NCBI GenBank assembly: GCA_017889705.1
Contig: JAGGAB010000001.1
Location: 1-64,000 of the forward strand
Length of the DNA: 64,000 nucleotides
Direction: 5' to 3'
DNA from: Bacillota bacterium
Lineage (GTDB): Bacteria > Bacillota > Negativicutes > Sporomusales > Sporomusaceae
Part shown: one piece after another, positions 1-64,000 of the stretch
How the letters are laid out: every line of letters starts with the position of its first letter
How positions within the stretch are numbered: position 1 is the first letter of the stretch
Notes under the pieces: model-generated
The model's input: only the letters and a program-made list of their open reading frames with translations
Database searches by the model: none
What the model was told of the DNA's origin: nothing
Position numbers and translations under genes: made by a program

Positions 1-14
1 TGAGCTACACCAGC
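1..14 (-). tRNA. 5' end of a tRNA, probably tRNA-Thr (cut by window edge)
   Basis: Read on the minus strand these 14 bases begin with GCTGGTGTAGCTCA, the usual start of bacterial tRNA-Thr (acceptor strand, then the first half of the D arm). Two bases separate it from the 3' CCA of the next tRNA, as in a tandem tRNA operon. The anticodon lies outside the window, so the amino acid is a guess from the acceptor sequence. Confidence 0.5.
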
Positions 15-16
15 AT

Positions 17-92
17 TGGTTGCGGGAGCAGGACTTGAACCTGCGGCCTTCGGGTTATGAGCCCGACGAGCTACCAACTGCTCCATCCCGCG
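17..92 (-). tRNA. Initiator tRNA-fMet (anticodon CAT)
   Basis: The minus strand folds as a complete 76-base cloverleaf with encoded CCA. The anticodon loop holds CAT. The first base C faces A at position 72, so the top acceptor pair is a mismatch, and the anticodon stem has three consecutive G:C pairs (CGGG/CCCG). Both are hallmarks that separate initiator from elongator tRNA-Met. It leads a tandem tRNA cluster that runs off the left edge and is transcribed from the consensus promoter just upstream. Confidence 0.95.
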
Positions 93-117
93 ATATTGGC
101 TTTTTGCCACAAAAATG

Positions 118-146
118 ATTATATAGCAGAGCAAGTGAGATGTCAA
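118..146 (-). promoter_or_regulatory. Consensus sigma-A promoter for the tRNA cluster
   Basis: On the minus strand a perfect TTGACA (146-141) and a perfect TATAAT (123-118) are separated by exactly 17 bases. They lie about 25 bases upstream of the initiator tRNA. A full-consensus promoter is typical of stable RNA operons. Confidence 0.85.
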
Positions 147-201
147 TCTATTTTTAGTCAAATTCTTCTGGTTCATATTGGGATAGGAGGATAAGCGGCA
201 A

Positions 202-230
202 TTGACTACTGCTAATTAATGGTGTATATT
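202..230 (+). promoter_or_regulatory. Probable sigma-A promoter of prfC
   Basis: TTGACT (202-207) and TATATT (225-230) with a 17-base spacer stand about 70 bases before the prfC start. No other good candidate is visible between the divergent tRNA promoter and prfC. Confidence 0.6.
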
Positions 231-298
231 AAATTGTTGTACTGTTTACCTTAACTATTATGCTGCAAAGAAATATAAATTATTATTAGGAGGCAATA

Positions 299-1903
299 AT
301 GTCAAATCTTGCTCCCGAAATTAGTAAGCGTCGAACGTTTGCTATTATATCCCACCCTGATGCCGGTAAGACAACCTTGACAGAAAAATTGTTGCTGTAT
401 GGTGGCGCAATACGCTTAGCTGGTTCTGTAAAAGCGAGGAAAGCCCAAAAACACGCAGTATCCGACTGGATGGAGATTGAAAAACAACGTGGAATCTCAG
501 TAACTTCCAGTGTATTGCAATTTGATTATGATGGTTATCGAGTTAATATATTAGATACCCCCGGTCACCAAGACTTCAGTGAAGACACCTATAGGACTTT
601 GATGGCTGCCGACAGTGCTGTCATGTTAATTGATGTGGCTAAAGGTGTGGAAGACCAGACCAAAAAGCTATTTCAGGTTTGCAAACAACGGGGGATACCA
701 GTATTTACCTTTGTGAATAAACTTGACCGCTATGGCCGCAGTCCCTTTGAGCTTATGGAAGAAATCGAGAAGGTCTTAGGTATTCGGGCATATCCAATGA
801 ACTGGCCAATTGGTATTGATGGTAATTATAATGGAATTTATATTCGTAAAGAAGCTAAGATAGAGTTATTTGAGCGCGACGGCGAGCATGGTACGTGGGC
901 ATTGCCTTCAACGCAGGGTAGTGTGGATGATCCGGCGTTTAAAGAAATTCTAGGTGAAGATATTCATCAGGCACTTTGCGATGATATTGAACTTTTGGAT
1001 ATGGCCGGCGAAGAATTTGACTTTGATAAAGTAACTCGCGGTGAACTTACTCCTATGTTTTTTGGCAGCGCGATGAGCAATTTTGGCGTGCGTTTATTTT
1101 TAGAAGACTTTTTAGAAATGGCACCGCAGCCAATGCCGCGTGTGTCTTCGGAAGGTGTGATTGACCCTGCTGATGACACTTTTTCAGCCTTTGTATTTAA
1201 AATTCAGGCCAATATGAACCCCGCTCATCGAGACCGCTTGGCTTTTATGCGGATATGTTCAGGTAAATTTGAACGCGGCATGACAGTGTACCATCCACAG
1301 ACCAATAAACCGGTAAAACTGGCTCAACCTCAGCAGTTTTTGGCGCAAGAACGAACTATCATTGATGAAGCTTATCCTGGAGATATTATTGGATTATTTG
1401 ATCCGGGAATTTTCGGTATTGGGGATACCTTGTGCCAGGAAGGTTCGAACTTTAAGTTTATGGACTTTCCGGTTTTCCCGCCTGAACAGTTTGCCCGTGT
1501 GCAGGCCAAGGACACTATGAAGCGCAAACAGTTTGTTAAAGGTATGACCCAATTAACGCAAGAAGGCGCTGTACAGGTATTCCGTCAGCCTGATTATCCT
1601 GTTGAATCTTTTGTTATCGGCGTTGTTGGCTCCTTGCAGTTTGAGGTGCTTGAATACCGGCTGAAAAATGAATACGGCGTAGATATTTTAATGAATAAAT
1701 TACCTTACTCGGTTGCTCGCTGGATTGTTGGTGAAAATCTTGATGTGAAAGCGTTAAAAAATCTGGATAGCGGTCTTTTGGTACAAGATATAAAAGACAG
1801 GCCGGTTGCCTTAATCAGTAATGAGTGGCAGCTCAGATGGGTTGTAGAACGCAATCCGGAAGTTGAATTCTTGATTGTGCCGGAAGATGCGCGACAGGTA
1901 TAA
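299..1903 (+). CDS. prfC: Peptide chain release factor 3 (RF3)
   Basis: Translational GTPase that recycles RF1/RF2 from the ribosome after peptide release. At 534 residues it matches the usual RF3 length (about 530). The G1 motif SHPDAGKTTLTEK (about residue 18), the G3 motif DTPGHQDF and the G4 motif NKLDR are all present. The segment after G1 (GGAIRLAGSVKARK) is RF3-specific and not EF-G. The EF-G-like domains II and III follow to the C-terminus. ATG is preceded by AGGAGG at 289-294. It is the first gene of the plus-strand block, with its own promoter. The small gene at 1921 follows after 17 bases, so they may be cotranscribed. Confidence 0.96.
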   Translation: MSNLAPEISKRRTFAIISHPDAGKTTLTEKLLLYGGAIRLAGSVKARKAQKHAVSDWMEIEKQRGISVTSSVLQFDYDGYRVNILDTPGHQDFSEDTYRTLMAADSAVMLIDVAKGVEDQTKKLFQVCKQRGIPVFTFVNKLDRYGRSPFELMEEIEKVLGIRAYPMNWPIGIDGNYNGIYIRKEAKIELFERDGEHGTWALPSTQGSVDDPAFKEILGEDIHQALCDDIELLDMAGEEFDFDKVTRGELTPMFFGSAMSNFGVRLFLEDFLEMAPQPMPRVSSEGVIDPADDTFSAFVFKIQANMNPAHRDRLAFMRICSGKFERGMTVYHPQTNKPVKLAQPQQFLAQERTIIDEAYPGDIIGLFDPGIFGIGDTLCQEGSNFKFMDFPVFPPEQFARVQAKDTMKRKQFVKGMTQLTQEGAVQVFRQPDYPVESFVIGVVGSLQFEVLEYRLKNEYGVDILMNKLPYSVARWIVGENLDVKALKNLDSGLLVQDIKDRPVALISNEWQLRWVVERNPEVEFLIVPEDARQV

Positions 1904-1920
1904 GTGAAGGGGGATTGAAA

Positions 1921-2247
1921 ATGTATTCTTTTCCGTTGGAAACTGATGAACTTATCCTGAGAAAAAGTCATGCCAGTTATACCTGCCAGGGAGATGTTTT
2001 AAGCGGAGCGCTTTATCTGACAGATCGGCGCCTGGTTTTTATTGGTTATATATTAAGCATTGACAATAAATATATGGATGAAGTACCGTTAACCCATATT
2101 AAGGCACTATTGCCGGAAAAGACTTTTTTTATCATCCCCAATGTACTAAAAGTAATTACGATTAAAGATAAAACAATCAAATTTATTATAGAAAATCGAA
2201 ACGACTGGCTGGAGGCTATCAACAGACAAGTTACCGTCAGTAATTAA
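1921..2247 (+). CDS. Small GRAM/PH-like domain protein
   Basis: A 108-residue soluble protein without signal peptide or membrane segment. The pattern SYTCQGDVLSGALYLTDRRLVFI is typical of bacterial GRAM/PH-like domains, in which a beta strand with 'G.LYLTdrRLvF' recurs. The C-terminal 'NRNDWLEAINR' fits the closing helix. Its role is unknown; such domains bind lipids or peptides in other systems. AAGGGGG (1907-1913) sits 7 bases from ATG 1921, which favours that start over TTG 1915. It follows prfC closely and precedes ytxC by about 80 bases. Confidence 0.65.
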   Translation: MYSFPLETDELILRKSHASYTCQGDVLSGALYLTDRRLVFIGYILSIDNKYMDEVPLTHIKALLPEKTFFIIPNVLKVITIKDKTIKFIIENRNDWLEAINRQVTVSN

Positions 2248-2325
2248 ATAGTAAAACTGTCATTTCCTCTCATTGTATGCAAATAAGCAGCAATACATAT
2301 ACTATATGAGAAGGGAGTGATGGTG

Positions 2326-3228
2326 GTGAAATTACTTTCCATCGGCCTGAGCGGTGCAACCGAAAATATTCGGGATAAGCTGGAATATGACTGTAAAATC
2401 CTAACCCAAGAAGGATTTAGTGTAGTTATAGAAGAGAATGACCGAGGCGGCTATACATTCTTAGGCTTACATATCGTGGATGGTGAACTGTCTTTTCGAA
2501 ACTTTGAACATATTAAAGCAGTGCTAAAAAGCAGTGTATCCAAACTGCTTGCCGATTGGGTTATTAATTATGAAGAACGTCGAATTGTAAATAAAATCAT
2601 TTCGGAAAATTATTTTTATTTCAATCAAGATGAACGTGAGACTGTAGAAGCAATTGCGTTGCGGACGTTAAGTGGTAATTCTGCCCGCTATAAACTTGTG
2701 CTGACCAGAATCATAGAATATCTTGATGATCATTATGAGCTTGTCCTGGATGGGTTTTTAAGGTTTCGTCTAAAGGATTATCATCTACAGTTATTAAAGA
2801 GTATCGATCATGTTGTTGATGATTTTATGATGGAATTTGAATATAAAGAATTTGTCCGCCTGTTACGCTATTTTGTTGATATGCAAGAACCTCGTGCCGA
2901 GGAAGCTCATGTGGTTATAAAAGAAGGTAACATGTTCACGCTATTTGATTCGCAAGGTAAAATTATCAGTAATCAATATCTTGAGGACATGTTGTTGCAA
3001 AATGATATTGTTGATACTCCAGATAATCTTAATTATGAAGATTTGTTAATAAGTACATTGATAATGTTGGCACCGCGCAATATTATGGTGCATAGCTCCA
3101 ATAAACTTAGAGACCAAGAGCTCGTAGATACGGTAAAAAATGTTTTTGAAGATCGGGTAATAGTCTGTAAAGGCTGTGAAATGTGCTCAGTTAACTATGT
3201 TGATCAATTAAATCCTACAGAATTGTAG
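2326..3228 (+). CDS. ytxC: YtxC-like sporulation protein
   Basis: About 300 residues, matching the putative sporulation protein YtxC family, which lies directly upstream of thrS in Bacillus as it does here. The recognisable middle part reads IISENYFYFNQDERE..VEAIA. The sequence is acidic and helical with no signal peptide or transmembrane span. Two cysteines near the C-terminus form CEMC preceded by CKG. Its biochemical role is not known. The start is uncertain: GTG 2317, ATG 2320, GTG 2323 and GTG 2326 are all in frame. The AAGGGAG box ends at 2317, so GTG 2326 has the best spacing. Confidence 0.75.
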   Translation: MKLLSIGLSGATENIRDKLEYDCKILTQEGFSVVIEENDRGGYTFLGLHIVDGELSFRNFEHIKAVLKSSVSKLLADWVINYEERRIVNKIISENYFYFNQDERETVEAIALRTLSGNSARYKLVLTRIIEYLDDHYELVLDGFLRFRLKDYHLQLLKSIDHVVDDFMMEFEYKEFVRLLRYFVDMQEPRAEEAHVVIKEGNMFTLFDSQGKIISNQYLEDMLLQNDIVDTPDNLNYEDLLISTLIMLAPRNIMVHSSNKLRDQELVDTVKNVFEDRVIVCKGCEMCSVNYVDQLNPTEL

Positions 3229-3240
3229 AATAAGCGACAC

Positions 3241-3270
3241 TTGACATTCCCGTTTGGTTTATATTATAAT
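3241..3270 (+). promoter_or_regulatory. Sigma-A promoter of the thrS leader
   Basis: Perfect TTGACA (3241-3246) and TATAAT (3265-3270) with an 18-base spacer lie just after ytxC. Transcription would begin near 3277, immediately before the T-box stem I. Confidence 0.8.
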
Positions 3271-3276
3271 TTTTTG

Positions 3277-3537
3277 TAATTAAAGATTATGTTTAACAGT
3301 AATGCAGAGGACACGATAATATCTTGAAAGGCGTTTCAGAGAAAAGATGCCATAGGCTGTAAGCATCTTTACGCAAACCAAATATTATTACCACCTTGAA
3401 ACTGCTTCGCTGAACCAAGTAAGCTGAGCCGGGGAATTTCCCCGTTATCAAATTCTGAGATGGCAATTTGCCAAAACAGGGTGGAACCACGGGTATAAAC
3501 TCTCGTCCCTATAGGGAATGAGAGTTTTTTTATTTTT
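3277..3537 (+). promoter_or_regulatory. T-box riboswitch with threonine specifier ACC
   Basis: The T-box signature AGGGTGGAACCACGGG is at 3478-3493. Stem I can be drawn: ATAATAT near 3316 pairs with ATATTAT at the base, then GCGT pairs with ACGC and AGATGC with GCATCT. The loop between the base and the GCGT/ACGC helix reads AAACCAA, placing the codon ACC (3377-3379, threonine) in the specifier position. CAGAGA on the opposite strand fits the AG bulge. An intrinsic terminator follows. Uncharged tRNA-Thr should favour antitermination and thrS expression. Confidence 0.92.
3499..3537 (+). terminator. T-box attenuator terminator before thrS
   Basis: ACTCTC (3499-3504) pairs with GAGAGT (3520-3525), with TCCCTATAGGGA between them, followed by a run of T. 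It is mutually exclusive with the T-box antiterminator that uses 3478-3493. Confidence 0.9.
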
Positions 3538-3554
3538 GTTAAGGAGGCTGCGAA

Positions 3555-5465
3555 ATGAGCAAAATTAAAATGACATTAAAAGACGGCGCTGCACGTGAGG
3601 TTGAACAGGGAACAACCTTGACGGAAGCCGCTAAATCCATCAGTCGCAATTTGGAAAAAGCAGCACTTGTTGCCAAAATAGATGGTCAGTTGGCTGACCT
3701 TACTACTAAGCTTGAAAAAGATGCTGCCGTTGAATTTTTAACTTTTGAAGATGAAAGCGGCAAAGCTGCTTTGCGTCATACTTCCTCACATATTCTGGCT
3801 CAAGCCGTTAAACGGCTGTATGGTGATGTAAAGCTGGGTATTGGTCCGGCAATTGCCAATGGTTTTTATTATGACTTTGATACTGACCATACCTTTACTC
3901 CCGAAGACTTAGTAAAAATTCAAGCTGAGATGGAAAAAATCGTACAAGAAAACTTGCCACTTGAGCGCCGGACAGTAAGCCGTGCAGAAGCACTCAAACT
4001 GTTTGCCGAACAAGGCGAAGTATATAAACAGGAACTTATTGCCGATTTGCCGGACGATGTGGAAATATCACTTTATCAGCAAGGCGATTTTGTTGATCTG
4101 TGTGCAGGCCCGCATGTTGCATCTACCAGTAAGGTTAAAGCCATCAAATTGCAAAGTATTGCCGGTGCGTACTGGCGCGGTGATGAAAAGCGTAAAATGC
4201 TACAGCGTATCTATGGGACTTCTTTCGAAAAGAAAGCTGATTTGGACGCCTACCTCACTATGCTGGAAGAAGCCGCTAAACGCGATCACCGCAAATTGGG
4301 ACGTGAACTTGATTTGTTCAGTATCCAGGATGAAGGTCCGGGATTTCCCTTTTTCCATCCTAAAGGGATGGTCATTCGTAATGAGCTCGAAAATTTCTGG
4401 CGTAAGCTCCATGTAAAATACGGTTATCAGGAAATAAAAACCCCGATAATCCTTCATCAAAAGCTGTGGCAGCAGTCCGGTCACTGGGATCATTACCGTC
4501 AAAATATGTATTTTACTACAATAGATGAAGAGGGCTATGCAGTTAAACCTATGAATTGTCCTGGTGGTATTTTAGTATATCGGACCCAACATCATAGTTA
4601 CCGTGATTTACCGCTTCGTACCTGTGAGCTTGGACTTGTTCACCGTCATGAATTATCCGGAGCGCTACATGGACTTATGCGGGTGCGCAGCTTCACTCAG
4701 GATGATGCTCATATTTTTATGCTGCCATCGCAAATTAAAGCAGAAATCAAAAAAGTCATTGAACTATTCAATACCGTATACAGCGTTTTTGGCCTATCAT
4801 ATCATGCAGAGCTAAGCACTAAACCGGAAAAGGCCATGGGCTCTGATGAGATATGGGAAACTGCAACAACTGCGCTGCAAGAGGCACTGGAAGAGCTCAA
4901 TATGCCGTTTAAAATCAATCCTGGCGATGGCGCTTTTTATGGTCCTAAAATCGACTTTCACCTGCAAGATTCCATTGGACGTACCTGGCAATGCGGCACT
5001 ATTCAGCTTGACATGCTGATGCCGGAAAAATTTGATTTAAACTATATCGGCGAAGATGGTCTCAAACACCGGCCGGTAATGATTCACCGCGTAGCTTATG
5101 GCAGTCTCGAGCGCTTCATCGGTATTTTGATCGAACATTTTGCCGGTGCATTCCCGATATGGTTAGCGCCTGTCCAAGTCAAGATTTTGCCGATAAGCGA
5201 ACGGCATGCTGAATATGCTAATGAGCTTGCGCAGATTATGCGAGATCAGGATATTCGCGTTGAAGTGGATGACCGCAATGAAAAAATAGGCTATAAAATT
5301 CGTGAAGCTCAGTTAGAAAAGCTGCCGTATATGCTGGTTGTCGGTGACAAAGAAGCAGAAACACGCACGGTTGCTGTCCGGAAACGTGGTCAAGGTGATA
5401 TCGGCACAATGCCTGTTGATAATTTCGTTACAACCGCAAGTGCTGAAATTGTTGCCAAAAGTTAA
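3555..5465 (+). CDS. thrS: Threonyl-tRNA synthetase
   Basis: Class II synthetase that charges tRNA-Thr. The 636 residues show the full bacterial order: N-terminal TGS domain (to about 60), the editing domain with HTSSHILAQAVKRLY, the catalytic core and the C-terminal anticodon-binding domain (from about 540). In the core, MNCPGG carries the zinc-binding cysteine, and motif 2 is RHELSGALHGLMRVRSFTQDD. The zinc histidine of IHRVAYGS is present. AAGGAGG at 3541-3547 precedes ATG 3555. It stands alone under T-box control, with the next operon having its own promoter. Confidence 0.97.
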   Translation: MSKIKMTLKDGAAREVEQGTTLTEAAKSISRNLEKAALVAKIDGQLADLTTKLEKDAAVEFLTFEDESGKAALRHTSSHILAQAVKRLYGDVKLGIGPAIANGFYYDFDTDHTFTPEDLVKIQAEMEKIVQENLPLERRTVSRAEALKLFAEQGEVYKQELIADLPDDVEISLYQQGDFVDLCAGPHVASTSKVKAIKLQSIAGAYWRGDEKRKMLQRIYGTSFEKKADLDAYLTMLEEAAKRDHRKLGRELDLFSIQDEGPGFPFFHPKGMVIRNELENFWRKLHVKYGYQEIKTPIILHQKLWQQSGHWDHYRQNMYFTTIDEEGYAVKPMNCPGGILVYRTQHHSYRDLPLRTCELGLVHRHELSGALHGLMRVRSFTQDDAHIFMLPSQIKAEIKKVIELFNTVYSVFGLSYHAELSTKPEKAMGSDEIWETATTALQEALEELNMPFKINPGDGAFYGPKIDFHLQDSIGRTWQCGTIQLDMLMPEKFDLNYIGEDGLKHRPVMIHRVAYGSLERFIGILIEHFAGAFPIWLAPVQVKILPISERHAEYANELAQIMRDQDIRVEVDDRNEKIGYKIREAQLEKLPYMLVVGDKEAETRTVAVRKRGQGDIGTMPVDNFVTTASAEIVAKS

Positions 5466-5484
5466 TTAGCAACCTAAAAAGTGC

Positions 5485-5513
5485 TTGACTTCCCTTTGGC
5501 TAGGTGTTAATAT
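5485..5513 (+). promoter_or_regulatory. Promoter of the infC-rpmI-rplT operon
   Basis: TTGACT (5485-5490) and TAATAT (5508-5513) have a 17-base spacer. They lie about 170 bases before infC, leaving room for a structured leader. Confidence 0.7.
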
Positions 5514-5554
5514 TATTAAGTAATTTAAATATGGTATTAAGCAGAAGCCATCCG

Positions 5555-5655
5555 CTTCTCACCTTACAGCGCTATAATGCTGTTAGTAAGGTTATATAAA
5601 CAATATTTTATTGTGCTATGCGCGGGTGGTTTATGCCACCCGCGTTTTTATTTAA
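5555..5655 (+). promoter_or_regulatory. Probable ribosomal-protein leader (L20-type) of infC operon
   Basis: The leader holds an imperfect hairpin (ACCTTAC...GTAAGGT with AGC/GCT inside, about 5562-5594) followed by a strong terminator. In Bacillus the infC-rpmI-rplT operon is attenuated by L20 binding its leader. The arrangement here is consistent with that, but the L20-binding geometry was not verified. Confidence 0.55.
5621..5653 (+). terminator. Attenuator terminator upstream of infC
   Basis: CGCGGGTGG (5621-5629) and CCACCCGCG (5636-5644) form a perfect 9-bp stem with a 6-base loop, followed by TTTTTATTT. It lies inside the leader, about 40 bases before the infC start, so it must be read through for expression. 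Confidence 0.88.
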
Positions 5656-5685
5656 TTCGAAAAAATATTTAGGAGGTGAGCGGCA

Positions 5686-6219
5686 ATTAGCAAAGAGACT
5701 TTAAAGATTAACGAGGAAATTCGGGCAAAAGAAGTTCGGCTAACCAGCAGTACTAATGAGCAACTAGGCATTGTGTCGCTAAGAGATGCGTTGCGTTTGG
5801 CAAGCGAGCAAAACCTTGATTTAGTAGAGGTAGCACCTACTGCCAAACCGCCTGTATGCCGGATCATGGATTTTGGGAAATACCGGTATGAACAACAAAA
5901 GCGTGATAAAGAAGTTAAGAAGAAGCAAAAGGTAGTTTCTATTAAAGAAGTTAAGCTTCGTCCTAACATTGAAGATCATGATTTTAATGTTAAGCTAAAA
6001 AATGCCCAACGCTTTTTAGAAGACGGCGACAAAGTCAAAGTTACTATTATGTTCAGAGGACGGGAGCTTTCTCATCCTGAATTGGGTAAACAAGTACTGG
6101 TGCGAATGGCTACTTTGCTTAAAGATATGGCTAACATTGAACGTGATGCCAAGCTTGAAGGTAAAAACATGATTATGATTGTAGCTCCTAAGCCCAATAC
6201 CACACAATCTAGCTCATAA
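5686..6219 (+). CDS. infC: Translation initiation factor IF-3 (ATT start)
   Basis: IF3 prevents subunit joining and proofreads the start codon. No ATG occurs at the family N-terminus: the reading frame opens with ATT at 5686, 8 bases after a perfect AGGAGGT (5671-5677). This gives 177 residues beginning ISKETLKINEEIRAKEVRL, the expected IF3 start. A rare start codon is the known basis of IF3 autoregulation. Conserved blocks VAPTAKPPVCRIMDFGKYRYE and IKEVKLRPNIEDHDFNVK are intact. The ATG at 5773 would cut off about 29 residues of the N-terminal domain. First gene of infC-rpmI-rplT. Confidence 0.96.
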   Translation: MSKETLKINEEIRAKEVRLTSSTNEQLGIVSLRDALRLASEQNLDLVEVAPTAKPPVCRIMDFGKYRYEQQKRDKEVKKKQKVVSIKEVKLRPNIEDHDFNVKLKNAQRFLEDGDKVKVTIMFRGRELSHPELGKQVLVRMATLLKDMANIERDAKLEGKNMIMIVAPKPNTTQSSS

Positions 6220-6240
6220 ATAGAAAGGGGATATCCTACT

Positions 6241-6438
6241 ATGCCAAAAATTAAAACACGCAGAAGCGCTGCTAAACGTTTCAAAATTACCGGCAGCGGT
6301 CAATTCAAACGTGCTAAAGCGTTTAAAAGCCACATTCTTGAGAAAAAATCTCCCGCTCGTAAACGTAATCTGCGTAAAGCAACTATGGTTAGCAAATCCG
6401 ATCATGAACGCGTTGTAAAAATGCTGCCTTACGCCTAA
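6241..6438 (+). CDS. rpmI: Large-subunit ribosomal protein bL35
   Basis: 65 residues, strongly basic, the normal size for L35. It has the family start [20 protein letters not shown] and the motif [30 protein letters not shown] precedes the ATG. It lies 21 bases after infC and 40 before rplT, the conserved operon order. Confidence 0.97.
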
Positions 6439-6478
6439 AACTATAAACAATTTATAAGTACATCAGGAGGTATATGAC

Positions 6479-6835
6479 ATGCCAAGAGTTAAAAAAGGCG
6501 TTACTGCACATAGACGTCATAAAAAAATCCTTAAATTAGCCAAAGGTTACCGCGGTTCTAAGAGTAAGCTCTTTAAAAAAGCTAATGAAACCGTAATGAA
6601 AGCCCTCTATTATGCGCGGGCAGACCGTCGCGCTAAAAAAGGCGATTTCCGTAAATTGTGGATTACCCGGATCAATGCTGCAGCTCGTATGAGCGGTATC
6701 TCTTACAGCCAGTTGATTAACGGGCTTAAAAAATCCGGTGTAGAAGTTAACCGTAAAATGTTGGCCGATCTGGCAGTTAACGATCTGGCAGCATTCGGTA
6801 AACTGGTAGATGTCGCTAAAGCTCAGTTGAAATAG
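6479..6835 (+). CDS. rplT: Large-subunit ribosomal protein bL20
   Basis: 118 residues, the standard length, starting [19 protein letters not shown] with the long basic N-terminal helix of L20 followed by the globular domain ([20 protein letters not shown]). L20 nucleates 50S assembly and is the known repressor of this operon in Bacillus. AGGAGG precedes ATG 6479. It is the last gene of the operon, with a terminator about 45 bases downstream. Confidence 0.97.
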
Positions 6836-6877
6836 TATTATATTACCCTGTAATTTTAAGTGAATATTACATCATAG

Positions 6878-6907
6878 AAAAATCCCGAAACTATCGGGAT
6901 TTTTTTG
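6878..6907 (+). terminator. Terminator of the infC-rpmI-rplT operon
   Basis: AAAAATCCCGA and TCGGGATTTTTT form a stem over a 5-base loop, ending in a T run. The remaining 180 bases before the aldolase gene are very AT-rich, with no promoter I can place confidently. Confidence 0.88.
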
Positions 6908-7093
6908 ATGTATAATATTTATAAATTTTGGTATTACTAGTAATCAGAATTATAATGGTCTAAAAAATGTGATTTTTTAAAATTTTAGGATAATTTGCAG
7001 GTTTTTTTTTATATAGTGGCGAATAAATATATATAACCCAAACAACTGGCAATATAAAATTTCTTTTAATAAACTAATAAGGAGGAGTTCACT

Positions 7094-7942
7094 TTGGCCC
7101 TAGTATCAATGAAAGAATTACTCCAGGATGCAAGAAAAAGAAAATATGCAGTTGGTGGTTTTAACGTCTTTAATTTCGAAACATTAGGTGCTGTTATTGA
7201 GGTAGCGGAGGAACTAAAAACACCTCTGGTTCTCGGTATTCCTGAGCGGTTATTTAAGTTTGTTGATGTAGATACCTTGAGTGCGGCAATGAACAGAGCT
7301 GCCCAAAAATCTACTGTACCTGTAGCACTTCATCTTGATCATGGTCATACTTATGAAGGGGTGATGAAAGCCATTCGTTGGGGCTTTACTTCTGTCATGT
7401 TTGACGGTTCAGCTTTGTCTTTCGAGGACAACTTAAAACGTACCAAGGAAATTACCCGCATAGCCCATTCTCTCGGTGTATCTGTCGAGGGTGAATTGGG
7501 CTATGTTGGTTGTTATGGGAATATAAAAGATATAAACGAAGAGCATTTAGTGAAACCCGAAATAGCTCAGGATTTTGTTGAGAAAACAAAGATTGATGCC
7601 TTAGCGGTAGCGGTAGGAACCAATCATGGAGTTTATCGCGGCAATACCAATCTGAATTTTTCCAGACTTTCGGAACTTAACTACAAGGTTAATGTGCCAC
7701 TTGTTATGCATGGCGGTTCAAAACTCACCAAAGAAGATTATTATAGTTCCATCCAGTCTGGTATAACAAAAATTAACATTGCAACCGATATGTCTTTGGC
7801 AGCAGCGGAAACTGTAAAAGCTGAATTAGCCAAAAACCAGTCAGCCAATTATATTTACTTAATGTCGGTGGTGAAAAAGGGAGTTAAAGATTCAGTACGC
7901 AAGTATATGTTAGCGTTTGACTGCATCTCAAAAGCGATATAG
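7094..7942 (+). CDS. Class II fructose-bisphosphate aldolase-like protein
   Basis: Zinc-dependent aldolase family, normally cleaving fructose-1,6-bisphosphate (or tagatose/ketose bisphosphates) to two trioses. The 282 residues contain HLDHG (first zinc histidine and catalytic aspartate), VEGELGYVG, GTNHGVYRG (second histidine) and VMHGGS (third). It starts with TTG after GGAGGAG. The substrate loop differs from standard Fba: HGGSKL replaces the usual HGGSG, and NHGVYRGNTNLNF replaces HGxYkG.P.LdF. The substrate is therefore uncertain, and fructose-, tagatose- or another ketose-bisphosphate remain possible. It stands alone between two operons. Confidence 0.8.
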   Translation: MALVSMKELLQDARKRKYAVGGFNVFNFETLGAVIEVAEELKTPLVLGIPERLFKFVDVDTLSAAMNRAAQKSTVPVALHLDHGHTYEGVMKAIRWGFTSVMFDGSALSFEDNLKRTKEITRIAHSLGVSVEGELGYVGCYGNIKDINEEHLVKPEIAQDFVEKTKIDALAVAVGTNHGVYRGNTNLNFSRLSELNYKVNVPLVMHGGSKLTKEDYYSSIQSGITKINIATDMSLAAAETVKAELAKNQSANYIYLMSVVKKGVKDSVRKYMLAFDCISKAI

Positions 7943-7967
7943 CAGACAACAGAAGAAAATGTGTATA

Positions 7968-7999
7968 AATCCCCCCGGCGCACAGCGAGCGGGGGGATT
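7968..7999 (+). repeat. GC-rich hairpin downstream of the aldolase gene
   Basis: AATCCCCCC and GGGGGGATT form a perfect 9-bp stem over a 14-base loop. No T tract follows (the next bases are CGGTGTC), so it may be a rho-independent-like pause or an mRNA 3' stabiliser rather than a classical terminator. Confidence 0.55.
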
Positions 8000-8024
8000 C
8001 GGTGTCTAAGAACTTATTTAGAAC

Positions 8025-8053
8025 TTGTGGTGTTTACTAAAATTGAGTATAAT
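8025..8053 (+). promoter_or_regulatory. Possible promoter of the ktrBA operon
   Basis: TATAAT at 8048-8053 is perfect. The -35 candidate TTGTGG (8025-8030) is weak but has a 17-base spacer. The TTG start of ktrB follows 35 bases later. Confidence 0.5.
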
Positions 8054-8087
8054 CGTTAAGTATAAATGGATTTAGAGGTGGAATATT

Positions 8088-9455
8088 TTGGCGGCAAAGT
8101 TTGTTAACTTATTCGAGATCACTCAATGGAAACTTAATCCTTACCAAATCTTAGTGTTGGGTTTTGCCGGATTAATACTGAGCGGGGCATTTTTATTAAT
8201 GCTGCCGGTGGCAACCGCAGAGAGGAACGGATTAAGTTTTATCGATGCTTTATTTACCGCAACATCAGCTGTTTGCGTAACAGGCTTAGTCGTAGTAGAC
8301 ACCGGTACATATTTCTCCTTGTTTGGTCAACTCGTAATTATAAGCTTAATTCAGGTCGGTGGCCTCGGAATTATGGCCATGTCTACCCTTATGGCCATAC
8401 TTATAGGCAAAAAGATTAATTTAAAACAACGCCTTGTTATGCAAGAGGCGCTGAATCAGTTTACGATAGCAGGGGTTGTGCGTTTAACCCAATATATAAT
8501 TAAAGTAACTTTGCTTATTGAGGCCATTGGTGGTACGGCTCTTGCCATTCGTTGGTATCAGGATTTTGGCCTAAAAGGAATCTATTTTGGGTATTGGCAC
8601 GCAATTTCTTCTTTTTGTAACGCAGGGTTTGACTTATTTGGCAGTGTTACCGGCAAATTCTCCAGCGCAACTGCTTATGTTGATGATATTGTCGTTAATC
8701 TGGTCATTACCTCTCTAATAATTTTAGGAGGAATTGGATTTACCGTAATTGCTGATGTTTGGACAAACCGCCGCTTTTCAAAATTGTCGCTTCATTCAAA
8801 ATTGGTTTTAATAACAAGCGTACTACTCATTATCTTTGGATCAATTGTAATCTTTTTACTTGAATATAGTAATCCTGACACCTTAGGCAGCTTATCCTGG
8901 AAGGGTAAAATCTTAGGAAGTTACTTCCAGTCGGTTACCACGCGTACTGCCGGCTGGAACACGATCGACTTAAGCAAACTTACAGACGCTACCTTGTTTT
9001 TTATGGTAATACTCATGTTTATTGGTGCTTCGCCAACTTCTACCGGCGGTGGCATAAAGACTTCAACCACCGGTGTTTTGGCATCGGCCATTTGGGCTCT
9101 TATCAGAGGACGGCAGGATGCTGAAATATTTGAACGGCGAATTCCTCAGACTATTATTTATAAAGCTTTTTCCGTAATGCTGATTTCGGCTCTTTTGGTT
9201 ATTTTTGTGACAATGATGCTAAGTATTACTGAAAATCAGCCATTTATTAATTTACTATTTGAAACAACTTCAGCATTTGGCACAGTCGGCCTAACAACCG
9301 GTGTTACCCAGACACTTACGGTTCCAGGGAAAATATGGATTATATTAACCATGTTTGCCGGCCGCGTTGGACCGGTTACATTAGCCCTAGCCCTAGCGCT
9401 AAAATATCGCAAGGGTAATATCCAGTATCCTGAAGGAAAACTAATTATTGGCTAG
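8088..9455 (+). CDS. ktrB: Potassium uptake protein KtrB (TrkH family)
   Basis: Membrane subunit of a Ktr-type, sodium-linked potassium uptake system. The 455 residues fit KtrB (about 450). Four pore-loop repeats with filter glycines are visible: TSAVCVTGL, SSFCNAGFD, TTRTAGWNT and TSAFGTVGLTT. About eight membrane helices plus re-entrant loops surround them. It starts with TTG 8088 after GAGGTGG. The gating subunit gene ktrA begins 14 bases after its stop, so both are made from one transcript. Confidence 0.92.
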   Translation: MAAKFVNLFEITQWKLNPYQILVLGFAGLILSGAFLLMLPVATAERNGLSFIDALFTATSAVCVTGLVVVDTGTYFSLFGQLVIISLIQVGGLGIMAMSTLMAILIGKKINLKQRLVMQEALNQFTIAGVVRLTQYIIKVTLLIEAIGGTALAIRWYQDFGLKGIYFGYWHAISSFCNAGFDLFGSVTGKFSSATAYVDDIVVNLVITSLIILGGIGFTVIADVWTNRRFSKLSLHSKLVLITSVLLIIFGSIVIFLLEYSNPDTLGSLSWKGKILGSYFQSVTTRTAGWNTIDLSKLTDATLFFMVILMFIGASPTSTGGGIKTSTTGVLASAIWALIRGRQDAEIFERRIPQTIIYKAFSVMLISALLVIFVTMMLSITENQPFINLLFETTSAFGTVGLTTGVTQTLTVPGKIWIILTMFAGRVGPVTLALALALKYRKGNIQYPEGKLIIG

Positions 9456-9469
9456 AGGGGGAAACTAAT

Positions 9470-10132
9470 ATGAACAACAAAAATAAACAATTTGCAATCA
9501 TTGGTTTAGGGCGGTTTGGCAGTAGTATTGCAACCACTTTATTCAATCTAGGTTATGAAGTGTTGGCAATTGACATGGATGAAGAACAAGTGCAAAAGAG
9601 CAGTGAATTAGTAACTCATGTTATTCAGGCAGATACCACTGATGAAAATACTCTAAAAGCATTAGGCATACGCAACTTTGATGTTGTTGTTGTTGCGATT
9701 GGTGAAGACATTCAGGCTAATGTTCTGACAACCCTGCTGCTAAAAGATCTTGGTGTAAAATATATTGTTGCCAAAGCCCGCAATGAACTGCATGGGAAAA
9801 TGCTGGCTAAAATTGGCGCTGACCGTGTTGTTTATCCTGAACGGGATATGGGACTCAGAGTCGCCCATAGTTTGGTGGCAACAAACGTATTAGAATATAT
9901 TGAACTATCTCCTGACCTAAGTGTTGCCGAAATTACCACCCCGAAAATTTTGATAGGTAAAAGTTTGGTTGAAGCCAATCTGCGGGCAAAATATGAAATC
10001 AATGTTGTGGCGATAAAAAGAGAGGAAGTTCTTATTATTCCACCACCGCCTGATGAAAAAATTCAGGCCGGAGACATCCTTATTTTTGTAGGAAAAACTA
10101 AAGGAATTCAAAACATGGAGGAATTAGAGTGA
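9470..10132 (+). CDS. ktrA: KtrA potassium channel gating subunit (RCK/TrkA)
   Basis: Cytosolic regulator ring subunit of the Ktr system. The 220 residues hold an N-terminal Rossmann RCK-N domain (FAIIGLGRFGSSIA at residue 8, with the acidic AIDMDEE at the end of beta 2) and a C-terminal RCK-C domain from about residue 140. RCK-C domains of KtrA proteins bind cyclic di-AMP and RCK-N binds ATP/ADP in characterised members. It directly follows ktrB. Its stop codon overlaps the GTG of the methyltransferase gene. Confidence 0.93.
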   Translation: MNNKNKQFAIIGLGRFGSSIATTLFNLGYEVLAIDMDEEQVQKSSELVTHVIQADTTDENTLKALGIRNFDVVVVAIGEDIQANVLTTLLLKDLGVKYIVAKARNELHGKMLAKIGADRVVYPERDMGLRVAHSLVATNVLEYIELSPDLSVAEITTPKILIGKSLVEANLRAKYEINVVAIKREEVLIIPPPPDEKIQAGDILIFVGKTKGIQNMEELE

Positions 10133-10941
10133 GCGAACATATTTCCAGTGCAGCCAATAAGCTGATAAAGGAAATAGCTTCGCTTAAACAGCGCAAATAT
10201 CGGGATAAACTGGGCATGTTTATGGCAGAGGGAGTGCGTTTAGTTGAGGAGTGCGGCAACACAAATTGGCCTGTTGCCATGTGCATTTATACTGAAGAAG
10301 CAGCCAAACATGCCCGGACACAGGCCGTTATTGAGCGGTTATCAGCCGAAAACTGCCGTATGATCAGTGTATCGGAAGAAATATATCATAAGATTTCCGA
10401 CACAGACCAACCACAGGGAATTATGGCGATTATAAAAAAACGCCAGTTTTCTATTGACCAGTTGCTTACTGCTAACAATAAACGTCCGTTGCTTGTTGTA
10501 TTAGACGGCATTCAAGATCCCGGCAATGTTGGCACCATTATTCGAACTGCTGATGCCGCCGGGTGTACCGGAGTTATTGCACTTAAAGGCTCGGCTGATA
10601 TCTTTGCCGGAAAAACTGTGCGCGCTACTATGGGTTCTATATTTCATTTACCGATTATAGAAGGATTATCTCATACCGAGTTAATTCTTACCTGTAAACA
10701 GGCTGGTATTAAACTGTTGGCAACCTGCCTGCAGCAATCAGAAGAGTATTACAAAGCGGATTTTACCTGTCCGGCAGCCGTTGTTTTAGGTAATGAAGGC
10801 CAGGGAATCACACAGGAACTTATTGACGCTGCCGATTCCCGCTTGATTATTCCGCTTATTGGTCAAGCAGAATCACTTAACGTAGCAGTGGCGGCAGGTA
10901 TTATATTGTATGAGGCTGTAAGACAGCGGGCAACCTTGTAA
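10129..10941 (+). CDS. SpoU/TrmH-family RNA 2'-O-methyltransferase
   Basis: SAM-dependent RNA ribose methyltransferase of the SPOUT fold, acting on rRNA or tRNA. The 270 residues have an N-terminal substrate-binding domain (about 1-100) and the three knot motifs: DGIQDPGNVGTIIRTADAAG (motif 1), VVLGNEGQGI (motif 2) and IPLIGQAESLNVAVAAGI (motif 3). GTG 10129 overlaps the ktrA stop by four bases (GTGA) with GGAGGAA upstream, so it is translationally coupled. In many Firmicutes this family member (YsgA) lies just upstream of pheS, as here. The exact target nucleotide is not deducible. Confidence 0.88.
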   Translation: MSEHISSAANKLIKEIASLKQRKYRDKLGMFMAEGVRLVEECGNTNWPVAMCIYTEEAAKHARTQAVIERLSAENCRMISVSEEIYHKISDTDQPQGIMAIIKKRQFSIDQLLTANNKRPLLVVLDGIQDPGNVGTIIRTADAAGCTGVIALKGSADIFAGKTVRATMGSIFHLPIIEGLSHTELILTCKQAGIKLLATCLQQSEEYYKADFTCPAAVVLGNEGQGITQELIDAADSRLIIPLIGQAESLNVAVAAGIILYEAVRQRATL

Positions 10942-10964
10942 TTTCTAAAATGCTATGATATAAT
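10936..10964 (+). promoter_or_regulatory. Promoter upstream of the yqzL-like gene and pheST leader
   Basis: TTGTAA (10936-10941) and a perfect TATAAT (10959-10964) with a 17-base spacer. It begins at the end of the methyltransferase gene. No other promoter compatible with the T-box stem I was seen, so this may serve yqzL and pheST together. Confidence 0.6.
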
Positions 10965-11021
10965 ACGTTTAGCAATGACGGAAATTGCCAGTACAAACAG
11001 AGAGGGTGTGGTCTTACTATG

Positions 11022-11108
11022 ATGACCGCCGAATTGTTCTGGAGAATGTTTGAAGCAACAGGTTCCATTGCTGCGTATTTGTGGTATAAAAGATTAATGC
11101 TGCAATAA
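11022..11108 (+). CDS. YqzL-like very small protein
   Basis: A 28-residue frame (MTAELFWRMFEATGSIAAYLWYKRLMLQ, split here as MTAELFWRMFEATGSIAAYL and WYKRLMLQ). An ATG three bases earlier would add one Met. The pattern 'LFW..FEaTGsI.aYL.yK' is what I recognise as the YqzL family of tiny Firmicute proteins. GAGGGTG (11002-11008) is upstream, and a good promoter precedes it. The function of the family is unknown. It sits between the RNA methyltransferase and the pheS T-box. Confidence 0.65.
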   Translation: MTAELFWRMFEATGSIAAYLWYKRLMLQ

Positions 11109-11136
11109 TTGAATAATAGGTTGTATACAGTACAAT

Positions 11137-11365
11137 GAGGAAGACAGTAGGTTAACCGCGTTTTCTACAGGGAGGCTGCCGCCAAAGATTGAGAGCGGCA
11201 CGAAAAACAGTTAACAGAAGTTCACTTCCGAGTACCTGGGTTGAAGAGATATTCTTGTGTAGGCCTGGCGTTTTTTCCGCGTTATTGGAAATAGAGTATA
11301 ATTAGGGTGGTACCGCGAAATCAAGACTTTCGCCCCTTGGGGCTGAAGGTCTTTTTATTTTTATT
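11137..11365 (+). promoter_or_regulatory. T-box riboswitch with phenylalanine specifier TTC
   Basis: The T-box signature AGGGTGGTACCGCG is at 11304-11317. Stem I is drawn from GGAAG (11139-11143) with CTTCC (11225-11229), GTTAAC (11151-11156) with GTTAAC (11210-11215), and the apical GCCGC/GCGGC. The loop on the 3' side reads AGAAGTTCA, with TTC (Phe) at 11221-11223. GGGAGG on the other strand lies in the distal part. It controls pheST by tRNA-Phe charging. Confidence 0.92.
11323..11360 (+). terminator. T-box attenuator terminator before pheS
   Basis: AGACTTTCGCCCC and GGGGCTGAAGGTCT form a long stem over a two-base loop, followed by TTTTTATTTTT. It competes with the antiterminator at 11304-11317. 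Confidence 0.9.
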
Positions 11366-11380
11366 CTTTAGGAGGCATGT

Positions 11381-12403
11381 ATGGAACGCGAGCTTAATTC
11401 ATTAAAAGAAACAGCGCTTAAAGAGCTAGCTACAACAACTAACAAAGAAGCGCTCAATGAATTGAAAATTAAATACTTAGGTAAAAAGGGTCAACTAACA
11501 ACTGTGCTGCGTGGACTTGGCACCCTCAGTCCGGAAGAACGTCCGCGGATGGGCCAAGTGGTTAACGAAATTAGAAATGAACTTGAAACCATTATTGCAG
11601 ACAAGCTTGACGCAATGAAACAAGCGGAACTTTCCCAGAAGCTATCCTCCGAAACCATTGATGTTACATTGCCGGGACGTGCAAATGAACTCGGGCATTT
11701 ACATCCACTGACACTTACATTAAACCGTATAAAAGATACTTTTATGCGTATGGGCTTTGAAATAGCCGAAGGCCCTGAGGTAGAAAAAGATTATTACAAT
11801 TTTGAAGCGTTGAATTTGCCGCAAGACCATCCGGCCCGCGATATGCAGGATTCTTTTTACATCACGAAAGAATTTTTACTTAGAACCCATACTTCCCCTG
11901 TACAAGTGCGAACAATGCAAGCTGCCGAACCTAATCAGCCTATCCGTATTATTGCGCCAGGAAAAGTATACAGACGGGATTATGATGCAACCCATTCGCC
12001 GATGTTTCAACAGGTAGAAGGATTGGTTATTGATAAAAATATTAGTTTTGCCGATTTGAAAGGCACACTTGAATTATTCTGCAAAGAAATATTCGGCAAC
12101 CGGGTTAACGTCCGCCTTCGTCCTAGTTTTTTTCCTTTTACTGAGCCCAGTGCCGAAGTAGATATTTCGTGCGTTATGTGTGAAGGTAAAGGCTGCCGTG
12201 TATGTTCCGGAACAGGCTGGCTGGAAATCTTAGGTTCAGGTATGGTACATCCGCGTGTACTGGAAATGAGCAATTTTGACCCCGAGAAAGTCAGTGGCTT
12301 TGCTTTTGGCATGGGTGTTGAACGAATTGCCATGCTGACTTATGGTATTGATGATCTTAGATTATTTTTTGATAATGATATCCGCTTTTTACGTCAATTC
12401 TAA
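11381..12403 (+). CDS. pheS: Phenylalanyl-tRNA synthetase alpha subunit
   Basis: Catalytic class II subunit of the (alpha-beta)2 enzyme that charges tRNA-Phe. The 340 residues comprise an N-terminal coiled coil (to about 90), motif 2 with the RTHTSPVQ...[18 protein letters not shown]-like segment (here PMFQQVEG) and motif 3 [15 protein letters not shown] zinc-like [12 protein letters not shown] cluster lies near residue 260. AGGAGG precedes ATG 11381. pheT follows after 21 bases. Confidence 0.97.
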
Positions 12404-12424
12404 AAGCTTGTAAGGAGGAAGGTT

Positions 12425-14854
12425 ATGAGAGCTTCAATTAAATGGCTTAAAGATTATGTTGAGATAAATGAAACACCGGAAAAACTGGCTGATATGCTGA
12501 CCATGGCTGGCATTCCGGTAGAAGCAGTGGAATACTTAGGGCAAAATATTTCTGGCGTAGTCACCGGTAAAGTTGTGGAAATTGGACCACATCCTGATGC
12601 GGACAAACTGTCAATATGTAAAATTGACATTAGTACCGAAGTATTAACCATTGTGACCGGAGCAACCAATGTACGTCAGGGCAATATTGTACCGGTAGCG
12701 ACCGTTGGCGCTCAGCTGCCAAATGGTATAAGTATTCAACCGACAAAGCTGCGGGGAGTTCTTTCTTATGGCATGTTGTGTTCTACCGAAGAACTGGCAA
12801 TTGACAGCAAGCTGGTTTCCCCGGAAGCAAGAAATGGCATTTATATCCTGCCAGAAGACACGGCTGTGGGTATGGATATCCGTACAGCCCTGGGACTTGA
12901 CGATGTTGTACTTGAATTTGAACTGACTGCCAACAGGGCGGACTGTTTTAGCATAATTGGTATTGCCCGCGAGATCGCCGTATTAACAGGCGCTTCGCTG
13001 AAGAAACCTATGCTGAATGTAAAAGAAACTGGCACCGAAAAAGCCGGCTCTTTAACTAATATTCAGATTGTTGACTCTGAACTGTGTTCAAGATTTGCTG
13101 CCAGAATTCTAAAAAATATCAAAGTTGGTCCATCACCTGCCTGGATGCAGCAGCGTATTCAAGCTGCCGGCATGCGGCCAATTAATAATATTGTCGACGT
13201 CACCAATTTTGTTATGTTAGAAATGGGGCAGCCGATGCATGCCTATGATTATAACCTGCTTGCCCGTCACAGCCTGGTTGTGCGCAAACCCAATCCTGGT
13301 GAAAGACTAACTACTCTTGATGGAGTTAAGCGGGAGCTTGCTCCGGATATGCTGGTTATTGCCGACGCTGTGCAGGCTGTTGGTATAGCCGGCGTTATGG
13401 GAGGACTGGCAACCGAAGTAACTGCTAATACCCAAAATGTACTATTAGAGGCAGCTGCTTTTAAAGGAGCAAGTATTCGCCGTACCTCGCGCGCGCTGGG
13501 ACTTCGTTCCGAAGCTTCAGGCCGTTTTGAACGCGGAGTAGATACTGTAAATATTATTAAAGCGCTTGACAGAGCAGCCAGCCTGCTCGAAGATATGGGA
13601 GCTTGTGAAGTTTGCCCGGGCATTGTTGATGTTTACCCTGATATGCAATTACCTAAACAAGTGACTTTTACCCCAGAGCAAATTAGCAATTATCTGGGAA
13701 CTGATATACCTGCCAAAACAATGATCAATATTTTAAAACGCTTGGAATTTGATCTTGAAACGGCTTCGGGAAAAATCACGGTTACCGTACCTACCTGGCG
13801 GGGAGATGTAACTATGCCTGCCGACATTTGTGAAGAAATTGCCCGCGTATATGGCTATGATAATATTCCCTCAAAAACACCAGGCGGCAGTATGGCGCAA
13901 GGCAAACAAAGCTATTCGCAGATAACTATTGATAAAATTAAAAATATATTAACAGGCAGTGGTTTCTCGGAAGTGCTTTCCTTAAGCTTTTCTCACCCTG
14001 ATGCGTTTGATAAGCTTAATATTCCGGCTGACAGCACACTGCGCCAGGCAATTGAAGTCCTTAATCCGATAACTGACGATTTTCCTATTTTACGTACTAC
14101 CTTGCTGGGTGGAATGATGGATACTCTTGTCCGTAATCTTTCCCGCAAAAATGAAGATCTAAAGCTCTTTGAAATCGGTGCAGTGTATTTACCGAAAGAA
14201 TTACCGCTTGCAGATTTGCCGCAAGAACCAGTTATGTTGTGCGGTGCTTTGCTTGGCAAACGCAATACGCTTACTTGGAATCAAAACAGGGATATAGTGG
14301 ATTTTTATGATGCCAAAGGGGCGGTTGAAGGCATTTTAGCCGGCCTGGGAATCAACGATTATACAGTGACGGCTAGTAAAAATCCGGTTTTACATCCAGG
14401 TAAAACTGCGGTAATTACAAAAGACGGAGAAGTATTAGGCACTATCGGCGAAGTACATCCTCAAGTGCTTGATGCCTACGGGATTACCAAAAAAGTTTAT
14501 ATCTTTGAATTGACTGTAGGGGCATTGGTTAAACATGCTGCGTTAATTCCCGGCTATCAGTCATTACCGAAATTTCCGGCAATTACACGTGATTTGGCTG
14601 TTGTCTTGCCAGAAAATATCACAGCTTCCGCTGTCACTGAGGCCATCACCGCTAATGGCGGTGTGCTGCTTACTCAAGTTCAATTATTTGATGTGTATAC
14701 CGGCCAGCAAGTGGAGCAGGGCTCACGCAGCTTAGCTTTCTCGCTTACATTTAGGTCGTCTGACAGAACCTTAACTGATGCTGAAATTGATGAGCATTAT
14801 CAGAATATAGTTTCGTATTTAGAAAAAACCTTTACCGCAAAGCTCAGAGAATAG
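12425..14854 (+). CDS. pheT: Phenylalanyl-tRNA synthetase beta subunit
   Basis: Editing and tRNA-binding subunit partner of PheS. The 809 residues have the long bacterial architecture: N-terminal tRNA-binding (EMAP-like) domain with HPDADKLSICKID near residue 57, B3/B4 editing domain with RFERGVD (about 370), B5 domain, the catalytic-like core (SLSFSHPDAF, LRTTLLGGMM) and the C-terminal ferredoxin-fold anticodon-binding domain (FPAITRDLAVV to the end). AAGGAGGAAGG precedes the ATG. A terminator follows at 14889. Confidence 0.97.
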   Translation: MRASIKWLKDYVEINETPEKLADMLTMAGIPVEAVEYLGQNISGVVTGKVVEIGPHPDADKLSICKIDISTEVLTIVTGATNVRQGNIVPVATVGAQLPNGISIQPTKLRGVLSYGMLCSTEELAIDSKLVSPEARNGIYILPEDTAVGMDIRTALGLDDVVLEFELTANRADCFSIIGIAREIAVLTGASLKKPMLNVKETGTEKAGSLTNIQIVDSELCSRFAARILKNIKVGPSPAWMQQRIQAAGMRPINNIVDVTNFVMLEMGQPMHAYDYNLLARHSLVVRKPNPGERLTTLDGVKRELAPDMLVIADAVQAVGIAGVMGGLATEVTANTQNVLLEAAAFKGASIRRTSRALGLRSEASGRFERGVDTVNIIKALDRAASLLEDMGACEVCPGIVDVYPDMQLPKQVTFTPEQISNYLGTDIPAKTMINILKRLEFDLETASGKITVTVPTWRGDVTMPADICEEIARVYGYDNIPSKTPGGSMAQGKQSYSQITIDKIKNILTGSGFSEVLSLSFSHPDAFDKLNIPADSTLRQAIEVLNPITDDFPILRTTLLGGMMDTLVRNLSRKNEDLKLFEIGAVYLPKELPLADLPQEPVMLCGALLGKRNTLTWNQNRDIVDFYDAKGAVEGILAGLGINDYTVTASKNPVLHPGKTAVITKDGEVLGTIGEVHPQVLDAYGITKKVYIFELTVGALVKHAALIPGYQSLPKFPAITRDLAVVLPENITASAVTEAITANGGVLLTQVQLFDVYTGQQVEQGSRSLAFSLTFRSSDRTLTDAEIDEHYQNIVSYLEKTFTAKLRE

Positions 14855-14888
14855 CTGAGAAAATATAATTTTTGTATTATTATTTTTG

Positions 14889-14915
14889 AGCGGGTTATCC
14901 CGCTTTTTCTTTTTT
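14889..14915 (+). terminator. Terminator after pheST
   Basis: AGCGGG (14889-14894) and CCCGCT (14899-14904) close a 4-base loop and are followed by a T-rich tail TTTTCTTTTTTC. Confidence 0.88.
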
Positions 14916-14981
14916 CATGCAGGAATTAGTTTTTGACTAGTAGAAGTATACTCTCAGAAAATATATCTTTTTAGGTGGACT

Positions 14982-15236
14982 ATGTCAGATAAAAAAAATA
15001 AGGTAACTGTTGAGATTTATGGTGAAAACTACGCGCTAAAAGGCAATATTGAACCTGAGCGTATTATGCACCTGGCGGCCATGCTGGACGAGCGTATGAA
15101 AAAAACAGCTAAAGCCAATCTCCGGATGTCACCGACGAAAATAGCTGTATTGACAGCTCTAAATATTGCTGATGAGTTTTTACGATTAGAGCAGGATTAT
15201 CAGGAACTTCTTAAACTCATCAAAGAGGACAAATAG
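14982..15236 (+). CDS. zapA: Cell division protein ZapA
   Basis: Small activator that crosslinks FtsZ filaments at the division ring. The 84 residues show the ZapA N-terminal head (KVTVEIYGENYALKG...EPERIMHLAAMLDERMKK) followed by the conserved helix SPTKIAVLTALNIADEFLRLE and a coiled-coil end. Length and position after pheST match Bacillus and related Firmicutes. TAGGTGGAC precedes ATG 14982. Confidence 0.93.
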   Translation: MSDKKNKVTVEIYGENYALKGNIEPERIMHLAAMLDERMKKTAKANLRMSPTKIAVLTALNIADEFLRLEQDYQELLKLIKEDK

Positions 15237-15294
15237 GCCACGGTATAACACGGTACAGTCAGGTTAATAATACTGACAGAAAAGGAGTGGTACC

Positions 15295-15963
15295 GTGGAT
15301 ACCAGTTTGCTAAGTCAGGTTTTTTTGCGCCTGTTAATACTATGTATTATGGCGTTACTTGTTGTTCGGTTAATGGGCAATCGGACGGTAGGCCAGTTAT
15401 CACCGTTTGACTTTGTGATTATGGTGGGCATTGGGGATATTATTGTTGCCGGAACCATGGATCAAAATCCAACCTTGCAGGCAGGTATAGAAAGTTTATT
15501 TGTATTACTTGTATTGCAGCAATTAATTGGATATTTAGCCTTGAAAAACAAGACTTTGCGCAAATGGTTTGAAGGTACACCGGTAACCTTAATACAAGAT
15601 GGCCGTCTCTTGAAAGAAAATTTTGCTAAAACTCATTTTAACTATGATGATTTGCGGCAAGAGTTACATAAAAAAGGCCTGGATATGTCTAATTTGCATC
15701 TAATTGAACGTGCCCGCTTAGAAAGCTGTGGCGAGTTTACATTAGTTCGTACCCCCGAAAATGAACCCTTAACCAAAAATGAATTTGAAAATTATATTAA
15801 GAATCTGTATGATAACCCGCTAAGTCTGGCTGGTGAAAAGTGGGCAAAGTTTGAAACACTTATGGATGATATTCAATTTCTTGCTGCTCACCTTAGACAG
15901 CAGCAAGAAATAAATTCAATTAATGAACAGATTGGCAGCGCTAAAGAAAAAGAGTTTCATTAA
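15295..15963 (+). CDS. DUF421 membrane protein (YetF-like)
   Basis: 222 residues with three N-terminal membrane helices (to about residue 85) followed by a soluble DUF421 domain. The diagnostic stretch is RLMGNRTVGQLSPFDFVIMVGIGDI, and the cytosolic part has the GTPVTLIQDGRLL and LIERARLESCGEFTLV motifs of the YetF/YrbG family. Some family members are linked to spores or stress; the molecular role is unknown. GTG 15295 follows AAAGGAGTGG. An imperfect inverted repeat (GTCAG/CTGAC) lies between zapA and this gene. Confidence 0.85.
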   Translation: MDTSLLSQVFLRLLILCIMALLVVRLMGNRTVGQLSPFDFVIMVGIGDIIVAGTMDQNPTLQAGIESLFVLLVLQQLIGYLALKNKTLRKWFEGTPVTLIQDGRLLKENFAKTHFNYDDLRQELHKKGLDMSNLHLIERARLESCGEFTLVRTPENEPLTKNEFENYIKNLYDNPLSLAGEKWAKFETLMDDIQFLAAHLRQQQEINSINEQIGSAKEKEFH

Positions 15964-16023
15964 TGAGAGGAAGGGAGATCCCTTCTTCTTTCTTTAGTCT
16001 ATATATGAGGATGGTTTTCATAA

Positions 16024-16938
16024 ATGCGGGTAATAGTGCTATTTATCGATGGTATAGGTTTAGGAGACAATAATTCAAAGACTAATCCATTTATTCGCTT
16101 TGGGTTTCCTGTTTTTGAAGAACTGTTTGCCTGTTCGTTACAGCAAGACATTACGCCTCTGCTAATGCCAACAAAATGTATTATACCCATTGATGCCACA
16201 TTAGGCATACCAGGCCTTCCTCAAAGCGCGACAGGCCAGGCTGCCATCTTGACAGGGTTAAATGCAGCCCAAATCATGGGGCGTCACATTCAGGCCTTTC
16301 CCGGTCCTGAGCTTGCAAAACTTATTACTGAAAATAATGTTATGAAAAAATTGGTTGACGATGGATTAACGGTAACTTCAGCCAACATGTATTCACCCAA
16401 TTATTTCGAACTGGTGGCTAAGCGTAAACGCCGCCATTCAGCTATTACTCTGGCTGCACTGAGTACTGGCATGTCACTGCGATCATTACCTGAAATAGAG
16501 AGCGGTCAAGCCATATACCAGGATATTACCAATGAAATGCTGCCAACCTTTGGAATTGATACTATTCCTGTAATTGAACCTAAAGAAGCCGCTAGTAAAT
16601 TGGTTAATATTTCCAGGAAATATTCTTTTACTATTTTTGAATATTTTCAGACAGATCGTGCCGGTCATAAACAAAATTGGGCATATGCCAGGCAGATTAT
16701 TAAAATACTGAATGAGTTTATAGAAACCATTTATCAAACATTGCCTGCTGATACTTTATTACTTATCACAAGTGATCATGGTAATTTTGAAGATTTAAGT
16801 GTTAAAACACATACCAGGAATAAAGTTCCATTGATTGCTCTTGGCGTAAAAGCGCAAACGACAATATCTAACATTACTGATTTGACAGGTATTACACCGG
16901 CAATAGTAGAGGTTTTGAGAAAGGATGAATCAATATGA
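16024..16938 (+). CDS. Alkaline-phosphatase-superfamily metalloenzyme (PGM-like)
   Basis: 304 residues related to metal-dependent phosphoglycerate mutase/phosphopentomutase enzymes but shorter. Metal-site motifs are visible: FIDGIGLGD at residue 7, SATGQAAILTG (nucleophile Ser/Thr, about 68), TDRAGHKQ (about 215), SDHGNFED (about 257) and THTRNKVP with the last histidine. The insert domain of true iPGM is largely missing, so I would not call it a glycolytic mutase. Its stop overlaps the start of the U32 gene by ATGA, and the two are probably coupled. Function unknown. Confidence 0.75.
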   Translation: MRVIVLFIDGIGLGDNNSKTNPFIRFGFPVFEELFACSLQQDITPLLMPTKCIIPIDATLGIPGLPQSATGQAAILTGLNAAQIMGRHIQAFPGPELAKLITENNVMKKLVDDGLTVTSANMYSPNYFELVAKRKRRHSAITLAALSTGMSLRSLPEIESGQAIYQDITNEMLPTFGIDTIPVIEPKEAASKLVNISRKYSFTIFEYFQTDRAGHKQNWAYARQIIKILNEFIETIYQTLPADTLLLITSDHGNFEDLSVKTHTRNKVPLIALGVKAQTTISNITDLTGITPAIVEVLRKDESI

Positions 16939-19436
16939 TCGAGTTACTTGCACCTGTCGGCAGCAAAGAAGCCTTGGTAGCAGCGGTAGAAAGTGGCGCA
17001 AATGCTGTTTATCTTGGGGGAAGAATGTTTGGCGCCAGACACTATGCCCCTAATTTTAGTGATGAAGAACTGGCAGAAGCTGTGCGTTTTGCTCATCTGC
17101 GCGGTGTAGCTGTGCTGGTTACCGTTAACACCCTGGTTGATGATAGCGAATTGCCACTATTGGTGGATTATTTACGGCATTTATACCAGATAGGTGTAGA
17201 TGCCATTATCGTGCAGGATTTAGGAGTTGCTGTTATCGCAAGCCAAGTAGTTCCTAATTTACCGCTTCATGCCAGCACACAAATGACAGTTCATAATTTA
17301 GCGGGAGTAACTTTACTGGCGGAGATGGGCTTTAAACGGGTGGTGTTGGCACGTGAACTACCGCATACTGATATTGCTTATATTTGCAAGCATTCCCCGG
17401 TAGAAATCGAAACCTTTGTTCATGGAGCGCTCTGCATTTCCTACTCAGGTCAATGTCTGATGAGCAGTATGATTGGGGGGAGAAGCGGGAATCGCGGACG
17501 CTGTGCGCAGCCATGCCGGCTGCCTTATACTTTAGTTGATGCTAATGGCAATGATGTGCTAAGTCAGGCAGATGCCGGTGAATATTTGCTTAGCCCTAAA
17601 GATTTCAATACAATCGAAGTCTTGCCTGAACTAATCAATGCCGGTATAACTTCCTTTAAAATTGAAGGACGGATGAAACGACCTGAATATGTTGCTGTTG
17701 TTGTTGATGCGTATAGACGGGCAATTGACAGTTATCTTTGTAGTCAGGACAAAAAATACACTATCAGCGAGCAAGATAAAAAAGATTTAGCACAAATCTT
17801 CAATCGTGATTTTACTACCGCTCATCTGTATGGCAAGAACGGACGAATGATGATGAGTGACCGGCGTCCCAATAACCGGGGCGTAAGAGTAGGACGGGTA
17901 CTTAATTATCAGCCAAACGGTAAAATAGCAGTAATTAAATTAGATGAGCCACTTGCTGTCGGGGACATTATTGAATTTTGGGTAAAAGTAGGCGGTCGAG
18001 TAAATGTTACTGTCCGCAGCATGACTGTTGATGGTCAGACTGTATCTGAAGCAGCCCCCCATACGGCAGTGGCTATTGCGGTAAGCTCACCAGTCAAGGT
18101 TAATGACCGGGTATTTAAGATATTTGATGCAAAATTAATGGAACGAGCGAGAGCATATTTTAACAAACCGGAAGCCGTACGGCGAATACCGGTTGCTGTT
18201 AGGGTAACTGTTGCCGAAGGTCAACCGCTTGCCATTACCATAAAAGATACAGATGGCTATACCGGCCAGGCAGAAACTACTTTTATTTCCGAAAAAGCTT
18301 TAAAAAGACCATTAACCAATGAGGCGATCACAAAACAAATTGAGCGGTTAGGGACTACGGTTTTTGAACTTTCGTCTCTGGATTGCCAAATTGAAGGCCA
18401 GGTAATGGTGCCTGTCAGTGAAATAAATGATGCTAGACGCCGGGCTGTAGAAAATCTGGAAACTGCCCGTTTGACTAAATATAATAGAGTATCGCTGCCC
18501 CAAAAAACAGCAATCACTGAACTGTTGCCCCAAATTCAAACAACACCACTGAGTAATAAACCTGCGCTTGTTGTCAATGTTGATAGTATCGATAAGGTTA
18601 AAGCCGCTATAGATAATGGTGCCGACATTGTTATGTTTGGCGGTGAATGCTTGGAAAAACGTGCATTGTTAGATGAAGATTATAAAAATGCGATGGCTTA
18701 TGTGCGACAACATAACCGTAAGATTATTTTTAGCACGCCCCGCCTGATACAACAAGACCAGCAAAATATAGTAAAAGATAATATTTTACTGTTTAACGAA
18801 CTTAAACCCGATGCAATCAGCGTGGGAAATATAGGAACTATCAAAATGGCTAAGGAGCTTTCGACAATCCCACTGCACGGTGATTATCCCTTAAATATTT
18901 ATAATAGTATCACTGCCAATTATTTAACAAAACTAGGTTTAACCAGCCTAACACTTTCACCTGAACTAACCTTTGCCCAAGTGGAAGGTTTGGCCGGCAA
19001 AAAATTGGCACAGCTTGAATGTCTGGTACATGGATATATTACTCTGATGATTTCCGAATACTGTATGCTTGGCAGCTTTTTTGGTGGAGACAATATCAAA
19101 AAATGTACTAATCCCTGTTTGCGCGGTCAATACTGGCTAAAAGACCGGAAAGAGGAAGTATTTCCTATTTCTACCGATCAATTTTGCCGGATGCATATCT
19201 TTAACGCCAAAGAATTATCCATGCTGCCGCATGTACCCAGACTCATGCGTTCCGGCATTAGCCGCCTGCGCATTGAAGCTAAATATAGTCCGCTCAAAGA
19301 AGTCGCCCGAATTACCGGCTTGTATCGTTCATTAATTGATCTGGGAGATCAGCATCCGTTGTTAGTTGAAGATAAAATTGCCAGCGTCGAACATGAAGAC
19401 ATTACCAGAGGACATTATTTCCGAGGAGTATTATAG
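16935..19436 (+). CDS. U32-family protein with duplicated core (DUF3656 type)
   Basis: 833 residues. The N-terminal half is a TIM-barrel U32 domain with the signature ETFVHGALCISYSGQCLMS and then GRCAQPC, giving four cysteines as in the Fe-S tRNA/rRNA hydroxylation members (TrhP, RlhA). A middle domain follows (about 390-540). From about residue 545 a second barrel-like part ends in LVHGYITLMISEYCMLGS and KKCTNPC, a degenerate copy in which the first cysteine is lost. The name 'peptidase' is historical for much of the family, and RNA modification is a fair guess. Translationally coupled to the metalloenzyme gene upstream. Confidence 0.85.
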   Translation: MIELLAPVGSKEALVAAVESGANAVYLGGRMFGARHYAPNFSDEELAEAVRFAHLRGVAVLVTVNTLVDDSELPLLVDYLRHLYQIGVDAIIVQDLGVAVIASQVVPNLPLHASTQMTVHNLAGVTLLAEMGFKRVVLARELPHTDIAYICKHSPVEIETFVHGALCISYSGQCLMSSMIGGRSGNRGRCAQPCRLPYTLVDANGNDVLSQADAGEYLLSPKDFNTIEVLPELINAGITSFKIEGRMKRPEYVAVVVDAYRRAIDSYLCSQDKKYTISEQDKKDLAQIFNRDFTTAHLYGKNGRMMMSDRRPNNRGVRVGRVLNYQPNGKIAVIKLDEPLAVGDIIEFWVKVGGRVNVTVRSMTVDGQTVSEAAPHTAVAIAVSSPVKVNDRVFKIFDAKLMERARAYFNKPEAVRRIPVAVRVTVAEGQPLAITIKDTDGYTGQAETTFISEKALKRPLTNEAITKQIERLGTTVFELSSLDCQIEGQVMVPVSEINDARRRAVENLETARLTKYNRVSLPQKTAITELLPQIQTTPLSNKPALVVNVDSIDKVKAAIDNGADIVMFGGECLEKRALLDEDYKNAMAYVRQHNRKIIFSTPRLIQQDQQNIVKDNILLFNELKPDAISVGNIGTIKMAKELSTIPLHGDYPLNIYNSITANYLTKLGLTSLTLSPELTFAQVEGLAGKKLAQLECLVHGYITLMISEYCMLGSFFGGDNIKKCTNPCLRGQYWLKDRKEEVFPISTDQFCRMHIFNAKELSMLPHVPRLMRSGISRLRIEAKYSPLKEVARITGLYRSLIDLGDQHPLLVEDKIASVEHEDITRGHYFRGVL

Positions 19437-19456
19437 TTTGCAAGAGGAGAAAATGC

Positions 19457-21817
19457 ATGGAATCAGCCGTACTATCGACCTTAGAATATAATAAAATTCG
19501 CGAAATGCTGGCTGAACGCGCAGGCTCAGTGATGGGAAAAGAACTTGTTCAGGTACTTGTACCCAGTAATGATGTTCGTGAAGTACAAGAACGTCTTGCG
19601 GAAACTGCCGAAGCCCGTGAGATCATGAACAATGTCCCCAGTATACCGCTCGGAGGGATTCGCGATGTGCGGGTCACTATAAAAAGAGCTGAGCTTGGTT
19701 CGATATTGGAGCCGCATGAACTCTTAGCTGTAGCCAGTATGTTGTATGCAGCCAGACGAATGAAAGGTTTTTTTGCTGACCTGCCTGTTGAAGCACCGAT
19801 CTTGCAGCTGAGGGCCGATCAAATTATGGTTCTCAGAAATATCGAAACAATTATTGAAACTACCGTTACCGAGCAAGGTTCAATTCGTGATGATGCCAGC
19901 AGTGAATTACAAAAAATCAGGCGTGAGATAAAACAGGCGCAAAGTCGGGTAAAAGAAAAATTAGATAGTATTTTACGCTCTGGTGAATATCAGAAGTATT
20001 TTCAGGATGCGCTTGTCACCATGCGCAGTGATCGTTATGTTATTCCTATTAAGCAAGAATTCCGCCACAATTTTCCCGGCATTGTTCATGATCAGTCGGC
20101 AAGTGGTGCCACTTTATTTATTGAGCCAATTGCTATCGTCAATTTAAACAATGATATAAAACAGCTTATGGCTGCCGAAAAGAACGAAATTGAGCGGATT
20201 CTAACCGTAGTAACCGGGCAGATTGCCAAAATCGCTACTGTCATCAGCGAAAACCTGGCTATTTTGGCTCAGTTGGATTTTGTATTTGCGAAAGCCAAGC
20301 TAAGTATTGATATGCGAGCCATTCAGCCAATTATCAATTCGCAAGGTTATATTAATCTCATCCAGGCCAGACACCCATTAATTCCAATGGAGCAGGTGGT
20401 GCCCACAGATGTCCATCTGGGGCGTCATTTTACCACATTGCTGATTACCGGCCCCAACACAGGTGGTAAAACAGTGACGCTTAAAACAGTAGGCTTATTT
20501 GCCCTCATGACACAAGCTGGCTTATTTATTCCGGCCGCAGCTGATTCTGAAATGCCGGTCATCGGAAATATTTTCGCCGATATCGGCGACGAACAAAGCA
20601 TTGAGCAAAGTTTGAGTACATTTTCCGGCCATATGACCAATTTGGTGCAAATTTTAAAAAAGATACAAGCTCACGATTTAGTACTGATTGATGAAATTGG
20701 CGCCGGAACCGATCCAAGCGAAGGTGCTGCTCTCGCAATGGCGATTTTAGAATATATTCATAGCATTGGTGCTAAAACCATTGCAACCACCCATTACAGT
20801 GAATTAAAAACATTTGCCTATTCCAGAACTGGTGTAGAAAATGCCAGTGTAGAATTTGATGTGCAAACCCTACGGCCAACCTATCGATTGCTGATCGGTA
20901 TCCCTGGAAGCAGTAATGCTTTTGCTATTAGCCGGCGTCTAGGGCTGTCAGACAGCATTATCGGCCGTGCCAAAGAACTAATCAATAAAGAACACGCCGA
21001 TTTTGAAGCTGTTTTACATGCATTGGAAGAACAAAAACGGGCCTATACGATAAGATCAGACGAATTAACCCGTTTAGAACAGGAAATGTTCAGAACTAAA
21101 GCCAAAGTAACCGCTGAGGAACAGGCCCTTGCTGAGAAAAGAACCACACTTTTAACTAAGGCACAAGAAGAGGCGGCAGCTCTTATTCGACAGGCCAGAC
21201 GTAATGCCGAAGAAGTTATTGATGAATTAAAGGCACAGTTTTCAGAGCATAGTGGGCGTGAACGTCAGCAAGCTATTGAAGCTGCCCGACGCAAACTGAA
21301 AACAAGCAGCAGAGAAGTCAATGAATTGGATGTAACCGGCCAAGAGTCACAGCCTGAATTGACTGCAGATGATATTAAACCTGGTATGACGGTTTATGTT
21401 GTGACATTACAGCAAAAAGGAGAAGTACTGGCGATAAACAACAATGATGTAACTGTCCAACTTGGTGCTATGAAACTGACAGTAGGATTATCGGCCTGTC
21501 GCCTTGCTGGAGCAGGTAAACCTCAAGAACAACCCCCAATAAAACATATTAGCAGCATTACCAGAACAGATGCTGTTGCACGGCAGATCGATATCAGGGG
21601 CATGAATATTGAAGAAGCCGAAATAATACTTAGTAAATATATTGATGATGCCGTATTGGCTGGTTTAACCGAGGTGCTCATTATTCACGGTAAGGGAACA
21701 GGCGTGCTGCGTAAAGGTGTAAAATCCTACCTGGAAAATCATTCCCACATTAAAACAATACGCATAGCTGATCTTAATGAAGGCGGCACAGGTGCCACTG
21801 TCGCTAAAATAGTTTAG
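19457..21817 (+). CDS. mutS2: MutS2 endonuclease / ribosome-rescue ATPase
   Basis: 786 residues, normal for MutS2. The core and clamp domains are followed by the ABC-type ATPase (Walker A GPNTGGKT near residue 333, DEIGAGTDPSEGAAL for the signature/Walker B region) and a long coiled coil. The last 80 residues are the Smr nuclease domain (IDIRGMNIEEAE...HGKGTGVLRKGV). MutS2 suppresses homologous recombination, and in Bacillus it also acts on collided ribosomes. AAGAGGAG precedes ATG 19457. It ends at a bidirectional terminator. Confidence 0.95.
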   Translation: MESAVLSTLEYNKIREMLAERAGSVMGKELVQVLVPSNDVREVQERLAETAEAREIMNNVPSIPLGGIRDVRVTIKRAELGSILEPHELLAVASMLYAARRMKGFFADLPVEAPILQLRADQIMVLRNIETIIETTVTEQGSIRDDASSELQKIRREIKQAQSRVKEKLDSILRSGEYQKYFQDALVTMRSDRYVIPIKQEFRHNFPGIVHDQSASGATLFIEPIAIVNLNNDIKQLMAAEKNEIERILTVVTGQIAKIATVISENLAILAQLDFVFAKAKLSIDMRAIQPIINSQGYINLIQARHPLIPMEQVVPTDVHLGRHFTTLLITGPNTGGKTVTLKTVGLFALMTQAGLFIPAAADSEMPVIGNIFADIGDEQSIEQSLSTFSGHMTNLVQILKKIQAHDLVLIDEIGAGTDPSEGAALAMAILEYIHSIGAKTIATTHYSELKTFAYSRTGVENASVEFDVQTLRPTYRLLIGIPGSSNAFAISRRLGLSDSIIGRAKELINKEHADFEAVLHALEEQKRAYTIRSDELTRLEQEMFRTKAKVTAEEQALAEKRTTLLTKAQEEAAALIRQARRNAEEVIDELKAQFSEHSGRERQQAIEAARRKLKTSSREVNELDVTGQESQPELTADDIKPGMTVYVVTLQQKGEVLAINNNDVTVQLGAMKLTVGLSACRLAGAGKPQEQPPIKHISSITRTDAVARQIDIRGMNIEEAEIILSKYIDDAVLAGLTEVLIIHGKGTGVLRKGVKSYLENHSHIKTIRIADLNEGGTGATVAKIV

Positions 21818-21870
21818 CTTGCGTGGGTTTAATAAGAAAATTAGTCATTTAGTTATAGTTAACAAATAAA

Positions 21871-21915
21871 CAAGGGTTCATCTCGCTAAACAGAGAGACG
21901 AACCCTTGCTTTTAT
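21871..21915. terminator. Bidirectional terminator between mutS2 and the convergent gene
   Basis: CAAGGGTTC (21871-21879) pairs perfectly with GAACCCTTG (21900-21908), with further ATCTC/GAGA pairing inside. CTTTTATTT follows on the plus strand and TTTATTTG on the minus strand, so it can serve both converging genes. Confidence 0.88.
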
Positions 21916-22509
21916 TTAGAAATTATTTTTCCAGTTTAAATATCGTCCATAATTTTTATTTTCTGTATCTTCATCCATAGGTTCGTTTGCGTGAACTGAC
22001 GGCGAATTGCTAGTTTGATTTTGTTGTACGACATTTGGCGAGGGAGGAGTGGGGGGAGGTTCTGTTGGTTGATTGACGTCTTCCACAGAATGATCAGTTT
22101 TTGTTTCTGGCTTTGGCTTTTCCGGTGATGGATTGCCGCCACCTAGATTATTTATTAAACCCATTACAGTGCCTATTGCGTTGGGATTAAGTTTGGATTT
22201 AAGCTGTGGGTTATTTAAAAGCGGTAGAAGCGCCATTAAAGTATCAGGCGAAAAGCCACCACCGCCGCCATCACTGCTTTTGGATAAATCACCCAATAAT
22301 TTATGTAAAGGATTGGTGCTGGCTGCCGGTTGAACCTGTACGGGGTCTTTAGCGGCAGTATTACGACTTAGTATTGAAAATAGACAGAGCAATGATAACA
22401 CCGTAATGATATTATCAAGCCCTGTATTTGCTGTAAGACTTGACTCTAGCAGCCTGGTTACCGAGTTTAGCAATGATGAAGAGCCGGTAGTACTGGCATC
22501 ATTCGGCAT
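21916..22509 (-). CDS. Uncharacterised protein with hydrophobic helix and Pro-rich tail
   Basis: 197 residues that I do not recognise. A Ser/Thr-rich N-terminus (about 1-30) is followed by one hydrophobic helix IITVLSLLCLFSILSRN (about 34-50), a Gly-run (GGGGG, about 82), a Leu/Asn-rich segment TLMALLPLLNNPQLKSKLNPNAI, and a disordered Pro/Glu/Asn-rich tail. AAGGAGG precedes the ATG. It starts 12 bases after the YbaB-like gene and shares its transcript. It could be a spore or envelope protein, but this is only a guess from its composition and neighbours. Confidence 0.6.
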   Translation of the reverse strand: MPNDASTTGSSSLLNSVTRLLESSLTANTGLDNIITVLSLLCLFSILSRNTAAKDPVQVQPAASTNPLHKLLGDLSKSSDGGGGGFSPDTLMALLPLLNNPQLKSKLNPNAIGTVMGLINNLGGGNPSPEKPKPETKTDHSVEDVNQPTEPPPTPPSPNVVQQNQTSNSPSVHANEPMDEDTENKNYGRYLNWKNNF

Positions 22510-22521
22510 AAAACCGCCTCC

Positions 22522-22842
22522 TTAAAAAATACCTGGAATTTTAGGCAAATTCAAATCGGCAGCAAGTTTCCCCATGGCAGTTTGACTTAAATCACGGGAT
22601 TTTGTCAACGCATTATTTATTGTGGCTATTAATAAATCTTGTAATAACGCGGCATTTTCAGCAGTTAGATATTTACTGTTTAATTGAATGGCTACAAGTT
22701 CTTGCTGGCCATTAACAATAATCTTAACTACATCGCCGCTAGACACTTCAATTTTTTCTTGTTTAAGCTGTTCTTGTACAGTATCCATATTTTGCTGTAC
22801 TTTCTTTAGCATTTCCATAACACCACCAAACTGTTCAAACAT
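22522..22842 (-). CDS. YbaB/EbfC-family nucleoid-associated protein
   Basis: 106 residues. The helix-strand pattern MLKKVQQNMDTVQEQLKQEKIEVSSGDVVKIIVNGQQELVAIQL fits YbaB/EbfC, homodimeric DNA-binding proteins. Usually ybaB sits between dnaX and recR; this copy is elsewhere and may be a second paralogue. The ATG at 22842 is chosen because GGGAGGTG lies 7 bases upstream and the longer frame (to 22884) adds an N-terminus foreign to the family. It heads a two-gene minus-strand operon, divergent from the gene at 22984. Confidence 0.82.
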   Translation of the reverse strand: MFEQFGGVMEMLKKVQQNMDTVQEQLKQEKIEVSSGDVVKIIVNGQQELVAIQLNSKYLTAENAALLQDLLIATINNALTKSRDLSQTAMGKLAADLNLPKIPGIF

Positions 22843-22941
22843 TGCTAGCACCTCCCATTGTATTTCTTTACCTAATTTATTCAATTACGCAAAATTTGTG
22901 AGTGTCCAAACCGGTGACAGAGAACAAATTCAGATGTAATT

Positions 22942-22955
22942 CATATATTGGAGTA
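22942..22955 (+). promoter_or_regulatory. Shared element 1: CATATATTGGAGTA
   Basis: This 14-base element recurs, with one or two changes, before the next two small genes (23422-23435 and 23773-23786). It starts 42 bases before ATG 22984. An AC dinucleotide lies 16 bases upstream, giving AC-N16-CATATATTG, which resembles mother-cell sigma-K/sigma-E -35/-10 elements. The sigma assignment is inference. Confidence 0.5.
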
Positions 22956-22983
22956 GAAAAATGTTTTGAAAGGTGATGGACAT

Positions 22984-23376
22984 ATGCGTGTGCGGAAATA
23001 TCACCAAAACTCTAGAATTTCAACTGAAATAAAATCTGATAATGCAGAGAATCTGGATATGAAAAATATAAAAACTCCAAATACACAACCTGTGGTTTTA
23101 CCTTCTAAAAAGTCGCCAAAGCAAACTTCACGAAAACCAACTGATTTTTTTCGAAAAATAATGACAAACCCCAATTTAAATATCCAGTTAATGACAATTG
23201 TGTTAACGTTGGCATCAGGCAATTTTCCTATGGACAGAGGCATTGAGTCCATGTCATCAACCGTTGATAAAATACGCAATATTACTGATGTCATAAATAA
23301 TACAATGCAATCAGTTAAAGTAGCGACAGAAGCGCCAAAACAAATTAGAAGGCTATTTGAAACAAATGACAATTAA
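22984..23376 (+). CDS. Uncharacterised basic protein, possibly sporulation-linked
   Basis: 130 residues, not recognised. The N-terminal 65 residues are basic, Ser/Lys/Pro-rich and probably disordered. A hydrophobic stretch (LNIQLMTIVLTLASGNF, about 70-86) follows and then an amphipathic helix. There are no cysteines. ATG 22984 is preferred over TTG 22966 because AAAGGTGA lies 7 bases before it. It shares an upstream element with the two tiny Gly/Ile proteins downstream, which suggests common regulation. Confidence 0.6.
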   Translation: MRVRKYHQNSRISTEIKSDNAENLDMKNIKTPNTQPVVLPSKKSPKQTSRKPTDFFRKIMTNPNLNIQLMTIVLTLASGNFPMDRGIESMSSTVDKIRNITDVINNTMQSVKVATEAPKQIRRLFETNDN

Positions 23377-23421
23377 CAAGAAAATCTAATTATCTGTCAG
23401 TAACACTTTGCCGTCATAATG

Positions 23422-23435
23422 TATATATTGAAGTA
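23422..23435 (+). promoter_or_regulatory. Shared element 2: TATATATTGAAGTA
   Basis: Second copy of the element before small genes, 65 bases before ATG 23487. The invariant part across the three copies is ATATATTG-N-AGTA. AC dinucleotides occur 15 and 17 bases upstream. Its spacing to the start codon differs from the other copies, as expected of a promoter rather than a translation signal. Confidence 0.5.
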
Positions 23436-23486
23436 GAAGGGCGCCTAATCTTCGCCCTCATTTTGATAAGTAAGGAGGTAGTTTTT

Positions 23487-23588
23487 ATGTCTCGTTGCGG
23501 ATTTGGCGGTAATGGCTTTGGGGTCATCTGGATTATCATCATCATTTTGCTACTGTTCTTCTTTGAAGGTGACGACACTAGTTTATAA
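23487..23588 (+). CDS. Tiny Gly-rich/poly-Ile membrane peptide 1
   Basis: 33 residues: an N-terminal MSRCGFGGNGFG head, a single hydrophobic helix VIWIIIIILLLFFF and an acidic tail EGDDTSL. TAAGGAGG precedes the ATG with good spacing. The build resembles the small YjcZ-type sporulation proteins (Gly/Phe/Tyr-rich head plus one Ile/Val/Leu helix), but I cannot confirm family membership. It is paralogous to the peptide at 23830, sharing the head, Ile run and acidic end. Too short for normal gene callers. Confidence 0.65.
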   Translation: MSRCGFGGNGFGVIWIIIIILLLFFFEGDDTSL

Positions 23589-23609
23589 TTTTTCTACTTA
23601 CATTAAAGG

Positions 23610-23634
23610 ACACGCTGCAAAGCGTGTTTCTATT
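23610..23634 (+). terminator. Weak terminator after tiny peptide gene 1
   Basis: ACACGCT (23610-23616) pairs with AGCGTGT (23621-23627) over a GCAA loop, followed by TTCTATT. The T tract is poor. Confidence 0.55.
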
Positions 23635-23772
23635 CCCCTTCATTAGAATATATATAACCGTATTACAGGCAGTTCCGGTATCACTATAGCTTGGTTACCA
23701 CACTGCAGCAACAGTAGACGGTAAGAACAATATTGTTAGCTTCTCGGGTAGTGACCAAAAAAACACAAAGTT

Positions 23773-23786
23773 CATATATTGCAGTA
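23773..23786 (+). promoter_or_regulatory. Shared element 3: CATATATTGCAGTA
   Basis: Third copy of the element, 57 bases before ATG 23830. An AC lies 17 bases upstream. Copies 1 and 3 differ at a single position in 14 bases. Confidence 0.5.
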
Positions 23787-23829
23787 AAGAGAAGGATCTC
23801 TTTAACTATCATGAAAGGAGGAAATAGAA

Positions 23830-23943
23830 ATGGCTCGAGGCTTTGGAGGTTGTGGCGGCTTTGGAAGCAGTTGGATAATTATCATTATTATCATCATTTT
23901 ATTATTCTGGCTGGGTGAAGAGGATACCGGAATTACTGGTTAA
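23830..23943 (+). CDS. Tiny Gly-rich/poly-Ile membrane peptide 2
   Basis: 37 residues: Gly/Phe-rich head MARGFGGCGGFGSS, a helix with eight consecutive isoleucines (WIIIIIIIILLFWL) and an acidic tail GEEDTGITG. AAAGGAGG lies 8 bases before the ATG. It is clearly a paralogue of the peptide at 23487. Each has one cysteine in the head. Likely a small membrane or spore-coat-type protein, by analogy only. A strong bidirectional terminator follows. Confidence 0.65.
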   Translation: MARGFGGCGGFGSSWIIIIIIIILLFWLGEEDTGITG

Positions 23944-23975
23944 TGTATCTATGATAATGTATATGCGAAAAAAGA

Positions 23976-24010
23976 AAAAACACGCGTAATTTACGCGTGT
24001 TTTTTTTCTT
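23976..24010. terminator. Bidirectional terminator between tiny peptide 2 and PBP1A
   Basis: CACGCGTA and TACGCGTG form a perfect 8-bp stem over ATT, flanked by an A run on the left and a T run on the right. It terminates both convergent transcripts. Confidence 0.9.
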
Positions 24011-24013
24011 TAA

Positions 24014-26194
24014 TTAATTCTTTTTAGTATCATTGCCTTTGGGAGGCGGAGGAGGGGTTGGGGTAACACCAGACTTATCATTTTTAGATGGCGGTGGTGG
24101 TAAGGTTGATTCGGTGGCAGTAGATGAATTATCTGCTCCGTTATTGGTTGGATTTGAACCTTTAGTATCTTTAGCATCTTTATCTTTGGGATCCTTTGTA
24201 GTTGAAACGGTTGACACTTTTGTAGGCTGAGTACCTTCAACAAAAATCTCAGTGTGCCCATCTTTATTATTAGGATCGGTTACCAACAATCCATCTTTAT
24301 CAGATACCCTGGCTGCGACAATACCTGAAGGTCTGACGAAATCACGGGCTGCGTATTTGGTTGCAACACCGTTCATAAAATTCTTCCAAATACTAGCGGG
24401 AATCGTGCCGCCAGTAATATCACCAAGATATTCTGGATTATCACAGCCCATCCAGACAGCTGCCACTAAATCAGGAGTAAAGCCAACAAACCAGGCATCT
24501 TTATAATCACTGGTAGTACCTGTTTTGCCAGCAGCCGGACGGCCAATGTAAGCTCCGGTACCTGTTCCGTTAGTAATAACACCTTTCATCATATCGGTGA
24601 GAAGGAAGGCACTCCGTTCATTAACAACAACTTTCTCTTTAGGTACAGTTTCTTCAAGTACTTTACCATTGCGATCAACCACTTTGATAATAGCGGTCGG
24701 CTCAACCCGAACGCCGTTGTTTGCAAGTACGCCATAAGCGCTGGCAAGTTCGAGCGGAGTAACTCCGCGGGTAAGACCACCTAATGACATGGCTAAATTG
24801 CGGTCATTGATATTACCGTTAAGTACCAGTGTGGATATCCCCATTTGTTGTGCATAGTATAAAGCCTTGTCAATGCCGGCTTGCTGCGCGAGTTTGACAG
24901 TTACCACATTTAAAGACTGTTCAAGTGCAGAGCGCATTGTTACCTGACCGCGAAATTTTCTATCATAATTCACTGGCGACCAACTGCCAAAACTTACAGG
25001 ACTGTCATCAATAATGCTTGCCGGTGTAAGTCCGCTTTCAAGGGCAGCTAAATAGACAAAGGGTTTAAATGCCGAACCAGGTTGGCGTTCGGCTAAAACA
25101 GCACGGTTAAATTGGTCGTTGCCGCGGCCGCCTACCATGGCTTTTATATGACCGGTATGCGGTTCAATCGCTATAAGCGCGCCTTGCGGCTGTTTGATGC
25201 CATTTTCAGTGGTTTGGCTTGTTGGGAGCTGCTGCATTGCCTGTTCTGCTTTGCTTTGCATATCAAGATCTAATGTTGTATATACTTTTAAACCATCTTT
25301 ATATACTGCATCAGCACCATATTTATCAATAAGATGCTGTACTACATAATCAGTAAAGTAGGAGGCCGGTGTAGTAGTGGTAGTCTGACGGTTGGCGACC
25401 TTAATTTCAGTAGTTCTTGCCTTGGACGCTGAAAGTGAATCAATATAACCGTATTTGACCATTTGTTCAAGTACAACAGCTTGACGTTCTTTTGCGGCTT
25501 TTAAATTGCTTGAAGGCGAATAATAGTTAGGACTTTTGGGAATACCGGCAATCATCGCACATTCAGCTAGATTCAAATCTTCAACGTTTTTGCCAAAATA
25601 GATTTGAGCAGCAGTTTGGACACCATAAGCGCCCTGACCAAAATAAATTTGATTCATATACATTTCCAGGATTTCGTCTTTACTATATTGACGTTCAATT
25701 TGTAAAGATAAAAAGGCTTCCTGGATTTTGCGCTTGATTGTTTGGTCTTGAGAAAGCAGAGCATTTCGGGCTAACTGCTGGGTAATTGTGCTGCCGCCTT
25801 CAGAGATACCCCGATCTGTTAAATTTGACCAGACAGCTCGAAGGATGCCGCGCGGATCGATGCCGCTATGTTGATAAAAGCGGGCGTCTTCAGCTGCAAT
25901 AAATGCATTTTGCAGATTTTTAGGTATTTTATTTATCGATGCCGGCAGGCGATTTTCAACAGAATGAATTGTGGTAATAAGTTTGCCGTTGGCGTCCAAA
26001 ATTTGGGAAGAAACGGCTGGGCGTATATCTCCTTTTAGGCTAGGCATAGTGTGAATGCTGGCGGTTAAGAAGCCTAAACCAGCCCCGGTCAACATAACCA
26101 AAAAAACGAGAACGGCAATAATCGTTATTGCTCGTTTATTTTTCTTGGGCTTACGGCGGCTACTATCCTTAGTTTCATTAGTTTGTTCTTGCAT
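24014..26194 (-). CDS. Bifunctional penicillin-binding protein, PBP1A family
   Basis: Class A PBP that polymerises and crosslinks peptidoglycan. 726 residues: cytosolic basic N-terminus (RRKPKKNKR), one membrane anchor (about 23-45), the GT51 glycosyltransferase (EDARFYQHSGIDPRGILRA and GGSTITQQLARN, about 105-150) and the transpeptidase with RQPGSAFKP (SxxK), SLN (SxN) and GKTGTTSDYKDAWFVG (KTG). The last 90 residues are disordered and rich in Asp, Lys, Thr and Pro, ending PPPPPKGNDTKKN. GGGAGGA precedes the ATG. It is a single-gene unit, divergent from tyrS. Confidence 0.95.
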   Translation of the reverse strand: MQEQTNETKDSSRRKPKKNKRAITIIAVLVFLVMLTGAGLGFLTASIHTMPSLKGDIRPAVSSQILDANGKLITTIHSVENRLPASINKIPKNLQNAFIAAEDARFYQHSGIDPRGILRAVWSNLTDRGISEGGSTITQQLARNALLSQDQTIKRKIQEAFLSLQIERQYSKDEILEMYMNQIYFGQGAYGVQTAAQIYFGKNVEDLNLAECAMIAGIPKSPNYYSPSSNLKAAKERQAVVLEQMVKYGYIDSLSASKARTTEIKVANRQTTTTTPASYFTDYVVQHLIDKYGADAVYKDGLKVYTTLDLDMQSKAEQAMQQLPTSQTTENGIKQPQGALIAIEPHTGHIKAMVGGRGNDQFNRAVLAERQPGSAFKPFVYLAALESGLTPASIIDDSPVSFGSWSPVNYDRKFRGQVTMRSALEQSLNVVTVKLAQQAGIDKALYYAQQMGISTLVLNGNINDRNLAMSLGGLTRGVTPLELASAYGVLANNGVRVEPTAIIKVVDRNGKVLEETVPKEKVVVNERSAFLLTDMMKGVITNGTGTGAYIGRPAAGKTGTTSDYKDAWFVGFTPDLVAAVWMGCDNPEYLGDITGGTIPASIWKNFMNGVATKYAARDFVRPSGIVAARVSDKDGLLVTDPNNKDGHTEIFVEGTQPTKVSTVSTTKDPKDKDAKDTKGSNPTNNGADNSSTATESTLPPPPSKNDKSGVTPTPPPPPKGNDTKKN

Positions 26195-26371
26195 ATGTTC
26201 CTCCCTAACAAATTCAATTATAAATTACCTAATTTTACTAAAATTAGGTCTAGAGGATTTGATACGCTAATTATTATAACATAAAAGCGCTAGTATTAGT
26301 ATTTCTTTGTTATTTGTTTATAATATTATGGTAAAGTATGTGTATAAATGCTTGTCAAAGCATAACTAAAA

Positions 26372-26401
26372 TTGACAATTTGGCCGTAGATACATTAAAA
26401 T
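26372..26401 (+). promoter_or_regulatory. Promoter of tyrS
   Basis: A perfect TTGACA (26372-26377) is followed after 18 bases by TAAAAT (26396-26401). The resulting leader would be only about 30 bases, too short for a T-box. The rest of the divergent region (26195-26371) is AT-rich and probably also holds the PBP1A promoter. Confidence 0.65.
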
Positions 26402-26437
26402 AATAAATTGACCTGGTTAATGAGGAGGATTTTAACA

Positions 26438-27655
26438 ATGTCAGTATTAGATGTTCTCAAAGAACGAGGATTTGTTCAACAGCTAACACATGAAGAAGAA
26501 ATTGCGGATTTATTAAATAAGGAAAAAATTACATTTTATATTGGTTTTGATCCCACTGCAGACAGCTTGCATGTAGGGCATTTCTTAGGAATGATGGTAA
26601 TGGCCCATATGCAGCAGGCTGGTCACCGGCCAATTTGCCTAATCGGTGGTGGCACAGCCATGGTAGGCGATCCTTCTGGAAAAGCCGACATGCGAAAAAT
26701 GCTGACACTTGAAGATATCCAGCATAATGGCGAACGGTTTAAAAAGCAAATGCAACGGTTTATTGACTTTTCTGATGGCAAGGCGTTAATGCTAAATAAT
26801 GCTGACTGGCTATTAGGGTTGAATTATGTACAATTTCTGCGTGATGTCGGTGTACACTTTTCAGTTAACCGGATGTTAACTGCTGAATGTTTCAAACAAC
26901 GTTTGGAAAAAGGTTTATCTTTCCTTGAATTTAACTATATGTTGATGCAAGGTTATGATTTCCTCGAGCTTAACCGCCAATGCAACTGTGTTATGCAAAT
27001 GGGTGGTGATGATCAGTGGTCTAACATACTGGCCGGAGCAGATCTCATCCGACGCAAAGAAGGCAAATTAGCATATGGCCTGACATTTACCTTATTAACC
27101 ACCAGCGACGGACGCAAGATGGGCAAGACAGAAAAAGGTGCCCTGTGGCTTGATCCTGAAAAGACTTCCCCTTATGATTTTTATCAATATTGGCGTAATG
27201 TTGATGATAATGATGTTGAAAAATGTTTGGCCCTTCTTACCTTTTTGCCAATGGAGGAAGTGAAGAAACTAGGTGCCCTTAAAGATCAGGAAATCAATAT
27301 TGCTAAAAAAACGCTGGCATTTGAAGTCACAAAGCTGATACATGGACAGGAAGAAGCGGAGAAGGCTAAACAAGCAGCAGAAGCTTTATTCAGTGGAGCC
27401 GGAAATTTGGATAATGCACCGACAGTTTCTATTACTGCCGATGTGCTGGGCACAAAATTATTAGATATTCTTACAAACCACGGTATTTTCGCATCGAAAA
27501 GTGAAGGCCGTCGCCTGGTTCAGCAGGGCGGACTTTATCTTGGTGATACTAAAGTAGCTGATCCTGACTTGCCTTTAACGGCCGAACTCTTCGAAAACAA
27601 TACCCTCATCATCCGTAAAGGTAAAAAGAATTATCATCGTATTATCATAGAGTAA
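26438..27655 (+). CDS. tyrS: Tyrosyl-tRNA synthetase
   Basis: Class I synthetase for tRNA-Tyr. 405 residues: the catalytic domain has [13 protein letters not shown] (HIGH motif as HVGH, about 35-47) and [13 protein letters not shown] (KMSKS-type signature as KMGKT). The C-terminal S4 RNA-binding domain is [29 protein letters not shown] 26438 is chosen because GAGGAGG lies just before it; the upstream TTG in frame lacks a binding site. Unlike thrS and pheST here, it has no T-box. Confidence 0.97.
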
Positions 27656-27657
27656 AT

Positions 27658-27686
27658 GACGGGTCGCATTAGCGGCCCGTTTTTCT
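27658..27686 (+). terminator. Terminator after tyrS
   Basis: ACGGGTCGC and GCGGCCCGT form a stem over ATTA with one bulge on each side, followed by TTTTTC. It begins 3 bases after the tyrS stop codon. Confidence 0.82.
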
Positions 27687-27734
27687 ACCCTAACAGAAAG
27701 TATAACTTTCTTAAGAACAGGATAAGGGCAACAT

Positions 27735-27769
27735 CGGCTTGCACTTTCGCTAAAGCTCGGCGCAAGCCG
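27735..27769 (+). repeat. Inverted repeat in the tyrS-yunB gap
   Basis: CGGCTTGC (27735-27742) pairs perfectly with GCAAGCCG (27762-27769) around a 19-base loop, followed by TGTTTTCTTT. It could be a second terminator or a binding site. No gene is visible in the surrounding 230 bases. Confidence 0.5.
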
Positions 27770-27913
27770 TGTTTTCTTTATAAACCAAACTTACACTTTC
27801 CTTTACTCCGGCAAAAATTAATTATAAATTATTGCATATATTTTAGTAACCAGTAGATAAGTTATGCCATATATATAATCAGATAAAGCCGATGAGTGGA
27901 AGGTGGGAAAGAA

Positions 27914-28612
27914 ATGAGGTTTTCCGTAAGACGCAAACGGGTAATACCATTCTTTCCATTAATAGCACTGTTTATTGTGATTATAGCGGTATTCTCCTTT
28001 TGGCGCGTTGAAACTCATTTAAAACCTACACTAATGGCCATTGCAGAAACAAGAGCCACTCGTATTGCGACGCAAGCTATCAACAATGTAATTAATACCA
28101 GAGTAAGTCTTACCGTTGATCCGAAAACACTAGTAAATGTTACGTTAGATGAACATGGCCGGGTAGTGCTCATACAGCCTAATACAATGGAATTTAACCG
28201 TTTGGCGGCCGATACTACCATGAAAGTGCAAAGCGCTTTGGAGGAGATAGCAGAAGAAAAGATTACTATTCCGATAGGGCAGGTATTAGGCAGTCAGATG
28301 TTGGCAAGTATGGGACCCAAAATCACGGTTACTATTATTCCTGTTGGTACAGTTCAAGTCAAAGTTGTCGATAAATTTGAACAAGCCGGTATCAATCAGA
28401 CCAGACATATGGTCTACTTAGCGGCTACTACGCAAATCCGTATTGTCGTCCCGTTGGTTAGCCAGAGTGTTAGTGTTAATACCCAGGTGCCTATTGCTGA
28501 ATATGTTGTTGTTGGTGAAGTGCCAAATACTTATGTGCAGATTCCATTCCCGCTTGATACTGATAGCCTAAACGGAAACAATTCACCTAATAATGGCAGT
28601 GTAAAAAACTAA
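27914..28612 (+). CDS. yunB: Sporulation protein YunB
   Basis: 232 residues with a basic N-terminus and one membrane anchor (FFPLIALFIVIIAVFSFW, about 13-30), then an extracytoplasmic domain. The stretches MAIAETRATRIATQAINNVI and the later PLGTV-like IIPVGTVQVKV..KFEQAGINQTRH match the YunB family, mother-cell sporulation proteins of unknown mechanism (sigma-E controlled in Bacillus). ATG 27914 follows AAGGTGG with good spacing; GTG 27896 would add six residues. A terminator follows. Confidence 0.9.
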   Translation: MRFSVRRKRVIPFFPLIALFIVIIAVFSFWRVETHLKPTLMAIAETRATRIATQAINNVINTRVSLTVDPKTLVNVTLDEHGRVVLIQPNTMEFNRLAADTTMKVQSALEEIAEEKITIPIGQVLGSQMLASMGPKITVTIIPVGTVQVKVVDKFEQAGINQTRHMVYLAATTQIRIVVPLVSQSVSVNTQVPIAEYVVVGEVPNTYVQIPFPLDTDSLNGNNSPNNGSVKN

Positions 28613-28632
28613 ATGTTTTTCATAATGAGAGA

Positions 28633-28672
28633 GAAGCTTTGCCAGGGTATTCAGCAAAGCTTCTTTTTGTTT
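28633..28672 (+). terminator. Terminator after yunB
   Basis: GAAGCTTTGC and GCAAAGCTTC form a perfect 10-bp stem, followed by TTTTTGTTTT. Confidence 0.92.
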
Positions 28673-28700
28673 TAGGCTTACATGTTTTTAGGTTTACCGG

Positions 28701-28729
28701 TTGAACATAGCGAAATTATAGTATATAAT
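28701..28729 (+). promoter_or_regulatory. Promoter of the hydrogenase-phosphatase operon
   Basis: TTGAAC (28701-28706) and a perfect TATAAT (28724-28729) with a 17-base spacer. Transcription would start near 28736, exactly where the palindrome at 28736-28757 begins. Confidence 0.8.
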
Positions 28730-28735
28730 AACTGT

Positions 28736-28757
28736 TAAAGTGAAATAATTCACTTTA
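28736..28757 (+). promoter_or_regulatory. Rex-like operator palindrome
   Basis: TAAAGTGAA and TTCACTTTA form a perfect 9-base inverted repeat around ATAA. Its core GTGAA-N4-TTCAC is the core of the Rex site (TTGTGAA-N4-TTCACAA), a repressor that senses NADH/NAD+. It covers the predicted transcription start, an ideal repressor position. The outer bases (TAAA/TTTA) differ from the Rex consensus, so the assignment is inference. Confidence 0.6.
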
Positions 28758-28776
28758 TATTATGGGGGATAGTTAC

Positions 28777-29028
28777 ATGCTGAAATTATCTATTTGTTTT
28801 GGAAGTGCTTGTCACTTAAAAGGAGCCTACAGTGTTTTAAATGCTTTTAAAGCATTAATTGAAAAATATAAAGTTCAAAGCCAAATTGATCTTGAGGGGA
28901 ATTTTTGTCAGGGAAAATGTACAGAAGGTGTCGTTATCAAATTAAATGATGAAATTATTACTAATGTAGCTAAAGAAAAAGTACACAACATTTTTATGGA
29001 GAAAGTGTTGGGAGGTAAACATCATTAA
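28777..29028 (+). CDS. Thioredoxin-like [2Fe-2S] ferredoxin (NuoE/HydC type)
   Basis: 83 residues in the thioredoxin-fold ferredoxin family found as NuoE or as the small subunit of [FeFe] hydrogenases. Four cysteines are placed as CFGSAC near the start and FCQGKC in the middle (C-x4-C and C-x3-C), the usual [2Fe-2S] ligand pattern. It presumably passes electrons to or from the hydrogenase-like protein encoded next. ATG 28777 follows GGGGGAT by about 7 bases; the earlier ATG 28762 overlaps that box. Its stop overlaps the presumed ATT start of the next gene. Confidence 0.85.
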   Translation: MLKLSICFGSACHLKGAYSVLNAFKALIEKYKVQSQIDLEGNFCQGKCTEGVVIKLNDEIITNVAKEKVHNIFMEKVLGGKHH

Positions 29029-30733
29029 TACCATCATAACGCGCAAAGTAAATTGCCGGGATTGCTTTCGCTGTGTGCGGGCCTGTCCGGTTAAAGCAAT
29101 TGGTATAATTAACGGTCATGCCCGAGTTATTGAGGAAAAATGTATTCTGTGCGGACGGTGTGTTACCGAGTGCCCGCAAAAAGCGAAAGTGATAGACCGG
29201 CAACTCGATAAATTAACAGCGGCTATTATTAATGGAAAAAAAATAATCATAAGTTTAGCTCCGGCATATGTGGCAGCGTTTCCTGAATATTCCGGTGAAG
29301 AGTTAACTGCTCGCCTGTTAAGCAAGGGGATTACTGCTGTTACTGAAACTGCCACGGCAGCTGAGCTGACTTCACAGATATATGCGACATATATAAAAAA
29401 GACCAATCCTGTTAATAACACAGTTATTTCCTCATGCTGCCCAGTTATTGTAAATATTATTGAAAGATATTATCCTCAGTTGGTTAACAACCTTGCGCCT
29501 GTTTTGTCGCCTATGCTTACTCATGCCAAACTAATTAAAAAACAATTTGGACAAGATAGCATCGTTGTGTTTGCCGGCCCTTGCATCGCGAAAATTGCTG
29601 AAGGAAATTCCCAATTTTCGCAAATAGATATAGTTATCACCTTTGATCAACTAAAAGAATGGTTGACTCAGCAAGATCAGCCAAATTTCAATATAGAAAC
29701 CAACCATATAGATTCATCAACCTATGTGGGGCGCTGTTTTCCTATTGCCGGTGGTGTATTGATGCCATTTGAGGCTGATGGTGATGCCGAAGATGCTATT
29801 GCAGTCAGCGGCATTGAAGGTTGTATTGAAGTATTTGAAGGTTTAAGTAATTTGGAATTTGCGCCAAAATTTGTTGAAGCCATGGCTTGTTCCGGCGGCT
29901 GTATTAATGGTCCAGCTATGGGAACACGTCAGCTGCTGCAAACAAAAAGAAATAAAGTAATCAGCTATGCTAAAAGTTCGGCTAACTGTAATGAGTGCGA
30001 AATGGTAACCGCCATAGACTCCGAAGAGTTATTGCGTTCTTATATACCTAAACCGATAATCAGCAATATACCTTCAGAAGCTGAAATTCAGGTAATTCTC
30101 AAACAAATAGGTAAATTTGCCCCTGCAGACGAGAAGAATTGTGGTGCCTGCGGGTATGATACCTGCCGTGATAAGGCGGTGGCTGTTTTTCAAGGTATTG
30201 CAGAAATTAATATGTGTGTACCTTATATGCGTTCTAAGGCCGAATCATTTGCCAACATCATTGTAGAGAACTCATTGAATGCCATAGTCGCGGTTGATGA
30301 AAAAATGATTATCAAAGAATTTAATCCGGCTGTAAAACGGATGTTTGGTGCTGCAAAAGAAATATACAAAGGAATGAACTTAACAGAACTGTTTGATTGT
30401 GCGGATTTTATAACAGCTGCAAAATATGAGCAGAAAATTGTCGGTAAACGGATTGAATATCCGATGTATGGTATTATTACCGAACAGATGATAATACCTG
30501 TGCCAAAACATGGCCTGATCATTGCGATTATTACGGATGTAACCACTCTTGAAAAGAAAAATCAAGAACTGCAGCAAATGAAACTGGATACAATTGCAAA
30601 ATCCACTGAAATCATCAATAAACAGATGCATGTGGCCCAAGAAATTGCCGGCTTATTAGGCGAAACTACGGCAGAAACCAAATCAACTCTTTTAGAGTTG
30701 ATTGCACTGATAAAAGGCAAGGAGGAAGCATAA
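29024..30733 (+). CDS. Sensory-type [FeFe]-hydrogenase homologue with PAS domain (HydS-like, ATT start)
   Basis: 569 residues, in order: a 2x[4Fe-4S] ferredoxin domain (CRDCFRCVRACP and CILCGRCVTECP), an [Fe]-hydrogenase H-cluster domain with SSCCP (about 136), GPCIAK (about 187) and ACSGGCINGP (about 289), an Fe-S domain CGACGYDTC (about 373), and a PAS domain (about 405-500). These variant motifs and the PAS domain match the sensory group C hydrogenases rather than catalytic HydA. No ATG, GTG or TTG occurs in frame between the upstream stop (28967) and GTG 29075, and a start at 29075 would remove three ligand cysteines. ATT 29024 lies 7 bases after GGGAGGT. The stop overlaps the phosphatase start (TAATG). 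Confidence 0.85.
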   Translation: MNTIITRKVNCRDCFRCVRACPVKAIGIINGHARVIEEKCILCGRCVTECPQKAKVIDRQLDKLTAAIINGKKIIISLAPAYVAAFPEYSGEELTARLLSKGITAVTETATAAELTSQIYATYIKKTNPVNNTVISSCCPVIVNIIERYYPQLVNNLAPVLSPMLTHAKLIKKQFGQDSIVVFAGPCIAKIAEGNSQFSQIDIVITFDQLKEWLTQQDQPNFNIETNHIDSSTYVGRCFPIAGGVLMPFEADGDAEDAIAVSGIEGCIEVFEGLSNLEFAPKFVEAMACSGGCINGPAMGTRQLLQTKRNKVISYAKSSANCNECEMVTAIDSEELLRSYIPKPIISNIPSEAEIQVILKQIGKFAPADEKNCGACGYDTCRDKAVAVFQGIAEINMCVPYMRSKAESFANIIVENSLNAIVAVDEKMIIKEFNPAVKRMFGAAKEIYKGMNLTELFDCADFITAAKYEQKIVGKRIEYPMYGIITEQMIIPVPKHGLIIAIITDVTTLEKKNQELQQMKLDTIAKSTEIINKQMHVAQEIAGLLGETTAETKSTLLELIALIKGKEEA

Positions 30734-31884
30734 TGCAGTATCTTCATGCCGAAGTTGGTTTAGCACAATTGTCAAAAGTCGGTGAAGAACTTTGTGGAGA
30801 CAATGTTGATATTGTCAGAACAGCCGAAGCAACAATTATTGTAATGTCTGATGGGCTGGGAAGTGGCGTTAAAGCCAATATACTGGCAACCCTTACAACG
30901 AAAATTGCTACCGGGATGCTTAAACGTGGAATACCACTGGAAGATGTTATTAATACCATTGCCGAAACATTGCCGGTTTGCCGCCAGCGTAAAATTGCCT
31001 ATTCAACTTTGCATATTATTATGATTACTCCTGACGGCCAAACCACGATTGCTGAGTTTGACTGTCCGGCCACTTTTTTGGTGCGCAATAACAAAACAAT
31101 TCAGTTTCCTACGCAAGAAAAGATAATTGGTAATAAGATTGTTCGTGTAGGCGAACTGTGTCTTCAGGAAAATGATCTGTTAGTTGCCGTAACTGATGGT
31201 GTTATTCATGCCGGTATTGGCGGACTGCTTAAACTTGGTTGGGGCTGGAGAGAAGTAGCCAAAACGCTTGATACAGAATGTAATGAACATAGTGAGACAG
31301 AAATTATCGGACAACATCTGATAGACTGTTGTGAAGGTTATTATCTTGGTTGTCCGGGTGATGATTCCACTGCTTTAGTTGTCAAGATGCGCTATCCGCA
31401 GCAATTAACGCTGCTTACCGGTCCGCCGGCAAATGCAGAGCATGATGCCGACCTTGTCTGGCGACTTTTTTCAGAGCCAGGGAAAAAAGTTGTTTCTGGA
31501 GGAACTACTGCTCAAATTGTCAGTCGGATTATCGGCTGTCAGCTTAAGGTTGATTTAACCTGTCATGACCCGCAAATACCACCGATTGCTTATCTTGACG
31601 GCGTTGATTTGGTTACAGAGGGAGTGCTGACTTTGAATGCAGCCATTGAACGCTTACATGATATAAAAAAACTGCGTGATTCCAGGAAACAAGATGGTGC
31701 TACTTTGCTCGCTAAACTATTAAATACTGCTGATAAAATTAAAATTTTTGCGGGGCTGGCTGTTAACCCTGCTCACCACAATCCCGGTTTTCCTATGCAA
31801 ATGAATATTAAAGCCCAGGTATTGAATAAATTAAAATCTGTTTTGGAAGATAAGGGGAAAGAAGTCATCATTGAATGGATTTAA
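30733..31884 (+). CDS. PP2C/SpoIIE-family protein phosphatase
   Basis: 383 residues. The N-terminal two thirds is a PP2C-like (SpoIIE) Ser/Thr phosphatase with metal-binding VMSDGLGSGVKAN (about 37), AVTDGVIHAG (about 155) and GDDSTALVV (about 213). The C-terminal third (about 230-383) is of unknown function. In group C [FeFe]-hydrogenase loci such phosphatases are the known partner, so it is probably the output of the sensor encoded upstream. There is no membrane segment. ATG 30733 overlaps the previous stop. It is not spoIIE itself, which has ten membrane helices. Confidence 0.88.
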   Translation: MQYLHAEVGLAQLSKVGEELCGDNVDIVRTAEATIIVMSDGLGSGVKANILATLTTKIATGMLKRGIPLEDVINTIAETLPVCRQRKIAYSTLHIIMITPDGQTTIAEFDCPATFLVRNNKTIQFPTQEKIIGNKIVRVGELCLQENDLLVAVTDGVIHAGIGGLLKLGWGWREVAKTLDTECNEHSETEIIGQHLIDCCEGYYLGCPGDDSTALVVKMRYPQQLTLLTGPPANAEHDADLVWRLFSEPGKKVVSGGTTAQIVSRIIGCQLKVDLTCHDPQIPPIAYLDGVDLVTEGVLTLNAAIERLHDIKKLRDSRKQDGATLLAKLLNTADKIKIFAGLAVNPAHHNPGFPMQMNIKAQVLNKLKSVLEDKGKEVIIEWI

Positions 31885-31893
31885 AAATGCACT

Positions 31894-31922
31894 TTGCCAA
31901 TTACTTGCTATTATGTTACAAT
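31894..31922 (+). promoter_or_regulatory. Promoter of yebC
   Basis: TTGCCA (31894-31899) and TACAAT (31917-31922) with a 17-base spacer stand 35 bases before the yebC start. Confidence 0.7.
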
Positions 31923-31957
31923 ATTGGCGATTCACATAGCTGAGAGGAGTATTTTAG

Positions 31958-32698
31958 ATGTCAGGACATTCAAAATGGGCAAATATCAAACATAAAAAGG
32001 GTAAGGTAGATGCCATACGTGGCAAAATTACAACTAAAATCAGCCGGGAGATCACTATTGCGGTTAAACTTGGTGGTTCAGATCCAACTGGCAATATGCG
32101 TTTGAAATTAGCATTGCAAAAAGCCAGAGAAAATAATGTTCCAAAAGAAAATATTCAACGGGCTATTCAAAAAGGTGCAGGTGCGCTTGAAGGCAGCAAC
32201 TACGAAGAAATAAAGTATGAAGGCTATGGACCGGGCGGGGTTGCCATTATGGTTGATGCCATGACCGATAACCGTAATCGTACTGCGGCTGATGTAAGAC
32301 ACTTGTTTTCGAAATATGGTGGCAATTTGGGTGAAACCGGTTGTGTTTCTTGGATGTTTAAGCAAAAAGGCTTATTTGTCGTGGAACATGGTCAAGCGGA
32401 AGAAGAAGAGTTAATGCTATTATCGCTTGATGCCGGCGCGGAAGATTTTGATGCAAGTGAAGGCGAGTTTGAAATTACGTCTGATCCGGATGACTTTGAA
32501 CAGGTCCTGGAAGCCTTGGAAAAGAACAATATACCAACAGTAGTTGCCAGGATTACGATGATACCGGAAACTACGGCTGCTCTGGCTGGTGATGAGTCAA
32601 TAAAAATGATGAAATTATTAGAAGCACTTGAAGATCATGATGATATTCAGGAAGTGTATACTAATTTTGATATTCCGGAAGATATGGATGAAGATTAA
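31958..32698 (+). CDS. yebC: YebC/PmpR-family protein
   Basis: 246 residues, full length for the family. It has the invariant start MSGHSKWANIKHKKGKVDA, then LALQKARENNVPKENIQRAIQKGAG and the acidic C-terminal half. Members were described as transcription regulators; more recent work links YebC proteins to translation of proline stretches. It is followed by bofC and ruvCAB, as in Bacillus (yrbC-bofC-ruvAB). Confidence 0.95.
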   Translation: MSGHSKWANIKHKKGKVDAIRGKITTKISREITIAVKLGGSDPTGNMRLKLALQKARENNVPKENIQRAIQKGAGALEGSNYEEIKYEGYGPGGVAIMVDAMTDNRNRTAADVRHLFSKYGGNLGETGCVSWMFKQKGLFVVEHGQAEEEELMLLSLDAGAEDFDASEGEFEITSDPDDFEQVLEALEKNNIPTVVARITMIPETTAALAGDESIKMMKLLEALEDHDDIQEVYTNFDIPEDMDED

Positions 32699-32778
32699 AT
32701 AAAAACTGGTAAGCATGAATAGAATTTGTATATTTTGGTAATCATAGAAACAACACTAAAGAAAGGCGTGTTGCTACT

Positions 32779-33393
32779 ATGTTGTCGAAGCTTATAGCCA
32801 AATTATCTTTGCCGCATCATGTGAAATTCTTCAATAGAACCGTTGTTTTTAAACCAGTTTTATTTGGATGTTTACTGCTATTACTTTCTGGCATTGGATA
32901 TTATTCTTTAATCATAAACCCTGAAGACAATTTTTTTATTCCCCAACAAAACAGCGAGTTGGTTAAACAAGATGGAAAAATCAAAATTTCACCTGATGCT
33001 GTTTTGGTACAAACCATAACGTACAGTAAATGTAAAGACAATGAGGTTTTCCGAACTAAACCACCGGATAATTTAATTGGACTTAATTTTAGTCAGGTAC
33101 AGAAAATTTACTCGGGTTGGAATATTGAAAAATTCGATACAAAAGAAATAGAAATGACACTATCAGTAGATAGTCTATGCCGCGAACACTCCAATAATAT
33201 GTTTATTGGCATTAATGATGGTTATGTTACCGTTTTCTATGGAGTACCTGGTCCCAAAGCCATTATAAAAGAAGTAACAACAATTTCGGTAAATGGTTTA
33301 ATGCCCCAGGATGTACAAGAATTACGGCAGGGCCTAATAATACAGTCCAAAGAAGAATTATTACGGACACTTGAGGGAATGCAGGCACGCTAA
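32779..33393 (+). CDS. bofC: BofC-like sporulation protein
   Basis: 204 residues with one N-terminal membrane helix (about 28-46) and an extracytoplasmic domain. The C-terminal part DSLCREHSNNMFIGINDGYVTVFYG matches the BofC C-terminal domain. BofC is the forespore-made, intermembrane regulator of SpoIVB in the sigma-K checkpoint of Bacillus. The place between yebC and ruvC supports the assignment. The N-terminal domain is more divergent. AAAGGCGTG precedes the ATG at a slightly long spacing. Confidence 0.8.
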   Translation: MLSKLIAKLSLPHHVKFFNRTVVFKPVLFGCLLLLLSGIGYYSLIINPEDNFFIPQQNSELVKQDGKIKISPDAVLVQTITYSKCKDNEVFRTKPPDNLIGLNFSQVQKIYSGWNIEKFDTKEIEMTLSVDSLCREHSNNMFIGINDGYVTVFYGVPGPKAIIKEVTTISVNGLMPQDVQELRQGLIIQSKEELLRTLEGMQAR

Positions 33394-33420
33394 GAGAGGT
33401 TATAGCCTCTCTTTTGCTTT
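33393..33420 (+). terminator. Terminator after bofC
   Basis: AGAGAGG (33393-33399) pairs with CCTCTCT (33406-33412) over a 6-base loop, followed by TTTGCTTTG. The stem begins within the stop codon. Confidence 0.75.
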
Positions 33421-33477
33421 GTTTTAACAGGAATATAATATATAGCTGTCGAATGTAATAATAAAAGGGGGTAACAG

Positions 33478-33984
33478 ATGATTGCATTAGGAATTGACCC
33501 CGGTACGGCAATATGCGGTTATGGTTTGGTTGAATCACAAGGAAGCAAACTAAAACCTATTGCTTATGGGGTTATTGAAACCACCCCTGACATGGAGCCT
33601 GCTATGCGTTTGAAAAAAGTTCATCATGAAATTGATGTCTTGATTAAACAGTATCAACCTACTATTATGGGGGTTGAGATGTTGTTTATGAATAAAAATG
33701 TCCGTACCGTTATGGCTGTAGGACAGGCTAGAGGGGTAATATTATTGGCAGCGGCGCAAAATGACCTTCCCTTGGCAGAATTTACTCCATTACAGGTAAA
33801 GCAGGCGGTAACCGGCTATGGCAAAGCAATAAAAGAGCAAGTTATCTATATGACGCAAAGATTATTAAACTTGCCTAACAAGCCGCATCCTGATGATGCT
33901 GCAGATGCTTTGGCGATAGCTATTGCTACCATACACTGCGGGAATATAAATAAGATGAGGGTAACGAATGATAGGCTACGTTAA
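33478..33984 (+). CDS. ruvC: Holliday junction resolvase RuvC
   Basis: Homodimeric endonuclease that cuts Holliday junctions moved by RuvAB. 168 residues. The catalytic acidic residues lie in ALGIDPGTAICGYGLV (residue 7 Asp), GVEMLFM (Glu) and HPDDAADALAIA (Asp pair). AGGGGGT precedes ATG 33478. Its 3' end overlaps ruvA by 17 bases, so the two are coupled. Confidence 0.95.
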   Translation: MIALGIDPGTAICGYGLVESQGSKLKPIAYGVIETTPDMEPAMRLKKVHHEIDVLIKQYQPTIMGVEMLFMNKNVRTVMAVGQARGVILLAAAQNDLPLAEFTPLQVKQAVTGYGKAIKEQVIYMTQRLLNLPNKPHPDDAADALAIAIATIHCGNINKMRVTNDRLR

Positions 33985-34591
33985 AGGAGCAGTTACACAT
34001 CTATTCACCGATTATTGTTTTGTGGATGTACAGGGAATAGGCTACCGGGTATTTATACCAAACTCTACCCGCCAAAAGCTGGCAGTTGGCCAAACCGCCA
34101 CCCTATTTACATATTTGAATGTACGTGAAGATGCAATGACTCTCCATGGTTTTTATACCCAGGAAGAGTATGATCTTTTTTTAAGTCTTATTTCGGTATC
34201 GGGTATTGGCCCAAAAGTTGCTGCCGGAGTCTTATCTACCATCACACCGCAGAATTTCCGCGGTGCAATTAGTACAAATAATGCAGCTATGTTGACAAAA
34301 CTGCCTGGCATCGGCAAAAAAACTGCGGAACGAATTATTCTTGAATTAAAAGATAAAATTGGTATTGGTGTGGCGGAAGATATGAGCGTTGCAGGCCAAT
34401 CGCCAACAGATAGTATTTTGTCGGGAGATATCCTGCAAGAAGCCATTCAGGCTTTATTAGCGCTGGGGTATAACCATGCCGAAATAACTCCTGTTATTAA
34501 GAAGGTCTACCAACGAGAAAACACTACGCAAACTGAATTATCCATAGAACAATTGATTAGACTCACGCTAAAAGAGTTTGGCCGGAGGTAA
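33968..34591 (+). CDS. ruvA: Holliday junction DNA-binding protein RuvA
   Basis: 207 residues with the three RuvA domains: the OB fold starting MIGYVKGAV, two helix-hairpin-helix motifs (VSGIGPKVAAGVL and LPGIGKKTAERIILELKDK) and the C-terminal UBA-like domain that touches RuvB. RuvA tetramers hold the junction square-planar for branch migration. It starts inside ruvC and is followed by ruvB after 18 bases. Confidence 0.95.
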   Translation: MIGYVKGAVTHLFTDYCFVDVQGIGYRVFIPNSTRQKLAVGQTATLFTYLNVREDAMTLHGFYTQEEYDLFLSLISVSGIGPKVAAGVLSTITPQNFRGAISTNNAAMLTKLPGIGKKTAERIILELKDKIGIGVAEDMSVAGQSPTDSILSGDILQEAIQALLALGYNHAEITPVIKKVYQRENTTQTELSIEQLIRLTLKEFGRR

Positions 34592-34609
34592 TTGGGAGGT
34601 AACTAACTG

Positions 34610-35623
34610 GTGGAAGAACGCATTGTGGAGCCAGGGGAACAGGATGTTGATTCCTGGCAGTATAGTCTGCGGCCACGCCGGCTTGTTGAATATATTGGTC
34701 AAGACCAGGTAAAAAACAATCTTTCGATTTTTGTGCAGGCAGCACTTGCCCGTGATGAAGCACTGGATCATGTATTGTTATATGGCCCGCCTGGCCTGGG
34801 TAAAACTACGCTTGCCGGTATTGTTGCCAATGAGCTTGGCGCTAATTTTCGAATTACTTCAGGTCCGGCCATTGAGCGACCAGGGGATTTGGCGTCACTG
34901 TTAACAAATCTGGGTGAAAAAGATGTGTTGTTTATCGATGAAATTCATCGTTTATCGCGGGCAGTAGAAGAAGTTTTGTACTCAGCTATGGAAGACTATG
35001 CGCTTGATATTATTATTGGCAAAGGACCCTCGGCCCGTTCAATTCGGCTTGATTTGCCCAAATTCACACTGATTGGCGCAACAACTAAAGCGGGTGCGCT
35101 GGCTGCACCGCTTAGAGACCGATTCGGCGTCATTTGTCGTCTTGAATTTTACGAAACTGAGCATCTTGAATGTATTGTAAATCGCGCTGCTGAAATTTTG
35201 CAGGTAGATATTGAGCCGCGCGGCGCACGGGAAATTGCCCAAAGATCAAGAGGTACGCCGCGTATAGCCAACCGTCTATTAAAGCGCGTACGGGATTTTG
35301 CCCAGGTGACTGCCGATGGCGTAATTACAGATGCCATTGCCGATAAAGCGCTGGATCTTTTGGAAGTTGATAAACGTGGACTAGATAAAACTGACCGCAG
35401 CATGCTGAATGCTATCATTAAAAAGTTTAATGGCGGTCCGGTCGGATTAGATACATTAGCCGCGGCTATCAGCGAAGAAACCGAAACCATTGAAGATGTA
35501 TATGAACCATTTTTATTACAGATGGGGTATATTGCCCGGACACCGCGCGGACGGGTTGCTACTCCGGCAGCTTATGCGCATCTTAATATTCCTTATGAGG
35601 ATAAAAACAGTACATTATGGTAG
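34610..35623 (+). CDS. ruvB: Holliday junction helicase RuvB
   Basis: AAA+ motor that drives branch migration with RuvA. 337 residues: Walker [12 protein letters not shown] (about residue 61), Walker B FIDEIHRL, sensor [18 protein letters not shown] with the arginine finger, and the C-terminal winged helix ([16 protein letters not shown]). GTG 34610 is 9 bases from GGGAGGT. The end abuts queH. Confidence 0.96.
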
Positions 35624-35634
35624 GTGACTTAGGT

Positions 35635-36189
35635 ATGCGTATGTTGCTGCATGTATGTTGCGGTCCATGCTCTGTTTTTCCTTTGAAACAATTACGGGAA
35701 GAATATCCAGAGTATGATATTACCGGCTACTTTTATAATCCTAATATTCATCCGTATAAAGAATTTGCCAGACGGTTGGACACTCTTAAAATGTTTGCTG
35801 ATAAAATTGGCCTTGCTAATTTAGTCATTGATGAAAGTTATACCCTTGAAGAATTTTTGCAAAATGCACTACAAGCCCCAGGCGGACGTTGCACGCATTG
35901 CTATGATCTGCGTATGAGGCAAACCGCCCGTTATGCCAAAGAGCAGGGGTTTGACTGTTTTAGTACTACGTTATTAGTCAGCCCTTATCAGCAGCATGAG
36001 TTAATAAAAGCAGCTGCTGAAAAAGCAGCAACTGACGAAGGTATACCGTTTTTTTATAGTGACTTCCGAACTGGTTGGCAAGAGGGAGTCGCTATAAGCA
36101 GAGAACTTGAAATGTATCGGCAGCCTTATTGCGGCTGTGTATTTAGTGAACGAGACCGTTATTACAAATCGCGAAAGGGGCAAGGCTAA
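35635..36189 (+). CDS. queH: Epoxyqueuosine reductase QueH
   Basis: Reduces epoxyqueuosine to queuosine, the last step of tRNA queuosine synthesis, as an alternative to QueG. 184 residues with the family cysteine pattern: HVCCGPCS near the start, GGRCTHCYDLRM (about 85) and PYCGCVFSE (about 163), ligands for an Fe-S cluster and a nearby metal. ATG 35635 follows TAGGTGA and gives the expected MRMLLHVCC start; ATG 35617 overlaps ruvB. queA and tgt lie 1.6 kb downstream in the same direction. Confidence 0.92.
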   Translation: MRMLLHVCCGPCSVFPLKQLREEYPEYDITGYFYNPNIHPYKEFARRLDTLKMFADKIGLANLVIDESYTLEEFLQNALQAPGGRCTHCYDLRMRQTARYAKEQGFDCFSTTLLVSPYQQHELIKAAAEKAATDEGIPFFYSDFRTGWQEGVAISRELEMYRQPYCGCVFSERDRYYKSRKGQG

Positions 36190-36416
36190 TGCCTGGAGGG
36201 GTTGATTCACCGGGAAAGCTGCTAATGCTACTAGGGTTAATCTTGTTAGTTGCTGGCGCAGTATTCCACTTTGGCGGCAAGTTTCTGGGGTTGGGTCGAT
36301 TACCAGGGGACATTCATATAACCCAAGGAAATTTCAATTTCCATTTTCCGATTGTCACATCAATTATAGTGAGTATTATTTTAACAGTGATTCTTAATAT
36401 AATCTTGCGAAAATAG
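36189..36416 (+). CDS. DUF2905 small membrane protein
   Basis: 75 residues with two membrane helices (about 10-28 and 53-72) and the family stretch GRLPGDIHITQGNFNFHFPIVTSI between them. Function unknown. In Firmicutes the family is commonly found next to ruvB and queA, as here. Its ATG overlaps the queH stop (TAATG), so it is translationally coupled. Confidence 0.88.
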   Translation: MPGGVDSPGKLLMLLGLILLVAGAVFHFGGKFLGLGRLPGDIHITQGNFNFHFPIVTSIIVSIILTVILNIILRK

Positions 36417-36438
36417 TAAAGTCTGAGGAAGAAGGAAA

Positions 36439-37779
36439 ATGTATAAACATATAAAACTTTGGTTACTACTGGCTGTATTTCTAATTTTTCCTCTAGCTGG
36501 ACATGCTCAGCCAGTAAGTTCAGTATTATCAACCGCCGAACCTATATTGCACGTGGGAATCTTAACTAACCAATCTAGTGTAGAACTTTCGGCCAGCAGC
36601 AAATTTTCTATTATTAACCCCGACTCTGCTAAAGTTCTGGCAACCTTTGAAGCAAAAGATACAGTAACCATTACCACAGGAAAAAACGGGTTTAGTATTA
36701 ATAACAAACCAATAAATGCCGGGAAATTAGAGCTTGTTATGCAAAAGCAATCTTATAATTTCAGCGAACAATATTTAGCAGTTAACAAGCGGCGGTATCG
36801 TGGCGGATTAACTCTCCAGCGTACTGCCGATAAATCAGGAATAACGGTGGTAAACACCCTGCCGATTGAACAATATCTATATGGGGTAATAAAAAACGAA
36901 ATTTCACCGGAGTGGCCAATGGAAGCGGTTAAAGCGCAAGCGGTAGCAGCACGTACTTATGCCTTAACAAACAACACTAAGCATCAAGCCGAAGGATTTG
37001 ATATATGTGCAACTACTGACTGCCAGGTATATCGAGGGCGAGATAGCGAAGCGCCCAAAGCACTTGAAGCGGTTGATGCAACCCGTGGGCTAGTACTTAC
37101 GTATAAAGGCCAATTGATTAATGCCTATTTTCATAGCAGTTCAGGCGGTTACACAGAAAATAGCGAAAATGTTTGGTCGGCATCACAACCTTATTTGCGT
37201 GGTGTGGTCGATTATGACCAGAATAGTCCCTATTATAAATGGGAAAAAAAATTATCACTCGCTGAATTAAATCAAGTTATTAAAGAAAATGGTTATAACA
37301 TTGGTTCACTTCAAGCTATTGAAGTGTCACCGCTTACTAGCCCGCCGGTTACTAGTACAGACCGCGGTATATCTGGACGGGTAAAAACTGTGCTTTTAAA
37401 AGGGACAACTGGAAATATTCAGCTGTCAGGAACGAAAGTAAGAACAATGCTTAACCTAAAAAGTACGTTATTTGATATTGCCATAGAAAAAGGTACCACT
37501 GAATTTGTCATGCCTCCTTTGTTAAGCGCAGATAGAAAAAAACTGTCTCCAGACCATAGTCTTTTAATGAATTTTGATAAAATTACTATTTCCCCTGCTC
37601 CAACTATTGAACCTATGGACTTTGTCGTCATTACAGGTTATGGATGGGGGCATGGTTTAGGCCTTTCCCAATGGGGTGCAAAGGCTATGGCAGAAATGGG
37701 TCATCCTGGAAATACCGAATATTTTAAGGATATCTTGAGACACTACTACAAAGGTGTAGAAATAAAAAAAGCCTACTGA
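36439..37779 (+). CDS. SpoIID/LytB-domain protein (SpoIID-like)
   Basis: 446 residues with a signal peptide (KLWLLLAVFLIFPLAGHAQ, cleavage after about 24). The SpoIID domain occupies the second half, with EISPEWPMEAVKAQAVAARTYAL, FHSSSGGYTENSENVW and GWGHGLGLSQWGAKAMA. The catalytic glutamate is in NEISPEWP. SpoIID is a lytic transglycosylase acting on peptidoglycan during engulfment; SpoIID/LytB relatives also act in vegetative cells. Genes of this type between ruvB and queA are common in spore-forming anaerobes. It is not certain that this is the engulfment SpoIID. Confidence 0.85.
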   Translation: MYKHIKLWLLLAVFLIFPLAGHAQPVSSVLSTAEPILHVGILTNQSSVELSASSKFSIINPDSAKVLATFEAKDTVTITTGKNGFSINNKPINAGKLELVMQKQSYNFSEQYLAVNKRRYRGGLTLQRTADKSGITVVNTLPIEQYLYGVIKNEISPEWPMEAVKAQAVAARTYALTNNTKHQAEGFDICATTDCQVYRGRDSEAPKALEAVDATRGLVLTYKGQLINAYFHSSSGGYTENSENVWSASQPYLRGVVDYDQNSPYYKWEKKLSLAELNQVIKENGYNIGSLQAIEVSPLTSPPVTSTDRGISGRVKTVLLKGTTGNIQLSGTKVRTMLNLKSTLFDIAIEKGTTEFVMPPLLSADRKKLSPDHSLLMNFDKITISPAPTIEPMDFVVITGYGWGHGLGLSQWGAKAMAEMGHPGNTEYFKDILRHYYKGVEIKKAY

Positions 37780-37801
37780 TAGGCCATAATGAGGGATTTA
37801 T

Positions 37802-38821
37802 ATGCTGGTTTCGGATTTTGATTATTATTTACCTGAAGAGCTGATAGCCCAACAACCGGTAGAGCCACGCGATCAATCGCGGCTGCTGGTGCTTGACCGC
37901 AAGAATGGGGATATTGAGCATACTAAGTTTCATAATCTGCTGCACTATTTAAAACCAGGGGATACCCTGGTTTTTAATGATACCCGTGTTATACCTGCCA
38001 GATTATTTGGAACTAAACAGGGCACTGGTGGAAAAATAGAAGTTTTTTTATTAAATCGTACAACAAAAGATGAATGGGAAGTACTGGTTAAGCCAGGGAA
38101 AAAGGCTAAACCCGGTACGATTATTGAGTTTAGTGATACCTTACAATGCGAAGTTCTGGAAGGAACTGATTTTGGTGGCAGAAAAGTACGTTTTCAGTAT
38201 CAGGGGATTTTTGAAGAAATTCTGGATGTGTTAGGTGAAACTCCTTTGCCGCCTTATATTAAAGCTAAGTTAGCAGACAAAGAACGCTATCAGACAGTTT
38301 ATGCCCGGGAACGCGGTTCAGCCGCCGCCCCCACTGCTGGACTGCACTTTACACATCAACTTATGGATGAGTGTAAGAATATGGGTGTGAACTTAGCTTT
38401 TGTCACACTCCATGTTGGACTTGGAACATTTCGTCCTGTGGCGGTAGATGATATAACCAATCATGTAATGCACCGAGAGTATTATTCTGTTCCGCCAGAA
38501 ACAGCAGCTATTGTCAATCAGACACTTGCTGCCGGCAATCGGGTTATCGCGGTAGGAACTACTGCCGTCCGCACTTTGGAAACTGCCGGTGCCGGTGGAC
38601 AACTTGAAGCCAAAAGCGGTTGGACAGAAATCTTTATTTATCCTGGCTATGAATTCAAAATCGTTAAAGCACTTATTACCAATTTCCATCTGCCTAAATC
38701 TACCTTGTTAATGCTGGTTAGTGCATTATCTAGCCGCGAACATATTTTTACTGCATATAAAGAAGCGGTAAACGAACACTACCGTTTTTTTAGTTTTGGC
38801 GATGCCATGTTTATTCGTTAA
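37802..38821 (+). CDS. queA: S-adenosylmethionine:tRNA ribosyltransferase-isomerase
   Basis: Transfers and isomerises the ribose of SAM to make epoxyqueuosine on tRNA. 339 residues. Family blocks are [29 protein letters not shown] at the start (given in part), [27 protein letters not shown] and [12 protein letters not shown] near the end. It lies 22 bases after the spoIID-like gene and 27 before tgt. With tgt and queH it gives this window three of the queuosine steps. Confidence 0.96.
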
Positions 38822-38845
38822 TTTTGTTTTCTATTGGAGGTGTAG

Positions 38846-39958
<1,113 letters not shown>

Positions 39959-40025
39959 TAAAAGGAATTAGAGTAAATGTGTGGAATATACTTACTGCTA
40001 ACAGACAATAGGAGGTGATAAACAC

Positions 40026-40319
40026 ATGCCAGAGCTTTCACCTGAAGTAATGCAAGCCATTCAGGCTTCATGGCCGATAGTATTAATGGGTGTTATTTTC
40101 TATTTTTTACTGTATCGTCCGCAAAAGAAAGAACAGCAGCGCCGTCAGGAACTTTTAAATAATCTCAAAAAGGGAGAAAAAATTGTTACCATTGGTGGGT
40201 TGTATGGAACTATTACTGCATTAAGTGAGAAAGTAGTTACCATAAAAATTGCTGATAAAGTTGAAGTTGATATTGCCCGTAGCGCTGTAAGCCACAATCA
40301 AAATCAGCCTAAACCGTAA
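40026..40319 (+). CDS. yajC: Preprotein translocase subunit YajC
   Basis: Small SecDF-associated membrane protein. 97 residues: one membrane helix (PIVLMGVIFYFLLYRPQ, about 16-34) followed by a basic stretch and the conserved cytosolic domain (NNLKKGEKIVTIGGLYGTI). GGAGGTGA precedes ATG 40026. secD and secF lie 1.6 kb further on, separated by a folate gene and an HD-domain gene. Confidence 0.95.
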   Translation: MPELSPEVMQAIQASWPIVLMGVIFYFLLYRPQKKEQQRRQELLNNLKKGEKIVTIGGLYGTITALSEKVVTIKIADKVEVDIARSAVSHNQNQPKP

Positions 40320-40345
40320 TAACTGAATTATAACAATTAGCTAAA

Positions 40346-40376
40346 CCGCCTATACCTTACTTAAGGTACAGGCGGC
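40346..40376 (+). terminator. Hairpin after yajC (probable terminator, poor T tail)
   Basis: CCGCCT-A-TACCTTA and TAAGGTA-C-AGGCGG form a 13-bp stem with one A/C mismatch over a two-base loop. CTTCTG follows rather than a T run, so termination efficiency is uncertain. Confidence 0.55.
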
Positions 40377-40439
40377 TTCTGCCGTCAATGGTACATACCC
40401 AAAGCGTGTGTATTTATCCGATGATTAACCAGTTCTAAT

Positions 40440-40530
40440 ACTCCCGTCCTCTTTAGGCGGGAGTAAAGAACGGCTAAATCCCTGGATAATTCGACTAAGA
40501 TTCAGGTGGGGTCAAAACCCCATCTGAATC
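40440..40530 (+). repeat. Two strong hairpins in the leader of the folate gene
   Basis: Hairpin A: ACTCCCG-T-CCT-CTTT-AGG-CGGGAGT (40440-40464). Hairpin B: GATTCAG-G-TGGGGT-CAAA-ACCCCA-T-CTGAATC (40499-40530). About 34 unpaired bases separate them. Neither has a T tail. The pair and the joining sequence remind me of the right-end hairpins of IS200/IS605-type elements, but no transposase or tnpB trace is present, so this stays a candidate structured leader or element remnant. Confidence 0.5.
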
Positions 40531-40559
40531 AAGTTTCCATTTATAGGGAGGAGAACATC

Positions 40560-41141
40560 ATGGAAGTTAATAAAAGTGCCAAACAAGAATTGCGTAAAAA
40601 CATTTTAGCTGTCAGACGGGGAATGAGCCCAGAAGAAGTTGCTGCCGGCAGCGCCAAACTTGCAGATCATCTATGTGCTTGGCCGGTTTATCAATCTGCT
40701 AAAAATATTATGCTCTATCTGGCAATGCCTGATGAACCTCATATGGATAAAGTAATTTCTCACGCTCTGGCTGCAGGCAAAACACTCTGTGTACCGCACA
40801 TGCGTGAGACACGCGGGTTAATGGATGCGGCTATCATTACCAATCTTGATGATTTGGTGGTAGGACAGTTTAATTTGCTCACTCCTAATCCAGCAACTTT
40901 AAAGCTACTGGATCCTAGTGAACTTGATCTTATTATTGTTCCTGGAGTAGCTTTTGATAAAGAGGGACGCCGCTTAGGGATGGGTGCCGGTTATTATGAT
41001 CGTTTCTTACTTAAAGCCGCCAAAACTGAACTTATTGGTGCGGCTTGGGCAGCGCAAATACTTGAAAAAGTTCCGACAGACGAGCATGACCGCCCGGTAA
41101 ACTATTTAGTTACGGAAGAAGGCATATTTAAGCGCAGGTAA
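40560..41141 (+). CDS. 5-formyltetrahydrofolate cyclo-ligase
   Basis: ATP-dependent enzyme converting 5-formyl-THF to 5,10-methenyl-THF. 193 residues. Conserved parts are the basic start KQELRKNILAVRRGM, then NIMLYLAMPDEPHM, LIIVPGVAFDKEGRRLGMGAGYYDRFL (substrate/phosphate loop, about 130-155) and the ending VPTDEHDRPVNYLVTEEGI. ATG 40560 follows GGGAGGAG. An earlier in-frame ATG at 40506 lies inside hairpin B and would add foreign residues. A terminator hairpin follows. Confidence 0.94.
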   Translation: MEVNKSAKQELRKNILAVRRGMSPEEVAAGSAKLADHLCAWPVYQSAKNIMLYLAMPDEPHMDKVISHALAAGKTLCVPHMRETRGLMDAAIITNLDDLVVGQFNLLTPNPATLKLLDPSELDLIIVPGVAFDKEGRRLGMGAGYYDRFLLKAAKTELIGAAWAAQILEKVPTDEHDRPVNYLVTEEGIFKRR

Positions 41142-41166
41142 GGGAAAATGTAAGTAATTGCACTTT

Positions 41167-41217
41167 CCTTTATCCTGTCATTGTCAATTGGCTATAAGAC
41201 AGGTAAAGGCTATTTTT
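41167..41217 (+). terminator. Terminator after the cyclo-ligase gene
   Basis: CCTTTATCCTGTC and GACAGGTAAAGG form a long stem with one mismatch around an 18-base loop, followed by CTATTTTTAC. Confidence 0.75.
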
Positions 41218-41237
41218 ACTAAATGGAGGACTAGCCG

Positions 41238-41921
41238 ATGTCAATAGCTATTGTTGATGCCCCACTTACTTTTGCTCAAATTAAAGCAGATCATGAAGTA
41301 AATGTGTATTTGACGCGCAGCACCCAATATCTTGGTAGTCTTGGTTTTACCGAGCACGGTCTCAGACATGCCGGAATTGTTTCGGCTTTGGCCTATAAGG
41401 TTTTGCAGGAACTCGATTATCCTGTACGTGACTGTGAGATTGCCGCTATAGCTGGTTATCTTCATGATATTGCTAATATGATTAACCGATACAATCATGG
41501 TGGGTCGGGCGCCATTATGGTATTTAACATTCTTACCAGAATGGGCATGCCGCCCGAAGAAGTTGCACTTGTAATATCAGCAATCGGCAATCATGAGGAA
41601 GAACGTGGGAATGCGGTTAATCATGTGGCTGCTGCGCTGATCCTTGCTGACAAATCAGATGTACACCGGGCAAGAGTAACCAATCGCGATTTTGCCAAAT
41701 TTGAAATTCATGACAGGGTAAACTATGCTGCCGAAAGCAGTAAATTATTGATTAATAAATTGTCCCGTACGGTAACGCTTGAGGTTAAAATTGACGTGGC
41801 AATTTGCCCCGTGATGGAGTATTTTGAAATATTCTTATTGCGAATGGTTATGTGTCGTCGTGCCGCCGAATTCTTGGACTGTCAGTTTAAGCTGGTTATT
41901 AATGATTATGATTTGTTGTAA
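41238..41921 (+). CDS. HD-domain phosphohydrolase-like protein
   Basis: 227 residues with an HD domain: RHAG (about 37), AGYLHDIANM (about 73, the HD pair), then the histidine of IGNHEEE and the aspartate of ILADKSDVHRAR. These are the metal ligands of HD hydrolases, which act on nucleotides or phosphodiesters. Substrate unknown. TGGAGGA precedes ATG 41238. It sits between the folate gene and secD, with 41 bases before the latter. Confidence 0.85.
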   Translation: MSIAIVDAPLTFAQIKADHEVNVYLTRSTQYLGSLGFTEHGLRHAGIVSALAYKVLQELDYPVRDCEIAAIAGYLHDIANMINRYNHGGSGAIMVFNILTRMGMPPEEVALVISAIGNHEEERGNAVNHVAAALILADKSDVHRARVTNRDFAKFEIHDRVNYAAESSKLLINKLSRTVTLEVKIDVAICPVMEYFEIFLLRMVMCRRAAEFLDCQFKLVINDYDLL

Positions 41922-41962
41922 TCATTACAATTTTATATTTTGCAAGATTGGGGGATAAACTC

Positions 41963-43168
41963 TTGAGGTGGGAAAATTTCACCAAGTTTTTAGTGATTGT
42001 AGTTGCAATTCTCGCTGTAGCCGGCTTTTATATGAAGCCACTAGCCTTATCCATCAAGCAAGGGCTTGATTTACAGGGCGGAACACATGTTGTATTGGAA
42101 GCTTCTGATACGGTTGATACCAAAGTAGATGACGATGCTATGAAACGTGTAGTTAGTATTCTTGAACGCCGTATTAACGAGCTGGGGCTTACTGAACCAA
42201 TTGTTCAGCGCCAGGGGGACCGCAGGGTTATTGTTGAACTCCCCGGTGTTAAAGACCCTGAAAAAGCAATTGAGATGTTAGGCCGCACCGCTTTAATGGA
42301 GTTTCAGGATGAGAGCGGTAACGTAGTATTAACCGGTAAAGACTTAAAAGACGCCAGAGCACAGATTGACCAAGGCGGCCAAAAACTGGTGTCTATCGAA
42401 TTCACATCAGAAGGTACCCAAAAGTTTGCTGATTTGACTGCAAGAAGTGTTGGTAAACATATTGCAATACTTTTAGACAAACAAGTATTGACAAATCCGG
42501 TAGTAAATGAACCGATTCCTGGCGGTAAAGCGGTTATTTCCGGTAATCGTTCTATTGAAGAAGCCGAGCGGCTGGCAATTCTCCTCAGATCAGGTGCGCT
42601 GCCGGTTAAGGTTGATGTTTTAGAAACAAGGACAGTTGGTCCTAGTTTAGGGGAAGATTCTAAAGAAAAAAGTATGCAGGCCTTTGTAATTGGCATTGCT
42701 GCCATCGTTATTTTCATGCTGCTTTTTTATCGGATTTCCGGTTTTATAGCCAATATAACACTAATTCTCTTTGTGTTGTTACTGCTATTTAGCTTAAAAA
42801 TGCTTAATGCCACATTGACCTTGCCGGGTATTGCCGGTATCATCCTGTCAATGGGGATGGCTGTTGATGCCAATGTGCTTATCTTTGAACGGTTTAAAGA
42901 AGAATATCGTAACGGGAAAACACTGCGGGCAGCTATGGATGCAGGCTTTAGTCGTGCTTTTGCTACCATATGGGATTCTAATATAACCACTTTGATTGCT
43001 GCTGCCGTGCTGTTTTTCCTGGGAACAGGTACAGTTAAAGGGTTTGCTGTTACCTTGGCCTTGGGGATCGTTTTAAGTATGTTTACCGCCATAACGGTTA
43101 CGCGTTATGTACTCAAAATGCTGATTCATTCCAATATTATTAAAAATGGCAAGTTGTACGGGGCGTAG
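41963..43168 (+). CDS. secD: Protein translocase subunit SecD
   Basis: Membrane subunit that uses the proton-motive force to pull exported proteins from SecYEG. 401 residues, six membrane helices: the first at about 9-25, then the large extracytoplasmic P1 domain (DLQGGTHVVLEA onward), and helices 2-6 from about 230. The RND motifs GMAVDANVLIFERFKEE and the GFSRAFATIWDSNITTLIAA segment are typical. TTG 41963 lies 7 bases after GGGGGAT and gives a short N-terminus. secF follows after 13 bases. Confidence 0.95.
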   Translation: MRWENFTKFLVIVVAILAVAGFYMKPLALSIKQGLDLQGGTHVVLEASDTVDTKVDDDAMKRVVSILERRINELGLTEPIVQRQGDRRVIVELPGVKDPEKAIEMLGRTALMEFQDESGNVVLTGKDLKDARAQIDQGGQKLVSIEFTSEGTQKFADLTARSVGKHIAILLDKQVLTNPVVNEPIPGGKAVISGNRSIEEAERLAILLRSGALPVKVDVLETRTVGPSLGEDSKEKSMQAFVIGIAAIVIFMLLFYRISGFIANITLILFVLLLLFSLKMLNATLTLPGIAGIILSMGMAVDANVLIFERFKEEYRNGKTLRAAMDAGFSRAFATIWDSNITTLIAAAVLFFLGTGTVKGFAVTLALGIVLSMFTAITVTRYVLKMLIHSNIIKNGKLYGA

Positions 43169-43181
43169 GGGGGGAGAAAAC

Positions 43182-44087
43182 ATGAAATTTGATATTGTTC
43201 ATAAACGCAAATGGTGGTTTTTACTCTCTGCGCTTTTTTTAATTCCTGGATTAATCTCAATGGCAATACAAGGCTTTAACTTAGGAATTGATTTTACCGG
43301 CGGCACTTTACTTGATCTCAAGTTTGCACAGCCTGTTGCGGTGGGCGAGATACGAGAGGTATTAAAAGACTACCAACTGGAAGGCAGTACCATTCAGCTA
43401 TCTTTAACTGGTCAGGAAACTAAGGCCAATAATGTGTTCATTCGAACTCACGTACTCAGTGAGGAAGAACGACGTAATGTTCTTGGTGGTTTAGAAACAA
43501 AACTTGGAGCTTTCGAAGTTCTAAGAGTGGAAAAAGTCGGTGCTGTAATTGGTTCAGAATTAACATTAAATGCTATTCTGGCACTAATAATATCATGGGT
43601 GTTGATGATTGTGTATATCAGTTACCGGTTTGAATATAGATTTGCTTTTGCCGGTATTGCTGCATTGGTGCATGATATATTTATTGTACTTGGTGTATTT
43701 TCTATTTTACAAAAAGAGATTGATGCTACATTTGTTGCCGCGCTGCTGACAATAGTCGGTTACTCCATCAATGACACTATTGTTATCTTTGACCGTATCA
43801 GAGAAAATCTCAAAACCTATAGGAAAAGTGATGGCCTTGCCGAACTTGTTAACCGCAGTATCTGGCAAACCATGACCCGTTCCATTTATACAGTTCTTAC
43901 TGTTATTTTTGCAACTGCTGCCTTATATATATTTGGCGGCGAAACAACCAAAAACTTTTCACTGGCGCTATTAATCGGTTTTGCCAGTGGCGCTTATTCT
44001 TCAATCTTCAACGCCAGCCAAATCTGGGTAACCTGGCGCGAATATGACGAAAAGCGCAGAACGGAAAAACGCATTAAAGGTGAGTAA
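43182..44087 (+). CDS. secF: Protein translocase subunit SecF
   Basis: Partner of SecD, encoded separately here (fused in some Firmicutes). 301 residues with six membrane helices, LGIDFTGGTLLDLKF after the first helix, and VGYSINDTIVIFDRIRENL and RSIWQTMTRSIYTVLT in the later region. ATG 43182 follows GGGGGGA. The longer frame from 43146 overlaps secD and has no binding site. A terminator follows, then the folded region at 44161. Confidence 0.95.
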   Translation: MKFDIVHKRKWWFLLSALFLIPGLISMAIQGFNLGIDFTGGTLLDLKFAQPVAVGEIREVLKDYQLEGSTIQLSLTGQETKANNVFIRTHVLSEEERRNVLGGLETKLGAFEVLRVEKVGAVIGSELTLNAILALIISWVLMIVYISYRFEYRFAFAGIAALVHDIFIVLGVFSILQKEIDATFVAALLTIVGYSINDTIVIFDRIRENLKTYRKSDGLAELVNRSIWQTMTRSIYTVLTVIFATAALYIFGGETTKNFSLALLIGFASGAYSSIFNASQIWVTWREYDEKRRTEKRIKGE

Positions 44088-44108
44088 TCATATAGGTCTA
44101 ACAAAGGG

Positions 44109-44145
44109 GTCATCGCACTAAGTAATTAGCGCGATGGCTTTTTCT
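44109..44145 (+). terminator. Terminator after secF
   Basis: CATCGC-A-CTAA (44111-44121) pairs with TTAG-C-GCGATG (44126-44136) and is followed by GCTTTTTC. Confidence 0.82.
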
Positions 44146-44160
44146 ATATATTATAAGTTT

Positions 44161-44580
44161 GAGGGACGGGGATGACTTAAAAATGATAATCTTAACTACA
44201 AGACGTATAGCCTCAAAGAAATGGTGCCTCCTATAAGGCGGCACCGCGGTCCTGTCGTAACTCCCGTAACCCAACGGCCTTTGCCGGAAAAAGCGGTCCG
44301 CAGGGGAAAATTCGGGTGATATTCCGTTAAGAAACCCGTACTGTTTGAGCGCAGCGAGTTTACGGGTTTTAGGAATATCGCCCGGATTTTCAGATCCGTG
44401 CATGGAAATGGAGACTATATCATACAGCAATGAAAGCTGCTCTCTAGCGGAACAGGTTAGCGTGTGGAGGTTTTAGGCCTAGACCTTTTGTTACTTTTAG
44501 GGCAATGCTAAAAGTAAGTCCGTCTCTTTTGCACAAATGACCCCCTGCATCAATATCATATAAGCAAGCAGGGGGGCGAT
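44161..44580 (+). ncRNA. Unassigned large structured RNA / leader of the YkvI-like gene
   Basis: No gene fits these 420 bases, but they are full of pairing. GGTGCC-T-CCT (44223-44232) pairs with AGG-C-GGCACC (44236-44245). CGGC/GCCG closes CTTT at 44275-44286. A long rod pairs CGGGTGATATTCC (44313-44325) with GGAATATCGCCCG (44372-44384) and, inside it, AAACCCGTA (44332-44340) with TACGGGTTT (44361-44369). TTACTTTTAG (44491-44500) pairs with CTAAAAGTAA (44508-44517). The ends can pair (GAG..ACGG..ACTTA with TAAGTCCGTCTC). Last, CCCCCTGC (44541-44548) pairs with GCAGGGGG (44568-44575), hiding the next gene's ribosome binding site. No known riboswitch class was recognised. Confidence 0.6.
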
Positions 44581-44585
44581 TACAT

Positions 44586-45614
44586 ATGGGGGTTATTTTA
44601 TCGGCGCTGTCATTGGCTATTGTGCATATTGCCGGCGATAATGTGGCCGTAGTGCCGGCTATGGCTGCATTGCTGGGTAACGGAATTTATTCCACTGTAT
44701 TTTTTGCGTATATGATATTTGGCTCGATAGTTGCTGGTATATCTGCCTGGATAGGGGTAAAAAGTAAACACGAACTGACCACAGTGGTAAGTCAGTTATT
44801 CGGGATACGCGGAAAAACAATGCTGGCACTGGCTATACTGGCGGTATCATTACCGGCCAGCGCATTAACCGGCGGTTATTTTGCCGGACAATTGCTGCAA
44901 GACTTAACTGGCATATCCTATAAATGGCTGGTTCCTATTTATATTATACTATGCTGTATTTTAGCCGCCGATTATGGGAAAGAGCTGCTGTATATTTCTA
45001 ACTACGTAGCTCTTTTACTTATTCCCATTATAGGTATTATGCTAATACAATTACCTGAGATCAATAGTGCTATATCTATTGTTAATGTACTAACAATAGA
45101 TTGTATTAGTTGGCCTTTAGTAATTGCGCTTATTGGCTATAATGCCGGCGGAATGCGTTCGATATTGATTGTTGAAACAGGAACTTATTTTTCCCACAAA
45201 AACTACACCGGAGTCTTTTTAGTGGTGTTGGCTAAGATATTTGAAGGTTTTTTCACCTTACTATTAGCACATATCGCTGTGTCAGGCGGTGGCTCAGGTT
45301 TTATACCCTTATCAAAAATTGCCAATCAGGTTTTTGGTTCCTGGTTGGCTTTTGCTTTCAACAGTATTTTGGTAAGCATATTGCTTAACACGATGGTTCC
45401 AGCCATGCTGGTAAACGCAAAACAACTCAGCATAATTACAAGGCTGCATTTTAAGAATACGTTAATCTTGGCAGCTTTATTAGTATGGGCCGGTAGTCTT
45501 TTCAGTTTGGAGTTAATTCTTACGCTTATGAGTGTCACCGGGCTCTTCATGATTGTCTTTATTGGGGTAGTGGCTTACTTTCTACATAAACAAAGAGAGA
45601 ATAAGTTAAAATAA
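44586..45614 (+). CDS. YkvI-like multi-span membrane transporter
   Basis: 342 residues with about ten hydrophobic segments and no signal peptide. The organisation resembles YkvI-type proteins of the amino acid/polyamine/cation permease fold. Notable are IVHIAGDNVAVVPAMAALLG at the start and GYNAGGMRSILIVETG midway. The substrate is unknown. The AGGGGGG ribosome binding site (44570-44576) lies in the 3' arm of a perfect 8-bp hairpin, so translation is probably controlled by the leader. The N-terminus is short relative to relatives I recall, which may begin with another helix. The DUF456 gene follows after 42 bases. Confidence 0.65.
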   Translation: MGVILSALSLAIVHIAGDNVAVVPAMAALLGNGIYSTVFFAYMIFGSIVAGISAWIGVKSKHELTTVVSQLFGIRGKTMLALAILAVSLPASALTGGYFAGQLLQDLTGISYKWLVPIYIILCCILAADYGKELLYISNYVALLLIPIIGIMLIQLPEINSAISIVNVLTIDCISWPLVIALIGYNAGGMRSILIVETGTYFSHKNYTGVFLVVLAKIFEGFFTLLLAHIAVSGGGSGFIPLSKIANQVFGSWLAFAFNSILVSILLNTMVPAMLVNAKQLSIITRLHFKNTLILAALLVWAGSLFSLELILTLMSVTGLFMIVFIGVVAYFLHKQRENKLK

Positions 45615-45656
45615 TATACTAGCAGTTATATTAATCCGAAACGGGGTAAGTGACTT

Positions 45657-46124
45657 TTGTGGAGTGAATTAATTGTAACATTCATTATGCTAATAGGTCT
45701 TTTCTTTACACTTTCGGCAAAAGTACCAGGAACTTTGTTAATTTTAATCGGAGCTGCTGTTTATGGTATATATACTGATTTTATAACGTTCCTTCCTTGG
45801 GAAATTTATTTGTTATTATTCATTTCCGCAGTAAGCGAATTAGGCGGGAGAATATTGCGAATAACCCTGACAGACAACTGCGCCTTATCACGGAGTTTTA
45901 GCATTAACAGTATTGTGTGTCATTTGGGCGGTATGCTGGCATGTACCGCGCTGTTAGGATCACTGTCGGGTTTTGTACTATGGCAGTTGGTCGCCGGTAA
46001 AACCCTTGTGCCACGCAACAACACAATTGTACAAGTTTTGCTCCGTTTGGCCGCAGTGGCAGGGGTGAGATTTATTTGCGGCTGCATAATGATTATTATT
46101 ATACATTTGTATATATTTATGTAA
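45657..46124 (+). CDS. DUF456 membrane protein
   Basis: 155 residues, almost entirely hydrophobic, with about five membrane helices. The loop SAVSELGGRILRITLTDNCALS between helices 2 and 3 and the Gly-rich later helices fit the DUF456 family, although the usual GAKKFGAS-type motif is altered. Function unknown. TTG 45657 follows GGGGTAAG. It is probably cotranscribed with the transporter gene upstream. Confidence 0.65.
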   Translation: MWSELIVTFIMLIGLFFTLSAKVPGTLLILIGAAVYGIYTDFITFLPWEIYLLLFISAVSELGGRILRITLTDNCALSRSFSINSIVCHLGGMLACTALLGSLSGFVLWQLVAGKTLVPRNNTIVQVLLRLAAVAGVRFICGCIMIIIIHLYIFM

Positions 46125-46264
46125 TTAAGCTATTTGAATCATTTTGTCTAATGTATTAGCTTTTTATTTCCTGCAAGATTTATTTTACTATTGCCAAGAT
46201 TAAAGGAAAATTGCGCGGTTTACGAGAATAGTAATGCATGTATGTGTACATAGGGTGTAAACAA

Positions 46265-46287
46265 GACAGCTTAAAGTGAAAGCTGTC
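46265..46287 (+). repeat. Inverted repeat upstream of recJ
   Basis: GACAGCTT (46265-46272) pairs perfectly with AAGCTGTC (46280-46287) over a 7-base loop, without a T tail. Possibly a regulatory or weak terminator hairpin after the DUF456 gene. Nothing else is recognisable in the recJ upstream region, which is AT-rich. Confidence 0.45.
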
Positions 46288-46404
46288 AAAGTTGCAAAAT
46301 ATTACACTGTATACTACAATTATCATGTACAATGCAATTATAATGTAAACTCTTCTTTGGCTCGTTGTATATCGTACAGGTTATGGAGGTCTTTAAACAT
46401 TATT

Positions 46405-48456
46405 ATGGCTAGGCTTAAAAGAAAATGGAATTTGTTTCCGACTAGAAGTCAATTGGCAAAAGAGCTCAGCCAGAAGCTTAATATATCAGAGTATATTACA
46501 CAGACACTGATAAATCGTGGAGTTGTTGATGAGCAAGCGGCCTCAGATTTTTTATTTGCCGGGTCGGAAAATTTTATCGATCCTTATCGTTTAAAAGGCA
46601 TGCAATCAGCGGTTGACCGAATTGCTGAAGCGATTGCTGTTCAGGAAAAAATCACAATATACGGCGACTATGATGTTGATGGGATTACTGCTTGCGCTAC
46701 ATTATATAAAACGTTAACCAGACTAGGTGCCTTGGTGGAGTTTTATATTCCCGACAGGCAAAATGAAGGATATGGTCTAAATCCTGCCGCCTTACATAAC
46801 TTAATCAATTCCGGGACCCAATTAATTATTACGGTTGACTGCGGCATTAGTGCTGTTAAGGAAATTGCCGCTGTTAACGGACAAGTTGATATTATCATAA
46901 CCGACCATCATCAGCCTCCGCCTGAACTTCCTGTGGCTGTAGCTATAATAAATCCCAAGCAACCAGATTGTTTGTATCCTGAGAAAAATTTAGCCGGAGT
47001 TGGTGTAGCTTTTAAGCTGTGTCAGGGGTTATGGCAACACTACAATGAAACCGAGGCTGCATTTTTTGATTATCTTGATATTGTAGCGATCGGTACAGTG
47101 GCTGATATTGTGCCGCTAACCGGCGAAAATAGAATCTTAGTAAAAATGGGTTTACAGCAGTTAAGTAATACAAATAACCCAGGAATAAAATCCTTGTTGG
47201 AGATATGCGATTTAGCTGATAAAGATATCAACAGCGGCACTATTGGTTTTGTAATTGCACCTCGTCTCAATGCGGTGGGGCGTGTCAGTCAGGCCGCTGC
47301 CGGAGTGGAATTATTAATAACCGACAATTATGAACAAGCATACGAACTGGCTAAACTGCTTGATAGCGAAAATATAGCACGGCAAAACATAGAAAAAACA
47401 ATATTGGCTAAAGCCGAAGAACAACTGGAAATGGTAGATGTAAATGCAGCTAAAGTTTTGGTGTTAGCAGGTGAGGAGTGGCACTCTGGTGTAATTGGTA
47501 TTGTTGCTTCCCGACTGGTAGATAAGTACTATAAACCGGTAATCATGATTAGTATCCGTGATGGAGTGGGCAAAGGTTCTTGTCGCAGCATCCCGGCATT
47601 TGATATGTATGCAGCGTTAGCCCATTGTTCTGATTTACTAACACAGTTTGGCGGCCATCGTCAGGCTGCAGGCCTGTCGTTGCCACAGCAAAATATTGCA
47701 ATGCTCTGTGAGCGCTTAAATTCTTTTGCGGCCGCAACACTATCAGCATCAGACTACATTCCGGTACTTAACATTGATTCTGTATTGCCGTTAGAAGAAG
47801 TCAATGCTGCGTTTATTGAACAATTAGCATGTCTTGAGCCTTATGGTTATGGAAATCCCTCACCGATATTTGCTTGTCATAATGTTGTATTAAAAGAAAA
47901 GAAGGTTATTGGACAAGCAAACCGCCATTTGAAACTCAAATTAAAGCATGCAACCGTTAAAGATGTGATTGCCTGGAATATGGCAGAATTATCAACAAGC
48001 CTTATCTGTGACAGATCTATAGATCTTGTATTTGTTCCGAAATTTAATGAATGGCAGGGGCAAAAAAACTTACAATTAACCGCTCATGATGTTAGGCAAT
48101 CGCCTGATAGTCAAACCCAAACAGCCCTTAATACAATTGCTCCAGACCGCGATTGTATTGCTCAGGTTTATTTAACGCTTAAAGAATATAGTAAGTCAGG
48201 GCAAAGTCCTTTAGCCCTGCAAACCATCAAAAACAAAATTTTATGCAGCTATAATACAGTTTTGCCGGATAATGTTCTGGAAATGGCGTTAACTATTTTA
48301 GTGGAACTACAGTTAATAAGCAAAGAGCTAGATGAGACGGGAGGCATTACTATTGAGCTTAATTCTGCCCCCCACAGTAAGCTTGATTTGAGTACCTCGC
48401 CGACCTTTAGAAAAGGGTTATTGCTGCGTGAGGAATATTTGAATCAGTATAGTTAG
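46405..48456 (+). CDS. recJ: Single-stranded-DNA exonuclease RecJ
   Basis: 5'-3' exonuclease in recombination and repair. 683 residues in the DHH superfamily: GDYDVDGITACATLYKTL (motif I, about 90), TVDCGISAV, TDHHQPPPELP (motif III), IGTVADIVPL and GGHRQAAGLSL of the DHHA1 part, then an OB fold and a C-terminal extension. ATG 46405 starts the conserved sequence. GGAGGT (46385-46390) is 14 bases away, but only 8 from ATT 46399 in the same frame, so initiation may be weak or non-canonical. The 280 bases upstream hold one small hairpin (46265-46287) and no gene. Confidence 0.93.
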   Translation: MARLKRKWNLFPTRSQLAKELSQKLNISEYITQTLINRGVVDEQAASDFLFAGSENFIDPYRLKGMQSAVDRIAEAIAVQEKITIYGDYDVDGITACATLYKTLTRLGALVEFYIPDRQNEGYGLNPAALHNLINSGTQLIITVDCGISAVKEIAAVNGQVDIIITDHHQPPPELPVAVAIINPKQPDCLYPEKNLAGVGVAFKLCQGLWQHYNETEAAFFDYLDIVAIGTVADIVPLTGENRILVKMGLQQLSNTNNPGIKSLLEICDLADKDINSGTIGFVIAPRLNAVGRVSQAAAGVELLITDNYEQAYELAKLLDSENIARQNIEKTILAKAEEQLEMVDVNAAKVLVLAGEEWHSGVIGIVASRLVDKYYKPVIMISIRDGVGKGSCRSIPAFDMYAALAHCSDLLTQFGGHRQAAGLSLPQQNIAMLCERLNSFAAATLSASDYIPVLNIDSVLPLEEVNAAFIEQLACLEPYGYGNPSPIFACHNVVLKEKKVIGQANRHLKLKLKHATVKDVIAWNMAELSTSLICDRSIDLVFVPKFNEWQGQKNLQLTAHDVRQSPDSQTQTALNTIAPDRDCIAQVYLTLKEYSKSGQSPLALQTIKNKILCSYNTVLPDNVLEMALTILVELQLISKELDETGGITIELNSAPHSKLDLSTSPTFRKGLLLREEYLNQYS

Positions 48457-48472
48457 TTAGAGGAGGTTCATC

Positions 48473-48988
48473 ATGAATTTACAGGAAAAAATCAGAAATG
48501 TGCCTAACTTCCCGCAAGAAGGCATTCAGTTTAAAGATATTACGACCCTATTAAAAGACCGGGACGCCTTCCGTTTGGCTATAGATATGCTAGCAACACC
48601 TTATCAGGATCAAAAGATTGATATTGTTATTGGTCCGGAAGCACGCGGATTTGCCGTGGGTGCTCCAGTAGCCTATGTTTTGGGTGCAGGGTTTGTTCCG
48701 ATTCGCAAACCTGGAAAATTGCCTGCGGAAACCATCTGTCATGAATATTCCTTGGAATACGGAAAAGATTCTCTGGAAATTCATAAAGATGCCATTAAGC
48801 CAGGGGATCGAGTTCTGGTTGTTGATGACTTGTTGGCAACTGGCGGTACCACTATGGCAACTGTTAAAATGGTGGAGCAATTAGGCGGTAGTATTGTTGG
48901 CTTAGCTTTTTTAATTGAACTGTCATTTTTAAATGGGCGCCAGGTGTTGGACGGCTATGATATAACCTCGTTAATTCAATATGCATAA
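48473..48988 (+). CDS. apt: Adenine phosphoribosyltransferase
   Basis: Salvages adenine with PRPP to AMP. 171 residues, the standard length. Conserved parts are IRNVPNFPQEGIQFKDITTLL at the N-terminus (given in part), GPEARGFAVGAPVAY, RKPGKLP and the PRPP loop VLVVDDLLATGGTT (about 118-131). AGAGGAGG precedes ATG 48473. It lies between recJ and relA, the order recJ-apt-relA common in Firmicutes. Confidence 0.97.
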   Translation: MNLQEKIRNVPNFPQEGIQFKDITTLLKDRDAFRLAIDMLATPYQDQKIDIVIGPEARGFAVGAPVAYVLGAGFVPIRKPGKLPAETICHEYSLEYGKDSLEIHKDAIKPGDRVLVVDDLLATGGTTMATVKMVEQLGGSIVGLAFLIELSFLNGRQVLDGYDITSLIQYA

Positions 48989-49049
48989 ATAGATCAAGTT
49001 CGCATATATAACCTACTTTATAGCAATGAGATTGTAGTAGAGGTGAGTC

Positions 49050-51284
49050 ATGGGCAACAGTGATGTAAATGGTACCAAAGAAAATAAACCTAATATTGAA
49101 GATATACTTGATAAGATTAAAACCTACCAGCCTGACGCGCCATTACAATTGGTTAATAAAGCATACCAGCTTGCTCATAGTGCTCACAATGGTCAATTGA
49201 GAGTATCAGGTGAAGAATATATATGTCATCCGCTCGGCGTTGCTACCATTTTGGCTGATCTACAGATTGACGCCGTCACCATCAGTGCCAGTTTACTGCA
49301 TGATGTCGTTGAAGACACGAATGTTACACTGGATATGATCGAAAAAGAGTTTAATCAAGAAATTGCTATGCTTGTCGATGGGGTCACTAAATTAAGCCGG
49401 ATTGAATATAAGTCAAAAGAAGAACAACAATTAGAAAACTATCGTAAAATGTTTTTAGCTATGGCTAAAGATATTCGGGTAGTTTTAATAAAACTTGCCG
49501 ACAGGCTTCATAATATGCGTACCCTAAAATATATGTCGCCTCGCAAACAAGCGGAAATATCTCGTGAAACCTTGGAAATATTTGCTCCGCTTGCACATCG
49601 CTTAGGTATTTCCAGTGTAAAGTGGGAATTAGAAGATCTGTCATTTCGCTTTTTAGAACCGGATAAATATTATAAGCTTGTAGAACAGGTAAAACAGAAA
49701 CGCAAAGAACGCGAGGAGATTATTACCGACGCCATCGCGTTGATGACAGAGCGCCTTGATTCTGTTGGTATCGCAGCCGAAATTCAAGGACGCCCCAAAC
49801 ACTTTTATAGCATCTATAAAAAAATGAAGAAAAGTCATAAGCAGGATGTCAGTGAAATCTATGATTTATCCGCTATTCGTATTGTTGTTGATTCCTTAAA
49901 AGACTGTTATGGTGCATTAGGCATTGTGCATACTTTGTGGAAACCGCTACCTGGCAGATTCAAGGATTATATTGCCATGCCAAAATCTAACGGTTATCAA
50001 TCGCTACATACTACTGTTATCGGCCAATCCGGCCAGCCTCTGGAAATTCAGATTCGCACATTAGAGATGCATCGGATTTCAGAATACGGTATTGCTGCCC
50101 ATTGGCGCTATAAGGAAGGTTCTAAGGGTGCTGCTCACAAGGATAGTGATCAAAAATTAGCCTGGCTCAGGCAGCTTTTGGAGTGGCACCGGGATCTGCG
50201 GGATCCACGCGAATTTATTGAAACCGTAAAAATGGACGTTTTTGCCGATGAAGTGTTTGTATTTACACCTCGAGGCGATGTTCTCGACTTGCCAGCCGGG
50301 TCGATTCCTATCGATTTTGCCTATCGCATTCATACCGATGTTGGCCATCGTTGTGTCGGTGCCAAAATTAACGGCAGAATAGTACCCTTAGAGTATAAGC
50401 TTACCAATGGTGATATTGTTGAAATTATTACTGCAAAACAGGGGAATGGCCCCAGTCGCGACTGGCTGAATATTGTTGGGTCTTCTGAAACCCGAAATAA
50501 AATTCGCCAGTGGTTTAAGAAAGAAAAACGCGAAGAGAATATTGCCAAAGGCCGAGAGATGATTGAGCGTGAAAGTAAAAAACTCGGCTATGAATGGCGC
50601 GAGCTTGTAAAAGGTGACCGCTTAAGTGAAGTTGCAAAAAAATTAAATGTTTTAAATGAGGAAGATCTGTTTGAGGGCTTAGGATACGGCGGAGTAACCT
50701 TACATGGCGTTATTGCCAAACTTATTGAATTACACAAAAAAGATTTAAAGAGTTCGACACCCCCAGATGTTTCAGCAATGCTGGCCGAACTCAAACCCAA
50801 ACGTCTCAAAAATAAAGTCAGCCATGGTATCCTAGTTAACGGCGAAGCCGGACTCATGGTCAGATTGGCCCGTTGTTGCAATCCGCTGCCTGGTGATGCT
50901 ATTGTAGGCTATATTACCAGAGGTCGGGGGGTATCTGTACATCGCGCCGATTGTCTTAATATATTGAATAATTCGGAAGAATATGAACGTATGATCGAAG
51001 TTAATTGGGATATTCCCGGCGATACATTATATCGGGTTTCTATTGAAATCACAGGTACTGATCGGCATAATCTATTGTCAGATATCATGATGGTGGCTGC
51101 CGATGCAAAAATTAATGTAGGTTCCCTGAATGCCCGGGTACAAAAAAATAAAACTGCCATTATTAATATGGATATCGACATTGGTAACTTAACGCAATTG
51201 GAACATATTATGAATAAAATGCGTAGAATTCAAGATGTATATACGGTTCATCGCACTACCCAAGCGTTAGGAGGCACCTCATGA
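49050..51284 (+). CDS. relA: Bifunctional (p)ppGpp synthetase/hydrolase (Rel)
   Basis: Stringent-response enzyme. 744 residues: the HD hydrolase domain with [12 protein letters not shown] and [10 protein letters not shown] (about 60-95), the synthetase with [11 protein letters not shown] and [10 protein letters not shown] (about 255-285), then TGS ([22 protein letters not shown]), a zinc-finger-like RCCNPLPGD region and the C-terminal ACT domain. An intact HD motif indicates both activities. AGAGGTGAG precedes the ATG. Its stop overlaps the dtd start by four bases (ATGA). Confidence 0.96.
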
Positions 51285-51730
51285 GAGCGGTTGTCCAATT
51301 ATCAGATTGTGCCAGTGTAACAGTAGACGAGCAAGAAATAGCAGCGATTGGGACAGGCTTAACAGTTTTTTTAGGTGTAGGTCAAGATGATACCGAGGCA
51401 GATGCCCATTATCTTGCGGAAAAAATTGTAAACTTGCGAATTTTTCATGATGAAGCGGGAAAAATGAATTTATCCCTTAAAGACATTGACGGAGACCTCT
51501 TGGTAGTTTCTCAATTTACTTTGTACGGCGATTGCCGTAAGGGACGACGTCCCAGCTTTGATTCAGCCGCTGCGCCGCAAATAGCGATTGAACTTTATGA
51601 AACATTTATGAAACTGTGCCGTAACTTAGGAGTAAGAGTAGCCTGCGGGCAGTTTCAGGCTGAAATGATTGTCAGATTAACTAACCATGGACCGGTAACT
51701 ATGCTGCTAGACAGCAAACGGCAGTTTTAA
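51281..51730 (+). CDS. dtd: D-aminoacyl-tRNA deacylase
   Basis: Removes D-amino acids wrongly attached to tRNA. 149 residues. It has the two active-site motifs: [20 protein letters not shown] (SQxT) and [13 protein letters not shown] (xNxGPxT, here NHGPVT). ATG 51281 overlaps the relA stop; relA-dtd is a very common pair in Firmicutes and suggests translational coupling. Confidence 0.96.
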
Positions 51731-51745
51731 CAGGAGAGTGATTAT

Positions 51746-52366
51746 ATGAAGATAATTCAAATGGGAGTTGGCCACCTTGGAACTAATTGTTATATAGTGT
51801 TTTGCGAGCAAACCTTGCAAGCGGCCGTAATTGATCCCGGCGGCAGTGAAGAAACCATACTTTATGAAATTAACAACGCCAACCTTAAAGTTGAATATAT
51901 CATCAATACCCACGGCCACGCCGATCATATTGCCGCAAATGATGCCATTAAAAAAGCTACTGGTGCTCAAGTACTGATTCATCATGAAGATGCAAAGATG
52001 TTAACAAATGCTCAGCTTAATTTATCTATGTATATTGGTGACGGTATTGTGTGTCAAGCAGCTGACCGCTTGCTCAACGACGGCGATATTATTACTTTTG
52101 GCAGTATTAGTTTTAAAGTTCTGCACACTCCGGGTCATACAGTTGGCGGTATCTGTCTTTTAAGTGATAATGTGCTTATTGCCGGCGACACCTTGTTTGA
52201 AGAATCAATTGGACGGACAGATTTCCCCGGCGGTTCTTACAGCCAGCTTATTAGTAGTATAAAAAACCAATTGCTGAGTCTTGAAGATGCAGTAAAAGTC
52301 CTGCCTGGACATGGAGCGGCAACTAGTATTGGCTGGGAACGTAAACACAATCCTTTTATTCAGTGA
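51746..52366 (+). CDS. Metallo-beta-lactamase-fold hydrolase (glyoxalase II-like)
   Basis: 206 residues with the binuclear metal site of the fold: THGHADHIAAN (about 52), TPGHTVGGICL (about 129), AGDTLFEESIGRTDFPGG (about 147) and the closing LPGHGAAT histidine. It is of the short type (YcbL-like), which hydrolyses thioesters or related substrates; the natural substrate is unknown. CAGGAGAG precedes ATG 51746. It lies 15 bases after dtd. Confidence 0.9.
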   Translation: MKIIQMGVGHLGTNCYIVFCEQTLQAAVIDPGGSEETILYEINNANLKVEYIINTHGHADHIAANDAIKKATGAQVLIHHEDAKMLTNAQLNLSMYIGDGIVCQAADRLLNDGDIITFGSISFKVLHTPGHTVGGICLLSDNVLIAGDTLFEESIGRTDFPGGSYSQLISSIKNQLLSLEDAVKVLPGHGAATSIGWERKHNPFIQ

Positions 52367-52379
52367 AGGGATTAATTAT

Positions 52380-53432
52380 ATGATTAAATCACCTGCCGCT
52401 ATAATAAAAATAATAATTTTAGCATTAGGCATTTATTTTTCAAGTCAGGTAACTGCAATATATCTGCCGCTAATCCTTGCAATTATCGTTGCTTTTATAC
52501 TTAATCCTTTTGTGAATGCGTTAGTTGCCATTCCTTTTAGTGCAGGCAAATATCACTTGCCTCGCGGACTTGCGATTGTATTAATATTTTTCTTTACAGG
52601 CCTATTGCTTACGCTTGTTACCACCTTTATTTTGGTTCCGTTTATCGATGAATTTAATAAATTTGTTGTTGATTTGCCTAAACTTGTAACTAAAATCCAA
52701 GAATTGACTTTATTAATACAACAGCACGCCAATTCGGCGCAAATCCCTGATAATATCCGCCAAATTATTGGAAATGGACTAAGTGGAGCAGCTTCTTACG
52801 CTGTTGGGCTGACGCGTAATGCCTTTAACACGCTATTTTCCTTTGCAACACAAATTATTGAATTGATTATTGTTCCTGTACTGGCTTATTACTTCTTAAA
52901 AGATTGGCGAAGCTTAAAGGACGGCGTCATTGCACTTTGCCCGGTTTCGATGCGACAGCAAGTTATAACCATAATTGAAGAAATGGCCGGTGTAGTAAGC
53001 AGTTACATTAGAGGACAAGTACTTATCAGTGTTATAATTGGATTTTTAGTGTTTTGCGGTATGTATTTTTTGCAAGTAGATTATCCTCTGGTGTTAGGTT
53101 TATTAGCCACTCTAACAGAGGCCATTCCAATAATTGGACCAATCATTGGTTCTATTCCGGCTCTATTGTTAGCTTCTTTGGTATCACCGCTACTAGCCGC
53201 CAAAGTAGCTGCATTTTATATACTTATCCATCAAGTTGAAAATAATATCATTGTCCCTAATATAATGGGTCATACTATTGATTTACATCCAACTCTAATA
53301 ATCCTTAGCTTGTTAATTGGTGGTCAATTCTATGGTATTTCAGGAATGATTCTTGCTGTACCGGTTGCCGCACTCTTAAAGGTGCTGCTTCGCCACCTTT
53401 GGTATCTTAATGATGATAAAGAAGACAGGTGA
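52380..53432 (+). CDS. AI-2E-family transporter
   Basis: 350 residues with about eight membrane helices. The family signature region LATLTEAIPIIGPIIGSIPALLLAS (about 240-265) and the start VTAIYLPLILAIIVAFILNPFVNAL are typical of AI-2E/PerM proteins, some of which are sodium-proton antiporters or exporters. The ligand cannot be inferred. ATG 52380 follows GAAGGG; an earlier ATG lies within the hydrolase gene. Followed by the Fur-family gene after 5 bases. Confidence 0.9.
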   Translation: MIKSPAAIIKIIILALGIYFSSQVTAIYLPLILAIIVAFILNPFVNALVAIPFSAGKYHLPRGLAIVLIFFFTGLLLTLVTTFILVPFIDEFNKFVVDLPKLVTKIQELTLLIQQHANSAQIPDNIRQIIGNGLSGAASYAVGLTRNAFNTLFSFATQIIELIIVPVLAYYFLKDWRSLKDGVIALCPVSMRQQVITIIEEMAGVVSSYIRGQVLISVIIGFLVFCGMYFLQVDYPLVLGLLATLTEAIPIIGPIIGSIPALLLASLVSPLLAAKVAAFYILIHQVENNIIVPNIMGHTIDLHPTLIILSLLIGGQFYGISGMILAVPVAALLKVLLRHLWYLNDDKEDR

Positions 53433-53437
53433 ATTGT

Positions 53438-53887
53438 ATGAATCTTGATTTATCTAATTTGCGCCAAAAATTTAAAGATCGCGACTATAAGCTTACACCG
53501 CAGCGTCAAATCATTTTGCAAGTGTTTATTGACAATCGGGATAAACACTTAAGTGCTGAAGATGTTCATAACATTGTGCGTCAACAGTCAAATGATATTG
53601 GACTTGCAACAGTATATCGTACACTGGAGTTATTGAGTGATCTCGATATCCTGCAAAAAATGGACTTTGGTGATGGACGCAGCCGTTATGAAATTAACGA
53701 AAGCACAAGTCCCCATCATCACCATCATCTTATTTGTCTTGCCTGTGGAACAGTAATTGAGTTTGCAGATGATTTAATGGAAGACCTGGAAAATATCATT
53801 GCCAAAAACAGTAACTTTACAATTGTTGATCATCAGGTAAAGTTTTATGGATATTGCCAGGAGTGCCGGAACAAACGTGAAGATTGA
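53438..53887 (+). CDS. Fur-family metalloregulator
   Basis: 149 residues. The N-terminal winged helix reads KLTPQRQIILQVFIDNRDKHLSAEDV, with the recognition helix around IGLATVYRTLELL. The dimerisation domain has HHHHHLICLACG and the second zinc pair CQEC. Fur, PerR and Zur share this plan; the site residues seen do not settle which metal or peroxide it senses. ATG 53438 follows AGGTGA; GTG 53429 is possible. It is encoded between AI-2E and hemZ, overlapping hemZ slightly, which fits control of haem or iron genes. Confidence 0.9.
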   Translation: MNLDLSNLRQKFKDRDYKLTPQRQIILQVFIDNRDKHLSAEDVHNIVRQQSNDIGLATVYRTLELLSDLDILQKMDFGDGRSRYEINESTSPHHHHHLICLACGTVIEFADDLMEDLENIIAKNSNFTIVDHQVKFYGYCQECRNKRED

Positions 53888-55457
53888 AGATTTCATATTC
53901 ACGCCCGCTAGCGGCACAAACATTGATGTTGTAGCCGCCGTGCGTGATACGATGGCACTATTTAATATCACTGCTGCCGACGCAGGGCAGGCAGATATAC
54001 TCCAGCCAGGAAGGCTACACGTAACCTGTGCAGTCACATGCGAGAACAATAGTGTCGATGTCAAAATTACCATCAGTTTTTACGATTCCGAATCATCCTT
54101 ACATCAATTGACTGACAGTGAAACACGTTCACAGCTTCAAGATACTTTGCATAACAATGAAACTGAAGATATAACGGCACTTACAAGACGTTTGGTTCGA
54201 CTAACTACCTTTAAACTGATGAAAAAAATAACTGGGTTTGATCCTGCCCCTTGGGGAATATTGCGCGGTGTTCGCCCTACAAAAATTGTTCATCGGCTGC
54301 TGGATTATGGCCATAGCCCTTCTGAAATTACCGCTAAGCTTATCAAAGAATATGCGCCTGCCCCTGAGAAAGCTGAGTTAGTTACTAACATAGCAGTATA
54401 TCAGCGGCCTTTTATTGCTACGCCAGCCAAACCAACCGGCGGCAAAAAAATTAGTATTTACCTAGGCATACCTTATTGTCCTTCCAGATGCCTGTATTGT
54501 TCATTTCCCGCTAACGTACTGCCCGACCAACGTGAACCAGTAGATACTTTTCTGCGGGCAATTACAAAAGATATTGAAAGTGCTGCTTATTTATTAACAA
54601 AACATAACTTATTTGTAGAAAACATTTATATAGGCGGCGGAACACCTACCAGTCTCCCCGCGAATGATTTGTTTAACTTGCTGACTTTAGTAAAACAAAG
54701 CTTTTGTGGCACTGCAACAAAGGAATTTACGGTAGAAGCGGGTAGGCCAGACAGCTTAAACGATGAGAAAATTGATGTTTTACGAAGCTGTAACATCAAC
54801 CGTGTAAGTATCAATCCACAAACAATGCAAGATAAAACTTTAAAACAAATTGGACGAAGGCATACTGTTCAGGATATAATAGACATATTCGCAAAAATTC
54901 GTTCAGCAAAGATACCTGTAATCAATATGGATGTTATTGCCGGATTACCTGGCGAAACCCGAGCTGACATGGAAAATACCATGCAGCAAATTTGCATGCT
55001 TAATCCTGAAAATATAACTGTTCATACTTTGGCGCTGAAACGCGGTTCTGTTCTCAAAGAATCAATAGATTCCGGGCTAATGGCAGAACAGGCATTACCG
55101 GATGAGTCGGTAACCTGCTCGATGCTTAAGACAGCGGCTGCATATACTGCCAAAATGAATATGCACCCTTATTATTTATATCGCCAAAAGCATATGACAG
55201 GCAATCTTGAAAATGTTGGTTATGCAAAACCCAATACAGATTGCCTTTATAATATTCAAATAATGGAGGAAAGACAAACTATTATCGGCATTGGGCCAGC
55301 TGCCGGAACAAAGGCAGTAACTCCTAAACACTGGCGGCTGCAAAGCTGCTATAATGCCAAAGACGTTAACTCATACATAAAAAACTTAGATATATATCTA
55401 AGTGAAAGACAAAACCTGCTTTCAAGATTGTATGGTGATCATGAGGAGGATAACTAA
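53877..55457 (+). CDS. hemZ: Coproporphyrinogen III oxidase-like radical SAM protein HemZ
   Basis: About 526 residues. An N-terminal domain of about 180 residues precedes a radical SAM barrel with PYCPSRCLYCSFPAN (CxxxCxxC cluster), YIGGGTPT, EAGRPDSL and a HemN-like remainder. The extended N-terminus is the HemZ form of oxygen-independent coproporphyrinogen dehydrogenase described in Bacillus. The start is uncertain: GTG 53877 gives MKIEDFIF and overlaps fur by 11 bases, while ATG 53847 overlaps by 41. hisS follows after two bases. Confidence 0.85.
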   Translation: MKIEDFIFTPASGTNIDVVAAVRDTMALFNITAADAGQADILQPGRLHVTCAVTCENNSVDVKITISFYDSESSLHQLTDSETRSQLQDTLHNNETEDITALTRRLVRLTTFKLMKKITGFDPAPWGILRGVRPTKIVHRLLDYGHSPSEITAKLIKEYAPAPEKAELVTNIAVYQRPFIATPAKPTGGKKISIYLGIPYCPSRCLYCSFPANVLPDQREPVDTFLRAITKDIESAAYLLTKHNLFVENIYIGGGTPTSLPANDLFNLLTLVKQSFCGTATKEFTVEAGRPDSLNDEKIDVLRSCNINRVSINPQTMQDKTLKQIGRRHTVQDIIDIFAKIRSAKIPVINMDVIAGLPGETRADMENTMQQICMLNPENITVHTLALKRGSVLKESIDSGLMAEQALPDESVTCSMLKTAAAYTAKMNMHPYYLYRQKHMTGNLENVGYAKPNTDCLYNIQIMEERQTIIGIGPAAGTKAVTPKHWRLQSCYNAKDVNSYIKNLDIYLSERQNLLSRLYGDHEEDN

Positions 55458-55459
55458 CT

Positions 55460-56725
55460 ATGCTTACAAGCGGACCTAGGGGGACTAAAGATATATTGCC
55501 TGACAGCAGTGGATATTGGCAGTATGTTGAGAAAACAATACGCGAAGTATGCCAAAATTTTGCTTATCAGGAAATTCGTACTCCAGTCTTTGAACATACT
55601 GAACTTTTTCTGCGTGGTATCGGCGATACCACAGATATTGTTGAAAAAGAAATGTACACCTTTAGCGATAGGGCCAAGCGCAGCATTACCTTACGCCCGG
55701 AAAATACTGCCGCTGTTGTTAGGTCATATCTTGAAAACAAGCTTTATAGCGGCCCACAACCTACAAAATTGTATTACATTGGTCCGATGTTTAGATATGA
55801 TCGCCCGCAAGCTGGACGTTACCGGCAGTTCCACCAGTTTGGTGTTGAAGCTATCGGCGCGCAAGGACCGTCCATTGATGCCGAAGTTATCAGTTTAGCT
55901 GTGGCACTACTAAAAAAACTGGGACTAAATGATTTGAATTTACTTATTAACTCGGTTGGCTGCCCACAGTGTCGTCCGGTGTATCGGACTAAATTACAGG
56001 ATTTTTTCCGAGATAATGTAGCTCATTTATGTTCTGATTGTCAATCGCGTTATGACCGCAATCCTATGCGTATTTTAGATTGCAAAAATGAAACCTGTGC
56101 CGAGTATTCCCAGGGAGCCCCGCATATGCTTGATTGCCTGTGCGAGGAATGCAGTGATCACTTTTCGGGTTTGCAAAAACTACTGACAGCAGCAGGCATT
56201 AATTTTGCAATCAATCTCCGTCTAGTACGTGGGCTTGATTACTATACAAAAACAGCTTTTGAAATTCAGTATTCGCCATTAGGAGCACAAAGCGCGGTCT
56301 GTGGCGGCGGTCGCTATGACGGCCTAATTGCCGAATGTGGCGGACAGCCAACACCTGGTATTGGTTTTGCAATTGGTATTGAACGAGTACTGTTAGCTTT
56401 GGAAAAACAAGAATTACTACCACAAATTAATAGTACAATTGATGTTTTTGTCGCACCGCTGGGAGTAGAAACCCAGGCAGCAGCTTTTCAGCTATTAAGC
56501 AAGCTTCGTCATGCAGGCATTGCGGCTGACATGGACTTTATGAACCGCAGTTTAAAAGCACAAATGAAGTATGCTAACAAATATCCGGCAAAATTTGTCG
56601 CACTTATTGGCGAAGATGAACTTGCCCAGCAAAAAATAATGTTAAAAAATATGGAAACCGGCAGTCAAGAACTTATGGACATGACAGCACTGGTACATAT
56701 GATTTTAGAGGGGATGGAGAAGTAA
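55460..56725 (+). CDS. hisS: Histidyl-tRNA synthetase
   Basis: Class II synthetase for tRNA-His. 421 residues: [17 protein letters not shown] at the start, motif 1 near [12 protein letters not shown], motif 2 [20 protein letters not shown], histidine motif [15 protein letters not shown] and motif 3 [15 protein letters not shown], then the anticodon-binding domain. GAGGAGG precedes ATG 55460. Its stop overlaps the aspS start, the conserved hisS-aspS pair. No T-box leader. Confidence 0.97.
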
Positions 56726-58542
56726 TGGCACAAATGGAAACAACAAGTTGCAAAATTGATACAATGCAGGGGTTAAAACGTACTCATGCTTGCAATGACC
56801 TAAACCTAAATCACACAGAACAAGAAGTTATCCTGTGTGGCTGGGTTTCAAGACGTCGTGATCATGGGGGACTTATATTTATTGATTTGCGTGATCGTTC
56901 CGGTATTGTTCAAGTGGTATTTTCACCTGATGTTAATAAAGATGCATTTAGTAAAGCCGAAGCAGTTCGCAACGAATATGTGCTGGCAGTGCGTGGCGTG
57001 GTAAAAAGCCGTTCTGAAAGCACAGTTAATCCTAATATGGCAACAGGTGCAATTGAAGTTTTTGGTGATGAGTTAAGAATATTAAACACTGCCAAAACAC
57101 CGCCGTTTTATATTCAGGATGATATTGAAGTTGACGAAATTTTACGCTTAAAATATCGCTATCTTGATCTTAGACGTCCCGAAATGCAAAACGATCTTAA
57201 ACTCCGTCACCGGGTTACCAAATCCATGCGTGACTTTTTAGACAAACATAGTTTTATCGAAGTGGAAACTCCGATTTTGACCAAAAGCACGCCGGAAGGT
57301 GCCAGAGACTACCTTGTGCCTAGCCGGGTCAATGCCGGAAAATTTTATGCATTGCCGCAATCGCCGCAAATTTATAAGCAACTTTTAATGGTAGCCGGCA
57401 TGGAGCGTTATTTCCAAATTGCCAGATGCTTCCGTGATGAGGACCTGCGCGCTGACCGCCAGCCAGAGTTTACTCAGCTGGATATTGAAATGTCCTTTAT
57501 TGACCGTGAAGATATCTTAGCACTTATGGAAAATATGATTGCTTATATCTTTAAAGAAGGTATTGATGCCGATGTACCTACACCTTTTATTCGCTTAAGC
57601 TATGAAGATGCCATGTCTCGCTACGGTTCTGACAAACCTGACCTTCGTTTTGGCATGGAGCTGATAGATTTATCAGGAATCTTTAAAGATTCCGGGTTCA
57701 AAGTATTTGATTCGGTATTAGCTAGTGGTGGACAAGTTAAAGCTATCAATGTTAAGGGGTACGCCAATGCGCCGCGCCGCGAACTGGATGGTCTTGTTGA
57801 CTATGTTGCTACTTATGGCGCTAAAGGTTTGGCTTGGATAAGCTACACTGAAGAAGGTCTTAAATCGCCAATTACCAAATTTTTTAGCCAAGAAACCATT
57901 GATAAAATGACTGCTGCAGCCAAAGCTGAGACTGGCGACTTACTCTTGTTTGTTGCCGACAAGCCAAAAGTGGTAGCTGCGGCATTAGGTCAACTCCGTT
58001 TGGAGATGGGACGCCGTCTTAACCTGATTGATCCTAATAAGCTTGCTTTTGCATGGGTTGTTGATTTCCCTATGTTTGAATATGATGAAGAGGATAAGCG
58101 CTGGGTAGCAATGCATCACCCGTTTACCTCGCCGCGTGACGAAGATGTGCAGTTCTTAGGAAATGATCCAGGCAAAATTAAAGCCAAAGCATATGACATG
58201 GTTCTTAACGGTATTGAATTAGGCGGAGGTAGCCTGCGTATTTATAACCGACCTCTGCAGGAAAAAGTATTTGCAGGAATTGGCCTGTCACCCGAAGAGG
58301 CTGTTGAGAAATTTGGCTTCTTACTGGAAGCCTTTGAATATGGTACTCCGCCTCATGGTGGTATTGCCTTTGGTTTAGACCGTCTGGTTATGCTGATGGC
58401 TAAACGCAGCTCTATTCGGGATGTTATCGCTTTCCCGAAAACACAAAGTGCTTCTGATATCATGATGCAGGCACCTGGAGATGTTGGGGCCAGACAGCTT
58501 AAAGAACTCTATATCAAATCTGAAGTTATTGCCAAAAAGTAG
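56725..58542 (+). CDS. aspS: Aspartyl-tRNA synthetase
   Basis: Class II synthetase for tRNA-Asp, bacterial type. 605 residues: N-terminal OB-fold ([27 protein letters not shown]), motif 2 [18 protein letters not shown], the GAD insertion domain (about 290-420) and motif 3 [13 protein letters not shown]. The start has about 14 residues before the family's RTHACNDL. Whether it is discriminating or also makes Asp-tRNA-Asn is not resolved. A non-terminator-like inverted repeat (GTCATGGC/GCCATGAC) follows, then the 6S RNA. Confidence 0.97.
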
Positions 58543-58579
58543 GCTGTTGTCATGGCATAATATTCCACAGCCATGACTC

Positions 58580-58608
58580 TTGCAATTGTGTGATTTATTT
58601 GATAATAT
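58580..58608 (+). promoter_or_regulatory. Promoter of the 6S-like RNA
   Basis: TTGCAA (58580-58585) and TAATAT (58603-58608) with a 17-base spacer place the start near 58616, right at the 5' arm of the closing helix. Confidence 0.65.
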
Positions 58609-58615
58609 TAAAGCG

Positions 58616-58835
58616 AACTAAAGATATGCGCTCAGCCCTGCTGTGTGCGTGTAATGTCGATGTTTTGAGCCAACACTTTTACTGCGGGAGCCTCGTCTCT
58701 AGTTATGGCGTGTATGCCCTGTTTTGAGGGGACACATAAAATAAATAGGCGGGCACCCACCTGCCGAGGGCAGGTTCAAAACAGAGGCGATACGGCATAG
58801 TGGGGATTGGGCGTTTCAAGAAAATATCTTTTAAG
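58616..58835 (+). ncRNA. ssrS: Probable 6S RNA
   Basis: A rod-like RNA of about 215 bases downstream of aspS, the position of bsrA (6S-1) in Bacillus. The ends pair (AAAGATAT 58620-58627 with ATATCTTT 58824-58831), then GCCC (58635-58638) with GGGC (58809-58812). Large internal loops follow, then CTGTTTTGA (58719-58727) with TCAAAACAG (58776-58784) and an apical hairpin ACCTGCC/GGCAGGT (58759-58775). A closed stem, central bubble and long terminal arm is the 6S plan, mimicking an open promoter to hold RNA polymerase. Identity rests on fold and synteny, not on a covariance-model score. Confidence 0.7.
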
Positions 58836-58840
58836 CTTTA

Positions 58841-58883
58841 GACCATCACTCCGGTATTTTACCAAGTGATGGTCTCTTTACAT
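58841..58883 (+). terminator. Terminator of the 6S-like RNA
   Basis: GACCATCACT (58841-58850) pairs perfectly with AGTGATGGTC (58865-58874), with GGTA/TACC continuing inside. The tail TCTTTACAT is moderately T-rich. Confidence 0.75.
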
Positions 58884-58985
58884 ATAATTTAAAGTGCGTC
58901 CGAATAAAGTCTCCATTTATCAAGGAATTTCCGTTTTTTATACAGAATACCATACAACAATAAATTATTGATGGGAGTGACCTAA

Positions 58986-60017
58986 GTGAGAGTAGTTGAC
59001 TTACGAAGTGATACGGTTACAATGCCAACGCCCCAAATGCGTGAAGCAATATATCATGCTGCTGTAGGCGATGATGTTTACGGTGAAGATCCGACTATAA
59101 ATGAGCTTGAGGAATTAGGTGCCCGCCTGACAGGTAAAGAAGCCAGTTTATTCGTTACTAGCGGTACCATGGGTAATCAATTGGCTGTACTTTCCCATAC
59201 GCAGCGTGGTGATGAAGTTATTTGCGAAACTGAGTCACATATATTTTATTATGAAGCAGCAGGTATTGCCGTTTTAAGTGGGGTTCAGGCGCGAACGCTT
59301 ACTGGTGACCGGGGGATTTTATCTGCTGAACAAATCGCATCTGTCATACGGACTGAGGACATTCATCAGCCGCCAACTACTATGCTCTGTTTGGAAAATA
59401 CCCATAATAGAGCCGGAGGGACCTGTTATCCGCTTTCTACACTTGCCTCTATTTATGAACTAAGCAAAAAAAATAATATTCATGTTCATATGGATGGTGC
59501 CCGAGTTTTTAATGCAGCGGTAAAACAAAATGTCAGCATAGATAAAATATCCTGCTATTCTGATTCTGTTACGTTTTGTCTGTCAAAAGGGCTGTGCGCT
59601 CCCGTAGGCTCTTTAGTGGCAGGCTCTAAAAAATTTATTGAAAAATGCCGCCGCCAACGTAAATTGCTAGGTGGGGGAATGCGGCAGGCAGGCTTCCTTG
59701 CTGCTGCAGGCATAGTGGCACTTAATTCGATGGTAGAACAGCTGTATATTGATCATGAAAATGCCCGCCTGCTTGCCGATGGTCTTGCCAATATGGCAAT
59801 TGCTTTTGATGCCGATACTGTTGAAACCAATATTGTGATAATAGATACGCTGCCGCTTGGCCAAACTGCAGCTCAACTGTCACACAAACTAGCAGAGAAA
59901 GGCATTAAAGTCAGCCAGTTTGGCGAACATAAAATCCGCATGGTAACTCATTATGGAATTACCGCTGATGATGTTAATTACACAATTAATGAACTGTCAT
60001 CGATAGTAAAAGGGTGA
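58986..60017 (+). CDS. Low-specificity L-threonine aldolase-like enzyme
   Basis: PLP enzyme splitting L-threonine or allo-threonine to glycine and acetaldehyde. 343 residues, fold-type I. DLRSDTVTMPTPQMREA starts the protein, VYGEDPTINELE and TSGTMGNQLAV follow, HMDGARVFNA carries the PLP aspartate, and FCLSKGLCAPVGS the Schiff-base lysine (about residue 200). GTG 58986 follows GGGAGTGA. The rarA gene starts four bases after its stop. Confidence 0.92.
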   Translation: MRVVDLRSDTVTMPTPQMREAIYHAAVGDDVYGEDPTINELEELGARLTGKEASLFVTSGTMGNQLAVLSHTQRGDEVICETESHIFYYEAAGIAVLSGVQARTLTGDRGILSAEQIASVIRTEDIHQPPTTMLCLENTHNRAGGTCYPLSTLASIYELSKKNNIHVHMDGARVFNAAVKQNVSIDKISCYSDSVTFCLSKGLCAPVGSLVAGSKKFIEKCRRQRKLLGGGMRQAGFLAAAGIVALNSMVEQLYIDHENARLLADGLANMAIAFDADTVETNIVIIDTLPLGQTAAQLSHKLAEKGIKVSQFGEHKIRMVTHYGITADDVNYTINELSSIVKG

Positions 60018-60021
60018 TCCT

Positions 60022-61353
60022 GTGGACTTATTTTCGCAAAATTTATTTGAACCCCAATTAAAAGATAACCGTCCTTTAGCTGTGCGTATGCGACCACGGA
60101 CGTTAAAAGAGTACAAAGGACAGGATGAAATTCTTGGGCAGGGAAAATTCTTAAGGAGAATGATTGAAGCTGATAATATACCGTCTATCATTCTTTATGG
60201 CCCACCAGGAACTGGCAAGACAACCTTAGCTCATATTATAGCCCAAACAACAGGCAGCCATTTTGAAAAACTGAATGCCGTAGCTGCCGGCACGGCTGAT
60301 ATCCGTAAAGTCGTTGAAAGCGCAAAAGAACGATTAAGGACCCAGCAATGCAGGACTATCTTATTTGTGGATGAGATTCATAGATTTAACAAGGGACAGC
60401 AAGATGTTTTACTGCCCTACGTTGAGAATGGCACAGTCATTTTAATTGGCGCGACTACGGAAAATCCCTATTTTGAGGTAAATTCTCCTTTACTTTCCCG
60501 GATGCGAGTAATACGCCTGAAATCCCTTAATGAGCAGGAGATTATTGAAATTTTGCAAGAGGCACTTACAGATAAAGAACGTGGGTTAGGACAGCAAGCT
60601 ATTAGTTGCAGTATAGATAATTTGCGTAAAATTACGACCATTGCCGGCGGTGATGCCCGCACAGCCATCAATATACTTGAACAAGCAGCCGCCATGCTTA
60701 ACACCGATCAACCCCTGGAAATTACTCCGGAAATAATTGAAACAGTCGCAGGCGAGAAACTACAAGCCTACGATAAAAAAGGGGACAACCACTATGATGT
60801 AGTATCGGCATTTATCAAAAGTATGCGTGGCTCTTCTCCTGATGCTGCGCTGCATTATCTTGCGCGAATGCTTGCCGCCGGGGAAGATGTTAAATTCATT
60901 GCCAGAAGACTGGTTATATGTGCTTCCGAAGATATCGGCAATGCTGACCCTCAGGCACTTGTAGTAGCAATGGCAGCGGCTCAGGCTGTTCAGTTTATTG
61001 GTATGCCGGAAAGTCGGATTATCTTGGCACAAGCTGTTACTTATCTGGCTTGCGCTCCTAAAAGCAATGCGGCTTATTTGGCGATTGATAAGGCTCTTAC
61101 AGATGTCCGCCAACTGGATTACGGAAGTATCCCGGCTCATCTTCGTGATGCTCATTATCCTGGCGCTCAAAAGTTTGATAATGGCAAAGGCTATCTGTAT
61201 CCTCATGATTACCAAGATGGTTTTGTTGACCAGCAATATCTACCAGATAAATTGAAAGACCGCACATACTACCAGCCTAAAGGTCATGGTTTGGAAGCTG
61301 ATATTGTCTCAAGAATGCAGCAGCTTGCACACAAAAAAAATATGAATAAATAA
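60022..61353 (+). CDS. rarA: Replication-associated recombination protein A
   Basis: AAA+ clamp-loader-like ATPase (RarA/MgsA) acting at stalled forks. 443 residues: RMRPRTLKEYKGQDEILGQG, Walker A GPPGTGKTTLA (about 59), Walker B FVDEIHRFNKGQQD, sensor GATTENPYFEVNSPLLSR, and the C-terminal tetramerisation domain with FIKSMRGSSPDAALHYLARM. GTG 60022 overlaps the end of the preceding unit closely. It corresponds to yrvN in the Bacillus gene order. Confidence 0.95.
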   Translation: MDLFSQNLFEPQLKDNRPLAVRMRPRTLKEYKGQDEILGQGKFLRRMIEADNIPSIILYGPPGTGKTTLAHIIAQTTGSHFEKLNAVAAGTADIRKVVESAKERLRTQQCRTILFVDEIHRFNKGQQDVLLPYVENGTVILIGATTENPYFEVNSPLLSRMRVIRLKSLNEQEIIEILQEALTDKERGLGQQAISCSIDNLRKITTIAGGDARTAINILEQAAAMLNTDQPLEITPEIIETVAGEKLQAYDKKGDNHYDVVSAFIKSMRGSSPDAALHYLARMLAAGEDVKFIARRLVICASEDIGNADPQALVVAMAAAQAVQFIGMPESRIILAQAVTYLACAPKSNAAYLAIDKALTDVRQLDYGSIPAHLRDAHYPGAQKFDNGKGYLYPHDYQDGFVDQQYLPDKLKDRTYYQPKGHGLEADIVSRMQQLAHKKNMNK

Positions 61354-61390
61354 AATTATGCCCCCGCAATTTGCGGGGGCATAATTTTAT
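61352..61390. terminator. Bidirectional terminator between rarA and the SatP-like gene
   Basis: AAAATTATGCCCCCGCAA and TTGCGGGGGCATAATTTT form a nearly perfect 18-bp palindromic stem. The AT flanks give T tails on both strands, serving two convergent genes. Confidence 0.92.
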
Positions 61391-61407
61391 TTATTCATGG
61401 TTTTCTC

Positions 61408-62025
61408 TTATTTAAAAATGCCGAAAGGCTTACCTACTGGTAAAAACGGTTTTCCAAAATGAACATTAAGAGTGGCGGCACCAGCACCGTAAAATCCTAA
61501 AATTGCGATTACGAGTTCGGTCCAAGCAGCTATTGTATGCCAGCTATGACCCAAACCGAAGGAATCGGCTGCCAGACCAATAAATAATACATCAATCAAA
61601 CAGAAAATAGAAAAGAGAACTTTATTAGTTTCCACTGAGCCAATAGTCAAAAATACTGAAAAAATCAGATAGCCAATAAAGGCAACCCCGAGTTGTTTGC
61701 CATCAACATTAGCGGCTAAGGCAGGCCCAAAAGCTCCCAATTTTATCAGCCAGCAGGCAGCTACTGAAATCCAAAACAATCCATAAGCACCAAAAGCTGT
61801 TGCTCCAAAGGTATTATTGTGTTTGAAATCGTTAAAACTTGCAATTAATTGAGCAATAGCACCTAAAAAGATAGCCCATGGAACCAGAAAAGCTACGCCG
61901 GTAGTCCAACCAAGTTTTTGGGATGAGGCTACCAGGGTAACCATGGCTAGGCCGAACAGACCCAGTCCACCAGGATCAGCGGTAACAATTTTTACGGATT
62001 GTGTGTTGCCAGAATCAATACTCAT
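61408..62025 (-). CDS. Acetate/succinate transporter, GPR1/FUN34/YaaH (SatP) family
   Basis: 205 residues with six membrane helices. ADPGGLGLFGLAMVTLV replaces the family NPAPLGLxGF near residue 18, and later FGATAFGAYGLFWIS and WHTIAAWTELVIAILGFY match the family. Members carry acetate or succinate with protons. ATG 62025 is chosen because GGGAGGT lies just upstream; the longer frame adds a foreign N-terminus. It has its own promoter and faces rarA. Confidence 0.9.
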   Translation of the reverse strand: MSIDSGNTQSVKIVTADPGGLGLFGLAMVTLVASSQKLGWTTGVAFLVPWAIFLGAIAQLIASFNDFKHNNTFGATAFGAYGLFWISVAACWLIKLGAFGPALAANVDGKQLGVAFIGYLIFSVFLTIGSVETNKVLFSIFCLIDVLFIGLAADSFGLGHSWHTIAAWTELVIAILGFYGAGAATLNVHFGKPFLPVGKPFGIFK

Positions 62026-62053
62026 ATACAACCTCCCTACGCATAGTACATAA

Positions 62054-62082
62054 AAAATATCATAGTCCGTTATTTGTGTCAA
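62054..62082 (-). promoter_or_regulatory. Promoter of the SatP-like gene
   Basis: On the minus strand TTGACA (62082-62077) and TATTTT (62059-62054) with a 17-base spacer, about 30 bases before the start. Confidence 0.65.
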
Positions 62083-62225
62083 TAATATTATTTAAATTGT
62101 ATTTTAATTCCAAAAATTATGTGATGTTTTTCCATAAAATGGAGGTAAATACATGCAAATATGAAGAATACATATCTGGAATTGTTATGACAAATAATTT
62201 ATTAAAATAACTGTGATTTTCACCT

Positions 62226-62254
62226 TTGACAAGGGTTTAAAATTTTGATATATT
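62226..62254 (+). promoter_or_regulatory. Promoter of the Rrf2-nifS operon
   Basis: A perfect TTGACA (62226-62231) and TATATT (62249-62254) with a 17-base spacer. Two direct repeats AGTCGGA (62279-62285 and 62293-62299) lie downstream of the expected start and before the GTG, possible regulator sites. Confidence 0.7.
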
Positions 62255-62314
62255 TATTTCAAGAAAACCCATCATAATAGTCGGAAAAGAAAAGTCGGAG
62301 CGGGAGAGATTGTT

Positions 62315-62755
62315 GTGAAACTATCGACGAAGGGCCGTTATGGAGTTGCTGCAATGTATGATTTAGCACTTCACTATGGGCAGGGAGCTATCTCGTTAAA
62401 AAGCGTCGCTCAGCGTCAGGGAATATCTGAGCACTATCTCGAACAGCTGATGGGCACACTAAGAAAAGCCGGTTATGTAAAAAGTGTACGTGGTGCGCAA
62501 GGTGGGTATGCATTAACGAAAGAACCGGCACAAATTTCGGTTGGAGATATTATCCGAGTTATGGAAGGGCCGATTGCTCCAGTAGATTGTTTGCTGGCAG
62601 AGGATGCAAGCAGAACATTCTGTTCACGGGTTGATATCTGTGTAACCCGCGGTGTATGGGCAAAAGTAAGAGATAGTATCACTTCAGTATTGGATGCAAT
62701 TACTCTCGATGATTTATGCAAAGAAGAGGAAGAAAAGAAACAAGGAGATGAGTAG
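62315..62755 (+). CDS. Rrf2-family regulator (IscR-like)
   Basis: 146 residues. The N-terminal winged helix (MKLSTKGRYGVAAMYDLALHYG and SEHYLEQLMGTLRKAGYVKSVRGAQGGY) is typical of Rrf2. Three cysteines follow as DC..., FC and IC (C-x10-C-x5-C), matching the Fe-S ligand region of IscR-like members. CymR of Bacillus lies at the same place but lacks this cluster region. It probably senses Fe-S status and controls its own operon. GTG 62315 follows GGGAGAG. nifS begins one base after its stop. Confidence 0.9.
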   Translation: MKLSTKGRYGVAAMYDLALHYGQGAISLKSVAQRQGISEHYLEQLMGTLRKAGYVKSVRGAQGGYALTKEPAQISVGDIIRVMEGPIAPVDCLLAEDASRTFCSRVDICVTRGVWAKVRDSITSVLDAITLDDLCKEEEEKKQGDE

Positions 62756-62756
62756 C

Positions 62757-63968
62757 ATGAAACGTATTTATTTTGATCATTCGGCTACTACCCCGGTTGA
62801 CCGTGAAGTCGCCGAATTGATGCTGGAATACATGACAAACAAATACGGCAATCCCTCCAGCGTTCACTCTTTTGGCCGTGAAACCCGTAAAGCAGTGGAA
62901 GAAGCTCGTGAAAAGGTTGCAGCTTTGATTAACGCTGACCCCAGAGAAATATTTTTTACCAGTGGCGGTACAGAAGGGGATAACCTGGCGCTTAAAGGTG
63001 TCGCCTATGCTAATCGCAAGAAAGGCAATCATATTATCACTACGGCTATTGAACACCATGCTATTTTACATACTTGCGAATATCTTGAAAAGCAAGGGTT
63101 TACCGTTACTTATTTGCCGGTTGATGAAAATGCCATGATACGCCTGGAAGACTTAAAAAACGCGATTACTGACAAAACAATTCTAATCAGCATCATGTTT
63201 GCTAATAATGAAGTAGGTACAATTCAGCCTATAAAGGAAATTGGACAACTCGCCAGGGAAAAAGGTATTTATTTCCATACTGACGCTGTGCAGGCTGTCG
63301 GTAATTATCCAATTGATGTTAAAGAACTTAATATAGATTTACTCACTATGTCAGGTCACAAATTCCATGCCAGCAAAGGTATTGGTGCTCTCTATATACG
63401 TCGTGGTGTAAAAATCGAAGAAATCCAGCATGGTGGTGCACATGAACGCAATCTACGTGCCGGTACCGAGAATGTACCAGGGATTGTCGGACTTGGAAAA
63501 GCGGCGGAAATTGCCGGGCGTAATATGGAGAAAAAAATTAGCTATGTCCAAAGCTTGCGCGATAAAGTGATAACTGCCATTATGGAAAAAGTTCCTCATG
63601 TCAAACTTAATGGTCATCCACAATCTAGAATGCCAGGCAATGTTAATTTCAGTTTTCTTTATATTGAGGGAGAGTCTTTACTTCTAAATCTCGATATGAA
63701 AGGAATTGCTGCTTCCAGCGGTTCAGCCTGCACCTCCGGATCATTAGACCCCTCACATGTACTGTTGGCAATGGGGCTGACTCATGAGGTAGCACATGGA
63801 TCACTACGAGTTACACTTGGACGAGACAATACAGAAGAAGAAGTAGATTACTTTTTGGAAATAGTGCCGGAAATTGTAGAACGGCTTCGTAGCATGTCGC
63901 CATTATATGGCAGTGCAGCTGACTTCAAGCCTTCAAATCCTTGCACCAGTTGTCACCATCATCACTAA
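62757..63968 (+). CDS. nifS: Cysteine desulfurase (NifS/IscS-type)
   Basis: PLP enzyme supplying sulfur for Fe-S cluster assembly or thio-tRNA. 403 residues: IYFDHSATTPVDREV at the start, TSGGTEGDNLALKG, ATAIEHHA-like TTAIEHHAIL, SGHKFHASKGIGALY with the PLP lysine (about 203), and SSGSACTSGS with the active-site cysteine (about 325). The C-terminus is unusual, ending NPCTSCHHHH. AAGGAG precedes ATG 62757. The 32 bases after it carry TTAGAGGAGAG, the ribosome binding site of the next gene, likely the scaffold nifU/iscU just outside the window. Confidence 0.95.
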   Translation: MKRIYFDHSATTPVDREVAELMLEYMTNKYGNPSSVHSFGRETRKAVEEAREKVAALINADPREIFFTSGGTEGDNLALKGVAYANRKKGNHIITTAIEHHAILHTCEYLEKQGFTVTYLPVDENAMIRLEDLKNAITDKTILISIMFANNEVGTIQPIKEIGQLAREKGIYFHTDAVQAVGNYPIDVKELNIDLLTMSGHKFHASKGIGALYIRRGVKIEEIQHGGAHERNLRAGTENVPGIVGLGKAAEIAGRNMEKKISYVQSLRDKVITAIMEKVPHVKLNGHPQSRMPGNVNFSFLYIEGESLLLNLDMKGIAASSGSACTSGSLDPSHVLLAMGLTHEVAHGSLRVTLGRDNTEEEVDYFLEIVPEIVERLRSMSPLYGSAADFKPSNPCTSCHHHH

Positions 63969-64000
63969 AATAATATTTAGTTAGAGGAGAGAATAATTAT

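Follow-up and report, generated by a model that had tools for sequence, protein, structure and literature searches.

The interval between secF and a YkvI-like gene in this Sporomusaceae genome probably holds, inserted before ykvI, one copy of a MITE-like mobile element that is dispersed and non-autonomous and whose fold as a single strand is conserved. The interval lies in a stretch of 64,000 nucleotides (positions 1 to 64,000 of contig JAGGAB010000001.1), here called the window. This reading is based on the many copies of the element, on empty sites, on covariation, on a patchy distribution, and on the ends and duplications seen in Marinilabilia rubra. As a single strand, the core of about 165 nt is predicted to fold into a branched structure, in which helix P1 encloses P2, a hairpin of three pairs, and a long rod; both the CGTTAAG internal loop of the rod and its apical loop of about 20 nt are conserved, and a separate 3' hairpin would follow. 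The copy would have entered the secF-ykvI interval, which in congeners has a plain terminator, and would have brought a terminator-like hairpin at its 5' end. It may have moved in trans, by a putative transposase. Gene 3' ends may tolerate the element because of the terminators it carries, and its conserved loops could be recognised by a protein or an RNA. When only one genome is read, a mobile interspersed repeat can be mistaken for the leader of a riboswitch.

All features of the locus lie on the + strand. The upstream neighbour secF (43146..44087) matches SecD_SecF_C. The element begins with a terminator-like boundary hairpin, GGGGTCATCGC..GCGATGGC and then a T tract (44106..44138), which recurs upstream of several copies and lies upstream of the start given in the original prediction. 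The variable 5' part (44139..44254) contains a GGTGCC/GGCACC hairpin at 44223-44245; other copies hold an additional module of about 110 nt there. The conserved core (44255..44393), recognised by repeat alignment and covariation, includes GGCC, the P1 5' arm AAAAAGC (44288-44294), the P2 hairpin TCCGCAGGG (44297-44305), and a rod with the CGTTAAG internal loop at 44325-44331 and the loop CTGTTTGAGCGCAGCGAGTT at 44341-44360. The rod arms TTCGGGTGATATTCC (44311-44325) and GGAATATCGCCCGG (within 44372-44393) and the inner helix of AAACCCGTA (44332-44340) and TACGGGTTT (44361-44369) are present as first described, and covariance model R1 scores the window copy at 104 bits (44287-44404). A 69-nt long-form module (44394..44462) occupies the place of CTTT in short-form copies. 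It is followed, in 44463..44517, by TGTGGAGG..GGCCTAGACC and the 3' hairpin TTACTTTTAGGGCAATGCTAAAAGTAA (44491-44517), the stem of which covaries between copies. By-eye comparison with empty sites and other copies places the approximate 3' end of the window copy at 44518..44526; it is without the 3' boundary hairpin present in a number of other copies. The native ykvI leader (44527..44585) lies outside the element and carries the hairpin of CCCCCTGC and GCAGGGGG that covers the ribosome site. The gene itself (44586..45614) encodes a membrane protein for which no match was found in Pfam or NCBIfam, and the name YkvI-like is that of the original prediction. What had been taken for a single leader of 420 bases therefore consists of a mobile repeat (about 44106-44526) and the native ykvI leader (44527-44585). 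The strong folding noted at the outset holds: the fold of 425 nt scores -149 kcal/mol, whereas shuffles average -121.16 (sd 5.69), a z of -4.89, and none of the 100 shuffles was equally stable.

When 44088-44585 was compared by BLAST with its own genome, 74 rows were returned, and 40 of 62 candidates were scored. The core copies aligned number 41, window copy included, and this is a lower bound because an additional copy (L245) turned up later. The core at 44255-44393 is common to nearly all of them. Twenty-one of the 41 have the long form with the 69-nt module, in which the P1 3' arm is lost; 19 have the short form, with CTTT instead, and one is truncated. All 15 same-genus rows parsed (of 20 loci fetched) are of the short form. 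Upstream parts are modular: the module of about 110 nt gives 19 rows in the own genome, 16 directly upstream of listed cores, one upstream of the L245 core and two without a listed core. Fuller copies have a second terminator-like hairpin at the 3' end, and their outer sequences are imperfect inverted repeats of each other (GGGGCTGTCGC/GCGACAGCCCC); the 3' half of this pair is missing from the window copy. The element measures roughly 320-640 bp and is branched. A coding signal across the region would have counted against the original prediction, but none common to the copies was seen; ORFs of at least 70 aa over the core occur in some copies only, on either strand and with varying length. One degenerate copy of the own genome (L258) holds an inserted repeat resembling the GGGACAGG family.

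The genomic context was counted for 76 parsed copies from five groups, including 32 of the 41 own copies, using simple ORF calls within about 1-2 kb. Copies not parsed by the regular expression (9 of 41 in the own genome, and some in relatives) were left out of this count and of the alignments. The copies lie between convergent genes in 25 cases, between two genes on their own strand in 23, between two genes on the opposite strand in 15 and between divergent genes in 3; one neighbour is unknown in 10. Convergent sites are clearly in excess of divergent ones (p 2.7e-5), and own-strand and opposite-strand positions between same-strand genes do not differ (p 0.26). Divergent sites being rare and the two same-strand orientations alike, a 5' leader function is not the general role of the element. 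In a scan of nine loci, copies were found near a 5S rRNA gene at L013, L019, L023 and L046 of the own genome, and at L108 of G035, which belongs to a different bacterial family.

Sites without the element were found within the genus. secF was found in eight of nine genus genomes, own included, and G002, which is 58% complete, gave no secF match; the congeners include Sporomusa ovata, S. acidovorans, S. silvacetica and Sporomusa sp. KB1. A core profile search showed the element to be absent from the secF-ykvI site in all seven congeners with secF and from the lgt-ridA site in 8/8 congeners, so that the profile matched at the own secF and lgt loci only and at none of the 15 congener loci. By eye, the secF-ykvI interval of the seven congeners shows a short terminator ending TTTTTTGCAC and then the ykvI ribosome site GCAGGGGGCGAT, which has one extra G in G004 and in the own genome; the native ykvI leader is recognisable in these congeners without the repeat. 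Similarly, in seven of eight congeners lgt is followed by a short terminator and then ridA, the site being rearranged in G002. At both sites the congeners' terminator is absent from the own genome, with hairpins of the element in its place, and simple insertion does not account for these missing terminators. Covariance model R1 found no copy in congener G005.

The fold is conserved through compensatory change. For 62 short-form copies RNAalifold gave 26 pairs, 18 of them with compensated double changes. A structure of 49 pairs, taken from one row, was tested on 27 non-Sporomusa copies, an alignment without any Sporomusa row and without L057, L059 and three rows of G035 that have an insert of about 17 nt. 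In these copies 94.8% of cells pair and 23 of the 49 pairs show double changes; all five covariation measures were reached by 0 of 500 shuffles, which related sequences can exceed. Sliding the structure by 1-3 columns brought pairing to 38-56%. With Sporomusa included (35 copies, from 61 trimmed rows), double changes are seen in 20 of 28 rod and P2 pairs; here 29 of 500 shuffles did as well on one measure, further pair types, and part of the rod is displaced between groups in this alignment. The arms of P1 co-vary between genomes, as AAAATAC/GTATTTT, AAAATGC/GCATTTT, AAAAGAC/GTCTTTT and AACATAC/GTATGTT. The covariation proposed as a check was therefore obtained, stems being kept in relatives through compensatory change. 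No weight is given to the outer GGCC/GGCC pairing, which is weak: 76.9% of its cells pair and there is no double change. In the three G035 copies (L106, L112 and L115), the insert of about 17 nt is a mini-hairpin in the rod apex.

Of 300 Negativicutes genomes searched with R1, 27 match, the own genome among them; they belong to 13 of 97 genera, and 19 have at least five matches, with no more than 12 scored per genome. The exact loop pattern is found in 52 stretches of named genomes, from Sporomusa (S. ovata is a carrier), Anaerospora, a Bacillota MAG, Marinilabilia and Anaerophaga, the last two belonging to Bacteroidota. For 14 of 15 Bacteroidota loci (L168, cut at a contig end, was left out of this scoring), R1 gave 75-86 bits in eight cases and 35-36 bits in six, and these six scores come mostly from the loop, i.e. 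the part selected by the search pattern. Among 296 evenly drawn Bacteroidota genomes four match R1, the M. rubra genome among them. The distribution of the core is patchy in both Negativicutes and Bacteroidota. No match was obtained in viral contigs with one exact pattern, and none was found in phages; plasmids gave two short matches, from Sporomusa termitida and Aureibacter tunicatorum. Strongly covarying and spread over two phyla, this repeat family has no match in Rfam 15, and no description of it was found in the literature searched, largely without subscription papers.

The core could also be a new structured RNA class, present in two phyla and riding different mobile frames, the ends of the element differing between Sporomusa and Marinilabilia. 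Its CGUUAAG internal loop and UGUUUGAGCGNAGCGAGUU apical loop would then be bound by a dedicated protein or RNA. We regard this as a tentative and less probable reading. If it were true, the unit under selection would be the core, not the transposon ends.

The MITE-like reading that we favour draws on the ends found in M. rubra. All seven copies examined there have the ends CACTGGTGTCCGG/CCGGACAATAGTG, with a few changes, 316-429 bp apart, and they are flanked by perfect 9-bp direct repeats in six cases and near-perfect ones in the seventh. Terminal repeats with 9-bp duplications are a mark of DNA transposition. Both ends were found at 7 of 15 Bacteroidota loci, all from M. rubra; since at the other eight, some of them cut by contig ends, no more than one end was found within 3 mismatches, the terminal-repeat evidence is limited to M. 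rubra. No consistent target duplication was seen in the flanks of the Negativicutes copies. In the own genome the end pattern has 26 matches, versus 13 for the reversed control. At the ten of these 26 loci that were inspected no autonomous partner was seen; L245 and L258 were the only ones with complete end pairs around a core, and they enclose no ORF of at least 120 aa. M. rubra also gave 26 end matches, and none of the six ORFs scanned there is a transposase.

REP and BIME sequences, associated with RAYT transposases, are extragenic hairpins with inverted pairs. The present element likewise consists of extragenic hairpins, with inverted pairs in some genomes: head-to-head pairs with loops about 180-235 bp apart occur at L271, L272 and L273, in stretches of G055, G040 and G015. 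It is, however, much larger, and no linked RAYT was found. We rate movement of a REP/BIME-like element by a RAYT (Y1) transposase as an unlikely alternative, although the hairpins, the head-to-head pairs in the G015, G040 and G055 stretches and the lack of consistent target duplications in Negativicutes speak for it. The own genome does contain one full-size Y1 transposase gene (L201:1159-1917, C106), which we take to be RAYT-like from its size and flanking repeats, and one fragment. But the repeats that flank this gene, GGGACAGG..CTGTCCC, are its own and form a separate family, and no copy of the element lies within about 1.5 kb on either side, so that the candidate mover is present but unlinked. 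In addition, the terminal repeats with 9-bp duplications of the M. rubra copies are expected for transposases other than RAYT (Y1).

Among described repeats, the BOX elements of pneumococcus appear closest in kind (PMC3049150), the likeness being one of description. In that source, BOX elements of Streptococcus pneumoniae are modular, highly base-paired interspersed repeats, thought to be parasitic and non-autonomous, that can join 5' or 3' untranslated regions (PMC3049150). The present element is also modular, highly paired and interspersed. Its core is found in Negativicutes and some Bacteroidota, whereas the BOX range given there is S. pneumoniae, to a lesser extent S. mitis, and S. suis for related elements (PMC3049150). 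The pneumococcal SPRITE, described there as resembling a Rho-independent terminator (PMC3049150), recalls the terminator-like hairpins at the ends of our element, which differs in being branched and roughly 320-640 bp long. By the definition of MITEs quoted there (PMC3049150), the element is MITE-like in being non-coding and highly paired and in the terminal repeats and target duplications of its M. rubra copies. It is so, too, in its many dispersed copies and in the empty sites of relatives. It differs from MITEs in that Sporomusa copies have only an imperfect outer repeat with no detected target duplication, and in that the internal fold is conserved across phyla and the ends differ.

Selection on each locus was also considered. 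A family of trans-acting RNA genes could be kept by selection at individual loci, movement being only its origin. Pairs are compensated among copies of one genome, with 34 broken pair cells among own copies where 94.1 would be expected, and variation is lower in unpaired columns (0.0436) than in paired ones (0.0696). Departures to G.T exceed those to A.C, counted as distinct cases, both in own copies (12 vs 4, p 0.077) and in others (16 vs 8, p 0.15), which weakly suggests folding of the + strand. Nevertheless, in a comparison of flanks that covered part of all copies (40 own loci, namely 39 fetched and the window; 20 loci of the same genus; 40 others), no two loci were seen to agree in both flanks and in the strand of the element, and 21 of 41 own copies are without the P1 3' arm; we therefore judge this explanation improbable. 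A possible shared site, L045/L117/L122, was not confirmed: L045 and L117 have flanks alike on both sides with the element on opposite strands, and L045 is not matched by the loop expression.

Long near-perfect palindromes are a substrate of quasi-palindrome correction. The rod is such a palindrome, and the covariation might come from a mutation process, template switching, rather than from selection of the fold. We consider this doubtful: covariation extends to the short P1 helix, whose arms have P2 and the rod between them, conservation is higher in unpaired columns than in paired ones, and the G.T versus A.C asymmetry, though weak, also goes against it. For the mobile element proposed here, the strong covariation and, in the own genome, a higher conservation of unpaired columns than of stems make the choice between a functional RNA and a recognised folded single-stranded DNA a testable one.

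The last hairpin of the original prediction, CCCCCTGC at 44541-44548 with GCAGGGGG at 44568-44575, does exist in the window sequence, but its pairing across eight species is within chance. The mean probability of being unpaired at the ribosome site is 0.264, versus 0.318 (sd 0.073) for upstream shuffles, and 73 of 300 shuffles were equally low, although the five G's of the ykvI site are mostly paired in seven of the eight species. Sequestration of the ribosome site as a conserved feature was accordingly rejected, pairing being no stronger than in shuffles, and this 8-bp hairpin in native sequence is best read as composition. A new riboswitch or other cis-regulatory leader of the ykvI-like gene, with a translational expression platform hiding the ribosome site, is very improbable despite the heavy folding and the hairpin over that site, since the element is missing at this place in 7/7 congeners, has at least 41 copies in either orientation relative to their neighbours (both flanking genes run in its orientation for only 23 of 66 copies with both neighbours assigned), and does not include the hairpin. 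Any effect of the element on ykvI would be incidental.

That no known riboswitch class or T-box is present was correctly stated: Rfam gives no gathering-level match in the region, and under lax settings over 44080-44700 the best E value is 0.16. The sequence GGCGGCACCGCGG near 44238 resembles a T-box; Rfam has no match there. Known RNAs elsewhere in the window are a T-box leader at 11126-11340, its only T-box match, an L20 leader at 5533-5657, a 6S RNA at 58632-58810 and a tRNA-Met at 17-92.
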